Source: Flavobacteriaceae bacterium (GTDB taxonomy: Bacteria > Bacteroidota > Bacteroidia > Flavobacteriales > Flavobacteriaceae). Taken from it: a stretch of DNA of 64,000 nucleotides. The translations under genes were made by a program, and so were the position numbers. The notes under the pieces are model-generated. The model saw only the letters and a list, made by a program, of their open reading frames with translations, did not search any database and was not told where the DNA came from. The stretch is from assembly GCA_028284745.1 (NCBI GenBank), contig JANQRC010000064.1, positions 1 to 64,000 on the forward strand, in the 5' to 3' direction. This document shows positions 1 to 64,000 of the stretch, in pieces (the stretch's first letter is position 1; each line of letters starts with the position of its first letter).

Positions 1-497
1 AGATCAATGAGGCCTACCCTGCACTACTCGAAGCTAAGATAGATTCTTTAGGATTAGGATACACAGTGATCAACTCAGGACTCAGTGGCGAAACCACTGC
101 TGGTGGAAGAAGTCGCATCGAGTGGGTATTGAATCAGAAAGTTGACATATTCATCTTGGAGCTGGGTGCCAATGACGGGTTGCGAGGAATTCCTCTAAGC
201 GAAACACGACAGAATCTTCAGGCCATCATCGATGCCGTACGAGCCAAAGACCCTGAAACGAAAATCATATTGGCAGGCATGCAGTTGCCTCCAAACATGG
301 GGCCAGACTATACAACAGAATTCCGAATGATATTCCCTGACCTGGCCGAGAAGAACGACGTAGCGCTGATTCCTTTCCTCTTAAAAGATGTGGGCGGTAT
401 TCCTGAATTGAACCACGCCGATGGTATTCACCCTACTGCCGGAGGACAAAGGATCTTGGCCAATAATGTATGGGAAGTTCTGAAGAAGGTCATCTGA
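1..497 (+). CDS. SGNH/GDSL-family esterase (arylesterase or TesA-like), 5' end outside window
   Basis: The reading frame is open from base 3 to the TGA at 495-497, giving 164 residues of a protein whose N-terminus lies before the window. Three SGNH hydrolase blocks are visible: the Gly block (GLSGETTAGG), the Asn block (GAND) and the catalytic Asp-His block near the C-terminus (DGIHP). The nucleophile Ser block (GDSL) must lie upstream. Family knowledge: TesA-type enzymes of about 200-240 residues hydrolyse acyl or aryl esters and are usually periplasmic or lipoproteins. The location cannot be judged here because the N-terminus is missing. A GTG at 66 is in frame but falls after conserved sequence, so it is not the start. 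Confidence 0.85.
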   Translation, partial: INEAYPALLEAKIDSLGLGYTVINSGLSGETTAGGRSRIEWVLNQKVDIFILELGANDGLRGIPLSETRQNLQAIIDAVRAKDPETKIILAGMQLPPNMGPDYTTEFRMIFPDLAEKNDVALIPFLLKDVGGIPELNHADGIHPTAGGQRILANNVWEVLKKVI

Positions 498-618
498 TAG
501 ATGTGTCACCACCTACAGAACGCTTGTTATGCTGAATGGCATATCGCGTGATCTGCCAATGCTAGGATCGGCCATGTTGATGGGATTCACACTTTTGCCA
601 TGCCCCCTAGAGTGGCCG

Positions 619-1230
619 TCAATGGATCCCCCGGCAATTGCCTTCGAGTGTAAGCTGAAGCTTATCTATTTCAGTAGCTCCAGCTGGCAATTCTTCAAGT
701 TCTAGACCAACATACTCATCAGCTTCTTTCCACTTGGCAATGGTCTCACTGAAAAACTGAGAAGCTTCGGCATCTGCTTCGTATACGAACAGGTCGTAGG
801 ATTCTCCGGCGTCACCGCCAAAACGGGTAACTACTTGCCATCTGCCGTCCTCTTTATAGGAAGTGTTGGTATGATCGGATTGTGGATAGTATTTGTTATC
901 TGAGGGTTTCAGCAACACCCAAATGTCTTTGCTATGTGTGTCTGGATAGACTCCTATGGTAAGTATGCGGCATTTCACCGCATCGCCATCTACTGGAGAT
1001 ATTACTTGTACTTTTTCGATGGGATATTGTACCGCTAATTTATTCCCGGTGTCGAACGTCTCGATGTGTGGTATGGGTTGCATGGACCCAAAGCTAAAAC
1101 CCCCAAATAGCAGCAACGCCAAGCCAACAATACCTAAAATTATCTTTATATTGGCATTCTTCTTATACATGATGGCAGCTATGATACAAATCAAACCTGC
1201 AATGACTGAGATAAATACACTTGTTGGCAT
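619..1230 (-). CDS. Conserved membrane-anchored protein, unknown function
   Basis: This 203-residue protein has two hydrophobic segments at about residues 5-22 and 28-50, separated by a short Lys/Asn-rich turn, then a soluble domain. The soluble part begins VQVISPVDGD and has alternating short strands with WVLLKPSDNKYYPQ and DGRWQVVTRFGG. That pattern resembles small Ig-like beta domains found in many uncharacterised bacterial envelope proteins; this is a weak, inferred match. The C-terminal domain is probably periplasmic. The gene is leftward, followed by 121 bp with nothing recognisable and preceded by about 155 bp that separate it from the lytic transglycosylase. No function can be given. 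Confidence 0.6.
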   Translation of the reverse strand: MPTSVFISVIAGLICIIAAIMYKKNANIKIILGIVGLALLLFGGFSFGSMQPIPHIETFDTGNKLAVQYPIEKVQVISPVDGDAVKCRILTIGVYPDTHSKDIWVLLKPSDNKYYPQSDHTNTSYKEDGRWQVVTRFGGDAGESYDLFVYEADAEASQFFSETIAKWKEADEYVGLELEELPAGATEIDKLQLTLEGNCRGIH

Positions 1231-1385
1231 AACGAATCGATTTATATGTTGGACATTTTTCTTAGTTGAAACTCATATTAAGATACAAAACTTTAACATT
1301 TCATGCAATTTAAGGAGGTGCTAAATAGAATGAGTTTTTACACCAAGAAGATAGTGCAGCTAACAGCTTGCGTAGCAATAATGCC

Positions 1386-2840
1386 TTATTCTACAGTAAT
1401 GAATTGTTTATAGTGGTCATAGCGCTCAAAGATCTGCTCTACATAGGCAACAGGTTCTGAACCACGTACATAGCCGTATTTTATGAAGGGTTTGTTATAG
1501 TTCTTAGGAAGGCTTAGCCCCAACAATGCCTTCTCTACATTATCAGACCATATGGTAGGGTCTAAGCCATTTTGGCTTGCCAAGCGCTGCGCATCTAGCA
1601 CATGACCATAACCGCAATTGTATGAAGCCATGGTGAACTTAATTCGGTTTGTAAGGTCTTCAATACCAGAAAATCGCTCAAAGATCTGGTGAAGATATTT
1701 TGTGCCTGCGCGGACACTTTCGTTTGGGTCAAAGATGTTTTGTACATCTAAATGTTCTGCTGTGGCTGGCATCATCTGCATCAACCCTCTGGCGCCAGCC
1801 CACGATTCGGCATCAGGTTTGAACTTGGACTCTTGATAGACCAAGGAGGCAAGTAGACGCCAGTCCCAATCCATATCTTCAGCGTGTTTTTTTATAAGAC
1901 CGTCATACTTGCTGATCTGATTGTTCTTTAGGCTGTAATAGTCGCTTCTTGTTCGTTTTCTGAAAGATCGCCTATTCTTGAAGTACTTATTGTAAATCAC
2001 ATGATAGAGCGTCTTCTTCTTTAGTGTCTGTATCCATTCATTGACAATTGCACGAAATTTTGGCGATTTTTTTCTAGTGACCCATGCTATTTGCTGTGAG
2101 AAGGAAATAGGAACATCGACCTTTAGAATAGGTTTGTAGGAAGCATTGATCCTCGCGAGGTTCTCGTCGGCAATGGTATACTTGATCTTTCCTTCGGCCA
2201 CCATGTCTATGATCTGGTCTGTTGTCAGTTGGCTATCTAAAGTATCGATGAAGATATCACCGCCTATTTCGTTAGACAAGCTCATCAGGCGTTCGTAATA
2301 GGCAGAGTTTTTACGGATCGACACAGTGTCGCCAATCAACTCGATAGGGTCATGAATTAGCTGTCCCTGCAAAGAACCCCAAGAAAGTTGCCTGTAATTA
2401 TCTGGTTTCTTTTGTACGAGCACCTGCTTGGTAAGATATAGATGCTCAGTGAAGTCAACCTCCCACTTGCGTTGGTTTGTGATGGTCATTCCGTGTGCGA
2501 TCAGATCCACATCACCTCTGTTCAATACTTCGAACTCAGAATCCAGATCATCCGATATGACAAGCTCTAACTTAAGGTCTAGATGATCGGCCAGTAGGGT
2601 CAACAATTCATATTCGAATCCCATCGCTTGCCCCTTGTACAAAAAATAGCTAGTGCTGCTGTAGACTACCAAAGCCCTCAGCACACCGTCTTCCCTGATG
2701 TCTTCTAGATCTCTTTCAACAGAATTATCAACAATGTGATTGACCACCTCGTCCTTGTCTGGCAAGGATTTTTCTTGTCGCTGACACGAGACAACGTTCA
2801 AAAGAAATAATATGAATAGAAAAGGTCTATAACTGATCAT
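1386..2840 (-). CDS. mltF: MltF-like membrane-bound lytic murein transglycosylase (SBP_bac_3 + SLT)
   Basis: A 484-residue lipoprotein that cleaves peptidoglycan glycan strands to 1,6-anhydro ends. Residues 1-19 form a signal peptide ending in a lipobox-like VVSC. An extracellular solute-binding family 3 domain fills roughly residues 45-280 (GVLRALVVYSSTSYFLY, YELLTLLADHLDLKLELV). A C-terminal SLT domain follows from about 310, with the catalytic Glu in LVYQESKFKPDAES and the typical GARGLMQMMPATA stretch, then MASYNCGYGHV. This architecture is that of MltF. It is transcribed alone, leftward, with the egtB gene diverging about 260 bp away. The symbol follows domain order, not a tested orthology. 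Confidence 0.88.
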   Translation of the reverse strand: MISYRPFLFILFLLNVVSCQRQEKSLPDKDEVVNHIVDNSVERDLEDIREDGVLRALVVYSSTSYFLYKGQAMGFEYELLTLLADHLDLKLELVISDDLDSEFEVLNRGDVDLIAHGMTITNQRKWEVDFTEHLYLTKQVLVQKKPDNYRQLSWGSLQGQLIHDPIELIGDTVSIRKNSAYYERLMSLSNEIGGDIFIDTLDSQLTTDQIIDMVAEGKIKYTIADENLARINASYKPILKVDVPISFSQQIAWVTRKKSPKFRAIVNEWIQTLKKKTLYHVIYNKYFKNRRSFRKRTRSDYYSLKNNQISKYDGLIKKHAEDMDWDWRLLASLVYQESKFKPDAESWAGARGLMQMMPATAEHLDVQNIFDPNESVRAGTKYLHQIFERFSGIEDLTNRIKFTMASYNCGYGHVLDAQRLASQNGLDPTIWSDNVEKALLGLSLPKNYNKPFIKYGYVRGSEPVAYVEQIFERYDHYKQFITVE

Positions 2841-3096
2841 TTCCTAACCTCTAGACGACAATATAGGAATTCTAAAGCAAAATGCATATGACCAGAATAT
2901 AGGCTTCCGTTACGAATAGGCATCACCTTGCGACACTATGCAGCACTATTTTACCCATATCGCGGTTTGTTTGACACTATCGTGCCTTTCGGTATTTTTC
3001 ATTCAGTAAGATCATTAGTTGAGGCCCATTGCGATAGATTTAGCATAATATTAATTAGGATAGTTAGGGTGCTATCCGCTATCTTAGTAGCGTACT

Positions 3097-4242
3097 TTGA
3101 AGCTTTCCGAGAAATACAGATCAACCCGCACTCGCACAGAAGAACTCTGCAAGCCGCTGAAAACTGAGGATTATGTGGTGCAGCCTGCTGTTTTTGCAAG
3201 TCCGCCAAAGTGGCATCTTGCCCATACCACTTGGTTTTTTGAAGAATTCATATTAAGACCACAACGAGATTACAAGGTGTTTGACGAAAAGTTCTGTTTC
3301 TTGTTCAACAGTTATTACAACAACGCTGGAGACCGGATCTTTAGAGCTGACAGAGGCAACATCACACGACCCGATGTTTCGGAAGTGTACGCCTATCGTG
3401 CATACGTTGATAGGCAGATGGCCAAACTGTTAAAAGAAGAATTGACAACTACTGTAGAGTCGTTGATTGTTCTAGGCATCAATCATGAGCAACAACACCA
3501 AGAGTTGTTGCTTACCGATCTGAAGCACACTTTGGCAAATAACCCTACATTTCCGATGTATCAACAAGGTGCAAACCTGGTGTCTGACAAAAATGGCAGC
3601 ACCGGCTTCATATCGGTCGACGAGGGTGTTTATGAGATCGGCCACAAGAGCGATGATTTTTGTTACGACAACGAATTAGGAGCTCATAAGGTGTTCATTC
3701 ACGATTTTGATATCAGTGAGTCCTTGATCACCAATGGCGAATACATCGACTTTATTGATGATGGTGGTTACAACAATTTCAATCTCTGGCACGATCCCGG
3801 ATGGTCTTGGGTACAAGCGCATCATGTGAATAGCCCTTTATACTGGCATCTTATAGATGACGAATGGCATTATTATACGTTGGCTGGTCTGAAAAGGGTC
3901 GATGCGGAAGCAATACTTTCGCACGTTGGCTTCTACGAAGCATTTGCCTTTGCTGAATGGAGAGGCATGCGATTGCCCACTGAATTCGAGTGGGAGGTAG
4001 CAGCCGATAAATTCGATTGGGGCAAACGTTGGGAATGGACCTATAGTGCTTATCTTCCCTACCCAAACTTTACAAAGGCTGCCGGAGCCATTGGGGAATA
4101 CAATGGCAAATTCATGATAAATCAAATGGTATTGCGTGGCGCATCAATAGCTACTGCCGAAGACCATAGCAGAAAAACGTACCGTAACTTTTTTCACCCC
4201 CAAGAGCGGTGGCAGTTTACGGGCATTCGATTAGCGAAATGA
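3097..4242 (+). CDS. egtB: EgtB-type sulfoxide synthase (ergothioneine biosynthesis), TTG start
   Basis: Non-haem iron enzyme that joins the imidazole C2 of hercynine to a thiol donor, forming a sulfoxide intermediate of ergothioneine. Residues 10-140 form a DinB-like bundle carrying the iron ligands: His43 in WHLAHTTWFFEE and the His130/His134 pair in HEQQHQELL. A formylglycine-generating-enzyme (FGE)-sulfatase domain covers about 165-381 (EWRGMRLPTEFEWE near residue 290, VLRGAS and TGIRLA at the end). No in-frame ATG or GTG lies between the stop at 3088-3090 and the conserved region, so TTG at 3097 is the likely start and matches the usual family N-terminus. One base separates its stop from egtD. 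Neither egtA nor egtC is adjacent. Confidence 0.9.
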   Translation: MKLSEKYRSTRTRTEELCKPLKTEDYVVQPAVFASPPKWHLAHTTWFFEEFILRPQRDYKVFDEKFCFLFNSYYNNAGDRIFRADRGNITRPDVSEVYAYRAYVDRQMAKLLKEELTTTVESLIVLGINHEQQHQELLLTDLKHTLANNPTFPMYQQGANLVSDKNGSTGFISVDEGVYEIGHKSDDFCYDNELGAHKVFIHDFDISESLITNGEYIDFIDDGGYNNFNLWHDPGWSWVQAHHVNSPLYWHLIDDEWHYYTLAGLKRVDAEAILSHVGFYEAFAFAEWRGMRLPTEFEWEVAADKFDWGKRWEWTYSAYLPYPNFTKAAGAIGEYNGKFMINQMVLRGASIATAEDHSRKTYRNFFHPQERWQFTGIRLAK

Positions 4243-4243
4243 T

Positions 4244-5179
4244 ATGACCGAACAATTCAAGACCGATGTGGATCTGGGCCTTTCGGCCTTTCCCAAACAC
4301 CTCTCCTCTAAATACTTCTATGATGACATTGGTAGTGAGATCTTTCGTAAGATCATGGAAATGCCTGAGTATTATCTCACTGATGCCGAATTCGAGATCA
4401 TGTCCCTGCATGGCAAGCAGATATTACGGTCGTTAGATTTCAAAAGTGAGTTTGATGTCATAGAGTTAGGAGCTGGAGACGGTGTAAAGACTCTTCAGCT
4501 GCTGAGCAACTTCAAAGCCGTTCGCGAGGATTTCACTTTCGTGCCCATAGACATCTCTCAAAAGGCCATAGATGTGCTAGAAGAAAACGTTCTAAAGGAA
4601 CTTCCTGGGCTGGAAGTGAAGTCGCAACAAGGCGATTATTTTGACGTGCTGGAACAATTTCCTCCAGATACTCCCAATTTGATCCTGTTCCTTGGAAGCA
4701 ATATTGGTAACTATCAGCTAGAAAAAGCCAAGAGCTTGCTTACACATTTATATGCACTCATGAAAGAAGGTGACAAGTTGTTGATAGGTTTCGACCTACA
4801 AAAGAATCCCATCACGGTGAGACAAGCCTATGATGACCCGCACGGCATCACCAAAGCCTTTAACATGAATCTATTGCATCGCATCAACAAAGAACTGGAT
4901 GCAGACTTCAGACTGGACAAATTCGACTTCTATTGCCATTACAACCCGTTAAATGGCGAAGTTAAAAGTTATCTGGTAAGCCTAACCAAGCAAGATGTAC
5001 ATATCGGAGCGCTCAAAAAGACATTCCGTTTTAATCACAACGAACTGATATGGACAGAACTCTCTAAAAAATTCACCATCAGAGAAGTACAAGAGCTATG
5101 TGAGTCTACAGGCTTCGATTTGAAAGCAAATTTCTTAGACTGCAAACATTACTTTGTCGATAGTTTGTGGTGCAAGTGA
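4244..5179 (+). CDS. egtD: L-histidine N-alpha-methyltransferase
   Basis: EgtD trimethylates histidine with S-adenosylmethionine to give hercynine, the substrate of EgtB. The 311-residue length fits the family. The N-terminus has the diagnostic SSKYFYDDIGSEIFRKI and MPEYYLTDAE stretches at about residues 21-49. The SAM-binding motif VIELGAGDGVKT is at 72-83. ILFLGSNIGNY and GFDLQKNP follow in the middle of the protein. It lies one base after the egtB stop, so the two are surely co-transcribed. The DUF2260-type methyltransferase fold is typical. The C-terminus ends in the family pattern CKHYFVDSLW. Confidence 0.93.
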   Translation: MTEQFKTDVDLGLSAFPKHLSSKYFYDDIGSEIFRKIMEMPEYYLTDAEFEIMSLHGKQILRSLDFKSEFDVIELGAGDGVKTLQLLSNFKAVREDFTFVPIDISQKAIDVLEENVLKELPGLEVKSQQGDYFDVLEQFPPDTPNLILFLGSNIGNYQLEKAKSLLTHLYALMKEGDKLLIGFDLQKNPITVRQAYDDPHGITKAFNMNLLHRINKELDADFRLDKFDFYCHYNPLNGEVKSYLVSLTKQDVHIGALKKTFRFNHNELIWTELSKKFTIREVQELCESTGFDLKANFLDCKHYFVDSLWCK

Positions 5180-5353
5180 CCGGTTGGGCTTGCTTAATTT
5201 TGATCGATCGCTTTTACACGGGCAAGCACAATAACATCGTCATGTTTCTGAAGAATAGAGTCAACATTCACATGAATGAATTTTAACAGGGTGATAACAC
5301 TTATATTTCATACCTTTCTGATGCAAACTTTGCTTACTAAAACCAATGTTCAT

Positions 5354-7504
5354 ATGAAAACTTTACTTAGCCGCAAGGTGCTATTGATAGTAACCTCATT
5401 AGCTGTTAGCACATACAGTTGCAAAGATGCGGCTACCACAAAAAACACTATGACCGATAACGATTTACTCAAAGAATGGGCAGGACCTTATGGGGGTGTA
5501 CCTGCTTTTGATAGAATGAAGGTGGAAGATGTCAAAGAAGCCGTAGAAACTGGCATGACTTCAAGCCTGGAAGAGATCGATGCCATTGCGAACAATACAG
5601 CATCGCCCACATTCGCAAACACTATTGAAGAAATGGAGCGGTCTGGCAGCGAGTTGGATCGTGTCTTTACCTATTATGGGATCCTTAGGTCTAACATGTC
5701 TACCCCAGAATTTAGAGAGATCCAGGCAGAATTAGCACCAAAATTGTCCGAGTACAGCTCGAAGATATTGCAGAACGAAAAGCTCTTTCAGCATATAAAA
5801 GCCATTTACGAAGCTTCTAAAAAGGACCCCCTTCCTGCCGATCAGCAACGCGTAGTTGAGCTTACCTATGATCGCTTTGCCATGAACGGTGCAGATCTAG
5901 ATGCAGACAAGAAGAAGCGCTATGCAGCGATAAACAAAGAGCTTTCTTCACTCTACACAGACTTTTCTAATAATGTATTGCATGATGAAGAGAACTACAT
6001 CACGTATTTGACCAAAGAACAGTTAAGTGGCCTTTCGGAAGCATATATCAAATCAGCGGCCAAGATCGCTGCAGACAACGGGCAAGAAGGCAAATATGCC
6101 GTTACGAACACACGTTCTTCCATGGACCCATTCCTCACATACTCTGACGAACGGGAGCTGCGAAAACAAGTATGGAACAACTATTATTCGCGCGGTGACA
6201 ACGGAGATGAATACGATAACAACGAGATCATCGCCAAGATCTTGAAACTTCGACGCGAACGTGTAGAACTGTTAGGATATAAAAATTACGCAGAATGGCG
6301 CCTGCAAGACCGCATGGCAAAAACTCCTGAAAATGCCATGCAATTGATGCAAGCCGTTTGGCCAGCAGCCATCGCTCGGGTGGCCGAAGAAGTCACTGAC
6401 ATGCAAGCGATTGCCGACAAGGAAGGTGCAAACATCACTATAGAGCCTTGGGACTATCGCTATTACGCTGAAAAGGTACGCAAGGCTAAATATGACCTGG
6501 ACAGCGACGAGGTGAAACAATATTTGCAATTGGACAAACTCCGTGAAGCCATGTTCTATGTGGCAGGACGCCTATTTAATTACGATTTTGAGCCTGTTCC
6601 CGAAGGTAGTGTGCCCGTTTTTCATGAAGACGTAAAAGTCTGGGAGGTCACCGACAAAGATTCGGGCCAACACATTGGCCTTTGGTATCTAGACCCTTAT
6701 GCCCGGCAAGGAAAACGCTCAGGAGCTTGGGCTACGACCTATCGTAGCCATACCACCTTTGATGGAAAGGAAACCGTATTGGCCTCTAACAATTCTAATT
6801 TTGTAAAGCCCGCTCCTGGCGAACCTGTATTGGTCTCTTGGGATGATGCCACGACCTTCTTTCACGAATTTGGCCATGCCTTGCATTTCTTTGCTTCGAA
6901 TGTGAAGTATCCGACATTGAACGGTGGTGTTCGCGATTATACCGAATTCCAGTCGCAACTGCTAGAACGTTGGTTGTCTACTGACGAAGTGATCGATCAG
7001 TTTTTAGCACATCATGAAACAGGCAAGCCAATGCCAAAAGAGCTAGTGGCCAAAGTTAAGAATGCGGCCACTTTCAATCAGGGATTCGGCACTACTGAAT
7101 ATTTGGCCTCTGCATTGATGGACATGAAACTGCATTTGGCAGACCCATCAAATATCGATATCGACACCTTTGAGCGTGAGACATTAGCTGAATTGAAAAT
7201 GCCAAAGGAACTTCCGATGCGTCATCGCACACCGCACTTTGGCCATGTGTTTTCTGGCGAAGGCTATGCAACTGCATATTATGGATACATGTGGGCAGAT
7301 GTACTTACAAGCGATGCTGCAGAAGCTTTTAAAGAAGCACCGGATGGATTCTACGATAAGGCAATGGCTGATAGATTGGTGAAATATCTATTCGCTCCTA
7401 GAAATTCTATAGACCCAGCTGAAGCCTATAGAATGTTTAGAGGGCGAAATGCTAACATTGAGGCCCTGATGCGTGACCGCGGTTTCCCGATTCCTAAGAA
7501 TTAA
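5354..7504 (+). CDS. M3-family zinc metallopeptidase (peptidyl-dipeptidase Dcp-like), lipoprotein
   Basis: A 716-residue thimet-family peptidase, expected to cleave oligopeptides in the periplasm. The zinc motif is FHEFGHALH at about residue 503, with the downstream Glu ligand expected in the RDYTEFQSQLLERWL stretch. The frame stays open up to 5276, but the ATG at 5354 begins a proper signal peptide (MKTLLSRKVLLIVTSLAVS) ending in a lipobox-like TYSC, so it is the likely start. The HEXXH lies in a C-terminal catalytic domain that ends with the usual FRGRNANIEALMRDRGF. Monocistronic; the next gene is convergent. Dcp versus oligopeptidase A specificity cannot be decided from sequence. Confidence 0.9.
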   Translation: MKTLLSRKVLLIVTSLAVSTYSCKDAATTKNTMTDNDLLKEWAGPYGGVPAFDRMKVEDVKEAVETGMTSSLEEIDAIANNTASPTFANTIEEMERSGSELDRVFTYYGILRSNMSTPEFREIQAELAPKLSEYSSKILQNEKLFQHIKAIYEASKKDPLPADQQRVVELTYDRFAMNGADLDADKKKRYAAINKELSSLYTDFSNNVLHDEENYITYLTKEQLSGLSEAYIKSAAKIAADNGQEGKYAVTNTRSSMDPFLTYSDERELRKQVWNNYYSRGDNGDEYDNNEIIAKILKLRRERVELLGYKNYAEWRLQDRMAKTPENAMQLMQAVWPAAIARVAEEVTDMQAIADKEGANITIEPWDYRYYAEKVRKAKYDLDSDEVKQYLQLDKLREAMFYVAGRLFNYDFEPVPEGSVPVFHEDVKVWEVTDKDSGQHIGLWYLDPYARQGKRSGAWATTYRSHTTFDGKETVLASNNSNFVKPAPGEPVLVSWDDATTFFHEFGHALHFFASNVKYPTLNGGVRDYTEFQSQLLERWLSTDEVIDQFLAHHETGKPMPKELVAKVKNAATFNQGFGTTEYLASALMDMKLHLADPSNIDIDTFERETLAELKMPKELPMRHRTPHFGHVFSGEGYATAYYGYMWADVLTSDAAEAFKEAPDGFYDKAMADRLVKYLFAPRNSIDPAEAYRMFRGRNANIEALMRDRGFPIPKN

Positions 7505-7568
7505 TGTAAAATGAGCATATGTGACAAAGCGAGGGCTCTGCATGGGCTCTTGTTTTTTCATAGAACTA

Positions 7569-8140
7569 CTAGTATCCCTTACGATCAGCTGATCGGAATG
7601 ATCTGGCCTTAGATGTATTGATGAAGTACACACCCGTTAGTAGAACTATGGCGGCAACGATCGATTGTAAAGTTATTTCTTCATTCAAAAAATACCACCC
7701 TAGGATCAAGGCGATGATCGGGTTCACATACGTTGAAGTGGCCACTTTTTCGGGTGACACCTTTCGCAATAAAAAATTGAAGGATGTAAAAGCCAGGATA
7801 CTTCCAAACACAATCAATAATACCATTACCCAGATCACTTTGCTAGACCATTGAGTCGGGCTAATCCAAGGTTCGCTCAAAATACCACTCAGTACAATAA
7901 GCATGGTGCCTCCTGTCATCATTTGGTATCCGGTATTGACAAAAGAGCTTTTAGGCAGGTCGGCAGTACCTACAAATAGGCTGCCATATCCCCAACTTAG
8001 CATACATACAAAGATCATGAGCACACCTACAATAGCATACTCTCTTGTGATCAGTTCTTTTTGGCTTACTAGCAGATAAACACCTATGGCACCTAAGATC
8101 ACTCCTATTACGGACATTTTCTTGATCGGTTTACCCTGCA
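7569..8140 (-). pseudogene. EamA/DMT-family transporter, 5' half deleted
   Basis: The reading frame retains about 190 residues corresponding to the end of the first EamA repeat and the whole second repeat: membrane segments equivalent to TM5 (VIGVILGAIGVYLLV) through TM10 (IVAAIVLLTGVYFIN), including the conserved YVNPIIALILGWYFLNE. Family members have ten segments and about 300 residues, so TM1-4 are missing. Upstream of about 8140 the open frame continues to 8342, but that stretch is antisense to the remnant of another transporter and is not EamA sequence. An ATG at 8150-8148 could in principle still start a six-segment fragment. I infer a 5'-truncated pseudogene. Confidence 0.7.
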
Positions 8141-8315
8141 GAATACGCATGTTGGAGATTTCAAAGAAATTGTGTCGAATGCTCCACGCGCTGACCTCAA
8201 CATCTTTGGGATGGACGAAAATCTGGCTTTTGATTTTGTAAGGCAAATGACTGCCCACACACAAAGCTCGTGTCTGTTTGTAAAGGATTCTGGCCATGAG
8301 AGTATACTGGCCTGA
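8140..8315 (+). pseudogene. C-terminal remnant of an SLC12-like (Na-K-Cl cotransporter family) permease
   Basis: The plus strand from about 8140 to the TGA at 8313-8315 encodes some 55 residues with no start codon. It includes GDFKEIVSNAPRADLNIFGM and SSCLFVKDSGHESILA at the very C-terminus. Bacteroidota Na-K-Cl cotransporter-like permeases typically end in a cytosolic tail with APxADLNIFG and a terminal xSCLFVxDSGxExxLA pattern; this assignment comes from family recall. The rest of that gene (about 700 residues) is absent, since the sequence to the left is the EamA remnant on the other strand. The surviving stop lies 14 bp from the convergent lipoprotein gene, as expected for an intact 3' end. 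Confidence 0.65.
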
Positions 8316-8328
8316 CAAAAGGCTTGGT

Positions 8329-9039
8329 CTATTTTGCTGCAAACGCTTTGTAGAAGTATTCAGCCTTCAAATATTTTTTATTATTCGCATCGTCTATAAA
8401 GTAGCTCTTTCGGTGTGCATTCAACAATAAACCTGTTGTGCCATCGAACGATACGTTTTCGATCAAACTGATATTGCCATTGTGTGTCACCTGTGCACCA
8501 ACGAGCTTGTGATCGCAGGTGTCGAAATAATAAACCCAGGGGTCTTTTAGTTCGCCATAGTTTACTCCTATAGCTTCAGTCTTACGACCATTGATCGTTC
8601 TTTTGCCCAAGTAGGTGAAAGTGGCATTTGTGTCTTTCAACAGAAATGGCTGAAACACCACGTATTCGGCTGCATTTATCAAATTTCCTGCTTTTGTGAG
8701 TTCTTTTTCATTCACAACGGCAGAATCATTGACCAACTTGTCGACCTTTCCATGTCGAAGTGCAACTAGGATGGTGTCCTGGTCTTTTCGCCAACGCACA
8801 GAAATACTCCTTTCGGGCACGAATTGAAAGTTCTGTTCTTGATCTGTTCTCGATGCAACGTTCCCTAGCGAATCATAGAGGATGGTTGTTTTAGTGAAGT
8901 CTATACTTTTCAATTGCTGATAGGTTTCCCAACCTCCATGAGCGCTTATGGATCTTGAGATGACCTGCTCAGGGATAGGCTCTTCGTGGGCACAACCCGC
9001 TAAAAAAGCAACGAAAAGAAACATTGGAGAGATTCTCAT
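8329..9039 (-). CDS. Lipoprotein of unknown function (DUF6503-like)
   Basis: A 236-residue lipoprotein: signal segment MRISPMFLFVAFLAG followed by Cys16. The mature part begins with an IPEQVISRSISAHGGWETYQQLKSIDF pattern seen in a group of Bacteroidota proteins with a LolA/LppX-like fold (DUF6503 by recall, not verified). Several short beta strands with aromatic residues follow, ending LKAEYFYKAFAAK. It begins immediately after the GNAT stop codon with no spacer, so it is the last gene of the five-gene leftward run from 10773. The role is unknown; a lipid-binding or envelope function is inferred from the fold type only. Confidence 0.7.
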   Translation of the reverse strand: MRISPMFLFVAFLAGCAHEEPIPEQVISRSISAHGGWETYQQLKSIDFTKTTILYDSLGNVASRTDQEQNFQFVPERSISVRWRKDQDTILVALRHGKVDKLVNDSAVVNEKELTKAGNLINAAEYVVFQPFLLKDTNATFTYLGKRTINGRKTEAIGVNYGELKDPWVYYFDTCDHKLVGAQVTHNGNISLIENVSFDGTTGLLLNAHRKSYFIDDANNKKYLKAEYFYKAFAAK

Positions 9040-9498
9040 TCAATAAATATCTAAAAAAAATCGCTCTTTAGGCTTCGAAGAAGCACCTATGCGTTTATAG
9101 AACTTGATGGCTCTGGTATTAAAGTCGGGGGTTTGCCATTGCACATGCGAGCAACCCATCTTCTTCCCTTCTTCTTGAATTCGCCTGACCAACTTCTCTC
9201 CTATTCTTGATCCGCGTGCATACTCTTTCAGGTAAAGGCAATCCATGTAGATGTATTCATCGGCATCCCAAGTAGCGTATTGCTTCATATAGGTGACATA
9301 CCCAACGAGCACACCTTTAATGTCTGCTACTAGGCAATATAGCTTTGGCTTTTCAGAAAAAAGGGCGCTGGCCAACCTTTGCCTCTTCTCCTTGCTTTCA
9401 TAGGTCACTTCTTCATAGTTTGCATGCGCTTCGCATAGTGCCACTATTTGGTCGATGTCTGTTGGTATGGCATGTCGTATGTTTGGTTGTATCTTCAT
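9040..9498 (-). CDS. GNAT-family N-acetyltransferase
   Basis: A 152-residue acetyl-CoA-dependent N-acetyltransferase. The core GNAT features are present: YIYMDCLYLKEYARGSRIGEKLV at about residues 84-106 (beta4 and the acetyl-CoA pyrophosphate loop, here RGSRIG), then a helix, VQWQTPDFNTRAIKFYKRIGA, and a short C-terminal strand. This arrangement resembles diamine or small-amine acetyltransferases. The substrate cannot be told. It overlaps the upstream gene by four bases (ATGA) and abuts the downstream lipoprotein, which implies translational coupling. Confidence 0.82.
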   Translation of the reverse strand: MKIQPNIRHAIPTDIDQIVALCEAHANYEEVTYESKEKRQRLASALFSEKPKLYCLVADIKGVLVGYVTYMKQYATWDADEYIYMDCLYLKEYARGSRIGEKLVRRIQEEGKKMGCSHVQWQTPDFNTRAIKFYKRIGASSKPKERFFLDIY

Positions 9499-9965
9499 TT
9501 TACCATAACATCGTTAAAGTATGCGTTAAGATCCGGGTTGGCAGGTTTTCTCAATATGTTCTCTATCCAAGACCTTCGTTCATGAGCAAAGACCTCTAAC
9601 TCCCATATGCAGACAAGCGCACTCGGATGGTACGGTGATGAGATAAGTTCTTCAGGTGCCTCGAGATCTGTGAATCGCACCTCTGTTTGTATCATTTCTC
9701 CACCAGTCCACCAATTGAGCAGCGTCAGCACGCCTTCCCTGGCCTCATGCACGATAAGAAAAGCTGCTTTGTGGGTGGGTATCTTCGATCGCTTTGCATT
9801 TTGCAGCCATTCAGGTAGTTTGGTCACAATATTTTCTAGCACAACAGAAGACTCAAATGTGTCTCTGTTAGTGATCGTGTAGACCTTCACCTCCCAATCA
9901 TCGACTTCGATCAAATGCTGAAAGTCGATCTTTCGATCTTCATAGTGTTCAAATGTATAACTCAT
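9495..9965 (-). CDS. Conserved hypothetical protein, soluble
   Basis: A 156-residue protein without signal peptide or membrane segment. Visible features are an acidic, Asp/Glu-rich N-terminus, a central THKAAFLIVHEAREGVLTLLNWW stretch containing paired Trp residues, and a C-terminal VCIWELEVFAHERRSWIENIL. I do not recognise the family. Both ends are tightly packed with neighbours: four-base overlaps with the DUF1272 gene upstream and the GNAT gene downstream. It therefore belongs to the same transcription unit and probably the same (unknown) process. Confidence 0.6.
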   Translation of the reverse strand: MSYTFEHYEDRKIDFQHLIEVDDWEVKVYTITNRDTFESSVVLENIVTKLPEWLQNAKRSKIPTHKAAFLIVHEAREGVLTLLNWWTGGEMIQTEVRFTDLEAPEELISSPYHPSALVCIWELEVFAHERRSWIENILRKPANPDLNAYFNDVMVK

Positions 9966-10252
9966 CGCCTGCCGGGTGATATGTTACCATACTTGGCAAT
10001 TAATTCTTGTGTGGCTTCCAGGTCTTTTGGTTCATGGAAGCGCTTTTTCGAAACAGGATGCTTGGCCAGCATTGCTGAAGGCCGTATCGGGCGTTTTTCG
10101 AAATTCCCCCCACAGCTTGGGCAAACATTCTTGAACAAGTTATGAGCACAATATTCGCAGTATGTACACTCGAAGCTACAAATCATCGCTTCTGCTGAAG
10201 TGTTGGGCAATTCTTTGCCGCAGTGCTCACAATTGGGCCTTATTTCTAGCAT
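9962..10252 (-). CDS. DUF1272 zinc-ribbon protein
   Basis: A 96-residue protein starting MLEIRPNCEHCGKELP, the typical beginning of DUF1272. It carries paired Cys motifs CEHCG, CSFECTYCEYC and CPSCGG that should bind zinc; the role is unknown. The frame is open further upstream to 10291, but the internal ATG at 10252 fits the family start and overlaps the stop of the upstream DinB gene in a TAATG junction. The C-terminal 35 residues (SKKRFHEPKDLEATQELIAKYG) extend beyond the ribbon. It overlaps the next gene by four bases. Confidence 0.82.
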   Translation of the reverse strand: MLEIRPNCEHCGKELPNTSAEAMICSFECTYCEYCAHNLFKNVCPSCGGNFEKRPIRPSAMLAKHPVSKKRFHEPKDLEATQELIAKYGNISPGRR

Positions 10253-10773
10253 TATTGAAGATATTTTTCTTTTATCACATTCATGTGCCAAATATTATGA
10301 CCTGGAATCACAAAAGCAGCAGCCCTGGCAGACATAGGGCTACCGTTAGAATTGCCCACAGACATGAGGTCGTGACCAGAAAGACTCTTCAATAATGATA
10401 TCGAGGAATCTTGCAGCATTTGGAATTCGGTAATCAAAGCCTCCATGTCTTTGTTATTGGCATTTGAGGGTTCTATGTAGATGTTTTGGTCAAAACCACT
10501 TAGCGGAGTTTCGTCTCGCCTTGCTATTCGAAAGCATCGATACATGAAGATGCGCTCAGTGTCAATAAGGTGTTGAAACACTTCCTTTACACTCCATTTT
10601 CCATGCTCATATCTGTAGCTGTGTTTGTCTGCCGGTATGCCTTTGAAGAAGTCTACAGTGCTCTTCTTTCCTTCGACAAAAGCACCGATTAGAGGAAGCT
10701 CATCGCTGAGCTTAAAAATGTAACGTCTATAATATTCGTGAAATTCGGTTGTGTGAAGGTCTTTGATAGTCAT
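10252..10773 (-). CDS. DinB-like four-helix metalloprotein
   Basis: A 173-residue DinB_2 protein. The three expected metal-ligand histidines are visible: one in VKEVFQHLIDTERIF (about residue 68) and two in the C-terminal GHNIWHMNVIKEKYL. Members are nickel- or zinc-binding four-helix bundles, some of which are thiol-dependent S-transferases, but most are uncharacterised. This is the first gene of the leftward five-gene run. A perfect TAnnTTTG box lies just upstream at 10795-10802. The lrp gene diverges from it across 120 bp. Confidence 0.82.
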   Translation of the reverse strand: MTIKDLHTTEFHEYYRRYIFKLSDELPLIGAFVEGKKSTVDFFKGIPADKHSYRYEHGKWSVKEVFQHLIDTERIFMYRCFRIARRDETPLSGFDQNIYIEPSNANNKDMEALITEFQMLQDSSISLLKSLSGHDLMSVGNSNGSPMSARAAAFVIPGHNIWHMNVIKEKYLQ

Positions 10774-10794
10774 TTGCAGTGCATTTTAGTTACT

Positions 10795-10802
10795 CAAATG
10801 TA
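10795..10802 (-). promoter_or_regulatory. Candidate -7 box for the DinB-DUF1272-GNAT run
   Basis: On the minus strand these bases read TACATTTG, a full match to the Bacteroidota -7 consensus TAnnTTTG, 21 bp before the DinB start. A clear TTG -33 box at the right distance is not evident, so the call rests on the -7 box and position. Confidence 0.4.
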
Positions 10803-10893
10803 CAGTACAAATATGAGATATGAAATTATTTAAGAATGATTATTGAATAAATTATTTTATTTTCGAATGTAATAATAACTCAATTCATTTTTA

Positions 10894-11340
10894 ATGAAGG
10901 TTGATAAATTAAACTGGCTTATTCTTGAAGAGCTACAAAAAAACTCACGAATATCTTTGAAGGACATTGCTAAAAAGGTGAGCTTGTCCTCGCCTTCTGT
11001 AGCTGAGCGCATTCAAAAGATGGAAGGCGCAGGAATCATCGCTGGCTATCATGCAAAGCTGAACATGGAGAATCTAGGCTACTCGCTGGGTGTGTACATC
11101 TCGATAAAGATCCGATTTGGGCAAGTAGAGAATTTTACCGAGCACATACAGACAGTGCCCGAGGTTCTTGAGTGTCATAAACTTACAGGCCATGACTGCA
11201 TGTTGATGAAAGGATATGTAAAAGACCCCAAACATTTAGAAGTACTCAATACAGACCTGGCACGCTTTGGAGAACTCACCACCTCACTGGTACTTTCATC
11301 GGTTATAGAAAAACGAACAGTCGCTGGGATGACCACATAA
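10894..11340 (+). CDS. Lrp/AsnC-family transcriptional regulator
   Basis: A 148-residue regulator with an N-terminal winged helix-turn-helix (ISLKDIAKKVSLSSPSVAERIQKMEGAGII, residues 21-50) and a C-terminal RAM ligand-sensing domain (about 65-145, including VPEVLECHKLTGHDCMLMKGYVKD). Family members respond to amino acids and often act on neighbouring genes. The closest targets here are the divergent DinB run to the left and, in convergent orientation, pckA to the right. The upstream 120 bp are very A/T rich, which would suit binding by such a regulator. The effector cannot be told. Confidence 0.88.
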   Translation: MKVDKLNWLILEELQKNSRISLKDIAKKVSLSSPSVAERIQKMEGAGIIAGYHAKLNMENLGYSLGVYISIKIRFGQVENFTEHIQTVPEVLECHKLTGHDCMLMKGYVKDPKHLEVLNTDLARFGELTTSLVLSSVIEKRTVAGMTT

Positions 11341-11351
11341 GAAAAAACCAA

Positions 11352-12959
11352 CTAGACATGCTCAGTCAGATGATGGTGTTCATCGATGAGCGGTCCGCCG
11401 TCCAGAATGTGTTGCGAAGCTTGGCTGGCGAACTTTTCAAAATTCAAGTGGAACGAATGTGCCAACTGAATCGACTTGCTTATATATGCACCTTTTTGCA
11501 ACCAGGTGTTCATAGGGTCTAGCATCTCTGAAGGTACGCCAGGACAATACTTTGGCATGTACAGCCCGAATATGGGATGCTGTTCATGGTCAACATCGTC
11601 AAGGTCGCCTTCAAGAATTGCAGTGATCATAGCGCGTGTGTATTTAAGCTTTATTCGACTACCAACTCCGTAAGGGCCACCACTCCAACCGGTATTGATG
11701 AGCCAAACACTCACACCAGCTTCTTCCATTTTGCGACTAAGCATTTCAGCATACACTGTAGGATGTAACGGCATGAAAGGCTCTCCGAAACAAGCAGAGA
11801 AAGAAGGTACCGGCTCAGTGATCCCGGCCTCGGTGCCTGCTACTTTAGCCGTGTAACCAGAAATGAAGTGATAGGCGGCTTGGCCAGGTGTAAGTTTAGA
11901 TACGGGTGGTAGCACCCCGAATGCATCACAGGTCAAGAAGAAGATGTTCTTTGGGTTCTCGGCATACGAGGGTTGCTGAATGTTGTCTATGTGATAGATC
12001 GGGTAGCTTACCCGGGTATTTTGTGTGATGCTGCTATCGGTGTAGTCTACTTCCCTTGTGCCTTCTTTAAAGACAATATTTTCTAAGATGGCCCCGGGTT
12101 TTATAGCGCGGTAGATATCAGGCTCTTTTTCTTCTGTTAGATCGATGGCCTTGGCATAGCAACCTCCTTCGAAGTTGAAGATCGTGTTCTCTGCGGTCCA
12201 ACCATGCTCATCATCGCCGATCAATTTTCTGTCTGGGTCTGCAGACAAGGTGGTCTTTCCGGTCCCGGATAGCCCAAAGAAGATAGCGGTGTCTCCTTTT
12301 TTGCCAACATTAGCTGAACAGTGCATCGGCAATACATTCTTATCTGTCGGCAGTATCAAATTCAGCGCTGAGAATATACCCTTCTTCATTTCACCTGTGT
12401 AGGCAGAACCACCCACAAGCGCGATCTTCTTTGTGAAATTCAGTATAGAGAAGTTGCCTTGTCTAAGGCCGCATCCAGACGGGTCGGATTCAACATAGCC
12501 AGGAGCACAAAGGATCAACCATTCTTCTTCAAAGTACTCTAATTCTGATGCTTCAGGGCGCAAGAACATATTGTAAATAAACATGTTAGACCACGGATAT
12601 TCGGTCACTGTCCTGACATTCATACGATATCTTGGGTCTGCACAAACATACCCATCGCGTACATAGATCTCCTTTCCTGATAGATAGTTCACAATTTCTT
12701 TATGAAGTTTGTCGAAATCCTCTGGTGATATTGGTTTGTTGATCTTTCCCCACCATACCCTGTCTTTGGTATAATCATCCTTTACCAAAAATCTGTCTTG
12801 TGGAGACCTGCCTGTAAATTTACCTGTGTTAATCGCCAGTGTCCCATTGTCGGTCTCTACGCCCATGCCTCTGTCAAGGGTAGCCTTTTGGAGTTCTTCT
12901 GGAGTTAAATTCCAATGAGCTTTTACGTCTTGTAGCCCATATTTACCAAGATCTTTCAT
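11352..12959 (-). CDS. pckA: Phosphoenolpyruvate carboxykinase (ATP)
   Basis: A 535-residue ATP-dependent PEPCK that converts oxaloacetate to phosphoenolpyruvate, the entry step of gluconeogenesis. Diagnostic motifs are the kinase-1a P-loop GLSGTGKTTLSAD at about residue 230, the metal-binding IGDDEHGW, the substrate-binding TGRSPQDRF near residue 50, and the adenine-side NTGWSGGPYGVG. The length equals the family norm. It is the last gene of a leftward group: universal stress protein, SLC13-type permease, pckA. The spacer to the permease is 31 bp. Confidence 0.96.
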   Translation of the reverse strand: MKDLGKYGLQDVKAHWNLTPEELQKATLDRGMGVETDNGTLAINTGKFTGRSPQDRFLVKDDYTKDRVWWGKINKPISPEDFDKLHKEIVNYLSGKEIYVRDGYVCADPRYRMNVRTVTEYPWSNMFIYNMFLRPEASELEYFEEEWLILCAPGYVESDPSGCGLRQGNFSILNFTKKIALVGGSAYTGEMKKGIFSALNLILPTDKNVLPMHCSANVGKKGDTAIFFGLSGTGKTTLSADPDRKLIGDDEHGWTAENTIFNFEGGCYAKAIDLTEEKEPDIYRAIKPGAILENIVFKEGTREVDYTDSSITQNTRVSYPIYHIDNIQQPSYAENPKNIFFLTCDAFGVLPPVSKLTPGQAAYHFISGYTAKVAGTEAGITEPVPSFSACFGEPFMPLHPTVYAEMLSRKMEEAGVSVWLINTGWSGGPYGVGSRIKLKYTRAMITAILEGDLDDVDHEQHPIFGLYMPKYCPGVPSEMLDPMNTWLQKGAYISKSIQLAHSFHLNFEKFASQASQHILDGGPLIDEHHHLTEHV

Positions 12960-12990
12960 AATCTATGTGTTTTACTGTTTATAATTCTAG

Positions 12991-14829
12991 TTAAAATGGC
13001 CATATGATCGGTACTAATAGTATGGTCGTGATGAAGAACAACAACAAGAGTGGTCCCCCGACTTTCACATAATCTACAAAGCGATATCCTCCAGCTGACA
13101 TGACCATGGCATTCGTAGTGGTGCCAACGGGTGTTAAGAATGCTGTCGACGCGCTGATGGCCACCGTGATCATAAACGGTTCTGGCGATATGCTCAATGC
13201 ACTGGCGGCCAGTATGGCTATAGGTGCCATCAATACTGCTGTTGCCGAATTATTGATCGTTTGGCTAAGTCCTGTTGTCAACAGGAAGACACCTCCCAAC
13301 AATGCTAGCGGATGAAATTCACCAAGTGTTGAGACAAGGCCCGCGGCAGCCATTTGTGCCACTCCTGTCTTTTGTAATGCAAGCCCCATGGGTATCATGG
13401 CTGCGATCATCACCACACTCACCCAACTAATGCTCTTGTATGCTCTGCTGATGGGCACACATCCTGTAATGAGCATGATGCCTGCACAAATAAGTGCGGC
13501 TATGGCTCCTGGTAATATATTGAAGACCAACAATGTCACCATAAGAAGTAGCGTGCCTAAAGCAACATATGATTTGAGGGTAAGCTCATCTACATCTTTA
13601 GACATCCCTTCTGGGCTACCACAGATCACCACATTTTTGTAAAGCGACCTTAGTTCCCCAATATCTTCCCAAGCGCCTCTGATCAGAAAGGCATCTCCTG
13701 CCCTGACCCTGATCTCTCTATCCTGCAATGGCCTATCGTTTCTAGAAGCAGCCAAAAGCTGTATGTTGAATCTTTGAAAGAAGTCGCCTAGACGTAATTT
13801 TCTCCCAACGAAAAGTGATTTTGGTGTAATGATGGCCTCAGCCATTCCCACCTCTTGATTGATCAGGTTGTTTTTCAGTTCTTCTTCAATCGGGTCTAAC
13901 TTCAAAAGCCCAAGCCTGAATTTCATCATCAAACGGTTGATGTCTTCGGTCTCACCTTGGACGGTAATGATGTCATGGTATCGAAGCTCTGTATCTGGTG
14001 AAGGGAATTCGATATAGGGTGCTGTACCCTTAAGCCTGTTAGGATGTCGACGTTTCAATCGTATGATGGAGATCCCAAATTCTTTTTCGAAATCCCACTG
14101 AGCGACCTTGGTATTGATCAAAGGAGATAATGAGCGCACGCGCAGGCGATAGTAATTATTGCCAATGCTATAGGCGTCGATCCATTTGTGAAGCTCCGTG
14201 TCGATGTTGATCGGTCGATTCTTGGTCTGATGATCTGGCAACAGTCTAAAGCCAACATATTTGAAATAAAGAATGGCAATCAACAGTAGCGGTAGGCCAA
14301 TGTATCCAAACTCGAAAAACGAAAAGCCTTCAAAACCCTGTTGTATCAATTCGTTGCTGACAATGATATTGGGGGGTGTACCTGTTAATGTTAGCAACCC
14401 TCCCGTGTTAGACCCGAAGGCCACAGGCATGAGCATTTTTGAGGGGAAAGTGCCCATCTTCCAAGAAGCAGAAATGGTAACAGGCAGTAACGTGGCCACT
14501 GTGCCCGTATTGCTCACAAAACCAGATAGTACTCCAGCCCCAAGCGTTAGGATGATCAACAATTTTGGAACGTGCTTGCCAGAACATTGAATGAACTTTT
14601 TACCAGCCTGCGCAGTCCAACCGGTTTGCGATAACCCTTCACCAATGATGAATAAGGATGCTACCATGATCACCGTTGAATTGCTAAATCCGCTCAGTGT
14701 CTCATTCAGGTCTAGTATGCCAAAGACGTACAAACTGATCATCGACAACAAAGCCACTATATCCGGCGGAAATTTTCCCCAAATGAAGAGTACGATCGTA
14801 ATGCTCAGTATTGCCAATAATATGGTCAT
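12991..14829 (-). CDS. SLC13-family permease with two TrkA-C (RCK_C) domains
   Basis: A 612-residue inner-membrane transporter. The first 195 residues form one half of the permease, with the SNTGTVATLLPV family signature at about 106-117. Two cytosolic TrkA-C-like modules follow between about residues 220 and 400 (DIITVQGETEDINRLMMKF, DAFLIRGAWEDIGELRSL). The second membrane half contains the matching NNSATAVLMAPIAILAA signature. Such proteins belong to the divalent anion/sodium symporter group and carry dicarboxylates, sulfate or similar anions; the substrate is inferred only. Its position between a stress protein and pckA favours a C4-dicarboxylate, since oxaloacetate feeds PEPCK. Confidence 0.85.
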   Translation of the reverse strand: MTILLAILSITIVLFIWGKFPPDIVALLSMISLYVFGILDLNETLSGFSNSTVIMVASLFIIGEGLSQTGWTAQAGKKFIQCSGKHVPKLLIILTLGAGVLSGFVSNTGTVATLLPVTISASWKMGTFPSKMLMPVAFGSNTGGLLTLTGTPPNIIVSNELIQQGFEGFSFFEFGYIGLPLLLIAILYFKYVGFRLLPDHQTKNRPINIDTELHKWIDAYSIGNNYYRLRVRSLSPLINTKVAQWDFEKEFGISIIRLKRRHPNRLKGTAPYIEFPSPDTELRYHDIITVQGETEDINRLMMKFRLGLLKLDPIEEELKNNLINQEVGMAEAIITPKSLFVGRKLRLGDFFQRFNIQLLAASRNDRPLQDREIRVRAGDAFLIRGAWEDIGELRSLYKNVVICGSPEGMSKDVDELTLKSYVALGTLLLMVTLLVFNILPGAIAALICAGIMLITGCVPISRAYKSISWVSVVMIAAMIPMGLALQKTGVAQMAAAGLVSTLGEFHPLALLGGVFLLTTGLSQTINNSATAVLMAPIAILAASALSISPEPFMITVAISASTAFLTPVGTTTNAMVMSAGGYRFVDYVKVGGPLLLLFFITTILLVPIIWPF

Positions 14830-14850
14830 AGGATGTTTGTAGCGGTTGGT

Positions 14851-15636
14851 TCAATCTAAGGTCAGCAAAGGAACCTGGGCATGCAGGGCCAATAACTTTG
14901 TCAATCGACCCTTTGAGGGAGTGCTTCTTTTTGTGTGGTTGCGTGGCATAATGGCCAACATGTCGATCTCATGGTTTTCCACATAATCGAGGATTCCTTC
15001 CTCTATGTCCGTGTTTTCAGGAAATGAGTGATGTGAGTAGAAGTTCTCCAGATAATATTCCAAAATGGTCTCATTCTTCTCATCTATAGGCGAATAGCCA
15101 CTTCCTTCATTATCGATCGTAAGCACATGGACCTGCGCATTGAATCTTCTAGCAATGTCTAAAAGGATGTTAAGCACTTTGGCATCATCAATTTCGTTCT
15201 TGCCTATGGTGAGAGCAATCTTTTCAAGTGAAAACTCTTTGTCTTCTTCTGGAACGATCAAAACAGGACAATCGGCCTCCATCACCAGATTTGAAGAATT
15301 GGTGTCGCTGTCCTGCTCTTCTCCTATACTCTTGGTGCCCATGATGATCAGGTCTGACGACTTGCTTTTCTGATTCGCTAGAATGGTCTCGGCCAGATTT
15401 CCTTCGCCTATCGACCACACTATGGGATTCTTGAGCGCTTTCTCGTAAGTACCTGTTAACTCAGAGAAGTTTTTATTGATGACGTCTTTAGAGCGATGTT
15501 GTTCTGGCATTGCCACGTATAGTAGATGCAAGTGTATGTTTTCATCATCACCTGAAAACCGAACTGCATACTCAAGGGCATTTTTAGAGGCCTTGGAAAA
15601 ATCGAACGGAATTAGGATCTTTTTGATTTTGGTCAT
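14851..15636 (-). CDS. Tandem universal stress protein (UspA)
   Basis: A 261-residue cytoplasmic protein with two UspA units. The first (residues 1-140) starts IKKILIPFDFSKASKNALEYAV and ends with the nucleotide-loop-like IIMGTKSIG and CPVLIVPE. The second (about 145-261) is more divergent and ends DMLAIMPRNHTK and PLLTLD. The Gly pattern of the ATP-binding loop is only partly kept in both halves. It is the first gene of the leftward usp-permease-pckA group, with a 21-bp gap to the permease. It may help tune uptake or carbon flux under stress; this is inference from context. Confidence 0.87.
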   Translation of the reverse strand: MTKIKKILIPFDFSKASKNALEYAVRFSGDDENIHLHLLYVAMPEQHRSKDVINKNFSELTGTYEKALKNPIVWSIGEGNLAETILANQKSKSSDLIIMGTKSIGEEQDSDTNSSNLVMEADCPVLIVPEEDKEFSLEKIALTIGKNEIDDAKVLNILLDIARRFNAQVHVLTIDNEGSGYSPIDEKNETILEYYLENFYSHHSFPENTDIEEGILDYVENHEIDMLAIMPRNHTKRSTPSKGRLTKLLALHAQVPLLTLD

Positions 15637-15840
15637 GGTCTTTGTTGTTAGTTCTTTATTTAGAAATGCTTCGCTGTATCTTAAATATACAACAAAAGTC
15701 TACTCAAATGCTTTAGATAAAAATGATAAAAATCAACTTCTTGAAGAATTGTCATTTTCAAAAAAAACTAGCAGGTCGTTTAAGTTATTTGTAATAATAG
15801 CAGCGAAAGAATACTTATAATGTTTCTGTAACTTTACTGC

Positions 15841-17223
15841 ATGTATGCCATTGTAGACATAGAAACTACCGGGAACACCTTTAGAGGCAATCGCATTACC
15901 GAGATCGCCATTTTTGTGCACGATGGCAAACAAGTGGTCAATGAATACACCACGCTCGTCAACCCAGAATGTGAAATACCTTTTCACATCACTGCACTTA
16001 CAGGTATTGATAATGAGATGGTAGCAAGTGCACCGACATTCGACCAGATCGCTTCCAAAGTCTATGAAATCACCAAAGACGCCATCTTTGTGGCACATAG
16101 CGTCAATTTTGATTTCAATGTGATCAAATATGAGTTCGAACTGTTGGGCATTTCTTTCCAACGAAAAAAACTATGCACGGTACGCTTGTCAAGAAAGCTA
16201 TTCGCTGGGCTTCCCTCCTACAGTCTGGGCAAGCTATGTGGCTCGCTGGGCATTCCACTGCACGACAGGCATCGCGCTCGTGGTGATGCGGCAGCTACGG
16301 TGATCCTGTTTGAGTGGCTTCAACAACAAAAGGATGCCCAGAAAGTATTCGATAGCTTTATAAAGGACAATTCTCGGCAAGCCACCTTACCTCCGTTGTT
16401 AGACAAGAAAGTGGTCAACAACCTGCCTGAAAGACCGGGAGTCTATCATTTCATGGACAAGAACGGAGAAACGATATATGTAGGAAAGGCAAAGAATATC
16501 AAAAAAAGGGTGCTGCAGCATTTGTATGACAAGACCAACAAAGAGATGCAGATGTGCCGCGAGGTCGCTGATATCACTTTTGAAACTTCTGGAAGTGAGC
16601 TTGTCGCTTTGCTTATGGAATCTGCGGCCATTAAAAAACAGTACCCAAAATATAATAGCGCACAGAAGCGCAGAGGCAAAGCATTTGGGATCTTTACATA
16701 CCAAGACCGCAAGGGAATCATTCATCTAGGGTATAACCCCCTGCAACATGTTAGAGAGCCGCTAGAGGTCTTTTACAGCATCCGCGCTTGCATACTTTTC
16801 CTAAAAGAGCTTTGTGCCGATCACCAGCTATGCTCGCGATATTGCCAGCTACAGCGTGTGCCCTGTACCGAAAATGGCCCATTGAATGCCTGCAGTGGGG
16901 TTTGTCGCGGAATCGAAAATGTGGCTGACTATAATGTGCGTGTAACACAGGCTGTACAAGCAACCAAACTAGGTCAAGAAGATCGCATCATCAAGGAAAA
17001 GGGACGCACAGAGAATGAAGATGCCTTCGTGATGATCCAGCAAGGAAAGTATCTTGGCTATGGTTTCATTAATAAGGAAGATACCATTGATTCTGAAGAA
17101 GACCTTGAACTATATTTGATACCGCAGAAAGATAGTGTAGACACACAGAGAATCATCAGAGCGTACCTCAGAAAAGCTGAACATATAGGAAACACCATTG
17201 CAAGAACGATAGAACCCCAATAA
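15841..17223 (+). CDS. DnaQ-type 3'-5' exonuclease fused to UvrC-like GIY-YIG nuclease
   Basis: A 460-residue DNA repair-type fusion. Residues 1-165 are a DEDDh exonuclease: Exo I IVDIETTG, Exo II VAHSVNFDFNVI, and Exo III HRARGDAAATV. Residues 195-275 are a GIY-YIG domain (GVYHFMDKNGETIYVGKAKNIKKRV). A Cys cluster around 325-360 (CADHQLCSRYCQ, CTENGPLNACSGVC) resembles the iron-sulfur or zinc region of UvrC and Cho. The architecture is known from Bacteroidota and actinobacteria as a DNA polymerase III epsilon-like/Cho fusion. It is probably a repair nuclease and not the replicative proofreader. The trehalase gene follows after one base. Confidence 0.88.
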   Translation: MYAIVDIETTGNTFRGNRITEIAIFVHDGKQVVNEYTTLVNPECEIPFHITALTGIDNEMVASAPTFDQIASKVYEITKDAIFVAHSVNFDFNVIKYEFELLGISFQRKKLCTVRLSRKLFAGLPSYSLGKLCGSLGIPLHDRHRARGDAAATVILFEWLQQQKDAQKVFDSFIKDNSRQATLPPLLDKKVVNNLPERPGVYHFMDKNGETIYVGKAKNIKKRVLQHLYDKTNKEMQMCREVADITFETSGSELVALLMESAAIKKQYPKYNSAQKRRGKAFGIFTYQDRKGIIHLGYNPLQHVREPLEVFYSIRACILFLKELCADHQLCSRYCQLQRVPCTENGPLNACSGVCRGIENVADYNVRVTQAVQATKLGQEDRIIKEKGRTENEDAFVMIQQGKYLGYGFINKEDTIDSEEDLELYLIPQKDSVDTQRIIRAYLRKAEHIGNTIARTIEPQ

Positions 17224-17224
17224 C

Positions 17225-18727
17225 ATGATCAAGAATTACCTGACCTTCGACGAGCAATTTGGCGAGCTCTTCCTTGCGATACATGAGGCCAACATCTTTG
17301 AAGATTCGAAGACCGTAGTAGACCTTGTTCCATTGCAAGTGCCAGAAAAGACCCTTCAGGAATACCATGCCGAGAAGGACCGTGCAGATTTTAGTCTGGT
17401 TGAGTTCGTTCAGAATAACTTTGCCATTCCAAAGGCGAAGACCACCAGTTTTGAATCTGATACAAGCATGTCGGTGATAGCCCATTGCAAACGACTCTGG
17501 CCCCACCTAAAACGACAGGCCGACCAAAAAGTTGAAGGCAGTTCGTTGATCCCCTTGCCAAATCCTTACATTGTACCAGGCGGACGTTTTGCCGAGATCT
17601 ATTATTGGGACAGTTTTTTTACGATGCAGGGACTTGTAAAAAGTGGCGAATTAGACCTTGTGAGGCACATGGTAAATAATTTTGCGCACCTGATCGATGA
17701 GCTAGGTTTTATTCCCAATGGCAACAGAACCTATTTTCATACACGCTCACAACCTCCCTTTTTTAGTCTAATGATCAGGCTTCTAGCGAATGCAACTGAT
17801 GATAAAAGCCTCTGGGAATACTATATCACTCCGTTAGAGAAAGAATATGCCTTCTGGATGTATGGTCAGAAAGAATTAAATCCAGGTCAAGAAAAATACC
17901 ATTTGGTACGATTTTCCGATGGCACCTATCTGAACCGCTACTACAGCTTTAGTGACAAGCCACGTGAAGAATCTTATAAAGAAGACATCGAGCTGGCAGC
18001 ACACCTTCCGGAAGAAGACAGACAACAACTATACAAAGAATTGCGCGCAGGCGCAGAATCTGGTTGGGACTACTCAGCAAGATGGCAGACCGACCAAGAC
18101 GATCTGGCATCGATACGAATACTCTCATTGGTGCCAGTAGACCTAAATGTTTTGATGTATGCACTAGAGAAAAATCTTGCACGAGCATACAAAGGCATTG
18201 ACAAGAAGAAACGCAAGCAGTATAAAAAACTAGCTGAAGAACGAAAACATGCCATCAATAAACACTGCTGGTCTGGCAATCTCGAATACTATGGTGATCA
18301 CGACATCAAGGCTCATGACCTAAATCCTTTTAAGAGTTTGGCAATGGTGTTTCCCCTATATCAAAAGATAGCCTCAAGAGAACAAGCGAAAAAAATAGCC
18401 GAGATCATCAAAAAAGACTTCCTGAAACCTGGAGGCTTGGTAACCACACTTGCAAACAGTGGTCAGCAATGGGATGCCCCTAACGGATGGGCCCCTTTGC
18501 AATGGATCGCCGTAGCGGGCCTCAAGAAGTATGGCTATCATGATTTGGCTTCGACCATACAGGAACGATGGTTGTCCATGAATGGATCCGTTTTCGAACA
18601 AACAGGAAAGATGTTAGAAAAGTACAACGTTGTGGATCCAGACGGTAGCGTTGGCGGTGGCGAATATCCTGTTCAAGATGGTTTCGGGTGGACAAACGGT
18701 GTATACCTAGACTGGACCATTGATTAG
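17225..18727 (+). CDS. treF: Cytoplasmic trehalase (GH37)
   Basis: A 500-residue glycoside hydrolase 37 enzyme that splits trehalose into two glucose molecules. Both trehalase signatures are present: PGGRFAEIYYWDSFF at about residues 118-132 and QWDAPNGWAPLQW at about 415-427. The catalytic acid lies in ESGWDYSARW, and the C-terminal glycine-rich loop is GGGEYPVQDGFGWTNGV. No signal peptide is present, so it should act in the cytoplasm on imported or stored trehalose. It begins one base after the stop of the nuclease fusion gene and is surely co-transcribed with it, an odd functional pair. Confidence 0.93.
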   Translation: MIKNYLTFDEQFGELFLAIHEANIFEDSKTVVDLVPLQVPEKTLQEYHAEKDRADFSLVEFVQNNFAIPKAKTTSFESDTSMSVIAHCKRLWPHLKRQADQKVEGSSLIPLPNPYIVPGGRFAEIYYWDSFFTMQGLVKSGELDLVRHMVNNFAHLIDELGFIPNGNRTYFHTRSQPPFFSLMIRLLANATDDKSLWEYYITPLEKEYAFWMYGQKELNPGQEKYHLVRFSDGTYLNRYYSFSDKPREESYKEDIELAAHLPEEDRQQLYKELRAGAESGWDYSARWQTDQDDLASIRILSLVPVDLNVLMYALEKNLARAYKGIDKKKRKQYKKLAEERKHAINKHCWSGNLEYYGDHDIKAHDLNPFKSLAMVFPLYQKIASREQAKKIAEIIKKDFLKPGGLVTTLANSGQQWDAPNGWAPLQWIAVAGLKKYGYHDLASTIQERWLSMNGSVFEQTGKMLEKYNVVDPDGSVGGGEYPVQDGFGWTNGVYLDWTID

Positions 18728-18770
18728 TTCTCCTCAGCGGATCAATGCTTGAAAAATGGGATGGATATAC

Positions 18771-19433
18771 TTATTCTTTGACGATCACGACGGTGGCTTC
18801 AACGCCCGTGGAAAGATTCCATTGGTTCATCGAGATCATGTTTCCGTGCTCGTCGAACACCCTGAACTCTGCCGTATTGGGCCCTGACGAACCTTGATTG
18901 AGAGCAGTGAAGTCTATTTTGTTGAACCCCGGTTTTAGCTTCAACTTGAATCCTTTGGGCTTATTCGTAAGAAAGACTCTTTCTTTTTTCGTCTCTTCAT
19001 TCACAGCAATGCTCACTAGGTCACCGTCTTGATATTGATGGTCTCGCACAACGATCGTGACAAATTCACCATTGTTCCTGAAATCACCAAAGTATTGTGT
19101 GGTCTGTGATCCTAGGCGCTTGTTCTCATCATCGTTGGTCCCCTTTGGCAAGTTGCCCTCAAGACGTTTCATGAAGAGGTCATTTTCATTGGCAAATCGC
19201 TCTCTTGGCTCCATAGAGACCTGGGTGTCTGGCGACAGGTCGATAGACGCATCATTGGTTTCTTCATTGAACTTGAAGTTGGGGAAATCTGATGTAGATG
19301 TTGTGTCATCGCCAGGAATCTCCAGCTTGAAGTCGTTTGACCTAGAAGTGTCTATGACGACCGTTTGTGGCTGATCCTGTGCAAGAGCAGCAAGCGTCAA
19401 CATAAGCAGACAGGCCGTGAAAATATTCTTCAT
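18771..19433 (-). CDS. Secreted protein of unknown function
   Basis: A 220-residue protein beginning with a signal peptide (MKNIFTACLLMLTLAALAQ, cleavage probably after LAQ). The ATG at 19433 starts this peptide; the frame is open to 19445 with extra Met codons that are less likely. The mature part is Asp/Asn/Thr-rich for 90 residues, then has a compact beta domain (FVTIVVRDHQYQDGDLVSI, GFKLKLKPGFNKIDFTALNQG, AEFRVFDEHGNMIS). The latter pattern occurs in a flavobacterial family of unknown function; I cannot name it. It is probably periplasmic. A terminator lies between it and the upstream gene, so it has its own promoter. Confidence 0.65.
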   Translation of the reverse strand: MKNIFTACLLMLTLAALAQDQPQTVVIDTSRSNDFKLEIPGDDTTSTSDFPNFKFNEETNDASIDLSPDTQVSMEPRERFANENDLFMKRLEGNLPKGTNDDENKRLGSQTTQYFGDFRNNGEFVTIVVRDHQYQDGDLVSIAVNEETKKERVFLTNKPKGFKLKLKPGFNKIDFTALNQGSSGPNTAEFRVFDEHGNMISMNQWNLSTGVEATVVIVKE

Positions 19434-19495
19434 ACAAGACATCATGGCGTAAAACTATGAAACATCAACTAAAATCATGCCAATAAACCGTTAAT

Positions 19496-19523
19496 AATAA
19501 AAAAGTCGAACATTCTGTTCGAC
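19496..19523 (-). terminator. Rho-independent terminator after the CarboxypepD_reg protein gene
   Basis: On the minus strand, a perfect 7-bp stem (19505-19511 with 19517-19523, GTCGAAC/GTTCGAC) and a 5-base loop are followed by a run of U. It lies 31 bp after the stop of the gene at 19554-20837 and separates it from the next leftward gene. Confidence 0.8.
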
Positions 19524-19553
19524 CCTTTCATATACTTCTTCATGCGGTGGTTC

Positions 19554-20837
19554 CTAACTCCCACTTCGTTCTAACCGCTTGAGTTGTCTTTGTATTTTCT
19601 TGATGGCAGACTCAATAGACTTCTCAGGCTCTATAACGTTGTATTCTCCCCAGAAATCTGGGTCAGAGAATCCAGAAGCTTCATCACTTATCACTATGGT
19701 TGGCTTCAATCGGTCCTTTGGTCTGGCTACGATACCATTTGGATTTTTCTTCCAATCGGTAATGGCCATCTCGCTAGACAATGTATAGATGGAATTGAAC
19801 CACTTGCCTTTCTTCACTACTTTTAGCGAGAGCTGCACATTGCTATACCCATAGTACCACTTTCCATTTTTTTGGCGATAATCAACGCGATATGTAGCCT
19901 CTGTGGGATATACGTCGGTTCCTTTGGGCTTCTTCCTCACAAACCATCGACTGGCTTCAAGCCTGTTCTCAACATTCAGACTATATACAGCACTGGTAAG
20001 TGCTTTGGTGTTGGCGTCGATGTAAAGTGTGCCATAGTATCTAGGACTGTATATTTCATCCCGCTGCTTGAATTTCACAACATAGATAGGTTTGTCATTT
20101 ACTGTTGTATACCTATCAAATGAGAACTGATAGTCATCGATGCTTTCTTGATGGAAGATGTATTCTGGATATTTCATCATATCTACGAACAACGTAGTGA
20201 ACGGTCCGCCTTGCAGCTTTACGGCAATGGTGTCCAATCTCTTGTAATCTGTGTTCTTACGCGATTTATGCATAGATACGATATCTCTTCGCAATGATGA
20301 ATATGGTTGCTTATACACGTCGACCACCGCTTCGGTAAGACTTACATTCCGCTTTCTTTTTTTGATGGTCTCTCTATAGAAGGCAGTCATAAGTGTAGCC
20401 TCGTCTAGATTGTTGTCCTTGCGTTTTCGCAAGACCTCCCTCACCAAGGCCTTCGCATCTTTAGGAATTGCCACGTTTACAGCCGATAATTCTATCACAG
20501 AGATATCAAGGGTGATCCGAGTGTTGTTCTCTCTAAAATCTGTCAGAGGCACTTTTTTGGTCTGATAGCCAAGGAATGCTACTGTAACATCACCTGAAGT
20601 GATCTCGTCAGGGACTTTTAATGTGAATTCCCCTTCGTTGTTGGTAATGGTGCTGATGTTGGTGTCTCCCAAGGTCAACGAAGCAAAGACCAGTTCGTCA
20701 CCAGTATCGCTATCTACCACGGCACCTTTATATTCTTTGAATCTTCCTTGTTGGAAGAATGCATGGGCATTGTCAGTGGCCCCTATAGCAATGACAATGA
20801 AAAACAGGAATAATGAAGACACGTTTGAAGTTTTCAT
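19554..20837 (-). CDS. Carboxypeptidase-regulatory-like domain protein, exported
   Basis: A 427-residue exported protein. The signal peptide is about residues 1-27. Residues 35-115 form a CarboxypepD_reg-like beta sandwich (YKGAVVDSDTGDELVFASLTL, INNEGEFTLKVP, FLGYQTKKVPL), as in the plug-leading part of many Bacteroidota outer-membrane proteins. The rest (about 130-427) is a region found with this domain in DUF5686-like proteins, rich in Tyr and Lys, but it lacks a beta barrel long enough for an outer-membrane channel. The C-terminus is a Lys/Arg coiled segment. It probably sits in the periplasm or at the outer membrane. The function is unknown. Confidence 0.72.
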   Translation of the reverse strand: MKTSNVSSLFLFFIVIAIGATDNAHAFFQQGRFKEYKGAVVDSDTGDELVFASLTLGDTNISTITNNEGEFTLKVPDEITSGDVTVAFLGYQTKKVPLTDFRENNTRITLDISVIELSAVNVAIPKDAKALVREVLRKRKDNNLDEATLMTAFYRETIKKRKRNVSLTEAVVDVYKQPYSSLRRDIVSMHKSRKNTDYKRLDTIAVKLQGGPFTTLFVDMMKYPEYIFHQESIDDYQFSFDRYTTVNDKPIYVVKFKQRDEIYSPRYYGTLYIDANTKALTSAVYSLNVENRLEASRWFVRKKPKGTDVYPTEATYRVDYRQKNGKWYYGYSNVQLSLKVVKKGKWFNSIYTLSSEMAITDWKKNPNGIVARPKDRLKPTIVISDEASGFSDPDFWGEYNVIEPEKSIESAIKKIQRQLKRLERSGS

Positions 20838-21007
20838 GGCGAACTGTAGTGCAGATTAGTTGAAATAAATTTACGAATATAACAGCGAAATAGCGAATAC
20901 TTTAACAAAAGTATGAGATGAATATGAACTTGCTAAGCGTCTACTTTTCTGTCAAATTTTGATTGTCTAGTCGTTTATCATTACATTGTATTACTAACCA
21001 ACAACAA

Positions 21008-21439
21008 ATGATCATGAATTCAATAAGCAGCAAACCTCCAATTTGGTTTTGGATCATAAGTGTCGTCGCATTGCTTTGGAATGCCATGGGCGTAATGGCC
21101 TATCTGAATGAAAAATACAATTCAGAAGGTATGTTAGAGCAACTTACAGAAGCACAGAAAGAGTTGTTCTATGCCAGACCAGCATGGGTAACTGCTGCCT
21201 TTGCAATTGCCGTTTTTGTGGGTCTTATCGCATGTACTGGTCTTTTGCTCAGAAAGAAATGGGCGCGTCTTCTTTTTATTCTTTCCCTCTTAGGTGCATT
21301 GGCACAAAATCTATGGTATTATGTGCTTTCCGGAAATGATGATATGTCTTCTGCCGGACTTAGCATTGCTGTAATAGCCATCAGCATTTTCCTAGCATGG
21401 TTCGCAGGGAAAGGCATCTCCAAAGGCTGGCTAAGATAG
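21008..21439 (+). CDS. Small four-helix membrane protein
   Basis: A 143-residue protein with four predicted membrane segments: PIWFWIISVVALLWNAMGVMAYL near the start, WVTAAFAIAVFVGLIACTGLLL, WARLLFILSLLGALAQNLWYYVL and LSIAVIAISIFLAWFAG. The frame is open to 20963 through a TTG, but the ATG at 21008 (or 21014) lies just before the first helix and is more likely. Similar flavobacterial proteins are sometimes labelled sugar transporters without evidence; four segments and 143 residues do not support that. Monocistronic. Function unknown. Confidence 0.68.
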   Translation: MIMNSISSKPPIWFWIISVVALLWNAMGVMAYLNEKYNSEGMLEQLTEAQKELFYARPAWVTAAFAIAVFVGLIACTGLLLRKKWARLLFILSLLGALAQNLWYYVLSGNDDMSSAGLSIAVIAISIFLAWFAGKGISKGWLR

Positions 21440-21593
21440 CAGTGATTCAAAATGTAGGATTAATCGATATACTCAATGCGATTATTAAGAATCATATATC
21501 TGCTTTTTATTACACGTTGTGACGATATTTATTATTGTTAATAAATTGACAATCAAATAATTAGATTTTAACAGTACATCTCATCCTAGAACA

Positions 21594-21601
21594 TACTTTT
21601 G
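21594..21601 (+). promoter_or_regulatory. Candidate -7 box for the secreted nuclease gene
   Basis: TACTTTTG is a full match to TAnnTTTG and lies 16 bp before the ATG at 21617, giving a very short leader. No good TTG -33 element is visible at the standard spacing. Confidence 0.4.
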
Positions 21602-21616
21602 TAAGAAATTCATGGG

Positions 21617-23572
21617 ATGAGACTATTTCTTTCTTGCATATTTGCCGTGTTCTTTTTCACTTCCGAAGCACAAATTGTCATCAACGAGTTAGACGCTGAT
21701 ACCGAGGGCGCAGACTTGATAGAATTCATAGAGTTGTTATCTACGCCCAACTTCTCCCTGGACGGGCACGTGCTGGTATTCTTCAATGGGTCCAGCAGTG
21801 GCGGAGACGCTAGTTACTTTGCCATAGACCTCGATGGAGCAGTGACAGATGCCAATGGTATTCTTTTGATAGGAAGCGCTAATGTATCGCCCGTACCACA
21901 AGTGTTGATATCTGCCAATGTGATTCAAAATGGTGCGGATGCCGTTGGCCTTTATATAGGTAATGATTTTGACTTTCCGCAAGGAACACCGGCCACCACG
22001 AACAACCTTGTCGATGCTTTGGCCTATGACACCAACGATTCGGACGATACAGTGCTCATGGCACTTCTTGGGCTTACCGAGCAGATAAACGAAGCGCAAA
22101 ACGGAAATAAGGATTTTGAATCCATCCAACGCCTCAATGGTGGTGGTTACGAAGTGAAGTTCCCTACTCCTGGCCAATTGAATGATGGTAGCGGAATTGA
22201 ATTCAACGGCCTGTCATTCTCTACGACGATGTCAGAATATGGCGAAGGCGATACTTTTGACATCGTATTTGATACTGAAGAAGTTGTGACAAGTGACCTG
22301 AACTATTCATTCAGCTTGTCCAATGCTGGATTCAACACCTCCGACTACACCGGAAGCACATCCGTGACCATCCCGTCGGGAGGCAATACGGCTACGAGTA
22401 CGATACAGATCATCGATGATGCAGATAATGAAGGTGACGAGATCATGGTGATCAGTATTGGGGCACTTCCATCGGGTTTCAATAAACTAAACGACAATGA
22501 AGAGATCAGGGTCATAGACAATGACTTCACCTCGCAACCCTGGGGAAATCCGTTGAATCCCACCTATGGTCTTGTTGCCAGCACACAACCCGCTGCCTAT
22601 TATGATGCGCTCAATGGAGAATCTGGCGCAGAACTTGTACAAGCGATCCAAGATATAGTAGCTGATCGGTCTACAGTCAGGGCACAAACCTATGCAGACA
22701 TCATAGATATCTTGCAAGAAGCTGACCAAAGCCCTGAGAACAGCAACCAGGTCTGGTTGCTGTATACAGAACAACAAAGGGCAAAGATAGATTTTCAGAC
22801 CACTAGCAGCAGTATTGGAAAATGGAACAGAGAACATGTATATCCACGCTCCAGAGGAGGATTCAGTAGTATTGAAGCTGACGAAATTGCGGATGGCATC
22901 GACATCTATTGGACGACCAATGCTGATTCTCTGCGACACGGCAATTCTGATGCGCATGCCTTGCGTGCGGCAGACGGGCCAGAGAACAGCTCCCGCGGCA
23001 ATCAGGATTATGGTGAGTATCAAGGACCCACAGGAAATCTTGGCAGCTGGAAAGGCGATGTCGCCAGAAGTGTGTTCTACATGACCATTCGATACAATGG
23101 TCTTGAGGTAGTCAATGGAAACCCTGGGAATTCAACAGCTGGAGAATTGGGCGATCTGGCCACCCTGGTCCAATGGCATCGCGATGACCCGCCCGACGAT
23201 TACGAAATGAATCGCAACAATGTGGTCTACTCATGGCAGTTTAACAGAAACCCTTTTATAGACCTGCCAGACCTTGTTGAATATATTTGGGGGAACAATA
23301 TTGGTGAGGTATGGAATGATACGTTTTCTACGACAACTATAAATGCTTCCACAATTTCCATGTATCCGAATCCTGTCAAAGACCAACTATTTGTCAGCGG
23401 TTTGCGTTCGCAGGCAACTATGGAGATCTACAATACCATGGGGCAAATGGTCTCGACAAGGAACATAAAGGAAGAGGGTTCGATTCCTATAGAGGTGCCA
23501 GAGGGGCTGTACCTTGTGCGTCTAAAAACAGATACTGCGATCATCACTAAGAAAATTTATGTGATTCCCTGA
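21617..23572 (+). CDS. Extracellular endonuclease I with T9SS C-terminal sorting domain
   Basis: A 651-residue secreted DNase. Order of parts: signal peptide (1-18); a lamin-tail-like beta domain (about 20-170, starting IVINELDADTEGADLIEF); a Calx-beta-like module (about 195-300, ending IRVIDND); an endonuclease I domain (about 320-565) with the beta-beta-alpha-metal motif WNREHVYPRSRGGF and the substrate-side HGNSDAHALRAADGPENSSRGN; and a type A sorting domain (about 575-651) starting SMYPNPVKDQLFVSG and ending LKTDTAIITKKIYVI. It should be exported by the type IX system and may stay cell-bound. The likely role is degradation of environmental DNA for phosphate and nucleotides. Confidence 0.9.
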   Translation: MRLFLSCIFAVFFFTSEAQIVINELDADTEGADLIEFIELLSTPNFSLDGHVLVFFNGSSSGGDASYFAIDLDGAVTDANGILLIGSANVSPVPQVLISANVIQNGADAVGLYIGNDFDFPQGTPATTNNLVDALAYDTNDSDDTVLMALLGLTEQINEAQNGNKDFESIQRLNGGGYEVKFPTPGQLNDGSGIEFNGLSFSTTMSEYGEGDTFDIVFDTEEVVTSDLNYSFSLSNAGFNTSDYTGSTSVTIPSGGNTATSTIQIIDDADNEGDEIMVISIGALPSGFNKLNDNEEIRVIDNDFTSQPWGNPLNPTYGLVASTQPAAYYDALNGESGAELVQAIQDIVADRSTVRAQTYADIIDILQEADQSPENSNQVWLLYTEQQRAKIDFQTTSSSIGKWNREHVYPRSRGGFSSIEADEIADGIDIYWTTNADSLRHGNSDAHALRAADGPENSSRGNQDYGEYQGPTGNLGSWKGDVARSVFYMTIRYNGLEVVNGNPGNSTAGELGDLATLVQWHRDDPPDDYEMNRNNVVYSWQFNRNPFIDLPDLVEYIWGNNIGEVWNDTFSTTTINASTISMYPNPVKDQLFVSGLRSQATMEIYNTMGQMVSTRNIKEEGSIPIEVPEGLYLVRLKTDTAIITKKIYVIP

Positions 23573-23784
23573 GGTCCGCAAAATTCGATATTGAGAATAT
23601 GTATTCCTTTCCAAAAAAGTGAATGTTAAAGCTGTTAATCTTATAATAAAGGTCTTGCAGTTAAGGCATTGGTTGTTATAAATTCGATGAACTAATCTAA
23701 CAAACCAGGTCATGCAGTCGCTGTTATATCTTATTCTAGCATTTATCCTTTCCTTACTGAATAATCTATCAATACTTTTTTAGG

Positions 23785-24633
23785 ATGGAGGCTTCTTCAT
23801 ACTATTCAGATCCGCATTTCACAGTGTTCAAGGTTCCTGGATGGAGGGCTAAGTGGTATAAGTTTCTCTCGGTCGATATCTGGGGAAATGTTCCTAGCCA
23901 TCTTCAGCGCAAGATCTCAGCCTTCTATGCAACTATCTACGACCAACCATTGTCAAAAAGCTGGATCGTGCCTTACATAAAGCTCAACTATTCGGATAAG
24001 AACTATCTCGAAAAGTTTAAGCCTCCACATGGGAAAAGAGATTTCGAAAGCTTTCAAGACTTCTTTATTCGTGAGTTCAAGCAACTGCCAAGAAATGAAA
24101 ATCCGTCGATATGGCCTTGCGAGGGCTTGCTCTGTGACGAAGGAAAGGTGGCCAATGTCGCTACCAGCAAGGTGAAATCTGATGAACGTACCGTAGCAAC
24201 GATTTTTGGTGTGGCTGAAGGTGCCATCTCTCCAGCGTATAGCTTCACAAATGTTTTCCTTCACAATAAAAACTATCACCGTATACATGCTCCCGTTTCT
24301 GGGACCATTACGCGCATTCAACATGTACCTGGCGACCTGGTCGTCTTACGGCCATGGATCTACAAGCAAAACCCGTCGCTTCCTGCATTCAGAAACGAAC
24401 GGTATAATGTAGACATCACAGACCAAGAGGGTAAGGTCTGGTACCTGTCTATCGTTGGCGGACCTGCCGTTGGCACCATTGAATTATCACAGGACATGGC
24501 CATCGGGAAGAAGGTCAATAAGCTAGATGAAGTAGCTCTTTTCTACCTCGGCTCCACTTGTTGCATGGCAGCTCCATTCGCACCAAGGTTTCATAGCAAG
24601 AACACATTTGTAGAGGTGGGCGCCAGCTATTAA
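23785..24633 (+). CDS. psd: Phosphatidylserine decarboxylase
   Basis: A 282-residue pro-enzyme that makes phosphatidylethanolamine. The self-cleavage motif LGST is at about residues 255-258, where cleavage before Ser257 creates the pyruvoyl group and leaves a short alpha chain of about 26 residues. The Asp and His of the maturation triad fit CEGLLCDEGKV and NKNYHRIHAPVSG. The N-terminal 80 residues are longer than in the E. coli enzyme and resemble the PSD-like form of Bacteroidota. A 23-codon hydrophobic reading frame ends one base before this start. A small DUF3817 gene follows after 21 bp. Confidence 0.88.
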   Translation: MEASSYYSDPHFTVFKVPGWRAKWYKFLSVDIWGNVPSHLQRKISAFYATIYDQPLSKSWIVPYIKLNYSDKNYLEKFKPPHGKRDFESFQDFFIREFKQLPRNENPSIWPCEGLLCDEGKVANVATSKVKSDERTVATIFGVAEGAISPAYSFTNVFLHNKNYHRIHAPVSGTITRIQHVPGDLVVLRPWIYKQNPSLPAFRNERYNVDITDQEGKVWYLSIVGGPAVGTIELSQDMAIGKKVNKLDEVALFYLGSTCCMAAPFAPRFHSKNTFVEVGASY

Positions 24634-24654
24634 TTTTGCCGAAACTTTTTCTGA

Positions 24655-24942
24655 ATGAACTTATTGAAGATCTTTCGTGTAGTTGCCCTTCTTGAAGGGC
24701 TATCCTATATCTTACTGCTGTTCTTGGCTGTACCCATAAAATATATATGGGACGATCCCACATTCGTGAAGATGCTGGGCATGCCACATGGCATACTGTT
24801 CATCGTATACATCATCATGACGTTTTGGATAAGACCAGAGATGAGATGGAACACCAAGCAATTCTTGATGATCCTAGTAGCTTCTTTAATACCTTTCGGC
24901 ACCTTCTATATCGATAGGAGATTTCTCAGGATCGCAAACTAG
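24655..24942 (+). CDS. DUF3817 integral membrane protein
   Basis: A 95-residue protein with three membrane segments (FRVVALLEGLSYILLLFLAVPIKY, MPHGILFIVYIIMTFWI, FLMILVASLIPFGTFYIDRRFL). This is the DUF3817 pattern, including EGxSYxLLL near the start, GxxHGxLF in the middle and PFGTFxxDRRxL at the end. The function of the family is unknown. It follows psd by 21 bp and probably shares its transcript. Its last four bases overlap the 3' end of the convergent DUF72 gene. Confidence 0.85.
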   Translation: MNLLKIFRVVALLEGLSYILLLFLAVPIKYIWDDPTFVKMLGMPHGILFIVYIIMTFWIRPEMRWNTKQFLMILVASLIPFGTFYIDRRFLRIAN

Positions 24943-25829
24943 AATAGTGTCTTGGGCTGAACCAAGGTCTGTGGCACTTTCAATTGAATGGGAAGTGTTG
25001 CGTTCAATTTCTCTATCAAATATGCCGAAAGTAGAGGCGACGCCAGTTCAAGGTTTTGGTGCACAAAGAAATGTATCTTGCGCAATCCCTGCTTGTACCA
25101 TTCATTCAACCGCCCTGCCCAGTCGTCTAAACGAGCATAGTCACTATCATGGTTGGCTCCCACATACCTAATAAAAGCTTCATCATTGGTCAATCGCATG
25201 TGCATCAAGTCTCTCCTGCCCGCAGTGTCCACGAGTACGTTGGCCATGTTATTTTCCTCTAGAAGGTGATACAGTTCCTGTGCGACCCTCTCATCGTTGA
25301 ACCAGTCGGTATGCCTGAACTCAATGGCTAGCCTAAATTCCCTTGGCCATTTCTCAACAAAGGTCACTACTCTGTCCCAATTCTTCGGGCCAAAATTATT
25401 GTGCATCTGCAAGAAGATGGTTCCCAGTTTATCGTCTAGATTGCTGGCAGCGTCCAAATAGGCATCTACAAAGGGATACACCTTTTCATTCAACCTACGC
25501 AGGTGACTGATCTCTTGGGATAGTTTAGGGAAGAATTTGAAATCATCAGGCGTCTTGTCATACCATTTTGCAAACTGCTCAGGCGGAAAGATGCGATAAA
25601 AGGTCGCATTCAATTCGATACAGTTGAATTGTGTCGCATAATAGACCAGTTCGTCCTTGGTGCCCCTGGGATAAAAGTTCTTCAGGTCCTGGCGATTCCA
25701 TTTGGCACAGCCCACATATAACTGCAACGGTTCATCATCAAGCTGACTAAGCGACCTAGTGGTTTCTGGATGGTCGAAAGGGATCGTGAGATCAATATCT
25801 TCTGGGTTGTCTACCTTGCCAAACTTCAT
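24939..25829 (-). CDS. DUF72 family protein (YecE-like)
   Basis: A 296-residue TIM-barrel protein of the DUF72/YecE family. Typical stretches are LYVGCAKWNRQDLKNFYPRGT (about residues 37-57), FNCIELNATFYRIFPPEQFAKWYDKTP, FKFFPKLSQEISH, GTIFLQMHNNFGP, RLAIEFRHTDWF and MHMRLTNDEAFIRYVG. The fold is related to sugar isomerases and endonuclease IV, but no activity is established. Cytoplasmic. It is monocistronic and convergent with the DUF3817 gene, with a four-base overlap of the stop regions. Confidence 0.9.
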   Translation of the reverse strand: MKFGKVDNPEDIDLTIPFDHPETTRSLSQLDDEPLQLYVGCAKWNRQDLKNFYPRGTKDELVYYATQFNCIELNATFYRIFPPEQFAKWYDKTPDDFKFFPKLSQEISHLRRLNEKVYPFVDAYLDAASNLDDKLGTIFLQMHNNFGPKNWDRVVTFVEKWPREFRLAIEFRHTDWFNDERVAQELYHLLEENNMANVLVDTAGRRDLMHMRLTNDEAFIRYVGANHDSDYARLDDWAGRLNEWYKQGLRKIHFFVHQNLELASPLLSAYLIEKLNATLPIQLKVPQTLVQPKTLF

Positions 25830-25881
25830 AAGAAGGTGTTTTCATCAAAGATAAATCCATTTAATGAAATCTTAAAATTGA

Positions 25882-25911
25882 TTTGTTGGCTGTAACATTT
25901 TCGTAACTTGG
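25882..25911 (+). promoter_or_regulatory. Promoter of the LolA-like gene
   Basis: TTTG at 25882-25885 and TAACTTGG at 25904-25911 are separated by 18 bp, close to the Bacteroidota consensus TTG-N17-23-TAnnTTTG (one mismatch in the -7 box). The start codon is 37 bp downstream. Confidence 0.55.
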
Positions 25912-25948
25912 ATGTCTAATCGTTCATGAACAGAAAATTACTTCACAA

Positions 25949-26728
25949 ATGAAAATTTCCAAACTAGCATTAGCACTCGTCATGCTTATGACGTTCTCAT
26001 TGTCGGTATCTGCACAAACTGTAGATGAGATCATTGACAATTACCTTGAAAACACAGGAGGCAAAGAAGCCTGGACCACCGTAGAAGGCTTAAAGATGAA
26101 AGGCAAAGTTCAGATTCCCTCTCAAGGTTTAGACTTGCCTATCGCTGGAGTACAGTTAAAAGATGGTCGTCAGATATCTTCAGCTGAGTTCCAAGGACAG
26201 ACTTTCGTACAACAGGCGTATGATGGCGAAACGGCATGGGGCACCAACTTCATGACCATGAAGGCCGAAAAGAGCGATAGCGAAGCAACTGAGAACTTAA
26301 AACGCTCATTTGCAGAATTTCCAGATCCATTTTTAAACTACAAGGAAAAAGGGTTTGAAGCCGAACTCGTAGGGAATGAAACAGTAGATGGTGTGGAAAC
26401 ATTCAAAGTGAAACTCACCAAGAAACCAGTTATGGTAGATGGCAAAGAAGAAGAGAACGTGGTATACTATTTCTTCGATCCTGAAAACTTCGTACCCATC
26501 ATGCAAGAGTCTGTCGCCAAGACCGGTCCGGCAAAAGGCGCAAAGACCCAGAGCTTCTTCAGCGACTACGAAGAGTTCGGCGGATTCTACTTCCCCTTGA
26601 CCACAGAAGTAAAAGCAAACGGACAAGTATTTCAGACCGTTACCATGGAGACCATCGAAGTAAATCCAGAAGTAGACGAAGCAATGTTTGCCATGCCCGA
26701 AGTTGTTGAAACTGAAGAAAAGAAATAA
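25949..26728 (+). CDS. Exported LolA-like outer-membrane lipoprotein-sorting family protein
   Basis: A 259-residue periplasmic protein. The signal peptide is MKISKLALALVMLMTFSLSVSA, and the mature part starts QTVDEIIDNYLENTGGKEAW, the usual opening of the Bacteroidota LolA/LppX-like group. An antiparallel sheet follows, including QQAYDGETAWGTNFM, KVKLTKKPVMVDGKEE and FFSDYEEFGGFYFPLTTEV. The Glu-rich end (VVETEEKK) is solvent exposed. Family knowledge suggests binding of lipids or lipoproteins. A good terminator follows at 26747, so it is a single-gene transcript with its own promoter. Confidence 0.75.
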   Translation: MKISKLALALVMLMTFSLSVSAQTVDEIIDNYLENTGGKEAWTTVEGLKMKGKVQIPSQGLDLPIAGVQLKDGRQISSAEFQGQTFVQQAYDGETAWGTNFMTMKAEKSDSEATENLKRSFAEFPDPFLNYKEKGFEAELVGNETVDGVETFKVKLTKKPVMVDGKEEENVVYYFFDPENFVPIMQESVAKTGPAKGAKTQSFFSDYEEFGGFYFPLTTEVKANGQVFQTVTMETIEVNPEVDEAMFAMPEVVETEEKK

Positions 26729-26746
26729 TGTTTCAGCATACCCACA

Positions 26747-26775
26747 CCCTCTCTTTCACTTAGAGAGGGTTTTTT
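26747..26775 (+). terminator. Rho-independent terminator after the LolA-like gene
   Basis: A perfect 8-bp stem CCCTCTCT (26747-26754) / AGAGAGGG (26762-26769), with a 7-base loop, is followed by six T residues. Confidence 0.88.
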
Positions 26776-26800
26776 ATAACCAATCAAAACTTTACACAAT

Positions 26801-29800
26801 ATGAAAAAACTACTTTGTGTTCTTTTACTATCCACAGGGCTTGTGCTCAATGCCCAAGAAAAAAAGGACATTACCCTTACGGGAAAGCAGCTATTTGGGG
26901 CACTATCTGCTAGACAAATAGGACCGGCATTGATGAGTGGCAGGATCACCGACCTTGAGCTACACCCAACAAACAATAGGATCATCTTTGCAGGTACTGC
27001 CGGTGGAGGTGTATGGAAGTCTAATGATGGCGGAGCTACCTTTAACCCTATTTTCGACGATCATTGCCAATCTATTGGTGTGGTAACGCTGGACCCCAAA
27101 AAGCCAGACCAAGTGGTTTGGGTCGGAACTGGAGAAACATGGACGAGAAACAGCACTTCGCTAGGAGATGGCCTATACAAATCAACAGATGGCGGTAACA
27201 ATTGGGAAAAGATCGGTTTCGAAAAATCAGACCGTATCTCTTCAATCGTGATCAACCCAGATAACACAGATGAAATGTATGTAGGTGTACTAGGAGCACT
27301 TTGGGGCGATAGCGAAGAAAGAGGTGTGTACAAATCGACCGATGGTGGCATAACCTGGAACAAAATCCTGTACATCGACCAAAAGACGGGCGCATCAGAT
27401 GTGGTCATGGACCCCAGCGACTCCAATACCCTTTATACCTCTATGTGGGAATTCAGAAGAACGGCATGGAGCTTCAATTCGGGGGGCTTCAACAGTGCAT
27501 TGTACAAATCTACTGACTCAGGAAAGACCTGGAACAAGATCCATAACGGTTTTCCCGAAGGAAAACTCGGGCGTATTGCCATAGCCATAGCGCCTTCAAA
27601 GCCAGAAATTCTATATTCAGTGCTGGAAACCGAAAAAGCGTCAGACAAAGGGCTATATCGCTCAGATGATGGAGGAAACAGCTGGAAGCATCTTAACAGT
27701 GACTTTGAGCTTGTCGTACGTCCCTTTTACTTCTCTCGAATCGTGGTTGACCCGAAGAATCCAGACGTAGTGGTCAAAGCAGGATTGAGTGGTTCCATCT
27801 CTCGCGATGGAGGGAAAACCTTCAAGAATCTAGGCAACATGCACTCAGACATCCATGATATTGCTTTCGACATCAATGACTCTGATAGAATGTATGCGGG
27901 CACAGATGGTGGCGTATATCGTTCATGGAATGGCGGAACCACCATGGAGATCGTAGAGAACATACCTGTTTCGCAGTTCTATCACATCTCTGTGGATAAT
28001 GAAGAGCCCTACAATATTTATGGTGGTCTTCAAGACAATGGCTCTTGGTGGGGACCATCGGCTTCGCCTGGAGGTATCGAGGCACGAGACTGGAAACGCG
28101 TTGGTGTCGGTGATGGTTTCAGAGTATTGCGCCACCCAACCAAGAAGATCATCTATTCCGAAATGCAAGGAGCCGATAACGTTTGGCGCTATGACATCGA
28201 AAGAAATCAGAACAATACCATACAACCATTGGCCGTAAAAGGCGATCCCAAATTGCGCTTCAACTGGAATGCACCAATGGCTGTCAGTGATCACCAACCA
28301 GACCGGCTGTATATGGGCAGTCAATTTGTGCATGTCTCAGAAGACATGGGCGATTCCTGGAAGAAGATCTCTCCCGACCTTACCACCAATGATCCGGTAA
28401 AGACAGATCAGTCTAAGACTGGTGGGCTATCAAAGGACAATTCTGGGGCAGAAAATCATTGTACCATCTTTACCATAGCCGAATCTCCTGTTGATGAAGA
28501 TGTGATCTGGGCAGGAACTGACGACGGAAACGTACAAGTTACCACCAACGGTGGAAAAAGCTGGACAAACACCACGCCTAACATTGCTGGACTACCAGCA
28601 AACACCTGGTGCTATCACATTGAGGCTTCAGTACATGGCAAAGGAACAGCTTACGCAGTATTCGACGGCCATACAAAGAATGATATGAGCCCCTACGTCT
28701 ACAAGACCACTGACTATGGGAAAACGTGGACATCAATTGCCACCGATCAAATTGAAAGCTTCGCCAGAAATATTCAAGAAGACCACGAGAATGAGAATTT
28801 ACTTTTCTTGGGCACTGAGCTTGGTCTGTATATCACAGTGGATGGTGGGAAGAACTGGAGCAAGTTTACCAATAACATGCCTGCCACTGCTGTGCACTTT
28901 ATCGATCTGCAAAAGAAGACCAACGACTTGGTAATGGGTACGCACGGTCGTGGGGTGATCATCATCGACGACATCGCTCCGCTGCGTCAGATCGATCAGG
29001 AACTGCTTCAAAAGGATGTGCATTTCTTCGATACGAAACCAACTGTGATGAAAGAGCAGAATGGCTTTGGAGGCGGAAGCACCGAGCTGCAATTTGTGGG
29101 CCCAAACCCATCTAGTGATGCCAAGATCATGTATTACTTGAAGAAACGGCACACCTTCGGAAAGATGACCATGAAAATACAGGATCAGGAAGGAAACGTG
29201 TTGGCCACTCCTACCCCTAGTAAATCCAAGGGTATCAACATCGTGAAGTGGAATTATAACTATAAACTGCCAAAGATCGCCAAGGCAAAGACAGTGACCT
29301 TTGGCGGCTTTACTGCACCGCAAGTCCCAGCCGGCACATACAATGTGATCTTGAAGAAAGGCAAGCAAACGTACGAGCACGACCTTGTGTTGGTCAACGA
29401 CCCAAGATCACGAATGACAGATGCACAGCGTATCGCGAAACACGATATAGACATGAAGCTGTATGATATGAATCAAGAGCTTGCCTACATCGTGTATGGC
29501 GTAGACGAAACCATAGCCAAGGCGCAAACTATAGCCAAAGAAGATCCGAAAGCGAAGAAGATCGCCAACAAGCTTATCGATGAGCTTAACGCACTGAAAG
29601 AGACCATGGTCATCACTTCTGGAGATAACTATGTAGATTCCTCAGAACCACAACTTAGAGAGAAATTAGCAACAACCTATGGGAAGATAGTAGGAAGTTT
29701 CACACCACCATCCGTTTCAGATCTAGAGAATGTAGCACTGATCGAAGAGCGATTCAATGAGGCAAAAGCATCTTTTGAAAAGATAAAGTCCAAGCGACTC

Positions 29801-29881
29801 AAAAAGCTCAATGACTTCATAGCCAAGAATAGCCTAGAACCGCTTACGATCAAAACCATGGAAGAATTCCTTTCTGAATAA
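26801..29881 (+). CDS. Secreted BNR/VPS10-type beta-propeller protein
   Basis: A 1026-residue exported protein. The signal peptide is MKKLLCVLLLSTGLVLNAQ. From about residue 40 to 720 it has at least ten Asp-box (BNR) repeats of the form S-x-D-x-G-x-x-W, for example KSNDGGATFN, KSTDGGNNWEK, RSDDGGNSWKH, TTDYGKTWT and TVDGGKNWSKF, forming one or two propellers. A beta domain resembling FlgD-type or fibronectin-type modules follows near 790-880 (GKMTMKIQDQEGNVL, PAGTYNVIL), then a long helical C-terminus. Annotators often call such proteins glycosyl hydrolases, but no sialidase active-site set is visible. It probably binds or processes an extracellular polymer or peptide. Confidence 0.85.
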   Translation: MKKLLCVLLLSTGLVLNAQEKKDITLTGKQLFGALSARQIGPALMSGRITDLELHPTNNRIIFAGTAGGGVWKSNDGGATFNPIFDDHCQSIGVVTLDPKKPDQVVWVGTGETWTRNSTSLGDGLYKSTDGGNNWEKIGFEKSDRISSIVINPDNTDEMYVGVLGALWGDSEERGVYKSTDGGITWNKILYIDQKTGASDVVMDPSDSNTLYTSMWEFRRTAWSFNSGGFNSALYKSTDSGKTWNKIHNGFPEGKLGRIAIAIAPSKPEILYSVLETEKASDKGLYRSDDGGNSWKHLNSDFELVVRPFYFSRIVVDPKNPDVVVKAGLSGSISRDGGKTFKNLGNMHSDIHDIAFDINDSDRMYAGTDGGVYRSWNGGTTMEIVENIPVSQFYHISVDNEEPYNIYGGLQDNGSWWGPSASPGGIEARDWKRVGVGDGFRVLRHPTKKIIYSEMQGADNVWRYDIERNQNNTIQPLAVKGDPKLRFNWNAPMAVSDHQPDRLYMGSQFVHVSEDMGDSWKKISPDLTTNDPVKTDQSKTGGLSKDNSGAENHCTIFTIAESPVDEDVIWAGTDDGNVQVTTNGGKSWTNTTPNIAGLPANTWCYHIEASVHGKGTAYAVFDGHTKNDMSPYVYKTTDYGKTWTSIATDQIESFARNIQEDHENENLLFLGTELGLYITVDGGKNWSKFTNNMPATAVHFIDLQKKTNDLVMGTHGRGVIIIDDIAPLRQIDQELLQKDVHFFDTKPTVMKEQNGFGGGSTELQFVGPNPSSDAKIMYYLKKRHTFGKMTMKIQDQEGNVLATPTPSKSKGINIVKWNYNYKLPKIAKAKTVTFGGFTAPQVPAGTYNVILKKGKQTYEHDLVLVNDPRSRMTDAQRIAKHDIDMKLYDMNQELAYIVYGVDETIAKAQTIAKEDPKAKKIANKLIDELNALKETMVITSGDNYVDSSEPQLREKLATTYGKIVGSFTPPSVSDLENVALIEERFNEAKASFEKIKSKRLKKLNDFIAKNSLEPLTIKTMEEFLSE

Positions 29882-29905
29882 ACGTTTTTTCATTGATAAA
29901 TAACG

Positions 29906-29936
29906 AAAAGGCTCTCAATTGAGAGCCTTTTTTATT
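29906..29936. terminator. Strong bidirectional-type terminator after the BNR protein gene
   Basis: A perfect 13-bp inverted repeat (29906-29918 with 29919-29931, core GGCTCTCAA/TTGAGAGCC) starts with four A and ends in a T run to 29936. It begins 25 bp after the stop at 29881. Confidence 0.88.
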
Positions 29937-29989
29937 TGTTATAACCTGTTGATAACCTTTTAATAACTCGTTAAAGACCTGTTTATAAC
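29937..29989. repeat. Array of five TGTTnATAAC-like motifs at 10-11 bp spacing
   Basis: Five related motifs follow each other: TGTTATAAC (29937), TGTTGATAAC (29947), TTTTAATAAC (29958), CGTTAAAGAC (29969) and TGTTTATAAC (29980). The last four starts are exactly 11 bp apart, that is about one helical turn. The complement GTTATCAACA is close to the DnaA box TTATCCACA. The array fills the gap between the terminator at 29906 and the gene at 30028. It may be a regulator-binding array or a DnaA-box-like cluster. Confidence 0.5.
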
Positions 29990-30027
29990 AATTTGGTATT
30001 TATACTACATTTATCAAAACCGATACA

Positions 30028-30441
30028 ATGGACAATCGAGTTCACAATCTTCTAAAGATGCGCCCTACGCTCCGAAACGCCTTGGTTACTGAGAATATGA
30101 GCAACGATGAGCGTTTCCAAAACACCACACTGAGACCCGTCATCAAGCTTCAGGACCATTTGTTGATAGCTGCATTTCGGAACTATGTGAATAAACACAA
30201 AGGCGTCTTTTACGAGCTAGCATTGGAAAAGAAATTAAAGTACATCGAGAATGCTATTCAGAAGGACATCAAGTTTCGGAATTCTTTGAAAGGCATGGTC
30301 ATCGGCATGTTCACAGTAGAAGAATACGAGACGTATATCTTAAACTCTTCAGCATTGAACAAACGCATGATGAATATCGTCATCGAACGACTCAAGGACC
30401 AAGTACAACTGCTAGAGCCACAGTTCGCACAAGTCGTCTAG
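30028..30441 (+). CDS. Conserved flavobacterial protein of unknown function
   Basis: A 137-residue soluble, basic, helical protein. Conserved-looking stretches are VHNLLKMRPTLRNALVTENMS, FQNTTLRPVIKLQDHLL, FYELALEKKLKYIENAIQKD, FRNSLKGMVIGMFTVEEY and NSSALNKRMMNIV. Close relatives appear in many Flavobacteriaceae and are sometimes called glyoxalase, but no vicinal-oxygen-chelate metal motif is visible, so I do not use that name. Its upstream region carries the 11-bp phased repeat array. Its 3' end overlaps the convergent DUF2461 gene by four bases. Function unknown. Confidence 0.75.
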   Translation: MDNRVHNLLKMRPTLRNALVTENMSNDERFQNTTLRPVIKLQDHLLIAAFRNYVNKHKGVFYELALEKKLKYIENAIQKDIKFRNSLKGMVIGMFTVEEYETYILNSSALNKRMMNIVIERLKDQVQLLEPQFAQVV

Positions 30442-31115
30442 TCTATCAGCGAAACACCGTTCAGATCGGTTGTCAACACTTCACTCATATGATCAAAATA
30501 GGGACGAATGGTGACAAAAGCCTCATCTACCTCTTTCAGAAAATCTTTTGAGGTCACTTCTTTATCGGTAAACTTCTTGGTAAATATAAATTGCTTGTAA
30601 CGAATTAGATCGATATTCTTGTCTTCCTTGTTGAAACCCTTCGGTGCGGTCTTCACTTGATCACCGACAAGGCCACCCCATATTTCTTTGAACTTTTTAG
30701 CACTAATGATCTTTCTGAACTCACTGGCATCCATTTCCAATTCTTTGCGGATCCTGAAAAGGTCATCCTTGTTAGGTTCCCAAAAACCTGTGGCAATAAA
30801 GGAATCTCCGGGTTTGATGTGCACATAGTAGCCACCGCGCAATCGCGGCTTGGCACGATGAAAAGAACCCGCCAAATGGGTCTTGTAAGGGGTCTTGTCC
30901 TTTGAGAAACGTACATCACGATAGATCCTGAATACCTTCATCTTGTCGATCTCATCATGCGTATTCATTTGCTCATGAAGTTCGGCAAAGAAATCCTTGA
31001 CTGCTTTTTCATGCGTCTTGAAGGTCTTCTTGTTTGCCTCAAACCACTCGCGATTGTTATTCTTTCCAAGATCTTTCAAAAATGTGAGTGTGTCTTTTGA
31101 TATGGTAGTGCCCAT
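30438..31115 (-). CDS. DUF2461 family protein
   Basis: A 225-residue cytoplasmic protein of the DUF2461 (TIGR02453) family. The typical features are present: TLTFLKDLGKNNNREWFEANKKTF at the start (about residues 8-31), RIYRDVRFSKDKTPYKTH in the middle, GGYYVHIKPGDSFIATGFWEP, and the C-terminal KDFLKEVDEAFVTIRPYFDHM. No catalytic function is known for the family. It stands alone and leftward, convergent with the gene before it and divergent from cysE across 163 bp. Confidence 0.88.
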   Translation of the reverse strand: MGTTISKDTLTFLKDLGKNNNREWFEANKKTFKTHEKAVKDFFAELHEQMNTHDEIDKMKVFRIYRDVRFSKDKTPYKTHLAGSFHRAKPRLRGGYYVHIKPGDSFIATGFWEPNKDDLFRIRKELEMDASEFRKIISAKKFKEIWGGLVGDQVKTAPKGFNKEDKNIDLIRYKQFIFTKKFTDKEVTSKDFLKEVDEAFVTIRPYFDHMSEVLTTDLNGVSLID

Positions 31116-31278
31116 GATGTTCTATTTTGAACTCAATTTACAAAACTCTGGCAAGGCAGCCGCCGGTTTCATCATTAAAGAAGTTGCTTTTTAGCATTTT
31201 TTAACTTGAAAAGAGCCGCTTCCCGAATACATTCTTTCTACTTTTACGTAGTTAGAGAAATCGCCAACCTGCCAATCA

Positions 31279-32088
31279 ATGAACAAGAAGATCATCCTAC
31301 AAATAGAAAGCCAAAAGCAAAAACCCCATCTGCGTTTCAAACTGAAAAAGAAAACGGAACAGTTTACTGAAAAACTGTTTTGCACACTCTTTGATGCAGA
31401 CACTCCGGTTGAGGCCAATCTAGAAAAATTAAAACAAGATTTTATCGACATCACCGAAATGGCCTGTTGGGACAAGCATGCTACCTGTGGAAAGACCTGG
31501 TACAGCTATGTAGAAAAATTGCCGACCATTCTTGAGAGACTGAACAAAGATGCACGAGCTATCGTGAATAGTGACCCTGCAGCACTTTCTATTGAAGAGG
31601 TCTACCTCGCCTATCCTGGCTTTTTTGCCATAGCCATCTATCGTCTGGCTCATGAGCTCTATCTGATCGGCATTCCGTTGGTGCCGAGACTCATGACCGA
31701 ATTTGCCCATCACCGAACCGGTGTGGACATCAATCCAGGTGCTACCATTGGCGAATCGTTCTTCATTGACCATGCCACAGGGGTTGTCATTGGTGAAACT
31801 GCTGTGGTCAAGGATCATGTGAAGATCTACCAAGGTGTGACACTAGGTGCATTGTACGTTTCTAAAGAATTGCAAAATACAAAAAGACATCCCACCGTCG
31901 AGAACCATGTGACCATCTATGCCAATGCAACGATCTTAGGTGGTGAGACCGTGATCGGCGCCAATAGCATTATTGGTGGTAACAGCTGGCTCACCGAATC
32001 TGTGCCGCCTAACTCCATCGTATACCACGAACCTGAGATCAGGATCAAGAATAAAATCATCAAAGGGCAGACAACCAATGAAGAATAG
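31279..32088 (+). CDS. cysE: Serine O-acetyltransferase (EpsC/CysE type)
   Basis: A 269-residue hexapeptide-repeat enzyme that acetylates serine to O-acetylserine, the first step of cysteine synthesis. The helical N-terminus covers about 1-140 and ends LAYPGFFAIAIYRLAHELY. The left-handed beta helix starts GVDINPGATIGESFFIDHATGVVIGE, which holds the catalytic Asp/His pair, and continues to IGGNSWLTESVPP. The length agrees with the plant- and EpsC-like type seen in Bacteroidota. The last 11 bases overlap the start of cysM, so the two are translationally coupled. Confidence 0.93.
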   Translation: MNKKIILQIESQKQKPHLRFKLKKKTEQFTEKLFCTLFDADTPVEANLEKLKQDFIDITEMACWDKHATCGKTWYSYVEKLPTILERLNKDARAIVNSDPAALSIEEVYLAYPGFFAIAIYRLAHELYLIGIPLVPRLMTEFAHHRTGVDINPGATIGESFFIDHATGVVIGETAVVKDHVKIYQGVTLGALYVSKELQNTKRHPTVENHVTIYANATILGGETVIGANSIIGGNSWLTESVPPNSIVYHEPEIRIKNKIIKGQTTNEE

Positions 32089-32956
32089 CCTATTAGACCA
32101 GATCGGCAATACGCCTTTGGTGGTCTCCAAACGATTGAACACCCATCCAAACGTTACCTTGTTATTCAAACTTGAAGGTAATAACCCTGGTGGCAGCGTA
32201 AAGGATCGTGCTGCCTATAATATGATCAACAGTGCATTGGAGCGCGGTGATATAGACAATACCACAAACCTGATAGAGGCTACAAGTGGCAACACCGGGA
32301 TCGCACTGGCGATGATCGCTGGCATCTTTGATCTGAACATAGAGCTCGTCATGCCCGAGACAGCTACTAAGGAACGTGTACAAACCATGCGCGCCTATGG
32401 CGCCAAAGTCACTTTGCACCCTGATGGTATTGAAGGTGCACGCGACTATGCTGAAGCGAAAGTGGGCGAAGAAGGTTATTTTATGCTGAATCAGTTTGCC
32501 AACAACGACAATTGGAAGGCTCATTACAAGACGACAGGGCCCGAGATATGGCGTGACACCGAAGGGCAGATCACACATTTTGTCTCGGCCATGGGCACTA
32601 CGGGTACCATCATGGGCACTTCAACTTTCTTGAAGGAACAAAACTCGGATGTTCAGATCGTTGGGGCACAACCTACAGAAGGATCACGCATTCCAGGAAT
32701 TAGAAAATGGCCGGAAGCCTATCTTCCAAAGATATTTGACCGTAACAAGGTAGACCGTGTCGAAGAAGTAAGTACCGAAGAGGCTACCGCAATGGCAAAA
32801 CGACTGGCCAAGGAAGAAGGTATCCTTGCTGGGATGAGCAGTGGCGGCGCGGCAACTGTGGCATTACGGATTGCTCAAGAGCTGGAAAGTGGTGTGATCG
32901 TCTCTATTGTCTGCGACCGCGGAGATCGCTATCTGTCTTCAGGTCTGTTCGATTAA
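32078..32956 (+). CDS. cysM: Cysteine synthase B
   Basis: A 292-residue pyridoxal-phosphate enzyme that converts O-acetylserine and sulfide (or thiosulfate) to cysteine. It starts MKNSLLDQIGNTPLV. The frame is open to 31973, but that extension would overlap cysE by more than 100 bp and is not part of the family. The PLP lysine is in NPGGSVKDRAAY at about residue 40, the phosphate-binding SGNTGIALAM follows near 70, and the second glycine loop is AMGTTGTIMG. An 11-bp overlap with cysE shows an operon. The last four bases overlap the convergent hydrolase gene. Confidence 0.94.
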   Translation: MKNSLLDQIGNTPLVVSKRLNTHPNVTLLFKLEGNNPGGSVKDRAAYNMINSALERGDIDNTTNLIEATSGNTGIALAMIAGIFDLNIELVMPETATKERVQTMRAYGAKVTLHPDGIEGARDYAEAKVGEEGYFMLNQFANNDNWKAHYKTTGPEIWRDTEGQITHFVSAMGTTGTIMGTSTFLKEQNSDVQIVGAQPTEGSRIPGIRKWPEAYLPKIFDRNKVDRVEEVSTEEATAMAKRLAKEEGILAGMSSGGAATVALRIAQELESGVIVSIVCDRGDRYLSSGLFD

Positions 32957-33510
32957 ACGCTAGCAAGCAGTTCTTCCGTAGTCTGAGTGATGGCAAACTC
33001 ATCCGCTATGTTGGCAATAGCGACCTCATGCACCGTTTCTGCATCATAGTGTTTTCCATTTGCTGTCGTTTTGCAAAAGGCAGCCGTAGCATCACTGATG
33101 AGTGTGATAGAAAATCCCAAATTGGCACCCACCCGAACTGTAGACGACACACAATGTTCGGTAGTGAGACCAACAACGACCAGTTCTTGAATTCCCTTAG
33201 CTTCTAATCGTTGTTGCAGACCTGTACTGGTAAAAGCATTATTGACGTTCTTTTGAATCAAGGGTTCATTGGGTAGCGGTCTCACTATCTCTTTGATGGC
33301 ATTGCCTAATTTGCCAGGATGCAAAGGAGATTTAGGGTTGATCGAATTGTGCTGCACATGAAAGATGGGCCATTGTTGCTCACGCCAATAGTACAGCAGC
33401 TTGGCAGCATTTTCTTCGGCCTGAGGATTGTTACGCTCGCCACCGTAATAGGTCCATTCATCCAAGCCTTGCTGGATGTCGATTAGAATTAAAGCCTTTT
33501 CTTTTTTCAT
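32953..33510 (-). CDS. Isochorismatase-family cysteine hydrolase
   Basis: A 185-residue hydrolase of the isochorismatase-like fold. The Asp-Lys-Cys triad fits ALILIDIQQGLDEW (Asp10), IQKNVNNAFTST (Lys in the middle) and VVGLTTEHCVSSTVRVG (Cys). Family members hydrolyse C-N bonds in nicotinamide, carbamoylsarcosine, isochorismate-type or other small substrates; which one is not clear. It overlaps the truA stop and start region by four bases and is therefore coupled with truA. Its 3' end overlaps cysM on the other strand. Confidence 0.88.
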   Translation of the reverse strand: MKKEKALILIDIQQGLDEWTYYGGERNNPQAEENAAKLLYYWREQQWPIFHVQHNSINPKSPLHPGKLGNAIKEIVRPLPNEPLIQKNVNNAFTSTGLQQRLEAKGIQELVVVGLTTEHCVSSTVRVGANLGFSITLISDATAAFCKTTANGKHYDAETVHEVAIANIADEFAITQTTEELLASV

Positions 33511-34301
33511 TCGTTTTCAAATTCAATGGCAGATAATACCAAACCCGAAGCGGGTGCGATATATTCGTGAATCATTTTGGCATTAGGTCGAAGGCTATCT
33601 TCAATATCATTCAAAGATAATTCGCCTTTGCCCAAAGAGACCAAGGCACCCATCATCTTTCGGATCTGTTGTCGCATGAAGCCTTTACCTTTTACCGTGA
33701 GCACATAGCTTCTCTCGGGAAAGAAACTGGCCGTATAGATAGTATTCACTTTGAGTTCGCATTGCAGCACTTCACGATCAAACTGCATGTTTTCCGATGG
33801 ACGCACCGTGTATGCCTTAAAATGATGCATGCCTTCAAAGAGTTTCGCACCTTGTTGCATCAACTCAATGTTCAAGCCGCCTTGAAAATTGGCCATGATG
33901 CCTGCACAGAACGGATGGTACTTCTCCCCTACAGCAAAGAAATACTGATAGGTCTTGGTCTTCACATCATGAATGATGTTGAAGCGCTCATCTACTTCTT
34001 CTATAGCTAATGCCCGAATGTCCATGGGCAAGTTCTTGTTGAAAAGTGCTAAGAATGCTTCTGCATCTTTAATAGGTGTATCGATGAAGAGCTCAAAAGC
34101 AGCTTGTTCGGCAGAGACCATCGCATCGGTACGACCAGCACCAAGAGTCTTGAATCTCACTTCTTCGCCTTCAAATACATAACGAAGTGTATTTTGCAGC
34201 ATACCCTCTACGGTCTTTAAGCCTCGTTGTTTTTGCCAACCATGAAAGCGGAAGCCCAGGTATTGGAGGGTGATGCAATAATAATACTTCTTACCGAACA
34301 T
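33507..34301 (-). CDS. truA: tRNA pseudouridine(38-40) synthase TruA
   Basis: A 264-residue pseudouridine synthase acting on positions 38-40 of the tRNA anticodon arm. The catalytic Asp is in TLGAGRTDAMVSAEQAAF at about residue 60. Other family stretches are YYYCITLQYLGFRFHGWQKQ at the start and SYVLTVKGKGFMRQQIRKMMGALVSLGKG near residue 215. The length matches the bacterial enzyme. It lies five bases after hisIE, in the same direction, so it is probably read from the his transcript as well. A four-base overlap couples it to the hydrolase gene. Confidence 0.93.
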   Translation of the reverse strand: MFGKKYYYCITLQYLGFRFHGWQKQRGLKTVEGMLQNTLRYVFEGEEVRFKTLGAGRTDAMVSAEQAAFELFIDTPIKDAEAFLALFNKNLPMDIRALAIEEVDERFNIIHDVKTKTYQYFFAVGEKYHPFCAGIMANFQGGLNIELMQQGAKLFEGMHHFKAYTVRPSENMQFDREVLQCELKVNTIYTASFFPERSYVLTVKGKGFMRQQIRKMMGALVSLGKGELSLNDIEDSLRPNAKMIHEYIAPASGLVLSAIEFENE

Positions 34302-34306
34302 GGCTA

Positions 34307-34906
34307 CTATTCATGCCGTGATCCTAAAACTTCAACGATGTCTGCTAGCTTATATCCTTTCGCCTGCAACAAGATCAAATAGTGAAACAACAAGTCTGCG
34401 CTTTCGTTTAGGAAGCGCTGCTCATTGTCATCCTTAGCTTCAATGACGGTCTCAACAGCTTCTTCGCCTACTTTCTGGGCGATCTTGTTGATACCTTTTC
34501 GAAAGAGTGAGGCCACATAGCTTGCCTGGTTCTCTGGGTTGTCCTTTCGGTCTTTGATGATCTGCTCTAGGTCAGAAAGAAAGCCAAAACGTTGTTCGTT
34601 AGGTTCTGCCCAACAAGTATCGTCGCCTTTGTGACAGGTATGCCCAACAGGTTTTGCTTGGACCAACAGCGTATCGTTGTCGCAGTCTACTTTGATGTCG
34701 ACCAAATTGAGGTAGTTTTCGCTCTCTTCGCCTTTGGTCCAGAGTCGCTGTTTGCTTCTACTAAAAAAGGTGACCTTTTTTGTTTCCTGTGTTTTTTTCA
34801 ACGCGGCTTCGTTCATATAGCCCAACATCAGTACTTTTTGTGTAGTTGCATCTTGGATGATGGCAGGAACGAGGCCGTCATTATTCTTATTGAAGTCTAC
34901 TTGCAT
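34307..34906 (-). CDS. hisIE: Bifunctional phosphoribosyl-AMP cyclohydrolase / phosphoribosyl-ATP pyrophosphatase
   Basis: A 199-residue fusion doing steps 2 and 3 of histidine synthesis. The HisI half (1-110) has VLMLGYMNEAALKKTQETKKVTFFSR, the metal-binding KVDCDNDTLLVQAKPVGHTCH and the second Cys in DDTCW. The HisE half (about 112-199) has SYVASLFRKGINKIAQKVGEEAVETVIEAKD and FLNESADLLFHYLILL. It is the last his gene of the operon, 84 bp after hisF. That gap holds an inverted-repeat element. Confidence 0.95.
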   Translation of the reverse strand: MQVDFNKNNDGLVPAIIQDATTQKVLMLGYMNEAALKKTQETKKVTFFSRSKQRLWTKGEESENYLNLVDIKVDCDNDTLLVQAKPVGHTCHKGDDTCWAEPNEQRFGFLSDLEQIIKDRKDNPENQASYVASLFRKGINKIAQKVGEEAVETVIEAKDDNEQRFLNESADLLFHYLILLQAKGYKLADIVEVLGSRHE

Positions 34907-34918
34907 AATCGTCTTTTT

Positions 34919-34987
34919 GTCATTCCGTACTTGTTACGGAATCCATTGTTATGGCATTCTATCGATTCCTGCCTGCGCAGGAACGAC
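34919..34987. repeat. MITE/REP-like palindromic element between hisF and hisIE
   Basis: A 69-bp segment bounded by imperfect inverted ends (GTCATTCC at the left, GGAACGAC at the right). It contains two small hairpins: CCGTA/TACGG around 34925-34939 and CCTGC/GCAGG around 34968-34981. Sequences of the type 'GTCATTCC...GCAGGAA' are scattered in many bacterial genomes as non-coding repeats. Here it sits inside the his operon. Confidence 0.55.
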
Positions 34988-34990
34988 AAC

Positions 34991-35746
34991 CTAGAGTCTA
35001 ACAGGTATCTTGTTTTTCTTTAGTTCTTCTTTCAGGTCTCTGATCTCCATTTCTTTGAAGTGGAAAACACTCGCGGCCAATGCAGCATCTGCCTTTCCAT
35101 TGATAAAGGTATCTATAAAATGCTGTTTCGTTCCCGCACCTCCGGATGCGATGATCGGGATGTTCACCAGACTGGAGAGTTTCGTGAGCGCCTTGTTGGC
35201 AAAACCATTCTTTGTGCCATCATGGTCCATCGAAGTAAAGAGGATCTCGCCAGCACCGCGTTGTTCTACCTCCTTGGCCCACTCAAACAAGTCTAATTCA
35301 GTAGGTACCTTGCCTCCTACCAGATGTACTTTCCATCGACCATCGACCTGTTTGGCATCGATGGCGACCACAATACACTGACTGCCAAACTTGGCCACCA
35401 AGTCATTGATCAGCTGTGGATCCTTTACTGCAGAGGAGTTGATGGATATCTTGTCGGCTCCGCATTTTAGCAACATGTCCACATCTTCTATCGAGCTGAT
35501 CCCGCCACCGACGGTAAAGGGAATATTGACCTTCTCGGCAACACGGAGCACAAGCTCTGCTAAGGTCTTACGTTTTTCTTCAGTTGCTGAAATATCAAGA
35601 AAAACCAGCTCGTCGGCACCTTCTTGGGCATAGATCCCGGCCAACTCTACTGGGTCGCCAGCATCTCTGAGTTCTACAAAGTTCACACCCTTCACGGTGC
35701 GGCCGTCCTTGATGTCAAGACAAGGTATGATTCGTTTAGTGAGCAT
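34991..35746 (-). CDS. hisF: Imidazole glycerol phosphate synthase, cyclase subunit
   Basis: A 251-residue (beta-alpha)8 barrel. With HisH it forms imidazole glycerol phosphate and AICAR from PRFAR and ammonia. The catalytic Asp of strand 1 is in [19 protein letters not shown], and the second catalytic Asp is expected in [11 protein letters not shown]. The phosphate-binding repeats are VGGGISS and IIASGGAG. It lies 81 bp after the DinB-like gene, which itself overlaps hisA. Confidence 0.96.
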
Positions 35747-35827
35747 AATTTAAATTTTAGAATGACGAATGTAAAATTATGGGCCGTCTAAAAGTCGCTT
35801 TCTCACAGTCTTCTAGATTCGTAATTA

Positions 35828-36340
35828 CTATTCGTTTTTAATATTTAGGTCGAAACCATCATAAAAGCCCAGTTGCTGGTCGTTGAGTTGCTTCACCCAA
35901 AAAGCGACCTGCCCGGTATGATACGAGTAATGCTCTACCACGTGCATCACGATACCAATGCCTGAGAGTTGAAAGCCTTGTACGCTACGCACTTTCACCA
36001 AAGTTTCTAAAGAGGTATCTTGGATGGTTTGCTTGGCTTTTGCTACCGTAAACTCTAGCTTATCCAGCAACTGCGTCTTCGTGTATCCTTCTCGTGTTCC
36101 AAACTCCATATCTCTGGTTCTGGTATCGGATAGCGCCCCTAGTGAAGCGATGGCATACTGCGTAATGTTTCCGCAGAGGTGTAAAATAAGGTTTCCTATT
36201 GAGTTCGAGTTTTCGTTTGGTCGCTTCCAGACCATCTCGTCATCAATATCTTGCAAAGCCTTGTTGACCATACGTGTGCTCTCGTCCAAACGATACAGTG
36301 CATTTTTCTTGAATTCTGATAGTATCTGCTCTTCCATCAT
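35828..36340 (-). CDS. DinB-like protein embedded in the his operon
   Basis: A 170-residue DinB-superfamily protein starting [20 protein letters not shown]. The metal-ligand His residues fit [12 protein letters not shown] (about residue 52) and the C-terminal [19 protein letters not shown]. Its ATG overlaps the hisA stop in an ATGA junction; upstream extension of the frame would run into hisA and is rejected. The coupling implies that it is made in step with HisA, but no DinB protein has a known place in histidine synthesis. The role is unknown: thiol transferase, metal protein or passenger gene. Confidence 0.82.
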
Positions 36341-37062
36341 TGTTGAAGTATGAACTGTTCGAGTTGTTTCATTTGGATACGACCCTCGTAAATAGCCTTT
36401 CCTATGATGGCACCTTCGCAACCTAATTGAGCCAGTCTTGGCAGTTCATCGAATTCAGAGATGCCGCCCGAAGCGATCAATTTGATTCCGGGCGTCTCTC
36501 TGAGAATGCGCTCATAGAGTTGAAAAGAAGGTCCTTGTAGCATGCCATCCTTGCTAATGTCTGTACAAATTACGTAATGCACACCCTTGCTTTGGTACTG
36601 TCGAATAAATGGCATCAAGGCTTCCTCTGACTCTTCCAACCAACCGGAAACAGCTATCTTTTCATCTTTCGCATCAGCACCAAGAATGATCCTTTCGGCA
36701 CCGTATTTCAGTAACCATCCTAAGAACACATCAGGTTCTTTTACCGCGATGCTGCCACCTGTGATTTGTTGAGCACCGCTATCGAAGGCGATGTGCAGGT
36801 CCTCATCCGATTTTAGTCCGCCGCCAAAATCAATATTCAAGTTTGTTCTTGAGGCAATCTGTTCAAGTATTCTATAGTTGACGATGTGCTTACTCTTAGC
36901 ACCATCTAGGTCTACCAAATGTAGGTATTGAATACCATGGTCCTCAAACATTTTGGCAACCTCCAAAGGGTCTTCATTGTACACCTTCTTGGTATCATAA
37001 TCTCCTTTAGCCAAGCGTACACACTTACCGTCGATGACGTCTATAGCTGGGATGATTCTCAT
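36337..37062 (-). CDS. hisA: ProFAR isomerase
   Basis: A 241-residue (beta-alpha)8 barrel performing the Amadori rearrangement of ProFAR to PRFAR. The catalytic Asp8 lies in [21 protein letters not shown], and the second Asp is in [17 protein letters not shown]. The phosphate loops are IDFGGGLKS and LIASGGISE. It overlaps hisH by four bases upstream and the DinB-like gene by four bases downstream. Confidence 0.95.
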
Positions 37063-37643
37063 GATAAGGCTAAAAAGTCTTTAAGGATCTGTGCGCCGGC
37101 ATCGCTACTCTTCTCTGGGTGAAACTGAACGCCATAAAAATTATCTTTTTGCAAGGCCGAGCTGTAGACGACCCCGTAGTCGGTCTTTGCGATGGTTTCT
37201 TTGCAGAGCGGGGCATAAAAGCTATGCACGAGATACATGTACTCGTTATCACCAACACCATCGAACAGTTGAGACTTTAGGTCATAGATCTGATTCCAAC
37301 CGATCTGTGGTACTTTCATTCCGCTATTGAATTTCAGGACGTTCACATCAAAAATGCCCAAACCTTTTGTATTCCCTTCTTCAGAAGAATTGCACATGAG
37401 CTGCATGCCCAAGCAAATGCCTAACACTGGTTGTTTGAGTTCTGGGATCAAGCTATCGATGTCTGTTGCACGTAATTTACTCATCGCGCTACTGGCTTCA
37501 CCAACGCCAGGAAATATAACTTTGTCGGCACTTTTGATCTCTTCCGGGTCTGAAGATAATACCGATTGGTATCCTAGTCTTTGGACTGCAAACTGAATAC
37601 TTTGGATATTACCAGCGCCATAGTCTATGATCACTATTTTCAT
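37059..37643 (-). CDS. hisH: Imidazole glycerol phosphate synthase, glutaminase subunit
   Basis: A 194-residue class I glutamine amidotransferase that supplies ammonia to HisF. The nucleophile Cys is in [18 protein letters not shown] (about residue 78). The His-Glu pair is in [17 protein letters not shown] near the C-terminus, and the oxyanion strand is [11 protein letters not shown] at the start. Its start abuts the hisB stop, with a one-base overlap. Confidence 0.95.
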
Positions 37644-38779
37644 TACAGCATTCCTTTTGTGGATGGAAGGATCATTTTATCAGCATCTCTTTTCACTGCC
37701 GCTTTGATCGCTTTAGCAAGTGCTTTGAAGATTGCTTCGATCTTGTGATGTTCATTTGTGCCTTCGGCTTTGATATTCAAGTTGGCCTTGGCACCATCGG
37801 TAAACGATTTAAAGAAATGAAAGAACATTTCAGTAGGCATCTTACCTATCATCTCGCGATTGAAGTCTGCTTCCCAGACCAGCCAATTGCGCCCACCAAA
37901 ATCGATACTCACTCGGGCCAGGCAATCATCCATAGGCAGACAAAAACCATAGCGCTCAATGCCTAACTTATCGCCCAATGCTTTGTAGAAGACCTCGCCC
38001 AAAGCTATGGCAGTGTCTTCGATCGTGTGGTGCTCGTCTACCTCTAGGTCGCCCTTTACCTTGATGTCCAAGTCCATTTGACCATGGCGTGCCAGTTGAT
38101 CCAACATATGATCGAAGAAAGCAATACCTGTATCGATGTTGCTTTTTCCTGTCCCATCCAGGTTAAGTAGTATTGAAATATCTGTCTCGTTTGTCTTTCG
38201 CTCAATCGAGACTGTTCTATCTTTCAGCTTCAAAAACTCGTAGATCTCTTGCCAATCGGTGGTCTCTAAAGCGATATAGCCCTCCAACGCAGCGTTGTCA
38301 CTAGCGATCTCATCATCGCCCAACCCTCTATCCTCATTCATAAAAATACCTCTTCCGCCTAGATTCTTAGCTAGCTCAATATCTGTGATACGATCGCCTA
38401 TCACAAAAGAGTTTTCCAGATCATATCGATCGGTAAGATATTGGGTCAGTAAACCTGTATTGGGTTTACGTGTGGGCGCATTGTCTTTGGCAAAGGTCCT
38501 GTCGATAAAAACTTCTGAGAACACCACTCCTTCATTTTCGAAGGATCTCAACACAAAGTTATGTACAGGCCAAAAGGTGTCTTCTGGATACACTTCAGTG
38601 CCAAGGCCGTCTTGGTTGGTGATCATGACCAGTTCAAAATCTAGCTCTTTGGCGATCTTTCCCAAATACGTGAAACACTTTGGGTAGAACTCCAGCTTTT
38701 CAAAAGAGTCTACTTGTTCGTCGGCCGGCTCCTTGATGATAGTGCCATCCCTATCTATGAATATTACTTTTCTAGCCAT
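37643..38779 (-). CDS. hisB: Bifunctional histidinol-phosphatase / imidazoleglycerol-phosphate dehydratase
   Basis: A 378-residue fusion. The N-terminal half (1-165) is a HAD phosphatase with [15 protein letters not shown] and [18 protein letters not shown]. The C-terminal half (about 190-378) is IGP dehydratase with the metal-binding pairs [28 protein letters not shown] and [19 protein letters not shown]. The same fusion occurs in enterobacteria and many Bacteroidota. It follows hisC after three bases. Confidence 0.96.
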
Positions 38780-38782
38780 GAC

Positions 38783-39826
38783 CTATAAGTTTTGTAAGGC
38801 TTCGATCAATTGTTCATTTTCTTCACTGGCACCTACCGTAAAGCGCAGCGTGTTCTCACAAAGAGGCTGTGTACTGCGGTTTCGCACGACGATCCCTTTT
38901 GCGATCAATTGTTGATATCGCTGGTCGGCATCATCTACTTTTGCCAGGATGAAGTTTGCATCGGATGGAAAGACCTTCTTGACGAAGGGCAACCCTCGCA
39001 ACGCACGCATCAATTCTGTTCTTTCCTCAAGGATCGACTGCACTTCTTGTTCCAAGATCTCTTGCCCTATCACATGAGGCAATGCACGTTCTTGCGTGAG
39101 TTGATTCACATTGTAGGGAGGTTTTATCTTGTTCAGGATGGAAATGATGTCTGCTGAAGCATAACATATTCCTAGTCGGATTCCAGCCAACCCATATGCC
39201 TTCGATAGTGTTTGCGTGATGATCAAGTTGGGATATTTATGAAGCTTTCGGAGCCAACTCTTCTTTTTGGAAAAATCGATGTAAGCTTCATCAATAACAA
39301 CCAGTCCAGGAAATTCTTGAATGATGCTTTTCACCTTTTCCTTCGAAAAACTATTGCCTGTGGGGTTATTGGGCGAACACAAGAACAAAAGCTTGGTGTT
39401 CTTGTCTATGCTCCCAAGAATGTTTTCGAGATCAGGCTGAAAGTTATGGGTCAATAGTACTTCCTTGTTGGTAACAGCATTGGTCTCAGCCAGCACCTTG
39501 TACATTCCGTATGTGGGTGGAAGTGTGATGACGTTGTCTTTGTTGGGCTCGCAAAATGCTCTGAAGATGAGATCCAATACTTCGTCAGAGCCATTGCCCA
39601 GTAGTATCTGTGACTCCAATACTCCTTTTTGTGCAGCCAGCACTGCTTTTAGGCTTCGCTGTTGTGGGTCTGGATAACGATTCACGCCATTGCTGAAAGG
39701 GTTCTCGTTAGCATCAAGAAACACCATATCACGCTGAAAGTCTTTAAACTCGTCGCGCGCTGAGCTGTAGGGCTTCATTTTGGCCACGTTCTCCCTGACT
39801 AGTTCTTTTATGTTGAAATCTTTCAT
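38783..39826 (-). CDS. hisC: Histidinol-phosphate aminotransferase
   Basis: A 347-residue class I/II aminotransferase using PLP. It starts MKDFNIKELVRENVAKMKPYSSARDE. The PLP lysine is in IITQTLSKAYGLAGIRLG near residue 215. DANENPF is near residue 35, and LCSPNNPTGNSF near 143. An upstream in-frame extension to 39874 encodes MTVPSPWGEGQNEEKH, which is a translated intergenic hairpin repeat and not a conserved part of the enzyme. For that reason the ATG at 39826 is chosen. Confidence 0.95.
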   Translation of the reverse strand: MKDFNIKELVRENVAKMKPYSSARDEFKDFQRDMVFLDANENPFSNGVNRYPDPQQRSLKAVLAAQKGVLESQILLGNGSDEVLDLIFRAFCEPNKDNVITLPPTYGMYKVLAETNAVTNKEVLLTHNFQPDLENILGSIDKNTKLLFLCSPNNPTGNSFSKEKVKSIIQEFPGLVVIDEAYIDFSKKKSWLRKLHKYPNLIITQTLSKAYGLAGIRLGICYASADIISILNKIKPPYNVNQLTQERALPHVIGQEILEQEVQSILEERTELMRALRGLPFVKKVFPSDANFILAKVDDADQRYQQLIAKGIVVRNRSTQPLCENTLRFTVGASEENEQLIEALQNL

Positions 39827-39837
39827 ATGCTTCTCCT

Positions 39838-39865
39838 CATTCTGGCCCTCTCCCCAAGGAGAGGG
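39838..39865. repeat. Hairpin repeat between hisD and hisC
   Basis: CCCTCTCC (39846-39853) pairs with GGAGAGGG (39858-39865) across a four-base loop. It is preceded by a CATTCTGG stretch that belongs to the same repeat type. Such 'ccctctcc...ggagaggg' blocks are common intergenic repeats in flavobacterial genomes. Here it fills the 44-bp gap between hisD and hisC and could tune expression of the genes downstream of hisD. Confidence 0.6.
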
Positions 39866-39870
39866 AACTG

Positions 39871-41160
39871 TCAATTGATACCTAACTTTTGAAGTCGCAA
39901 TGTCACAGCATTCTTATGCGCTTGCAAGCCTTCGGCCTCTGCCATTTGCTCAATCGCAGGACCAATATTCTTGATACCTTCCTTCGATATCTTTTGAAAG
40001 GTCATACTTTTCATGAAACTGTCTAAATTCACACCGCTGTATTGCTTTGCATAGCCGTTGGTAGGAAGCGTGTGATTGGTTCCCGATGCATAGTCTCCTG
40101 CACTCTCTGGCGTGTATGTACCTACAAAGACCGAGCCCGCATTCTGGACATGGTCAATGTAGAACTCTTCATTCTTGGTGCAGATAATGAAATGTTCAGG
40201 GCCATACTCGTTGATCAGATCTATGGCAATAGCATCATTTTCCACATATATCGAACGTGAGTTGGCCATGGCTTGCCTTGTTATATCTCTTCTTGGCAAA
40301 ACCACCAATTGCGTTTCGATTTCTTTCTCTACGGCGGCGATCATTTCTCTAGAAGTAGAAACGAGAATCACTTGACTATCTACACCATGCTCTGCTTGAC
40401 TTAGCAAGTCTGAGGCGACAAAGGCCGGGTCGGCAGTCTCATCAGCCACTACGAGCAGTTCACTTGGGCCAGCAGGCATATCGATCGCTACGCCATGGTT
40501 CGTTGCCAATTGCTTGGCAACCGTGACGTATTGATTTCCTGGGCCAAATATCTTATATACCTTTGAAATGCTCTCCGTGCCAAAAGCCATGGCCGCCACT
40601 GCTTGAATACCACCTACCTTGAAGATCTTGGTCACACCACAAAGGTCTGCTGTGTAAAGAATGGCAGCGTTTACAATGCCGTCGCTATCTGGTGGTGTGC
40701 ACAGTACGATTTCGTTGCATCCTGCAAGTTTGGCTGGGATAGCCAACATTAAAATAGTTGAAAAAAGCGGTGCCGTACCTCCAGGAATGTACAACCCCAC
40801 TTTTTGTATGGGTCGCTTTTCTTGCCAACATTGTACTCCGGGACTGGTAGTTAGACTAACTTTCTCCGTGCGTTGTGCAGCATGGAATCGTTCGATATTG
40901 CCCTTGGCCAATTCGATGGCTACTTTCAATTCTTCGGGAACCGAAACAGTAGCCTGCTCGATCTCTTCAATAGAAACCTGTATTTGGCCAAGAGACACCT
41001 TGTCAAATTGTTGCGTATATTTTTGAACAGCAATGTCTCCTTCTTGCTGTACAGCATCAAAGACTCGTTTTACAGTACTTTCGATATCGGCAACAGTCTG
41101 CGTTGGACGTTTTAGAACGGTAGGCCATTCTTCTTTGGGTGGATTGTCATATTGTATCAT
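39871..41160 (-). CDS. hisD: Histidinol dehydrogenase
   Basis: A 429-residue zinc enzyme oxidising histidinol to histidine in two NAD-dependent steps. Family features are PGGTAPLFSTILMLAIPAKLAGC, KIFGPGNQYVTVAKQL, DMPAGPSELLVVADE and the zinc/catalytic region SQAEHGVDSQVILV and GTNHTLPTNGYAKQYSGV. The start ATG overlaps the hisG stop in ATGA form (41160-41157). A longer frame up to 41184 lies within hisG and is not needed. Confidence 0.96.
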   Translation of the reverse strand: MIQYDNPPKEEWPTVLKRPTQTVADIESTVKRVFDAVQQEGDIAVQKYTQQFDKVSLGQIQVSIEEIEQATVSVPEELKVAIELAKGNIERFHAAQRTEKVSLTTSPGVQCWQEKRPIQKVGLYIPGGTAPLFSTILMLAIPAKLAGCNEIVLCTPPDSDGIVNAAILYTADLCGVTKIFKVGGIQAVAAMAFGTESISKVYKIFGPGNQYVTVAKQLATNHGVAIDMPAGPSELLVVADETADPAFVASDLLSQAEHGVDSQVILVSTSREMIAAVEKEIETQLVVLPRRDITRQAMANSRSIYVENDAIAIDLINEYGPEHFIICTKNEEFYIDHVQNAGSVFVGTYTPESAGDYASGTNHTLPTNGYAKQYSGVNLDSFMKSMTFQKISKEGIKNIGPAIEQMAEAEGLQAHKNAVTLRLQKLGIN

Positions 41161-42014
41161 ACCACCATCTTTTCGATTGAACAAACCAAGATTCCTTCAG
41201 CGCCAGCTTCTTTTATACTATCGATGATCTCCCAAAAACGACCTGCATCGATCACAGAATGTACAGAGCTCCACCCTTTCTGTGCCAAAGGCAATACCGT
41301 TGGGCTCCGCATACCGGGCAGTAGATCAATGATGTCGTCCAATTTCTCATTGGGGGCATTCAACAGAACATACTTGTTGGCCCTGCCTTTGAGCACAGCC
41401 TGAAGTCTGAATCGCAAACGCTCTAGAATGTACGTAGCTTCTTTAGACATCTTGGGAGATACTGTCAGTACAGCTTCGCTTTTCAACATCACCTCGACTT
41501 CCTTCAAATTGTTTTTGAACAATGTGCTCCCGCTAGAAACGATGTCACAGATCGCGTCGGCAAGACCAATGTTGGGTGCTATCTCGACCGAACCATTGAT
41601 GATGTGCAAGTCTGCTTTGATTCCTTTTTCAGCAAGAAAGTCATTGACCGTGTTCGGATATGAGGTGGCAATTCGCTTTCCTTGGAAGAACTGGATTCCC
41701 TCATAGGCTGTCGATTTCGGCACGGCCAATGAGACCTTGCATTTGGAGAAGCCCAGCTTCTCGACTATTTCTAGGTCAGTTCCCTTTTCAATGAGCGTAT
41801 TCTCGCCCAAAATGGCAATATCTACCACACCATCTCGCAAATACTGAGGGATGTCTCCATTTCGCAAATAGAAGACTTCCAGCGGGAAGTTACGTGCTGA
41901 AGCCTTCAGTTGGTCTTTACCATTGTCGATGGAGATACCGCAATCTTTTAGCAAGCGAAGTGAATCTTCGTTCAAACGCCCAGATTTCTGGACAGCGATT
42001 TTGATCTTGGTCAT
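41157..42014 (-). CDS. hisG: ATP phosphoribosyltransferase, long form
   Basis: A 285-residue enzyme doing the first, committed step of histidine synthesis. The N-terminal catalytic part has KIAVQKSGRLNEDSLRLLKDCGI and RDGVVDIAILGENTLIEKG. The phosphate-binding loop is DLHIINGSVEIAPNIGLADAICDIVSSGST. The extra C-terminal region (about 210-285) is the regulatory domain of the long form, which binds histidine. First gene of the operon; the attenuator terminator ends 30 bp before its start. Confidence 0.96.
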   Translation of the reverse strand: MTKIKIAVQKSGRLNEDSLRLLKDCGISIDNGKDQLKASARNFPLEVFYLRNGDIPQYLRDGVVDIAILGENTLIEKGTDLEIVEKLGFSKCKVSLAVPKSTAYEGIQFFQGKRIATSYPNTVNDFLAEKGIKADLHIINGSVEIAPNIGLADAICDIVSSGSTLFKNNLKEVEVMLKSEAVLTVSPKMSKEATYILERLRFRLQAVLKGRANKYVLLNAPNEKLDDIIDLLPGMRSPTVLPLAQKGWSSVHSVIDAGRFWEIIDSIKEAGAEGILVCSIEKMVV

Positions 42015-42043
42015 TTTCTTTTTCTAATGCTTGAGCAATTCTA

Positions 42044-42081
42044 GCGAAAACATAAAACCCGCTTGAATGCTCAAACGGGTT
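42044..42081 (-). terminator. Attenuator terminator of the his operon
   Basis: On the minus strand an 11-bp stem (arms 42071-42081 and 42056-42066, with one G-U pair) and a four-base loop are followed by a U-rich tail, between the leader peptide and hisG. Its position before the first gene, after a His-rich leader, marks it as an attenuator. Confidence 0.85.
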
Positions 42082-42111
42082 CTACTTCAAATGTTTATCA
42101 ACACAACACGG

Positions 42112-42168
42112 TCACCTCGCCTGAGACAAGTCAGAAGCATGATGGTGATGTGTATTGTTGTCAAACAT
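42112..42168 (-). CDS. hisL: His operon leader peptide (four consecutive His codons)
   Basis: An 18-codon reading frame on the minus strand, ATG at 42168-42166 and TGA at 42114-42112, encoding MFDNNTHHHHASDLSQAR. The four His codons are CAT CAC CAT CAT at 42150-42139. It lies 13-20 bp after the predicted promoter and 30 bp before the terminator arm. Downstream RNA (42099-42116) can pair in part with the His-codon stretch (UCACC with GGUGA, then ACAC with GUGU), as expected for alternative attenuator folds. By analogy with enterobacterial hisL, ribosome stalling at low His-tRNA should favour read-through. Confidence 0.85.
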   Translation of the reverse strand: MFDNNTHHHHASDLSQAR

Positions 42169-42187
42169 TCTATATTGTTTTCTAGAA

Positions 42188-42219
42188 CAAATTTAAGACA
42201 AACCAATTCAAAAGTGCAA
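42188..42219 (-). promoter_or_regulatory. Promoter of the his operon
   Basis: On the minus strand TTG (42219-42217) and TAAATTTG (42195-42188) are 21 bp apart, matching the Bacteroidota form TTG-N17-23-TAnnTTTG. Transcription would begin near 42181, just before the leader peptide. Confidence 0.6.
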
Positions 42220-42360
42220 GCAGTTGATCACTTTTTTGCGAATAAGGGAGTAAATTATCGTGAAAAATAGTGTTTTGGTATAAATAATAGGAACTACTTT
42301 GCTGTTTGATGAATTCTATTCCATACTTTTAGAAGCAAATAGGAATGTATTGGTCCCCCA

Positions 42361-43221
42361 ATGAAACACTTCTTTTTAGGATTGCTCACTTTTCTTGTTT
42401 GGTCGGTACTCGGTATTGGCCTCTATTCCTATTATATCAATAATATCAGCAACCGTAGCAGAGCAGAGATCACACAGCCTGTTCCTGAGGCAAAGAAGCT
42501 TACTATCGATGATGTACTTGTCCTGTATGGTGGAAATGACTTTTCCATAGATGAGTTGAAGAAAATAAGGGTCATCAAGGGTTCTGATTCCATCATGTTC
42601 ACAGATAGTATCCTTCAGCAAAAACTATTCGACATATTGAATGAGCAGCAGTCCAAGGAAGTATTGCTCACCGGATTCAGTGTTACTGGCGAAACGGACA
42701 CGCTGGGCATCTCACGTTCCAGTAAGCTAAAGGAGATTCTAGTCGATTATGGCTTGAACGAGGATAGGATCTCTACTGCTTCTGAAATTTTAAGAGTAGA
42801 TATGCCCAATGATGTTATAGACGGTGCCGTTGCGCTTCAAGTAAAAGAAATGAGTGCTGAGAAATGGGCAGCCCTGGAAACCGTGATTGCCAACAAAGTA
42901 TTGTATGCAGGTTTTGCATCAAACACCTTTCGTCCGGATAACTCCTTGCAGGCATATGCATTAGAACTGAAGGGATATTTGGAGAAATTCCCATCTAAAA
43001 ATGTGACCATTACAGGTCATACGGATAGTATTGGTGCCGAAGAAGACAACGAATGGATCGGCATGCAGCGCGCTAAGAATGTCATGGGCTACCTGGTCAC
43101 ACATGGCATTTCTGAAGAAAGAATGACTGCCGTTTCAAAAGGAGAGTCAGAACCTGTAGCACCCAACAACACTGTTGAGGGTCAGCGATTGAACAGAAGA
43201 ATAGAAATTAAAGCATATTAA
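42361..43221 (+). CDS. OmpA-family protein with a second, degenerate OmpA-like half
   Basis: A 286-residue envelope protein with one N-terminal membrane segment (about 5-26), probably an uncleaved anchor. The C-terminal domain (about 185-286) is a clear OmpA/MotB peptidoglycan-binding domain: VTITGHTDSIGAEEDNEWIGMQRAKNV and LNRRIEIKAY. Residues 75-150 show a weaker copy of the same pattern (EVLLTGFSVTGETDTLGISRSSKLKEILVDYGLNEDRI) that lacks the usual Asp and Arg context. It should tether the inner membrane to the cell wall. The HHH gene follows after 11 bp and a terminator then closes the unit. Confidence 0.82.
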   Translation: MKHFFLGLLTFLVWSVLGIGLYSYYINNISNRSRAEITQPVPEAKKLTIDDVLVLYGGNDFSIDELKKIRVIKGSDSIMFTDSILQQKLFDILNEQQSKEVLLTGFSVTGETDTLGISRSSKLKEILVDYGLNEDRISTASEILRVDMPNDVIDGAVALQVKEMSAEKWAALETVIANKVLYAGFASNTFRPDNSLQAYALELKGYLEKFPSKNVTITGHTDSIGAEEDNEWIGMQRAKNVMGYLVTHGISEERMTAVSKGESEPVAPNNTVEGQRLNRRIEIKAY

Positions 43222-43232
43222 AACATAATTGA

Positions 43233-43790
43233 ATGTTAGACAAGTTAGCACCTGCATCTATCTCTGAGTATATTTTGCTTTTCTTATTGTGTTCGGTCAG
43301 TTTCTTTGTCGGTTGGTTCTTTGCAAGAGCCTCTATCAGCAAACTAAGAGAAAAAGTAAAAGCCTACGAAAAGGAAAAACAACCCTCTTTTTTGACCGAG
43401 AATGCTTTCAAGGCGGATTCTGAAAATGTAACACATGCGCCCAATGGTATCAAAGCCATCCAAACACGTGGAAGGAGTGGCGCAGTCGTTGGCCAAGAAG
43501 ATATTGAAGAAGAAAAGCTGGCGCAAGCCTTTGACCTTACCTTGCTTGAAGACCTTGATTTTGATAGGCTTGGGAGGGGCGATGCAGAGAGCAAAGACGA
43601 CTTGAAGCTCATCACAGGTGTTGGGCCTTTTGTTGAAGACAAACTTAACAGTATTGGTATCTTCACTTTTGAGCAGATCAGTAGGTTTACTGACGAAGAC
43701 ATCAAAAAGGTCACTGAACTTACCGAGTTCTTCCCAGGTCGTATCGAACGTGATGATTGGGTAAGTCAGGCAAAGAAATTGAAGCGTTGA
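43233..43790 (+). CDS. Membrane-anchored helix-hairpin-helix protein
   Basis: A 185-residue protein with an N-terminal membrane segment (about 10-30, ending WFFARASI), a charged linker and a C-terminal domain of helix-hairpin-helix type: DDLKLITGVGPFVEDKLNSIGIFTFEQISRFTDEDIKKV (about 123-161). Such H3TH-like domains recur in Bacteroidota and phototroph proteins labelled as flap-endonuclease-like 5' nucleases, but no nuclease residues are visible. It may dock onto a nucleic acid or protein partner. It is co-transcribed with the OmpA-type gene. Function unknown. Confidence 0.72.
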   Translation: MLDKLAPASISEYILLFLLCSVSFFVGWFFARASISKLREKVKAYEKEKQPSFLTENAFKADSENVTHAPNGIKAIQTRGRSGAVVGQEDIEEEKLAQAFDLTLLEDLDFDRLGRGDAESKDDLKLITGVGPFVEDKLNSIGIFTFEQISRFTDEDIKKVTELTEFFPGRIERDDWVSQAKKLKR

Positions 43791-43827
43791 GCAAGGAGGC
43801 GCTATGCCTTGCCTCCTTGTTTCTTTT
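43791..43827 (+). terminator. Rho-independent terminator after the OmpA-HHH unit
   Basis: CAAGGAGGC (43792-43800) pairs with GCCTCCTTG (43811-43819) across a ten-base loop, followed by a T-rich tract. It starts right after the stop codon at 43788-43790. Confidence 0.85.
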
Positions 43828-43907
43828 CTGATGAAACTTCCACCGAGGGAAAGGTCTGCCTCTCGGCTTTACTGCTTTTCAGTTGAGATCTAACCCTATT
43901 GATTCCG

Positions 43908-43945
43908 TAGCACCCCTAAAGTCCCCTAAAAGGGGGCGATCAAGG
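43908..43945. repeat. C/G-rich intergenic hairpin repeat
   Basis: The segment has two CCCCTAAA blocks followed by AGGGGGC, which can fold as a short CCCCT/AGGGG hairpin. Blocks of this type recur in flavobacterial genomes as non-coding repeats. The whole gap 43828-44016 shows no gene. Confidence 0.4.
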
Positions 43946-44016
43946 TGGGTGCCAATTTCATGATGAGCCAAAACTTCTCAATGATTCGATCGAAGCCACA
44001 TTTTCAGTAGCTATAT

Positions 44017-44832
44017 TTACTGATTCCCAAGAATGATGGGCAAGCCTCCTTCGCCACTACCCACAACGATCACTTTGCTATTGTTAGATCTTGATAGTTC
44101 TAGTGTGGCCTCGATACCTTTGTCTTGAAGGATCTTATCGGTCAGTGAGGCACTTAAGATGCGGTTGGCATCTGCTTTACCTTGTGCCTCTATGCGTTGG
44201 CGTTCAGCTTCTTTTTGGGCTTTCTCCAATCGGAACTCGTATTCTAATGATTCTTGCTCTTGTTTCAACTTTCGCTCGATAGCCTCTTTGATCGTCGGCG
44301 GCAAGGTCACATCCCTGACCAAAACTTCATCCAAGACAATGAATTGCTTCTCAACGATCTTCTGGGTTTCTTCAAATATCTCTTGTTGAATGGCATCTCG
44401 CTTGCTTGAGTATAGCTGTTCTGGCGTATAGCGCCCCACAACACTTCTTGCTGCAGAACGTATGGTGGGTAAAATGATCCTATCTAAATAGTTCTCGCCA
44501 ATTTCTTTGTGTAACTTCCCAAGGTCGGCTTCATCTGGTTTGTACCATGCAGAAGCATCTAGTTGTATGTCCAGCCCATTGGATGAGAGCACTTTCATCT
44601 TTTCGAAGATCTCTTGACGCCGCACCTCGTAAACATACACTTTGTTCCATGGGGCAACCAGATGAAATCCCTCGCCCAAGGGTGGTTTATCTGTCACAAC
44701 ACCACCTCCAAATCGTTTCCAAAGCACACCTGCTTCACCCGCGTTTATGTTTACCGCAGATTTTGAAACTAAAATCACGGCTAAGATCAAAATAAAGATG
44801 ATCGGCAATCCTATCTTAGGTAATCTATCCAT
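44017..44832 (-). CDS. Prohibitin-type SPFH/Band 7 protein
   Basis: A 271-residue prohibitin homologue. One N-terminal membrane segment (about 7-24) is followed by an SPFH domain (about 28-185: GEAGVLWKRFGGGV, LGEGFHLVAPWN, IQLDASAWYKPDEADLGKLH, AARSVVGRYTPEQLYSSKR) and a coiled-coil (about 190-240, EQESLEYEFRLEKAQKEAERQRIEAQGKADANRIL). It ends GLPIILG. Prohibitins form ring-shaped membrane assemblies that control FtsH-like proteases. It lies ten bases after the VWA gene. Confidence 0.9.
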   Translation of the reverse strand: MDRLPKIGLPIIFILILAVILVSKSAVNINAGEAGVLWKRFGGGVVTDKPPLGEGFHLVAPWNKVYVYEVRRQEIFEKMKVLSSNGLDIQLDASAWYKPDEADLGKLHKEIGENYLDRIILPTIRSAARSVVGRYTPEQLYSSKRDAIQQEIFEETQKIVEKQFIVLDEVLVRDVTLPPTIKEAIERKLKQEQESLEYEFRLEKAQKEAERQRIEAQGKADANRILSASLTDKILQDKGIEATLELSRSNNSKVIVVGSGEGGLPIILGNQ

Positions 44833-44842
44833 TGTATATCAA

Positions 44843-46870
44843 TTAAATTAATCCGTTGTATTTTCTCAAAAACCACTCTATTGCTAGGCTGAGCGCCATA
44901 ATGGCTAACAGCCACCTCCATGCTATTAAAGGTACGATATTTTCCGAAGCTTTTTGTATCGGCGTGAAGCGATCGTCTGTCATTAAAAGCGTCTTCAACG
45001 TATCGATCTCTGCGGGAAAAAACATACTTCCACCTGTATTGGTGGCCAATTGCTTCAATTTTGTTACATCAGCACTCAAGAATTGTCTTTCAATATCGAA
45101 TGGAATGACCTCAAAGTTGCCCGACCTGCTGATGTTCTCATTCTCTGGTCTTACCGTAAAGCGATAACTGCCGGCCGAAAGGCTGCTAAGGTCTGCTACA
45201 AATTGATTGTTCTTCAGCAACATCGGGAATTGCAATCGCTCATGGGTCTCTTTATTCACGATCGTTACATCTAACTTGGTATTGGGATTGAAAACAAAGT
45301 TCTTATCAAAGAACTGAGCACTGATCGTCACGTCATTACTTCCGTAGTAAAACGTCTTGTGATCGATAGAAAGACGTGCTTTTTTTGTGCTTGATGATGC
45401 ATACTGAATCAACTTTCCGATGAAGGCGTCAAATTCCTGGAAATCTCCTTTATCAACAAAACTCTGCATGCGCCATCGCCAAATGCCCTCACCAAATAAC
45501 AGGACACCGCGCTGGTCTTGTTCCTCAAAAGTGACCAGTAGCGGGTCTTTGGTTGTGATTCCGTTGATGCTCTTGTACAACAGCACATCATTTGTGACCT
45601 CTATGCGAAGGTCCCCAAATTCGGATCGTAAAGGCGGCAACTGATCAAATCCGATATCCGCTACAAGAAAACTATTGAATGTTTTGCTTAGCACTGGTAA
45701 CGCATTGTCTGTCTGTCCTGTGTAGCGTTGTTCAAAGAAAGGTTGATTTCTATTCAAAAAGGAAAGGTCGGTGTTAGGGCCGCTAATGATGAATACGTTC
45801 TGCTTCGTCCTTTTCAATTCACCGATCAACGTCTTGAATGTACTGTTGGGCTGGTATAACATCACGACATCGTACTCGGCCATCTCAGCACTTTTTGAAG
45901 TAGGCTCCATGATCGACACCTGTCTTTGCTCATTGCTTTCAATAGCTTCTTTGAATGCTCCTAGGTCTGGGTGGCTGATATCAGAGATCAGGGCTACTTT
46001 GGTTTGCTGGTCTACGACCTCAACGGCAAAGTAACGGGTGTTGTTCTCAACGTTCTTCTCATTTTGCAAAGGGAGCACTGTTGCAGACAAGCGTTGAAGT
46101 CCTGCCCTATTGGCCTGTATTTGTGCTTCAACGATCGTAGAGTTTTGAGTAGGTGAAAACAGCAAGTCTTTCGAATAGACAGTAGTGTTACCATTCTTGA
46201 CCACCAATCGTGATCGTTGAGCAGTATGCCCGTTATAGTTGACAATAAGCTCCACAGGAAAACTGTTCTTCAAAAAAGCATACCTATTGGCATTTAAACG
46301 CGATATCGCTACATCGACAGGTTGAATACTGTCGCCGAGGACCAACGGAAAAACTGGTGATCCCTCGCTGGGAGAAACATAAGAATAATCGCTGCCAAAG
46401 GTTTGATTGCCATCACTTAGTAACAGTATGGGGCTTTGCTTGTAAATGCCTGCTAGCGCATTCAACGAACGCTGAATGTTTGTCTGTGCCCCTATATGGC
46501 TTATTGATGTGTCTTGGAGAAGCGTTCTATCAAAGATGTGCTTTCTTAGCTGGAACCGTTCGGCAATGTCTTTGTCGTTGAACAGGTCATCTACAAGTCT
46601 TTTCTGGGCAGCATCCTGTTTCAATTCTTTTATGGAAGCTGAATTATCGATGGCCACTACCAAACTCTGCCTTTCAACCTCGTAGGTCACACTCTTGAAT
46701 TTTGGGTTGACCAACAGCAAAGTGCCTGCAAACAAGGTCAGGAATCTAAGAATGGCGAACCACCAGCGCTTTTTATCTTTTCGTTTGCTATCGAAAAAAT
46801 ACATGAAAGTCGTTACAGCTAGGGCGATAACGGCTCCGAATATGACCCACAAAAGATTCTCTGTTGTCAC
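44843..46870 (-). CDS. Membrane protein with von Willebrand factor A-type domain, GTG start
   Basis: A 675-residue inner-membrane protein. Two N-terminal membrane segments (about 7-25, 37-57) precede a VWA-like domain (about 65-190) with the metal-binding AIDNSASI (DxSxS) at about 73-80 and LLLSDGNQTFGSD near 150. Long beta-rich domains follow, with an ending LIAWRWLLAIMALSLAIEWFLRK that forms the last membrane segment. The start is GTG at 46870, 15 bp after fabG. The architecture resembles BatA/BatB-like and other aerotolerance-type proteins but is longer. The role is unknown; it is probably linked to the envelope and the SPFH protein. Confidence 0.8.
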   Translation of the reverse strand: MTTENLLWVIFGAVIALAVTTFMYFFDSKRKDKKRWWFAILRFLTLFAGTLLLVNPKFKSVTYEVERQSLVVAIDNSASIKELKQDAAQKRLVDDLFNDKDIAERFQLRKHIFDRTLLQDTSISHIGAQTNIQRSLNALAGIYKQSPILLLSDGNQTFGSDYSYVSPSEGSPVFPLVLGDSIQPVDVAISRLNANRYAFLKNSFPVELIVNYNGHTAQRSRLVVKNGNTTVYSKDLLFSPTQNSTIVEAQIQANRAGLQRLSATVLPLQNEKNVENNTRYFAVEVVDQQTKVALISDISHPDLGAFKEAIESNEQRQVSIMEPTSKSAEMAEYDVVMLYQPNSTFKTLIGELKRTKQNVFIISGPNTDLSFLNRNQPFFEQRYTGQTDNALPVLSKTFNSFLVADIGFDQLPPLRSEFGDLRIEVTNDVLLYKSINGITTKDPLLVTFEEQDQRGVLLFGEGIWRWRMQSFVDKGDFQEFDAFIGKLIQYASSSTKKARLSIDHKTFYYGSNDVTISAQFFDKNFVFNPNTKLDVTIVNKETHERLQFPMLLKNNQFVADLSSLSAGSYRFTVRPENENISRSGNFEVIPFDIERQFLSADVTKLKQLATNTGGSMFFPAEIDTLKTLLMTDDRFTPIQKASENIVPLIAWRWLLAIMALSLAIEWFLRKYNGLI

Positions 46871-46885
46871 TAATTATTTGAGAGG

Positions 46886-47632
46886 TTATGTTAGCATACC
46901 ACCATCTACGTTCAGCACCTGCCCTGTAACGTAGGCAGATAGGTCTGAAGCTAAAAACAGGCAAGCATTGGCAACATCTTCAGGTGTGCCGCCACGTTTC
47001 AGTGGAATGGCATCTCGCCAACCCTGCACCACATCTTCGTTAAGTTTGGCGGTCATCTCGGTTTCTATGAAACCAGGTGCGATCACATTGCTGCGAATGT
47101 TCCTTGAGCCCAACTCGAGTGCCACAGATTTCGAAAAACCGATGATCCCTGCTTTGGAGGCAGCATAGTTGGTCTGACCTGCGTTGCCCTTCACTCCCAC
47201 TACAGAGCTCATGTTGATGATCGACCCTTTTCGTTGTTTCAACATCGTGCGTTGCACTGCCTTTGTCATGTTGAAGACCGACTTTAAATTCACCTCTATC
47301 ACTTTGTCAAAGTCTTCTTCAGAAATACGCATCAACAGATTGTCTTTCGTGATTCCTGCATTGTTGATCAGCACGTCGATACTTCCAAAATCTTCAACTA
47401 CAGCGGCGGCAAGGTCTTGTGCCTGCTGAAAGTCTGCTGCGTTGCTTTGGTAGCCCTTGGCTTTGATGCCTTTTGCGTTTAGATGAGTTTCTAATTGATT
47501 GGCTGCTTCGACCGAAGAACTATATGTAAAAGCCACATTAGCCCCATGATCGGCGAATACTTCGGCAATACCTTTTCCTATTCCGCGGCTTGCGCCTGTG
47601 ATGATGATGGTCTTTCCTTCTAAGAGTTTCAT
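46886..47632 (-). CDS. fabG: 3-oxoacyl-ACP reductase
   Basis: A 248-residue short-chain dehydrogenase/reductase of fatty-acid synthesis. The cofactor motif is TGASRGIGKGIA near the start, NNAGITKDNLL is near residue 88, and the catalytic Ser-Tyr-Lys lies in SVVGVKGNAGQTNYAASKAG. The C-terminus GQVLNVDGGM is typical of FabG. The ATG at 47632 is chosen because the -7 box at 47667 would leave no leader for the longer frame up to 47662. First gene of the fabG-VWA-SPFH group. Confidence 0.94.
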   Translation of the reverse strand: MKLLEGKTIIITGASRGIGKGIAEVFADHGANVAFTYSSSVEAANQLETHLNAKGIKAKGYQSNAADFQQAQDLAAAVVEDFGSIDVLINNAGITKDNLLMRISEEDFDKVIEVNLKSVFNMTKAVQRTMLKQRKGSIINMSSVVGVKGNAGQTNYAASKAGIIGFSKSVALELGSRNIRSNVIAPGFIETEMTAKLNEDVVQGWRDAIPLKRGGTPEDVANACLFLASDLSAYVTGQVLNVDGGMLT

Positions 47633-47666
47633 TTCGTAACGCTTGTCTATTTGGTTAGTCATGTAT

Positions 47667-47674
47667 CAAAGATA
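47667..47674 (-). promoter_or_regulatory. Candidate -7 box for fabG
   Basis: The minus strand reads TATCTTTG, a full match to TAnnTTTG, 34 bp before the chosen fabG start and just after the sucD terminator. The -33 region is T-rich but lacks an exact TTG. Confidence 0.45.
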
Positions 47675-47689
47675 CCCATTTTGAAAAGC

Positions 47690-47726
47690 CTGAAAAACTA
47701 AAAGTCCTGCAAATGAGCAGGACTTT
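47690..47726 (-). terminator. Rho-independent terminator after sucD
   Basis: A perfect ten-base stem (AAAGTCCTGC at 47701-47710 with GCAGGACTTT at 47717-47726) and a six-base loop are followed on the minus strand by a U-rich tail. It starts 22 bp after the sucD stop. Confidence 0.85.
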
Positions 47727-47748
47727 GTCATAAAATTTTGTGAATATG

Positions 47749-48621
47749 CTATGCCATTACTTCGGCAACTTTCTTTCCGATCTCAGCAGGCGAATCTACG
47801 ACATGAATGCCACACTCGCGCATGATCCTCTTTTTAGCCTGCGCAGTATCGTCACTACCGCCTACGATGGCACCTGCATGGCCCATGGTTCTTCCTGCCG
47901 GAGCAGTTTCGCCCGCGATAAAACCTACAATAGGTTTCTTGCTACCACTCTGCTGATACCATTTGGCGGCATCGCTCTCTAACTGACCGCCGATCTCTCC
48001 GATCATCACAACACACGCTGTCTCTGGGTCATTGATCAGAAGTTCTATCGCTTCTTTGGTCGTAGTGCCGATCACGGGGTCACCACCGATCCCTATGGCT
48101 GTTGTGATGCCCATTCCTTCACGCACTACCTGGTCTGAGGCCTCATAGGTCAGTGTTCCCGACTTTGATACAATTCCCACATTGCCTTTTTTGAAGACAA
48201 AGCCAGGCATGATACCTACTTTTGCCTCACCAGGCGTGATAACACCAGGACAGTTAGGTCCGATAAGGCGACAGTCCTTGCCTTGAATATAATCGTAAGC
48301 CTTTATCATGTCGGCCACTGGAATTCCCTCAGTGATCGTAATGATCACCTTGATACCAGCCTCGGCAGCTTCCATGATCGCATCAGCGGCAAAAGCAGGA
48401 GGGACAAATAATATCGAAGTATCTGCGGCCACCTTCTCAACGGCTTCAGCCACCGTATTGAAGACAGGCTTGCCAAGATGCTCTTGACCTCCTTTTCCTG
48501 GGGTGACACCACCTACAATGTTGGTGCCATATTCGATCATTTGCTCGGCATGGAATGTACCTTCTCCGCCTGTAAAACCTTGTACGATTATCTTAGAATC
48601 TTTATTGACTAGTACGCTCAT
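47749..48621 (-). CDS. sucD: Succinate-CoA ligase, alpha subunit
   Basis: A 290-residue subunit of the citrate-cycle enzyme that interconverts succinyl-CoA and succinate with nucleotide phosphorylation. The phosphorylated His lies in GRTMGHAGAIVGG near residue 252. CoA-binding features are VQGFTGGEGTFHAEQM at the start, GGVTPGKGGQEH and GPNCPGVITP. The beta subunit is not in this window. It stands alone, closed by a terminator, with a TAnnTTTG box upstream. Confidence 0.96.
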   Translation of the reverse strand: MSVLVNKDSKIIVQGFTGGEGTFHAEQMIEYGTNIVGGVTPGKGGQEHLGKPVFNTVAEAVEKVAADTSILFVPPAFAADAIMEAAEAGIKVIITITEGIPVADMIKAYDYIQGKDCRLIGPNCPGVITPGEAKVGIMPGFVFKKGNVGIVSKSGTLTYEASDQVVREGMGITTAIGIGGDPVIGTTTKEAIELLINDPETACVVMIGEIGGQLESDAAKWYQQSGSKKPIVGFIAGETAPAGRTMGHAGAIVGGSDDTAQAKKRIMRECGIHVVDSPAEIGKKVAEVMA

Positions 48622-48641
48622 GTATTTTGTTTTTAGCGTGA

Positions 48642-48649
48642 CAAAAATA
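48642..48649 (-). promoter_or_regulatory. Candidate -7 box for sucD
   Basis: The minus strand reads TATTTTTG, a full TAnnTTTG match, 21 bp before the sucD start. No clear TTG at standard spacing. Confidence 0.4.
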
Positions 48650-48682
48650 GTTTATTGCAATTGAAAAACGAATGAATACATT

Positions 48683-49627
48683 CTATTTTTCCTTCATCTT
48701 TTTCAAGTTGTCCATAAGGTCTGGCAATTGGCTCAAAGCTGCGAGTTTCTTGTAATTGGAACGGAATTCTTCGGCAGGAGAACCGAAATAGCGCTTTCCT
48801 CCTTCCAATGATTTGCTCACCCCAGATTGTGCCAAGATAACGGCTTCCTTACCGATGGTGATACCACTGGTCATCCCTACTTGCCCCCAAAGAGTAACTT
48901 CATCTTCTACGACCACACAACCGGCAATGCCCACTTGCGAAGCGATCAGGCATTTTTTTCCAATGACTGTATCGTGGCCCACCTGTACTTGGTTGTCTAT
49001 CTTGGTGCCTTCTTTGATCGTGGTATCTCCTGTAACACCGCGATCAATAGTGCATAGTGCTCCAAGATCCACATGGTCTTCGATGACAACGCGACCTCCT
49101 GATCTCAACTTGTCAAATCCTTCAGGGCGATTCTTGTAATAAAAGGCATCTGCGCCTAGTATGGTGCCAGAATGAATCGTTACATGATCACCGATAACAC
49201 AATCATCATAGATGATCACATTGCTATGAATAAGGCAATGATCACCTATAGAGACATTGTTACCTATAAATGCTCCCGGTTGAACAATTGTATTTTCTCC
49301 TATTGTAGCGGTCGCAGCAATTTGCGCTGTTGCTCTTTGAAAAGGTTTGAAGTGCTCTGTGAGTTTATTGAAATCCCGAAAGGGATCATCACTTATCAAC
49401 AGCGCTTTGCCTCCAGGGCATTCGACTTCTTTATTGATCAAGATTACTGTCGCAGCCGACTGTAATGCTTTGTCATAATATTTTGGATGATCTACGAATA
49501 CGATGTCTCCAGGTGTCACGACATGGATCTCGTTCATCCCTAAAACCGAAAAATCATCAGCACCCACATAGTTGGCATCGATGATCTTTGCTATTTCCTG
49601 CAAGGTATGTGCTCTTGGGAACTTCAA
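48683..49627 (-). CDS. Second LpxD-like acyltransferase (UDP-3-O-acylglucosamine N-acyltransferase family), TTG start
   Basis: A 314-residue left-handed beta-helix acyltransferase related to LpxD. The N-terminal domain (1-100, ending FNKLTEHFKPF) binds nucleotide in LpxD. Hexapeptide repeats run from about 105 to 285, with the catalytic-type His in NQVQVGHDTVIG. It differs enough from the other LpxD here (52395) to be a paralogue of separate function, perhaps acylating another sugar or with another chain length. No ATG is available; TTG at 49627, three bases after the efp stop, matches the family start. It is last in the lpx-efp run. Confidence 0.85.
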   Translation of the reverse strand: MKFPRAHTLQEIAKIIDANYVGADDFSVLGMNEIHVVTPGDIVFVDHPKYYDKALQSAATVILINKEVECPGGKALLISDDPFRDFNKLTEHFKPFQRATAQIAATATIGENTIVQPGAFIGNNVSIGDHCLIHSNVIIYDDCVIGDHVTIHSGTILGADAFYYKNRPEGFDKLRSGGRVVIEDHVDLGALCTIDRGVTGDTTIKEGTKIDNQVQVGHDTVIGKKCLIASQVGIAGCVVVEDEVTLWGQVGMTSGITIGKEAVILAQSGVSKSLEGGKRYFGSPAEEFRSNYKKLAALSQLPDLMDNLKKMKEK

Positions 49628-49630
49628 TGG

Positions 49631-50197
49631 TTATTCTTTGACGCGTTCTTGGTAGGTTCCTTTTTCGGTGTCGACCTTGATCTTGTCTCCCTCGTTGATA
49701 AACAAAGGGACATTGACACGTGCGCCAGTCTCAACGGTCGCAGGCTTTGTGGCATTCGTCGCCGTATTCCCTTTTACTCCAGGCTCTGTGTGCGTTACTT
49801 CTAGCACTACACTTTGTGGCATTTCTACAGAGAGCGGCAAACTGTCTTCTGTGTTAATGAGCACGGTGACCACCTCTCCCTCTTTCATAAGGTCTGGGGC
49901 ATCCAAGGTGCTTTTTTGCAATGAGATCTGATCGTAATCGTCCGTGTTCATAAAGTGGTAGGTGTCACCTTCATTATACAGGTATTGGAACTTATGTGTC
50001 TCTACACGAACGTCATCGATCTTATGTCCCGCGGAAAAGGTGTTGTCTATCACCTTTCCGGTAGTCACACTTTTTAACTTTGTTCTTACAAATGCTGGGC
50101 CCTTGCCGGGTTTCACATGTAGAAATTCAACGATCTTGTATATGTCATGGTTGTACCGAATGCACAATCCTTTTCTAATATCTGAAGTGTTTGCCAT
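49631..50197 (-). CDS. efp: Elongation factor P
   Basis: A 188-residue translation factor that rescues ribosomes stalled at proline runs. The loop with the modified residue is HVKPGKGPAFVRTKL (Lys32 at the tip). The three beta domains are of the standard length: KOW-like 1-63, OB domains 64-127 and 130-188. The C-terminus GDKIKVDTEKGTYQERV is diagnostic. It lies between lpxA and the lpxD paralogue in the same direction, so it is translated from the lpx message. Confidence 0.95.
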   Translation of the reverse strand: MANTSDIRKGLCIRYNHDIYKIVEFLHVKPGKGPAFVRTKLKSVTTGKVIDNTFSAGHKIDDVRVETHKFQYLYNEGDTYHFMNTDDYDQISLQKSTLDAPDLMKEGEVVTVLINTEDSLPLSVEMPQSVVLEVTHTEPGVKGNTATNATKPATVETGARVNVPLFINEGDKIKVDTEKGTYQERVKE

Positions 50198-50209
50198 TTA
50201 ATTTTTTTG

Positions 50210-50995
50210 TTATGAATTTGAAAAGTACCCTTTCATGATGCCTCGCTGCGAGTCTTTTATAAATTGAAGGATCTCATCTCGCTCTGGTGTGGCGGGCATT
50301 TCGGCTTCGATGATCTCGGCCGCCTGAGAGTTATTGTAGTTTCTTTGATAAAGAATCCTGTATATGTTCTGTATCTCTCGGATCTTCTCGGTGGAAAATC
50401 CTCTCCTTCGCAAACCAACCGAATTGATTCCCACGTAGGAAAGAGGCTCTCTTGCTGCCTTTACGTATGGTGGGACATCTTTACGAACCAGTGAACCTCC
50501 TGTTACAAAAGCATGATTGCCCACAGAACAGAACTGGTGCACAGCGGTCATACCCGCCAACACCACATTGTTGCCGACAGTTATATGTCCTGCCAATGTA
50601 CTGTTGTTAGAGAAGATGCAGTTATCGCCGATGATACAATCATGCGCCACATGGCAATAGGCCATGATCAAGCAATTATTGCCGATCTTGGTCTTCATAC
50701 GGTCGGCAGTGCCTTTGTTGATGGTAACGCACTCTCTGATGGTTACATTGTTCCCTATCTCGGCAGTAGTATCTTCTCCTTGGTACTTTAGGTCTTGCGG
50801 CGGTGCAGAGATCACTGCTCCAGGAAAGATGTTGCAGTTCTTGCCTATTCTTGCCCCTTCCATGATGGTCACATTACTACCTATCCATGTGCCTTCGCCG
50901 ATCACCACATTGTTATGAATGGTTGTAAAGGGCTCGATCACTACATTCTTAGCGATCTTTGCTCCTGGATGAACATATGCTAAAGGTTGATTCAT
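50210..50995 (-). CDS. lpxA: Acyl-ACP--UDP-N-acetylglucosamine O-acyltransferase
   Basis: A 261-residue trimeric beta-helix enzyme doing the first step of lipid A synthesis. Hexapeptide repeats fill about 8-190, with the catalytic His in IMAYCHVAHDCIIGDN and GMTAVHQFCSVG near residue 145. The helical C-terminus (RRRGFSTEKIREIQNIYRILY) completes the fold. It begins immediately after the stop of the lpxC/fabZ gene. Confidence 0.96.
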   Translation of the reverse strand: MNQPLAYVHPGAKIAKNVVIEPFTTIHNNVVIGEGTWIGSNVTIMEGARIGKNCNIFPGAVISAPPQDLKYQGEDTTAEIGNNVTIRECVTINKGTADRMKTKIGNNCLIMAYCHVAHDCIIGDNCIFSNNSTLAGHITVGNNVVLAGMTAVHQFCSVGNHAFVTGGSLVRKDVPPYVKAAREPLSYVGINSVGLRRRGFSTEKIREIQNIYRILYQRNYNNSQAAEIIEAEMPATPERDEILQFIKDSQRGIMKGYFSNS

Positions 50996-52402
50996 TTACT
51001 TGTCTTTTACTTTTACGATCTGTGCCATGATCTCGGCTTCAGAAACCAATTTGCCATTGGCATATGCTCGGGCTTGCATTTGACAGATTCCGCGACGAAT
51101 GGGCGTCATCAGGTCTAATTTGAAGATCAGTGTATCGCCGGGCACTACCTGTTGTTTGTATCGTACATTGTCGATCTTTAACAAATACGTCAAGTAGTTC
51201 TCAGGGTCAGGAACTGTGCTAAGCACAAGGATTCCACCCGTTTGGGCCATTGCTTCTATCTGTAGAACGCCCGGCATCACAGGTGCACCAGGAAAATGTC
51301 CCACAAAAAAGGGCTCGTTCATGGTAACGTTCTTGATGCCGATGACATGCTTGTCGGAAAGCTCTAAGATCTTGTCGACTAGCAAGAATGGCGGCCTGTG
51401 TGGTAGCATGGCCATGATGGCGTTCACGTCTTTTATGGGCGTTGCGTGCAAATCTACTTTGGGCACATAGTTACGGCGCTCGTTCTTGATGATCTTCTGC
51501 AATCGCTTTGCAAACTGGGTGTTTACGTAATGCCCGGGTTTGTTGGCAATTACCTTTCCTCGGATCCGTGCACCGATCAATGCGAGGTCGCCGATAACAT
51601 CCAATAGCTTATGCCTAGCTGCTTCGTTAGGATGATGAAGCGTCAAATTATCTAATATACCGTTTGGTTTTACAGATAATTTCTCCTTATTGAAAGCTTT
51701 TTCGAGCTTCTTCATGGTAGATTCAGAGATTTCCTTATCTACGTATACAATGGCATTGTTAAGGTCTCCTCCTTTGATGAGGCCATGCTCTAGAAGCATT
51801 TCTAATTCATGTAAAAAGCTAAAGGTTCTGGCATCAGCAATCTCATCCTTGAAGTCAGAGATATGCTTTAGCGTAGCATTTTGGGTGCCAAGAATCTTGG
51901 TGCCAAAATCTACCATAGTGGTCACTTGATACTTGTCGGCAGGAATCACAGTGATCTCGCTTCCTGACTCTTCATCAACGTAGGAAATCACGTCTTTGAC
52001 AATGTATTCGAACAATGGTGCGTCTTGCTCTTCAATGCCTGCTTCCTCAATAGCTTCGACAAAGAACTTTGACGAACCATCCATGATCGGCGGTTCGGAA
52101 GCATTCAGTTCAATGAGCACATTGTCAATGTCCATGCCTACTAAGGCTGCCAGAACGTGCTCGGACGTTTGAATCTTGACCCCCTTCTTTTCTAGGTTGG
52201 TGCCGCGCTGCGTGTTTACCACATAGCTTGCATCTGCCTCTATGATAGGTTCGCCCTCTAGGTCTATCCGTTTGAAAGCGTAACCGTGGTCTACAGGTGC
52301 GGGCTTGAAGGTCATTACAACCTCTTTTCCTGTATGAAGCCCCACTCCCTTTAGTGTTGCTTCGGAGGCTATGGTTCGTTGGTTACGAACTTCGTTACTC
52401 AT
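50996..52402 (-). CDS. lpxC/fabZ: Bifunctional UDP-3-O-acyl-GlcNAc deacetylase / 3-hydroxyacyl-ACP dehydratase
   Basis: A 468-residue fusion. LpxC (about 1-310) is the zinc deacetylase of lipid A synthesis: QTSEHVLAALVGMDIDN, the zinc pair in LHHPNEAARHKLLDVIGD, and the active-site stretch KPGHYVNTQFAK. FabZ (about 320-468) dehydrates 3-hydroxyacyl-ACP: LPHRPPFLLVDKI and HFPGAPVMPGVLQIEAMAQTGG. The fusion is characteristic of Bacteroidota and lets one polypeptide set the split between lipid A and fatty acids. The ATG at 52402 lies inside the end of lpxD (8-base overlap); longer starts are not supported. Confidence 0.96.
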   Translation of the reverse strand: MSNEVRNQRTIASEATLKGVGLHTGKEVVMTFKPAPVDHGYAFKRIDLEGEPIIEADASYVVNTQRGTNLEKKGVKIQTSEHVLAALVGMDIDNVLIELNASEPPIMDGSSKFFVEAIEEAGIEEQDAPLFEYIVKDVISYVDEESGSEITVIPADKYQVTTMVDFGTKILGTQNATLKHISDFKDEIADARTFSFLHELEMLLEHGLIKGGDLNNAIVYVDKEISESTMKKLEKAFNKEKLSVKPNGILDNLTLHHPNEAARHKLLDVIGDLALIGARIRGKVIANKPGHYVNTQFAKRLQKIIKNERRNYVPKVDLHATPIKDVNAIMAMLPHRPPFLLVDKILELSDKHVIGIKNVTMNEPFFVGHFPGAPVMPGVLQIEAMAQTGGILVLSTVPDPENYLTYLLKIDNVRYKQQVVPGDTLIFKLDLMTPIRRGICQMQARAYANGKLVSEAEIMAQIVKVKDK

Positions 52403-53423
52403 TATCCTTAAGCTTTTTTTCGATTTGATGAATTGTGTTTGCCATTCTTGGCAAATTCTTGAAGTGGACGTATGATTTGTTGTAATCGCCATAATTCAAG
52501 GCAGGTGACCCTTGCAATACCTCATTGTCTTTCACATTACGCCCGATACCAGACTGCGCTTGGATCTTGACATTGTCTCCTATGATGATATGCCCGACGA
52601 TCCCAACTTGACCACCAATCATGCAGTTCTTCCCTATCTTGGTAGACCCAGCAATTCCTGTTTGTGCGGCAATCACCGTATTCTCGCCTACTTCTACATT
52701 GTGTGCGATCTGGATCTGATTGTCCAACTTCACACCTCTCTTGATGACCGTGGAGCCTAATGTTGCTCTGTCGATGGTAGTGCCAGCGCCAACATCCACA
52801 TGATCCTCAAGGATGACATTGCCCGTTTGCGGGACTTTTTTGTATTCTCCATTCTCATTAGGTGCAAAGCCAAAACCATCAGCTCCTACAACGGCTCCGC
52901 TATGGATCACACAATGGTCTCCTATGATACTTTCAGAATATACTTTGGCACCAGCAAACACAACCACATTGTCACCAATGATCACATTGTCACCAATGTA
53001 TGCATTGGGATATAGCTTGACATTAGTGCCAATGCTAACATTTTCGCCTACATAAGCAAATGCACCTATATAAATGCCATCACCGTATCTAGCAGAACCA
53101 GAAACAAATGATGGTTGCTCTATCCCGACCTTGTTCATCTTCACTTGGTTGTAATATTCAAGGAGCTTAGAAAAGGACTTATAGGCATCATCTACCTTGA
53201 TGAGTGTGGTATCCAGCTTTTCTTCAATCTCAAAAGACCTATTCACAATGGTGATAGAGGCTTTGGTGGTGTAGATGTGTTGCGTGTACTTGGGATTGGC
53301 CAAAAAAGTAAGAGACCCCGTGGTGCCTTCCTCTATTTTGGCGAGTTTTGATACTTCTACATCAGGATTGCCGACGATGTCTCCTTCAAGAATGCCTGCA
53401 ATTTGTGTTGCTGTGAATTTCAT
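52395..53423 (-). CDS. lpxD: UDP-3-O-acylglucosamine N-acyltransferase
   Basis: A 342-residue acyltransferase adding the second acyl chain to UDP-glucosamine in lipid A synthesis. It starts MKFTATQIAGILEGDIVGNP. The uridine-binding N-domain covers 1-100, hexapeptide repeats cover about 105-300 with the catalytic His in NQIQIAHNVEVGENTVI, and the helical tail ends in HQIEKKL. It is the first lpx gene, 26 bp after the HD phosphohydrolase gene, and overlaps lpxC by eight bases. Confidence 0.96.
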   Translation of the reverse strand: MKFTATQIAGILEGDIVGNPDVEVSKLAKIEEGTTGSLTFLANPKYTQHIYTTKASITIVNRSFEIEEKLDTTLIKVDDAYKSFSKLLEYYNQVKMNKVGIEQPSFVSGSARYGDGIYIGAFAYVGENVSIGTNVKLYPNAYIGDNVIIGDNVVVFAGAKVYSESIIGDHCVIHSGAVVGADGFGFAPNENGEYKKVPQTGNVILEDHVDVGAGTTIDRATLGSTVIKRGVKLDNQIQIAHNVEVGENTVIAAQTGIAGSTKIGKNCMIGGQVGIVGHIIIGDNVKIQAQSGIGRNVKDNEVLQGSPALNYGDYNKSYVHFKNLPRMANTIHQIEKKLKDNE

Positions 53424-53448
53424 TAAGCGCAAAAGTATAAAAAATGTG

Positions 53449-54678
53449 TTAAAATCCTTCTTTGGGATAACACAGAAAGTATTTCGTGACCGGCTTAGAG
53501 AGTGCTTCGATATTCAGTTGGTCCGAAGCTTTGGCCACATCCTTCAGTTTTCCTGATTTCATCAAGATGTTTATGTTCTGCAGGTCGACATTGTATGCCT
53601 GGTTGATGACCTTATCAGTAAACACAAAATAGGAAGCGTCCCCACTGCTGATCCCCTGTTCTTGAGCGAACCGTTCTACAAGCTGTGATAGTTTCTTGTC
53701 TGAAACTGGCTTGTCTTTGTACTTTACCTTCAAAAGCCTACGCTCGATCAACATGTTGCTCAGGCTCGATAGCACAAAGTCTTCATGATCCTGCCATGAT
53801 TTCATGGCTGCCAGGATGTCTACATCATCTAATCTAGAGAACAATTCTAGCACTTCGATACCAAACCCCTTGAGGTCTATCTCGTTCTTCAAGAAAAATT
53901 GCAAAGGCTTGCTCGCGGACAGCCCGACACCTTTTGCCGTAAGTTCTTTGGCACGTTGCAACAAACGCATCAGAAGCTGTTCGGCGACCAGCCCTGTTTT
54001 ATGAAGATACACTTGCCAGTACATGAATCGTCTTGAGGTCAAAAACTTCTCGACGGGGTAGATTCCCTTTTCTTCAACCACCAGTTGGTCTTCTACCACA
54101 TTCAGCATCGAGATGAGTCGTTCCGAATTGATGTTTCCCTCTGCCACACCTGTGTAGAAACTATCGCGCTTCAGGTAATCAGATCGATCCATGTCTAGCT
54201 GACTACTGATCAACTGATTCATGAACATGCGATCGTACGCTCCTCTAAAGATCTGAAGCGCCAGCGTTAAACTTCCGTTAAACTCGCGATTCAATTCATG
54301 CATGAAAAGCAACGAGACCTCTTCGTGATGTACGTCTCTCACAATGCTATTTTCCATTGCGTGAGAGAATGGCCCATGACCAATATCATGAAGCAAGATA
54401 GCAATCTCAAGCGCCTGTTTCTCTTCCTCTGAGATGGCAACACCCTTGTAGCGAAGCACTTGCACCGCTTTCTGCATGAGGTGCATGCAGCCCAGCGCAT
54501 GATGAAAGCGCGTATGATGTGCTCCAGGAAAAACCAGATACGAAAGCCCCATTTGTGTGATGCGACGAAGACGTTGAAAGTATCGGTGCTCGATCAACTG
54601 AAAGATCAGCGGATCTTGAATGGTAATAAACCCATAGATAGGATCGTTAAAAATCTTGAGCTTCGTAGGAGTATTCAA
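53449..54678 (-). CDS. HD-domain phosphohydrolase, TTG start
   Basis: A 409-residue cytoplasmic metal-dependent phosphohydrolase related to dNTPase/SAMHD1-type proteins. The metal ligands are in GAHHTRFHHALGCMHLM (first His), ILLHDIGHGPFSHAME (the HD pair, about residues 97-98) and SSQLDMDRSDYLKRDS (last Asp). Substrates in the family include nucleoside triphosphates. No ATG lies in frame before the conserved region, so TTG at 54678 is the probable start. It leads the lpx run and is divergent from porX across 38 bp. Confidence 0.85.
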   Translation of the reverse strand: MNTPTKLKIFNDPIYGFITIQDPLIFQLIEHRYFQRLRRITQMGLSYLVFPGAHHTRFHHALGCMHLMQKAVQVLRYKGVAISEEEKQALEIAILLHDIGHGPFSHAMENSIVRDVHHEEVSLLFMHELNREFNGSLTLALQIFRGAYDRMFMNQLISSQLDMDRSDYLKRDSFYTGVAEGNINSERLISMLNVVEDQLVVEEKGIYPVEKFLTSRRFMYWQVYLHKTGLVAEQLLMRLLQRAKELTAKGVGLSASKPLQFFLKNEIDLKGFGIEVLELFSRLDDVDILAAMKSWQDHEDFVLSSLSNMLIERRLLKVKYKDKPVSDKKLSQLVERFAQEQGISSGDASYFVFTDKVINQAYNVDLQNINILMKSGKLKDVAKASDQLNIEALSKPVTKYFLCYPKEGF

Positions 54679-54716
54679 ACTGATACCTTTAACTTGCGAA
54701 TTGCAAATATAGCCAT

Positions 54717-56261
54717 ATGAACAAAATCAAAGTCCTTTGGGTCGACGACGAGATCGACCTACTGAAACCACATATCATTTTCCTGGAAAAGAAAAACTAT
54801 GAAGTAGCTACTTGCCAGAGTGGCTCGGAGGCCATCGAGATGATTGACGAACAACGCTTCGACATTGTCTTTCTAGATGAGAATATGCCTGGGATCACTG
54901 GTTTGGAGACATTGTCGGAGATAAAGGCGAAGCAAGATAGTTTGCCCGTTGTGATGATCACCAAGAGCGAGGAAGAATACATCATGGAAGAGGCCATAGG
55001 CTCTAAGATCGCTGATTACCTCATAAAACCTGTAAACCCGAATCAGATATTGCTTAGCCTGAAGAAAAATCTTGACCACTCTAGGTTAGTGACCGAGAAG
55101 ACTACCTCAGACTACCAGCAGGAGTTCCGCAAGATAGCCATGGACATGGCTATGGTAAACTCCTTGGAAGAGTGGATAGTGCTTTACCAGCGTTTGATCT
55201 ATTGGGAGATAGCGCTCGAAGACATCGAGGACAACAGCATGTTCGAAATTCTTGAATCGCAGAAACTAGAGGCCAATTCGCAATTCGCAAAATTCGTAGA
55301 GCGCAATTATTTGGGCTGGTTTCAAGAAGGAGGTGCGCCAGTGATGTCGCACACACTTTTTAAAGAGTTGGTAAAGCCTGAGTTGGGCGATCAACCAGTA
55401 CTATTGGTGGTTATTGACAATTTGCGTTACGACCAATGGAAAGCTTTTGAACCCATTTTGGCAAATCACTACAAGAAAGAGAAAGAAGAGCCTTACCTAA
55501 GTATTTTACCAACAGCCACTCAGTATGCCAGAAACGCGATTTTCTCTGGTCTGATGCCCTTGGATATGGAGAAGCTGCATCCAGAATGGTGGAAGAATGA
55601 TACGGATGAAGGAGGCAAAAACCAATTCGAAGATAAATTCCTTGCTGCGCAACTAAAGCGGCTAGGCCTAAACATCAAGTCGCAATACCATAAGATCTCC
55701 AACCTCAAGAACGGCAAGAGATTGGCCGACAATTTCAAATCGCAAAGGGACAATGACCTTACGGTCGTCGTGTACAATTTTGTGGATATGATATCGCATG
55801 CGAAGACCGACATGGAGGTTATCAAGGAACTGGCCTCTACCGACAAGGCCTACCGAAGCCTCACGCAAAGTTGGTTTAAGAACAGTCCGCTCTTAGAGGT
55901 CATTCAACAAGCCCAACAATTGGGGATGAAGTTGATCATCACCACAGACCATGGCACTATCAATGTGAAGAATCCATCAAAAGTGATCGGGGATCGCGAT
56001 ACGAGCCTAAATCTGCGCTATAAAACTGGCAGAAGCCTCACCTATGAAGATAAAGAAGTACTGCCGGCGACCAATCCAAAGGAGTATCACCTACCCGCCA
56101 TCAATATGAGTAGTTCGTTCATTTTTGCGAAGAACGACTTTTTCTTTGCCTACCCGAATAACTATAATCACTATGTGAGCTTTTATAGAAACACCTACCA
56201 GCATGGTGGCGTGTCTCTAGAAGAAATGGTCATTCCGTTTGTTGTGCTCTCGCCTAAATAA
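54717..56261 (+). CDS. porX: PorX-type response regulator with PglZ (alkaline phosphatase-like) domain
   Basis: A 514-residue regulator of the type IX secretion system. The receiver domain (1-125) has Asp10/Asp11 and the phosphoacceptor Asp54 (VFLDENMPG), plus DYLIKPVNP. The C-terminal PglZ domain (about 205-514) has metal-site stretches VVIDNLRYDQWKAF, VVYNFVDMISHAKTD and IITTDHGTINVKNP. In Porphyromonas and Flavobacterium, PorX works with the sensor PorY and a sigma factor to drive T9SS genes; neither partner is in this window. A T9SS cargo gene lies at 21617-23572. Confidence 0.95.
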   Translation: MNKIKVLWVDDEIDLLKPHIIFLEKKNYEVATCQSGSEAIEMIDEQRFDIVFLDENMPGITGLETLSEIKAKQDSLPVVMITKSEEEYIMEEAIGSKIADYLIKPVNPNQILLSLKKNLDHSRLVTEKTTSDYQQEFRKIAMDMAMVNSLEEWIVLYQRLIYWEIALEDIEDNSMFEILESQKLEANSQFAKFVERNYLGWFQEGGAPVMSHTLFKELVKPELGDQPVLLVVIDNLRYDQWKAFEPILANHYKKEKEEPYLSILPTATQYARNAIFSGLMPLDMEKLHPEWWKNDTDEGGKNQFEDKFLAAQLKRLGLNIKSQYHKISNLKNGKRLADNFKSQRDNDLTVVVYNFVDMISHAKTDMEVIKELASTDKAYRSLTQSWFKNSPLLEVIQQAQQLGMKLIITTDHGTINVKNPSKVIGDRDTSLNLRYKTGRSLTYEDKEVLPATNPKEYHLPAINMSSSFIFAKNDFFFAYPNNYNHYVSFYRNTYQHGGVSLEEMVIPFVVLSPK

Positions 56262-56288
56262 GCATTATTTTTGCACAAAATTTTCGAG

Positions 56289-56714
56289 ATGCAGTTTGAA
56301 TACAAACTCGATGAGATCGACAAAATTGCTGAGCATGTTATGAAACAGCTAAATTCTGTGGTGGTGTTCTATGGAGGTCTCGGTGCAGGCAAGACCACGC
56401 TGATCAAAGCACTTATCAAGACCATGGGTGGCGATACAGCCACAAGCAGCCCTACGTTCTCTCTAGTAAACGAGTACCAGACTGCAAAGGGAAAGGTATA
56501 TCACCTAGACCTCTATCGTATTGAAAGTCAAGAAGAAGCTCTAGACCTTGGTGTGGAAGAGCACCTGTATGGGGATGCACAGGCTTTTATCGAATGGCCG
56601 CAGGTCATAGAAGAACTACTCCCTGCAGACCATACGATCATCGAAATTTCTGGCATTTCGTCCGATCAGCGAATGTTAAAGATCATGAATAATTCACCAA
56701 GAAGCAATTGCTAA
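56289..56714 (+). CDS. tsaE: tRNA threonylcarbamoyladenosine biosynthesis ATPase
   Basis: A 141-residue ATPase of the TsaBDE complex that makes t6A37 in tRNAs reading ANN codons. The Walker A loop is VFYGGLGAGKTTLIKAL at about residues 23-39. The family stretches SSPTFSLVNEY, VYHLDLYRI and FIEWPQVIEELLP follow. The start is set at the ATG at 56289 since the frame farther up opens only with TTG at 56271. It follows porX in the same direction after 27 bp. Confidence 0.92.
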   Translation: MQFEYKLDEIDKIAEHVMKQLNSVVVFYGGLGAGKTTLIKALIKTMGGDTATSSPTFSLVNEYQTAKGKVYHLDLYRIESQEEALDLGVEEHLYGDAQAFIEWPQVIEELLPADHTIIEISGISSDQRMLKIMNNSPRSNC

Positions 56715-56833
56715 TTTTTTTTGACTATTTTAGCAACCTCTTCTCGGAATTACTATCTTTACAGTAGATTCAACCTAGCGTAAACTAACAAATATACGGC
56801 GAAAGTATTCATCTCTATTAACTTATTTTGCCA

Positions 56834-56841
56834 TAGGTTTG
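56834..56841 (+). promoter_or_regulatory. Candidate -7 box for the small lipoprotein-ald group
   Basis: TAGGTTTG is a full TAnnTTTG match, 34 bp before the ATG at 56876. The -33 element is not obvious. Confidence 0.4.
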
Positions 56842-56875
56842 TGGTTGTCTTATTAACCCTAAACCTCTATTCAAA

Positions 56876-57043
56876 ATGAAAACTAGAAAGTTCTTCTCCG
56901 TATTCGCATTAGTAGTATTTGGTTCGATCGTTCTAGCATCATGCAATGATGATAGCACAGCAGAAGACGAAAACCTTTATGACACAGAGCTCATCAAAAA
57001 CAGCGTCAAAAAAGAAAAAATCGTACGCGGTTCTGCTGGGTAG
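56876..57043 (+). CDS. Very small lipoprotein, 55 residues
   Basis: A short frame from ATG at 56876 to TAG at 57041-57043. Residues 1-22 are a textbook lipoprotein signal (MKTRKFFSVFALVVFGSIVL followed by ASC, with Cys23). The mature part is only 33 residues: first acidic (NDDSTAEDENLYDTELIKN) then basic (VKKEKIVRGSAG). Similar tiny lipoproteins occur in other flavobacteria, by recall in the same neighbourhood. Its last 65 bases overlap, in another frame, the start of the following membrane protein. Role unknown. Confidence 0.75.
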   Translation: MKTRKFFSVFALVVFGSIVLASCNDDSTAEDENLYDTELIKNSVKKEKIVRGSAG

Positions 57044-57491
57044 CCTAGTAGCGCTACTTATAGCTATATCGCCTTACATTTTTTACTCATATAAAGGAGT
57101 CCCAGATAGCCGAACTTGGGAGACTCCTTTTTTTATTTATGAGAGTCCGCATTTTGGTAGTGCTAATATGGCCTTTTGGTTTATCCTTACTAAAGTCGTT
57201 CCATTACTACTGTTGACTTTATGGTTTATAACCTGTAGGCATTGGTGGTATCATGTAATACTCATACCAATAGCTATGTATGTCTTTCAATTATTTACTG
57301 CAATCAACGATGATGCTCAGTACGTTGATGAGGTTGAGATCATTTGGTTGTTTCCCATAATGCTTATAGTCATCCCTTTTGTATATTTAATCAGAATAAA
57401 ACTTTTCGAAAAATATGTATTAGGTATTGACCTCAGAAAGATTGAAAAGGAATTAGAGGAGTACCAATCTGATGAAACAGACAACGCCTAA
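56979..57491 (+). CDS. Four-segment membrane protein of unknown function
   Basis: A 170-residue inner-membrane protein starting MTQSSSKTASKKKKSYAVLL at the ATG at 56979. The frame is open to 56946, but that lengthens a hydrophilic tail without support. It has membrane segments at about 15-38, 61-84 (WFILTKVVPLLLLTLWFITC), 87-105 (WWYHVILIPIAMYVFQLF) and 120-140 (VEIIWLFPIMLIVIPFVYLI), and a helical acidic end. The first 65 bases overlap the small lipoprotein gene. It is followed by ald after three bases. I cannot name the family. Confidence 0.7.
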   Translation: MTQSSSKTASKKKKSYAVLLGSLVALLIAISPYIFYSYKGVPDSRTWETPFFIYESPHFGSANMAFWFILTKVVPLLLLTLWFITCRHWWYHVILIPIAMYVFQLFTAINDDAQYVDEVEIIWLFPIMLIVIPFVYLIRIKLFEKYVLGIDLRKIEKELEEYQSDETDNA

Positions 57492-57494
57492 CCT

Positions 57495-58694
57495 ATGTCT
57501 GACCAACTTTCTCCTTTTACCAAGGAACAACTGATCCCCAAAGAAGAGACGCTAGAGATCGTCAAACAAAAGGGCGCACTATTCATTGGTATTCCCAAAG
57601 AAACATCCTACCAAGAAAAACGTGTGTGCCTTACACCCGATGCCGTGGCGGCGCTTGTGGCACATGGTCACAGGATCCTTATCGAGTCTAAGGCCGGTGA
57701 GGCCGCGAACTTCTCAGACAGGGAATATAGCGATGCAGGCGCCGAAGTAAGTCACGATACTAGCAAAGTATTCAGCTGTCCGATCATCTTAAAAGTCGAA
57801 CCTCCTTCAATGAGTGAGCTTGAGATGATCAATCCGCAGACCATTCTCATCTCGGCACTTCAACTAAAGACGCAGGCCAAGAACTATTTTGAAAAGCTGG
57901 CAACCAAACGCATCACTGCACTTGCTTTTGAGTTCATCAAAGACGAGGACGGTGCTTACCCAGCCGTAAGGGCACTTAGCGAAATTGCCGGAACTGCTTC
58001 AGTATTGATCGCCGCTGAATTGATGGCAAACGTAAACCAAGGAAACGGACTCATGATGGGGAACATCAGTGGTGTGCCGCCCACAGAAGTCGTTATTCTT
58101 GGTGCGGGAACTGTTGGTGAATATGCGGCCAGGAGCGCCCTTGGCCTTGGCGCCAATATCAAAGTCTTTGACAACTCTATTACCAAGCTCCGCCACATCC
58201 AGACAAATTTGAACAGGTCTGTCTACACTTCTACCATTCAACCTAAAAATCTATTGAAAGCCCTAAAGCGTTGTGATGTGGCGATCGGCGCAGTCCGTGG
58301 AAAGAACAGGGCGCCAGTGATCGTCACAGAGACCATGGTAGAGCACATGAAACCTGGCGCAGTGATCATTGACGTGAGCATCGACATGGGCGGATGCTTC
58401 GAGACCAGCGAAGTAACATCGCACGACGATCCGATGTTCATCAAACATGGAATCACTCACTATTGTGTGCCTAACATCCTTGCACGTTACGCCAGGACAG
58501 CCTCGGCCTCGATCAGTAATATCTTCACACCTTATCTTTTAAAGATCGCTGAAGAAGGTGGTATTGAAAACTCTTTGCGTTTCGATCGTGGCCTAAAGAG
58601 TGGCCTTTACTTTTATCACGGGGTTTTGACGAACAAGACCATTGCAGATTGGTTCGACCTAGAATACCGCGACCCGAACCTTCTTATCTTTTAG
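57495..58694 (+). CDS. ald: Alanine dehydrogenase
   Basis: A 399-residue enzyme interconverting L-alanine and pyruvate with NAD and ammonia. The N-terminal catalytic domain has FIGIPKETSYQEKRVCLTPDAV (about residues 30-51) and the lysine-bearing CPIILKVEPPS. The NAD fold is VVILGAGTVGEYAARSALGLGANIKVFDNS. VIIDVSIDMGGCFETSE and HYCVPNILARYARTAS are near the C-terminal part. It is slightly longer at the N-terminus than the usual 370 residues. Co-transcribed with the membrane protein before it and the small gene after it. Confidence 0.95.
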   Translation: MSDQLSPFTKEQLIPKEETLEIVKQKGALFIGIPKETSYQEKRVCLTPDAVAALVAHGHRILIESKAGEAANFSDREYSDAGAEVSHDTSKVFSCPIILKVEPPSMSELEMINPQTILISALQLKTQAKNYFEKLATKRITALAFEFIKDEDGAYPAVRALSEIAGTASVLIAAELMANVNQGNGLMMGNISGVPPTEVVILGAGTVGEYAARSALGLGANIKVFDNSITKLRHIQTNLNRSVYTSTIQPKNLLKALKRCDVAIGAVRGKNRAPVIVTETMVEHMKPGAVIIDVSIDMGGCFETSEVTSHDDPMFIKHGITHYCVPNILARYARTASASISNIFTPYLLKIAEEGGIENSLRFDRGLKSGLYFYHGVLTNKTIADWFDLEYRDPNLLIF

Positions 58695-58701
58695 ATCGTA
58701 C

Positions 58702-59076
58702 ATGAGTTTCTTAAAACGGCTAGGGTATTATTTAGGCGGATTTTCTGTAGGGTTGGTAATTCTTGCTTTCATACTTTCCCAAAAGAACTTCTCGTGCAGC
58801 TATGGACCCAATGCCCGAGTACTGAAAAATATAAGGTCAAAACGGATCCAATACGCTGAGAGCGTTTCACAAATGATCAACACAAAGGTTCTTGACACAG
58901 GCGAGTTGTCACACTTGCTCAACTATGGTGATGTGAACTTCTCTGATAGCGACACAAAGGCAGAACCTTGTAGGTCTTATCGTATCGAAGGTGTTTCCAA
59001 TAAGGACAGAAGCCTTGTGCTCGATATCGAGAATTGCGACAGCATTGCCACGTTTAGAGAAGTGCGTATCGAATAA
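58702..59076 (+). CDS. Small membrane-anchored protein, DUF4258-like
   Basis: A 124-residue protein: one N-terminal membrane segment (about 8-26, YYLGGFSVGLVILAFILS), then a compact domain with a helix (RSKRIQYAESVSQMIN), and three strands (DVNFSDSDTKAEPCRSYRIEGVS, RSLVLDIENCDSIATFREVRI) with Cys33, Cys88 and Cys109. The pattern resembles DUF4258, a small family common beside ald in flavobacteria (by recall). It lies seven bases after ald. Function unknown. Confidence 0.7.
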   Translation: MSFLKRLGYYLGGFSVGLVILAFILSQKNFSCSYGPNARVLKNIRSKRIQYAESVSQMINTKVLDTGELSHLLNYGDVNFSDSDTKAEPCRSYRIEGVSNKDRSLVLDIENCDSIATFREVRIE

Positions 59077-59080
59077 CTAA

Positions 59081-60247
59081 CTAGATCTTCCTTCTTTTAC
59101 GCTCCTTCCTCAACAGGTCCAACTCGCGTGTGGTCTGCCCAGCGACTGACGTGTTCTCTTCTGCCCTTCTGATCAGATAGGGCATCACATCCCTTACGGG
59201 GCCAAAAGGCAGGTATTTCGCAACGTTGTACCTCTCGGCCGAAAGATTGAAGCTGATATGGTCGCTCATTCCGTACAGTTGACCAAACCACACATTAGCG
59301 TCATCGTTCTTGATCTCTTTTTGCCTCATGATCTCCATGACCTTGTATGAGCTCTCCTCATTGTGTGTTCCTGCAAAGAGGGATAACTCGCCTAAATGAT
59401 CTAGCATGTAGCGTATACCTGCATCAAAATTATCATCAGTAGCTTGTTTGCTAGGGCATATCGGTGTTGGATATCCCTTTTCTTCGGCACGTTGGTTCTC
59501 TTTTTCCATATAAGCGCCACGCACTAGCTTAACGCCTACTTTAAAGCCTTCTTTTGTCGCCTTGTGGTGCAATGCCTTCAAGTAATCCAATCGGTCCCAG
59601 CGATACATTTGTAAGGTATTGTAGACAACGGGCTTTTCACGATTGTACTGCTGCATTAACTTTTCTACCAAGGTGTCGGCCGCATCTTGCATCCAGCTCT
59701 CTTCGGCATCGATCAACAAAGAAACGTCCAATTCATGTGCCTTTTTGCATGCCTTGGCAAAACGTGCCTCGACCCTGCTCCACTCCGCCAATTCTTGATC
59801 GGTAAGTTCTTCCCCTTCACTGATCTTTTGAAACAATGAAAAACGACCAAAACCAGTGGGTTTGAACACGGCAAAAGGAATGGCATCTTTTTCCTTCACA
59901 AAGTCCAAGACCTTCAGGGTCATGGCCAAGGCATTGTCTAAAGGGTCTTCTTCGTCTTTTCCTTCCACGGAATAATCCAGCACCGAACACACGCCTTTCT
60001 CCCACATTCTATCTACTACGGGCAGGCAATCTTCCTCGTTGGTCCCGCCACAGAAATGATCGAACACTGTGGCCCTTATCAGTCCATCGACAGGCAAATG
60101 CGCTTTTATGGCAAAATTGGTGACAGCCGTGCCAATGCGCACCAAGGGTTGGTTGGCAATAAGTTTAAAAAGGAAATAGGCGCGCTCTAGTTCAGAATCA
60201 CTCTTTAGTGCGAATGCTTTTTCGGTATCTTCAAAAATGCGGTTCAT
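59081..60247 (-). CDS. Proline dehydrogenase
   Basis: A 388-residue monofunctional FAD-dependent enzyme that oxidises proline to pyrroline-5-carboxylate. Conserved barrel stretches are FAVFKPTGFGRFSLFQK, DVSLLIDAEESWMQD, VYNTLQMYRWDRLDYLKAL, VGVKLVRGAYMEKENQRAEEKGYPTP and LPFGPVRDVMPYLIRRAEENTSV. It lacks the P5C dehydrogenase half of PutA, so that step needs a separate gene outside the window. It acts at the membrane, passing electrons to quinone. Leftward, alone, with a TATATTTG box at 60268-60275. Confidence 0.94.
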   Translation of the reverse strand: MNRIFEDTEKAFALKSDSELERAYFLFKLIANQPLVRIGTAVTNFAIKAHLPVDGLIRATVFDHFCGGTNEEDCLPVVDRMWEKGVCSVLDYSVEGKDEEDPLDNALAMTLKVLDFVKEKDAIPFAVFKPTGFGRFSLFQKISEGEELTDQELAEWSRVEARFAKACKKAHELDVSLLIDAEESWMQDAADTLVEKLMQQYNREKPVVYNTLQMYRWDRLDYLKALHHKATKEGFKVGVKLVRGAYMEKENQRAEEKGYPTPICPSKQATDDNFDAGIRYMLDHLGELSLFAGTHNEESSYKVMEIMRQKEIKNDDANVWFGQLYGMSDHISFNLSAERYNVAKYLPFGPVRDVMPYLIRRAEENTSVAGQTTRELDLLRKERKRRKI

Positions 60248-60267
60248 TAATTGCTAATTTTGCAAAA

Positions 60268-60275
60268 CAAATATA
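60268..60275 (-). promoter_or_regulatory. Candidate -7 box for proline dehydrogenase
   Basis: The minus strand reads TATATTTG, a full TAnnTTTG match, 21 bp before the start codon. The -33 region is weak. Confidence 0.4.
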
Positions 60276-60341
60276 AAGATTCGCAGCTGCAGATTTGAAA
60301 ATGATCTCGTTAATTTGTGCGGACAATTTATGTTGGTCTTT

Positions 60342-61412
60342 ATGGAATCGATCGCTTCTGAGAGTTATTTTGTTCACTTCAATGAAAGGGCATACCAATC
60401 GCTGAACGAACACCTGAATACGTACGGCTATTCAATGGTATTCGTCCTGGTAGATTCGAACACGCACGGCCATTGCCTAGCTAGATTTCTCGCCAATGTT
60501 GAAACAGCCCTAGCTATCGAGGTCATCGAGATCGAAGCTGGTGAAGAATACAAGACCATAACAGTGTGCGAAGATGTTTGGAATTCGCTTTCAGAACTTG
60601 GTGCAGATCGTAAAAGCCTACTGATCAATGTTGGCGGTGGTGTAGTAACGGACTTGGGCGGTTTTGTTGCTTCAACGTTTAAAAGAGGGATCAACTACAT
60701 CAATGTTCCTACATCGTTGCTGGCGATGGTAGATGCTTCTGTGGGCGGAAAGACAGGTGTAGACCTTGGCACTTTGAAGAATCAGATCGGTGTTATCAAC
60801 CATGCCCAAATGGTGGTGGTCGACACAGAATTCCTGAAGAGCCTTCCTTTAGAACAAAGGAGAAGCGGCTTGGCAGAAATGCTCAAGCATGGTCTCATTC
60901 AAGATCAAGAATACTGGCAGGCCATGAAGCAATGGGACCTGAAGGACCTGGTCTCTTTAGACCCACTGATCCATCGTTCGGTGGCGATCAAGAACCTAGT
61001 GGTAACAGAAGACCTGCATGAAGATGGGTTGCGAAAAACATTGAACTACGGGCACACGCTCGGCCATGCCATAGAAAGCTATTTGCTTGACAATGAGCAT
61101 CGAAAACCATTGTTGCATGGTGATGCCATTGCTATCGGGATGGTACTTGCCACGTATATCTCTTCACGTTTATTGTCATTTCCTGAAGAAAAGCTCGATG
61201 ACATCTCAAAAGCCCTTATCAGCATTTATGGCAAGGAGTCTTTTGGCAGCGCTGATATAGAAGAGGTCCTCTCGCTCACCAAGTATGACAAAAAGAACTC
61301 GCATGGCAATATCAATTTCGTATTGCTTGAAGATATTGGTGAGCCTGTGATCGATAAGAGAGTAGACACAAAACTCATCTTTGAGGCTTTTGACTACTAC
61401 GCAACGCTTTAA
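60342..61412 (+). CDS. aroB: 3-dehydroquinate synthase
   Basis: A 356-residue NAD- and zinc-dependent enzyme doing step 2 of the shikimate pathway. The NAD loop and active site are VGGGVVTDLGGFVASTFKRGI and VPTSLLAMVDASVGGKTGVDLG. Zinc ligands lie in SGLAEMLKHGLIQD, NYGHTLGHAIE and LLHGDAIAIGM. The ATG at 60342 matches the family start; the frame opens earlier, at 60315, but with extra residues not shared by relatives. Single gene, divergent from proline dehydrogenase. Confidence 0.95.
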   Translation: MESIASESYFVHFNERAYQSLNEHLNTYGYSMVFVLVDSNTHGHCLARFLANVETALAIEVIEIEAGEEYKTITVCEDVWNSLSELGADRKSLLINVGGGVVTDLGGFVASTFKRGINYINVPTSLLAMVDASVGGKTGVDLGTLKNQIGVINHAQMVVVDTEFLKSLPLEQRRSGLAEMLKHGLIQDQEYWQAMKQWDLKDLVSLDPLIHRSVAIKNLVVTEDLHEDGLRKTLNYGHTLGHAIESYLLDNEHRKPLLHGDAIAIGMVLATYISSRLLSFPEEKLDDISKALISIYGKESFGSADIEEVLSLTKYDKKNSHGNINFVLLEDIGEPVIDKRVDTKLIFEAFDYYATL

Positions 61413-61521
61413 AATTCAAGAGCATATAACAAAATATTGTTGTAACTTTAAATCAACTGATTAGCACTTACGAAACGACATAGTGTCGCATAGAAACATT
61501 TACTAACCAACCAATTTTTCT

Positions 61522-61788
61522 ATGATCCGTAAAATTGTTGACTACAAGAAGTTATCTCCTCGGCTTATGCAACAACTGGCCGACAAATTCCCTGATGGAT
61601 ACGGAGACAGTGATATCATTACTTTTGAAGACCATCACAACCGTATCATCGAGGCTGTAGAACTAAAGACCAATGACACTATCTATCTGGTGAAGGTAAA
61701 TAGCAAGCTGCATTACACCCTTACCAACTTTGACAATCTCTCGGTAGACGAGATCGCCCTCGAAGGGATCGATTCAGAAGAAGAGTAG
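61522..61788 (+). CDS. Small conserved acidic protein
   Basis: An 88-residue acidic protein with the pattern of a compact alpha/beta domain: MIRKIVDYKKLSPRLMQQLADKFPDGYGDSDIITFEDHHNR, then EAVELKTNDTIYLVKVNSKLHYTL and an acidic tail ending DSEEE. It occurs in flavobacterial genomes (recall) without known function. No signal or membrane segment. It is convergent with ppc, with four bases between the stops. Confidence 0.72.
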   Translation: MIRKIVDYKKLSPRLMQQLADKFPDGYGDSDIITFEDHHNRIIEAVELKTNDTIYLVKVNSKLHYTLTNFDNLSVDEIALEGIDSEEE

Positions 61789-61792
61789 CTTG

Positions 61793-64000
61793 CTAAGCTG
61801 AATTCCTGCTCGCGTTGATGTTTCCGAAGAGTGATCTGGTCACTATCTTTTCGTACACTTCAATACTCTTCTCGCCCTTCTCTCCAGACCTGCTCAAATC
61901 TTGAACCGTCTTCAGCGCAAATTGTTGAATGGTGAGCAATGGCAGTACAATGTTCTCACGCACATTGATGGATGCCTTCCCGGCAGCCTCGTTCTGCATC
62001 AAAGCCTCATAGCCCGTTAGCTTCAATAGCAATTCTTTGGTCAACAAGTACTCATTATGGATCAGTTTCCAGAAATCACCAAACTCTTTATCATTCTCCA
62101 TATAGGCCGTCAACTCGAAGAATGATTTGGTAAGACTCATCATACTGTTTTCCAGTAGTGTTCTGAAGAAGGCTGAGTTTTGATATAGCAAACGCACTTT
62201 GGTCAATTCACCATGGTCCTCAAAATGTTTTATCGCTGTGCCAACACCAAAGAAACCAGGTACGTTCTGTTTTAATTGGCTCCAACTTCCTACAAAAGGA
62301 ATCGCGCGAAGGTCAGAGAACTTCAACGTATCAGATCTGCCGCGTTTGGCAGGCCTACTGCCAACGTTCGTCTTTGCATAGAACTTCAAAGTGCTCATCT
62401 TTTCTAGATACGGCAAGAATTTAGGATGCTTCTTGAAGTCTACATATGTCCGATAGCTAATGCTCGCTAATTCTTCCATGGTCTTCCTGTCACCTTCTGA
62501 AAAGGCAGGTGTGTTGTTGTTGAATACTTCGTTAGAAATACCTGAACTCAATAATTGTTCTAGATTGTACTGACAAGATTCTGGCGTTCCAAAATTAGAG
62601 CTGATGGTCTGACCTTGCACGGTAAGTTGAATCTCGTCGTGTGCGATCGTACTACCCAGCGATGAGTAGAACTTATGCGTGTTACCGCCACCACGTGCAG
62701 GCGGTCCTCCCCTACCATCAAAGAATACCACAGAAATATCATATTTCTTGGACATCTCAGTGAGTGCCTCTTTGGCTTTAAAGATACTCCAGTTGGCCAT
62801 GAGGTAACCGCCATCTTTGGTTCCATCGGAGAAACCTAACATGATGGTCTGCTTGTTGCCTCGGCGCTTTAGATGTTCTGAATACGCAGGGTCTGTGTAC
62901 AATGACTCCATGACAACGTGTGCCACCTGTAGGTCGGGGACGGTCTCGAACAAAGGAACGATATCTACGGTTGGCTCTTCCCATCCACATAGGCGTATCA
63001 TGGCAAAGCTCTCCATCACATTGAGTGCTGTTTGATTGTTACTGATAATGTATCGGTTACAACCTCGTTCTCCGTTATTTCTTTGTATGGTCTTAATAGC
63101 GTAGATAGACCCTAAAGTGGCTCTTGCCATTTCGTCCTTGAAGAGTTCAGGATCCAACTCACCAGAAACCCTGCCCAAGTGCACGATCTGGTCTTTCTCG
63201 TCTAGTGTGCCATAGTTCGCTGGGAAAATATCTAGCCCTTGCGCCTGTGTCTCGGCAACAATATTGGTAAGCACACTGTGATGTACTCTGGAATCTTGAC
63301 GAATGTCCAAAGCCCCGAAATGGAAGCCGAACAGCCTCACCTTGTTGATAAAGTCGTCCAGTTCAGTTAAGAACAACGACTGATGCGTCTTGATCAGAAT
63401 TTCTCTGATCTTCTTTAACTCAGCTTCTAGTTCTTCCAAAGAGATCGTGGTCTGGCCACCACTTAGGAAGATATTGTCATACAGCTTTTGCTCAAGGATG
63501 GCGACGGGGATCTTCACTTGTTTGAAAGTCAATCTTCTGCGTAACTTTCGCATGTCGCGATAATAACACCTGAATATTGTGCTTCTGAGCCTTTCAGCTG
63601 TCTTTAGCGTGATCTCGGTTGTCACAAAAGGGTTTCCATCCCGATCCCCACCTGGCCAGAAGCCAAGGTCGAAGATCGGATTATCAGGTCTGCCGCCTTT
63701 GAAGATATTGTGCTGGATGTAATTGTAGATCTTTGCCACGGCGTGGTAGAACACATTCTCTAGATACCAGATCAAGCTGATCGCCTCATCAAATGGTGTC
63801 GGTTTCTTTTCCTTTAAGAATGGTGTCTTACCCAATTGGGCCAGCAACTGCTTGATGACCGTAAGATCGTCCTTCTCAATGGCCAAAGCCAGGTCTGTGA
63901 TGATCCCAAGCACTGCTCCTGGATAGAATTGTGTGGGGTGTGCTGTGAGCACTGGCCTCACTTTAAAGTGTTGCAAGTACGAACGAAGTTCTGCCACCTT
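61793..64000 (-). CDS. ppc: Phosphoenolpyruvate carboxylase, 5' end outside window
   Basis: 735 residues of an enzyme of about 850 that carboxylates PEP to oxaloacetate; the frame is still open at base 64000. The catalytic His stretch is VRPVLTAHPTQFYPGA, close to the left edge of the visible protein. Other active-site parts are GFWPGGDRDGNPFVT, MLGFSDGTKDGGYLMANW and VVFFDGRGGPPARGGGNTHKF. The last differs from the canonical GRGGxxGRGG in having Ala for the second-block Gly. The C-terminus ends NINASRNSA instead of the usual NTG. Together with pckA at 11352 it allows flow in both directions between PEP and oxaloacetate. Confidence 0.94.
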   Translation of the reverse strand, partial: KVAELRSYLQHFKVRPVLTAHPTQFYPGAVLGIITDLALAIEKDDLTVIKQLLAQLGKTPFLKEKKPTPFDEAISLIWYLENVFYHAVAKIYNYIQHNIFKGGRPDNPIFDLGFWPGGDRDGNPFVTTEITLKTAERLRSTIFRCYYRDMRKLRRRLTFKQVKIPVAILEQKLYDNIFLSGGQTTISLEELEAELKKIREILIKTHQSLFLTELDDFINKVRLFGFHFGALDIRQDSRVHHSVLTNIVAETQAQGLDIFPANYGTLDEKDQIVHLGRVSGELDPELFKDEMARATLGSIYAIKTIQRNNGERGCNRYIISNNQTALNVMESFAMIRLCGWEEPTVDIVPLFETVPDLQVAHVVMESLYTDPAYSEHLKRRGNKQTIMLGFSDGTKDGGYLMANWSIFKAKEALTEMSKKYDISVVFFDGRGGPPARGGGNTHKFYSSLGSTIAHDEIQLTVQGQTISSNFGTPESCQYNLEQLLSSGISNEVFNNNTPAFSEGDRKTMEELASISYRTYVDFKKHPKFLPYLEKMSTLKFYAKTNVGSRPAKRGRSDTLKFSDLRAIPFVGSWSQLKQNVPGFFGVGTAIKHFEDHGELTKVRLLYQNSAFFRTLLENSMMSLTKSFFELTAYMENDKEFGDFWKLIHNEYLLTKELLLKLTGYEALMQNEAAGKASINVRENIVLPLLTIQQFALKTVQDLSRSGEKGEKSIEVYEKIVTRSLFGNINASRNSA

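Follow-up and report, generated by a model that had tools for sequence, protein, structure and literature searches.

An open reading frame of 774 bp on the minus strand (7569-8342; 257 codons) lies between an M3 peptidase gene and a lipoprotein-like gene in a draft genome of the Flavobacteriaceae. A preliminary description of this DNA regarded the frame, then measured at 773 bp, as a chimera of a transporter gene fragment and an antisense stretch of a second transporter gene. This raises the question of whether the two pieces are genuine tails of transporter genes and, if so, of where they meet and how they came to be joined. The window analyzed here, i.e. the whole stretch of 64,000 nucleotides, belongs to contig 14 of a 2.82-Mb draft genome (73 contigs, 97.78% complete). 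This genome is the sole member of its genus in our comparison set of 397 sampled Flavobacteriaceae genomes, in which it is itself included. The features around the frame are listed in Table 1. The 5' end of the frame briefly overlaps the 3' end of the lipoprotein-like gene, on the same strand and in a different frame. Another gene near the lipoprotein-like gene, encoding 156 residues (9495-9965), also has no Pfam match.

Table 1. Position and strand, in the window, of the two gene remnants, their junction and the neighboring genes.
Feature	Position	Strand	Basis or remark
M3 peptidase gene, intact, left neighbor	5276-7504	+	PF01432, E = 7.1e-99
EamA (drug/metabolite) transporter remnant, last 193 codons and stop	7569-8150	-	PF00892 and alignment to relatives
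Junction	8148-8150		CAT fits the Met codon of EamA leftward and the His codon of the cotransporter rightward
Prokaryotic cation-chloride cotransporter (CCC, SLC12-like) remnant, last 55 codons and stop	8148-8315	+	PF21554 and alignment
Non-EamA part of the 774-bp leftward frame	8151-8342	-	Mostly antisense of the CCC remnant
Lipoprotein-like gene, intact, right neighbor, convergent with the CCC remnant	8329-9039	-	No Pfam match

The piece read leftward was identified as an EamA transporter lacking its 5' part. In a Pfam search, positions 7572-8150 (minus strand) matched the EamA profile with a score of 76.5 bits (E = 3.1e-21), over positions 2-135 of the 135 in the profile. In a relative of 305 residues, the remnant aligns with residues 114-304 (69% identity), and the best Flavobacteriaceae relatives are 69-73% identical to it in their C-terminal part. 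About 63% of the gene is therefore left, the first ~114 codons being missing. A full-length member of this family has about 300 residues and two EamA repeats; the remnant contains a single EamA stretch. The frame reached at least 280 residues in all 104 of the other genomes carrying the gene. The missing 5' part was not found elsewhere in the genome, in which the 305-residue query recovered only residues 114-304, at the junction, and paralogues; the three other EamA matches are distant paralogues, with 24-26% identity. No solved structure matched the remnant at E ≤ 0.01.

The piece read rightward was likewise recognized as the end of an SLC12-like cotransporter gene. Positions 8133-8312 (plus strand) matched PF21554 with a score of 69.7 bits (E = 3.2e-19) over positions 79-132 of 132, so that only the second half of this profile, entitled "Prokaryotic cation-chloride cotransporter, C-terminal domain, 2nd", was covered. 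The coding residues of the remnant, excluding the stop codon, occupy 8148-8312. The aligned tail covers residues 671-730 of the 730 in a relative (75% identity), and it also matched a solved structure, PDB 3g40, described as "Na-K-Cl cotransporter" (E = 3.7e-5). About 675 of the ~730 codons are missing from this gene, including the membrane transport part, and a search of the genome with the 730-residue query found only residues 671-730, at the junction, residues 1-670 being unmatched. Both genes are probably dead as full-length transporters.

The position of the junction was determined from the two alignments. The EamA residues M-R-I-L-Q fit downward from 8150, and the Met codon at 8150 corresponds to residue 115 of the 305-residue relative; when the leftward frame is followed beyond this Met codon, the resemblance to EamA relatives disappears. 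On the other strand, the CCC consensus L-T-E-V-H fits from its H (8148-8150), the window having Q-N-T rather than T-E-V at 8139-8147. The extension of EamA homology to Met 8150, the misfit of the CCC at 8142-8147 (N-T rather than E-V) and its fit from 8148 therefore place the junction at 8148-8150. This lies within the interval 8120-8160 originally proposed for the breakpoint, about 10 bp to the right of the position of about 8140 estimated there. The chimeric nature of the leftward frame was borne out, as were the identities of both pieces, including the assignment of the 55 residues to a cotransporter C-terminus. The codon at 8148-8150 is ATG in 45 of 46 EamA relatives; of the 38 CCC hits, three have no codon at this position, and CAT occurs in 17 of the other 35. 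A microhomology of 3 bp (CAT), or of 4 bp with the preceding G (GCAT), is possible at the junction, but the relatives are too distant to reveal which bases were lost.

The arrangement of the intact homologues was then compared among relatives. The CCC tail is present in 35 of the 397 genomes, our own included (E ≤ 0.001). It belongs to a frame of 731-789 residues in 33 of the 34 other genomes, and a contig end interrupts the gene in the remaining one (G063); the fused arrangement was therefore not seen in any relative for either gene. This EamA gene, counted in CCC-bearing genomes at E ≤ 1e-30, is also present in 23 of the 34. In 15 of these 23 genomes, the two genes are no more than 30 kb apart, the number expected by chance being about 0.4 by our own arithmetic (60 kb of ~3.7 Mb). 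All 15 pairs are on opposite strands and none is codirectional, a rule for which we know of no reason; loci with the opposite-strand arrangement include L064-L066, L070, L071, L081, L084, L092 and L093. Seven pairs are divergent, with gaps of 2.7-24.8 kb, and eight are convergent, with gaps of 0.9-20.5 kb. In the remaining eight genomes, the two genes are on different contigs (four genomes) or 74 kb to 2.3 Mb apart (four genomes). The EamA and CCC genes are thus part of a loosely conserved neighborhood, in which the divergent pair is a real state. In genome G063, a second, distant CCC paralogue (~34% identity) adjoins the EamA gene (L064, 2336-4549).

The flanking genes of the window were not recovered in these neighborhoods. 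Neither the M3 peptidase nor the lipoprotein-like gene lies beside either transporter gene in any of 71 related loci or of 10 further loci, two of which were centered on the lipoprotein gene, and the ancestral order M3 peptidase-EamA-CCC-lipoprotein that had been predicted for relatives was thus left unconfirmed. Relatives of the lipoprotein are present in 37 of the 397 genomes, our own included (E ≤ 1e-15), and it does not adjoin the CCC gene in any of the six others that contain both (in G171, for example, they are on one contig, ~260 kb apart). The sole flank shared among the loci read is an egtB-egtD-like pair near the EamA gene of Ulvibacter antarcticus (L101). In the window, these adjoining genes, EgtB-like (DinB_2 and FGE-sulfatase domains) and EgtD-like (PF10017), occupy 3097-5179, to the left of the remnant; in U. 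antarcticus, they occupy 4607-6689 of L101, and the EamA gene is ~3 kb away. The Egt names are presumptive, as we assigned them from the domains. In some relatives, what we take by eye to be a DUF4251-like gene lies between the EamA and CCC genes; a Pfam family search for DUF4251 gave no match in our own genome, an absence that fits a deletion but proves little.

Taken together, these data make it likely that a single deletion between the EamA gene and a divergent CCC gene removed both 5' parts. The conserved proximity of the two genes on opposite strands, their divergent arrangement in seven relatives and their full length in relatives make one deletion the best history. The 5' sides of the remnants face each other, the geometry expected after a deletion between divergent genes, and this also supports a deletion. 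Such an event would have eliminated the first ~114 EamA codons, the first ~675 CCC codons and everything between them. Its size would be at least ~2.4 kb by our own arithmetic on these codons; judging from the gaps in relatives, it would more likely be ~5-10 kb and have included several other genes, though only a few. The ends may have been joined by illegitimate recombination at the short match (CAT, perhaps GCAT). A single deletion had already been suggested and remains likely, but the idea that it crossed no more than a shared promoter region is not supported: none of the seven divergent pairs is directly adjacent, and the shared-promoter picture is therefore too simple. Several observations count against a single deletion. 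A simple deletion could not yield the geometry of the junction from a convergent pair, the state of eight of the 15 pairs within 30 kb; no intact pair with the flanks of the window was found in the 71 related and 10 further loci; and no divergent pair with the two genes side by side was encountered. One event, with the mechanism, size and recency proposed here, is what we infer as the best history, the ancestral order of the flanks being unconfirmed in relatives.

Neither remnant contains a stop or frameshift. Hits with less than 50% identity and identical sequences were left out of the comparison of conserved columns, in which none of the 53 invariant columns was changed (EamA, 0/36 against 43 other sequences; CCC tail, 0/17 against 35 others), and only one of the 107 near-invariant columns was changed (EamA, 1/78; CCC, 0/29). 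If the remnants are unselected, the lack of changes in ~119 nonsynonymous sites would, by our own arithmetic, correspond to less than ~2.5% neutral divergence. The lack of decay in either remnant implies that the event is recent or that the joint is an assembly or strain artefact. The deletion is probably recent, although the pattern from which this is deduced would be equally expected of an artefact. The junction might indeed have been created during library preparation or assembly, or belong to a minority strain variant followed by the assembler, the genes of the population being intact. The draft state of the genome, with its 73 contigs and incomplete sequence, and the presence of this joint in no relative are compatible with such an origin. 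However, the assembly would also have had to lose the missing 5' parts, both of which are absent, and at 97.78% completeness it is unlikely that assembly gaps hide both by chance. Moreover, a 2.5-kb query around the junction matched only itself in the genome, so there is no notable repeat to drive a misjoin, and repeat-driven misassembly was rejected on these grounds. The remaining long frames also tile the window with no large gaps between them. We therefore consider an artefact unlikely.

A series of rearrangements appears still less probable. The two genes would initially have been far apart or convergent, their tails having been brought together by an inversion or translocation with subsequent losses. 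The occurrence of both convergent and divergent pairs in relatives (8/15 and 7/15), the eight of 23 genomes in which a long distance or a contig boundary separates the genes, and the flanking genes of the window, unlike those of all relatives examined, are consistent with this history. Nevertheless, it requires more steps, both 5' parts must still be lost, and the divergent state in seven relatives means that one deletion suffices. A local inversion was rejected, as it would place a 5' part at each junction, whereas the geometry here is wrong for this and the 5' parts are absent.

It is very improbable that the EamA remnant is a working half-size transporter, which would start from the ATG at 8150 that the junction happens to leave at its end and consist of a complete second EamA repeat. 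This repeat spans positions 2-135 of the 135-position profile, has no stops and has one changed column among 78 that are near-invariant. Two-repeat DMT proteins are thought to descend from small four-helix drug transporters, to which the half-size reading likens the remnant, and there is a very slim chance that the one-repeat protein could work as a dimer, the ancient duplication having been reversed by the deletion. However, the remnant has lost the first repeat together with the original start of the gene, the short form occurs in none of the 104 other genomes, and the CCC tail, probably nonfunctional by itself, shows no decay either, making recency the more likely reason for the preservation. 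A search of 7450-9100 for sigma-70-like promoters yielded no site, which also counts against this reading. The pattern TTTG-N17-23-TANNTTTG, which we take to be the Bacteroidetes-type promoter pattern, has three matches in the window, no more than expected by chance and none near the remnant.

The locus thus provides a clean example of two opposed genes disabled by what was probably one deletion, and its general implications are modest: the general view of gene loss is unchanged by this locus alone. It also carries a warning for annotation, as the 257-codon frame would be called an EamA transporter even though a quarter of it is mostly antisense of another gene. The portion of the literature available to our search contained nothing on such a double truncation, the matches concerning eukaryotic cotransporters and deletions in eukaryotes. 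With the EamA/drug-metabolite transporter family (PF00892), the leftward remnant shares one complete EamA domain at the 69-73% identity noted above, and it differs in lacking the first EamA repeat and the gene start. The rightward remnant corresponds to the last part of the C-terminal domain in prokaryotic CCC proteins (PF21554; PDB 3g40), including the terminal SSCLFVKDSGHESILA, but comprises only 55 of ~730 residues and lacks the membrane part. The event itself is ordinary pseudogene formation and gene loss, of an unusually clean kind. It shares with bacterial deletion pseudogenes the two truncated neighbors, the absence of the other parts from the genome and the clean joint, and it does not differ from them in kind: here, two opposed genes have each lost the 5' end, with no sign of later decay.

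Follow-up and report, generated by a model that had tools for sequence, protein, structure and literature searches.

Ahead of the his operon of a Flavobacteriaceae bacterium, in the 64,000-nucleotide stretch of DNA analysed here (the window), lies a short His-rich reading frame followed by a hairpin with a U-rich tail. Such a leader raises three linked questions: does it sense the translating ribosome in the manner of the his leader of E. coli and Salmonella, how would its peptide be started without a Shine-Dalgarno sequence, and is transcription termination its only output? On the first of these, sequence comparison and folding models together lead us to regard it as an attenuator that adjusts transcription of the his operon to the position of a translating ribosome, with a probability of about 0.9. 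The elements and pairings that carry this reading were placed by sequence and by comparison with related loci, and are as follows:

42112-42168, minus strand: leader peptide ORF, MFDNNTHHHHASDLSQAR, 18 codons plus UGA, from the ATG at 42168 to the TGA at 42112
42139-42150, minus strand: putative sensor, CAT CAC CAT CAT, i.e. four consecutive His codons
42107-42141, minus strand: hairpin 1, in which 42141-42135 (the last His codon plus the bases behind it) pairs with 42113-42107 (the stop codon region)
42118-42125, minus strand: region B, the 5′ strand of the antiterminator, CUCAGGCG, in the Ser-Gln-Ala codons
42071-42081, minus strand: region C, the 5′ arm of the terminator, AACCCGUUUGA, contested by B, D and E
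42056-42066, minus strand: region D, the 3′ arm of the terminator, UCAAGCGGGUU
42081-42056, minus strand: the terminator as a whole, AACCCGUUUGA-GCAU-UCAAGCGGGUU, 11 bp, also picked up by an independent terminator scan
42047-42057, minus strand: U-rich terminator tail, UUUUAUGUUUU
42029-42041, minus strand: region E, GAAUUGCUCAAGC, whose core (42037-42029) is complementary to 42076-42068 (terminator 5′ arm and loop)

All of the parts named in the original prediction, namely the 18-codon frame, the tetra-His run, the 11-bp stem with its U-rich tail and hisG behind them, could be located. The loop of hairpin 1 contains the antiterminator strand B, with six of the seven hairpin positions pairable in the window, and 14 nt separate the 3′ end of region E from the hisG start. 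The leader RNA folds far more stably than its shuffled copies (z −4.9). Given the composition of the window, 0.21 runs of four CAY codons are expected per 64 kb, against two observed. The other run of four CAY triplets lies at 47598-47609 on the minus strand (CATCATCATCAC).

The operon that would be controlled by this leader consists of:

41157-42014, minus strand: hisG, the first gene of the operon (ATG at 42014), matching TIGR00070 with 183.7 bits and TIGR03455 with 100.2 bits, both above cut-off
34307-41184, minus strand: the remaining operon, i.e. hisD, hisC, hisB, hisH, hisA, an extra gene, hisF and hisIE

The gene order is hisGDCBHA-(extra gene)-F-IE, where hisD, hisC, hisB, hisH and hisA were assigned by NCBIfam and hisF and hisIE were named from their translated ORFs only. 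The extra gene between hisA and hisF (35828-36421, minus strand) has no NCBIfam match and looks DinB-like by eye.

The plan of the leader is conserved throughout the family. Among 110 hisG loci, drawn from one genome per genus of Flavobacteriaceae plus named genomes, 109 have a His-run leader of the same plan together with a terminator; 107 of these came from the first scan, and two with a shorter His run (L010 and L090, in which the run is reduced to HHR or YHH at the corresponding in-frame position and the terminator is retained) were added by hand. In the single exception, a draft genome (L061), the locus falls at a contig end and the leader is absent. The usual leaders of the family read MRNKNTHHHFYTCPQAR or MTFIQLHHHHFHTCTQAS. 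Aligning the relatives, as had been proposed together with the original prediction, thus returned both the preserved His codons and compensatory changes in the stems, and the combination that would have spoken against a leader, a terminator kept with the His codons fully lost, was not found among the close relatives examined. Beyond this set, most of 140 additional hisG loci from the family, order, class and phylum have a short His-run ORF upstream, although the scan of these loci was permissive and the distant cases are weaker, some of them without a terminator.

Compensatory changes also define which strands compete. It had been noted earlier that the RNA at 42099-42116 can pair with the His codons; this pairing is real, but it corresponds to the hairpin of the ribosome-free leader rather than to the antiterminator, which had been missed and in which B (42125-42118, CUCAGGCG) is complementary to C (42077-42070, CGUUUGAG). 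The pairing of B with C at the same time explains why the C-terminal codons of the leader are conserved. A 59-sequence alignment was built from loci picked for having a candidate E located 12-22 nt upstream of hisG. In it, 99.5% of cells are paired for C:D, 92.1% for B:C and 95.7% for C:E, the last figure being raised by the selection for E candidates. In 500 column shuffles, neither the percentage of paired cells nor the covariation score ever came up to the real value, whichever of the three pairings was considered, and a slide by one column caused a sharp drop in each; these shuffle tests ignore relatedness, yet many genera alter loop and E jointly. Nine loci carry C rather than U at a particular 5′ arm position, and every one of them has a G opposite it in B, D and E. 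Hairpin 1 behaves likewise, with double changes in five of the seven pairs of its RNAalifold consensus, and the pair involving the middle base of the stop codon is changed on both sides in 13 sequences.

Folding under ribosome constraints, a model that uses assumed footprints and the transcript only up to C, predicts a mean P(B:C) of 0.89-0.91 when the ribosome sits on the His codons, 0.00 when it sits on the stop codon and 0.37 in its absence; for the window, the corresponding values are 0.998, 0 and 0. In the full leader at equilibrium, by contrast, C:D beats both B:C and C:E in every state (mean P(C:D) 0.76-0.80). Since C:D wins once D is present, antitermination must be kinetic. An alternative hairpin that had ranked first by energy in 31 of 108 loci was rejected, as the outer terminator pairs had been omitted there and C:D dominates when the terminator is complete.

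From these pairings we infer the following course of events. The leader ORF would be translated as soon as the RNA emerges, without Shine-Dalgarno pairing. At low levels of charged His-tRNA, the ribosome would stall on the His codons, thereby opening hairpin 1 and freeing B, which would pair with C before D is made, allowing the polymerase to continue into hisG. With ample His-tRNA, the ribosome would instead reach the stop codon and cover B, leaving C:D to terminate transcription near 42047, and in the absence of a ribosome B would be held in hairpin 1, making termination the default. The classical attenuation by ribosome stalling that had been proposed for this locus is supported by conservation, compensatory changes and constrained folding. 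By its sequence, the element is a leader-peptide attenuator as that class is defined: its leader ORF is rich in codons for the amino acid made by the operon (four His codons), an intrinsic terminator lies between this ORF and the first structural gene, and computation (B:C covariation and constrained folding) yields an antiterminator that depends on ribosome position and excludes the terminator.

As for the second question, i.e. how the peptide would be started, the region upstream of the ORF provides a candidate answer in the form of a promoter:

42188-42195, minus strand: −7 promoter element, TAAATTTG, with a predicted transcription start near 42183

The sequence of this box matches TAHHTTTG, bearing out the Bacteroidota-type promoter of the original prediction. 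In Flavobacterium johnsoniae, TAHHTTTG is the −7 element and transcription starts 4-5 nt past it (PMC6847099). The box of the window begins 27 nt before the leader start codon, for a predicted 5′ UTR of about 15 nt. Upstream of the leaders in general, a looser −7 motif is found at 158 of 232 loci, compared to about 35 in shuffles, and strict TAHHTTTG starts 15 or 16 nt before the leader ATG at 39 loci, where about 0.2 would be expected per position; these 39 loci include many close relatives and do not represent independent events. If the start site is placed as in F. johnsoniae, the 5′ UTR is predicted to be 3-4 nt long in the group with the box at 15-16 nt, and about 12-17 nt in a second group with the box at 24-29 nt, to which the window belongs. 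We agree that no Shine-Dalgarno sequence precedes the leader, as anticipated for this phylum (PMC6847099). The short predicted 5′ UTRs suggest a way, open to testing, in which a leader peptide could be started promptly without one.

The his leader has counterparts in other amino acid operons. The trpE locus of the window's own genome (L283) has a WWW leader peptide (MKNKLTNNWWWSSEI) and a terminator, a combination that recurs in the trp operons of nearly all relatives (L281-L308), and in several of these trp leaders the −7 box lies only 12-17 nt before the leader start, i.e. in the short form. Several ilvD loci (L253, L256, L268, L270, L272 and L273) have short ORFs rich in Ile and Val, most of them beside CCTTCC-type terminators, and suggest branched-chain attenuators well upstream of ilvD. 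Taking the hisG loci of the family and beyond together with these trp and ilv leaders, the leader system is general in these bacteria. The leader of the window is therefore an ordinary member of a widespread type of leader-peptide attenuator, given the His-run leaders at 109 of 110 family loci and at most other Bacteroidota hisG loci sampled and the trp and ilv analogues. Judging from sequence, ribosome-sensing attenuators of his operons are near-universal in the sampled Flavobacteriaceae and common across the Bacteroidota.

The third question is raised by region E, which was noticed by reading the relatives and which lies between the terminator and hisG, where it can form pairs with both the loop and the 5′ arm of the terminator. 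In one-per-genus loci, an average of 4.14 of five loop positions pair with E, against 2.88 after permutation (maximum 3.43 in 5000), and the loop bases that covary with E are unpaired in the terminator. Relative to shuffled spacers, the complementarity of E has a mean z of 3.4 in the family (z > 2 in 106 of 163 loci) and of 4.2 in the other families of the order (z > 2 in 17 of 24), compared with −0.2 for the class outside the order and 0.3 for the phylum outside the class (10 loci). E was also sought in the trp and ilv leaders and not found there (mean z −0.1 and −0.2, respectively). By these sequence comparisons, E is specific to his leaders and, within the sample, to the order Flavobacteriales.

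The position of E is constrained as well. In each of the 119 loci scored, at least 13 nt separate its 3′ end from the hisG start, and in 72 of them this gap is 14-16 nt; the gap between E and the terminator, in contrast, can be anything from about 6 to 57 nt. In L125 and L207, two loci whose terminator loops diverge strongly, E still matches and lies 14 nt upstream of hisG. E is absent from short-spacer lineages (e.g. L117, L190 and L192) and is therefore dispensable. A search for a 7-base anchor with G-U pairs allowed proved unspecific, with 125 of 183 shuffled spacers passing compared to 154 of 183 real ones, and so the case for E rests on loop covariation, position and z-score. On a literature search limited to open-licence papers, we provisionally consider E to be newly described.

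For the role of E, we see two readings that are about equally likely, each of them tentative and below even odds. In the first, the his leader of the Flavobacteriales would be a dual switch, in which E adds a translational output for hisG. C and the loop would be shared by three rivals, such that a stalled ribosome sets both read-through (B versus D) and hisG translation (B versus E), while C:E would build a helix up against the region where hisG translation starts, except when C is held by B. Such a device would, if true, operate in a phylum that initiates translation without Shine-Dalgarno sequences, and many of its genera would make the leader peptide from a transcript with almost no 5′ UTR. 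As a prediction of a second output, E is precise and can be tested by mutation. Positions −20 to +20 are little structured in F. johnsoniae, with an enrichment of A between −14 and −11 and with bS1 placed around −12 to −15 (PMC6847099). A C:E helix would press on the edge of this initiation region, which points to a translational role. Measured against known translational attenuators, C:E is conserved and lies at least 13 nt before the start codon, and C:D is favoured at equilibrium. The translational role is weakened by the fact that D is made before E and that C:D is more stable in the model, meaning that E would seldom win, and the lack of E where spacers are short speaks against it as well.

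It is this weakness on which the second reading, our main alternative, builds. Here, the leader would be a plain transcription attenuator, and E would remodel the terminator hairpin or guide the processing or decay of the read-through mRNA, with no translational role. Such a function agrees with the preference for C:D over C:E at equilibrium, with termination being already decided before E is transcribed, and with some species (L093 and L011) in which E is extended, so that the whole terminator sequence could fold with the spacer into a single long hairpin as an alternative. However, it leaves the 13-nt limit and the clustering at 14-16 nt before hisG unexplained. This positional argument rests on the sharp lower limit, because the overall spreads of the distances to hisG and to the terminator are similar (sd 7.7 and 9.1).

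Considerably less likely, yet worth weighing, is that the short leader RNA released by termination acts in trans, its terminator loop binding to E of his mRNAs. Such pairing would fit the complementarity and covariation between loop bases and E, and a product of the Sinorhizobium trp attenuator, the leader peptide peTrpL, is reported to function in trans (PMC7298713); however, the formed C:D stem leaves only some five loop bases unpaired, and pairing in cis accounts for the data without a second molecule.

That a T-box or another known cis-regulatory RNA takes the place of the leader-peptide device is highly improbable, even though T-boxes serve his operons in other phyla (PMC9413887): the T-box family in Rfam gave no gathering-level match in the window and 20 related loci, no Rfam gathering score is reached in the window and a single tRNA is all that the 20 related loci give, and the in-frame His codons and the hairpin linked to the stop codon are conserved. 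Matches below the gathering cut-offs (RT-6, snoRNAs, sRNAs, weak Trp and Thr leaders) were treated as chance.

How, then, does the ribosome-sensing leader compare with known systems? The element before hisG was partly known, as a 2021 transcriptome study of Flavobacterium psychrophilum reports strong clues of leader-peptide attenuation at amino acid operons and a structured 5′ element before hisG that occurs in other genera too and has no Rfam hits (PMC9723704). The original prediction, which had called such attenuation best described in Proteobacteria and a coupled leader peptide notable in Bacteroidota, was too strong as regards rarity. The main text of the F. psychrophilum account gives no anatomy, antiterminator or E for hisG (PMC9723704), and a full pairing model is supplied here for a family without an Rfam match.

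Candidate his attenuators of Firmicutes share three to five consecutive His codons, a terminator with an antiterminator and the lack of a match to RF00514 (PMC9413887). They differ in that they belong to another phylum, and the passages describing them mention no downstream strand pairing with a terminator arm (PMC9413887). The same study describes translational attenuators, in which a structure sequestering the RBS replaces the terminator (PMC9413887). If E works as proposed, the leader would share with these that the leader ribosome decides on access to the start of the first gene. Unlike in translational attenuators, a full intrinsic terminator is kept here, E lies beside the start codon instead of covering it, and its effect is a proposed one.

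An older comparative study, by Vitreschak and others in 2004, reportedly lists attenuators in Bacteroidetes. With the his leader of E. coli and Salmonella (RF00514, His_leader), the leader described here shares a His-run peptide, the operon it precedes, ribosome position as the sensor and an antiterminator and terminator that are mutually exclusive. Against RF00514, the window scores 28.4 bits where the gathering cut-off is 49, and none of 20 related loci reaches this cut-off. Unlike its counterpart in E. coli and Salmonella, the leader has three to four His codons, no Shine-Dalgarno sequence and a short 5′ UTR, places one antiterminator strand within the last codons of its ORF and carries an extra region, E, before hisG.
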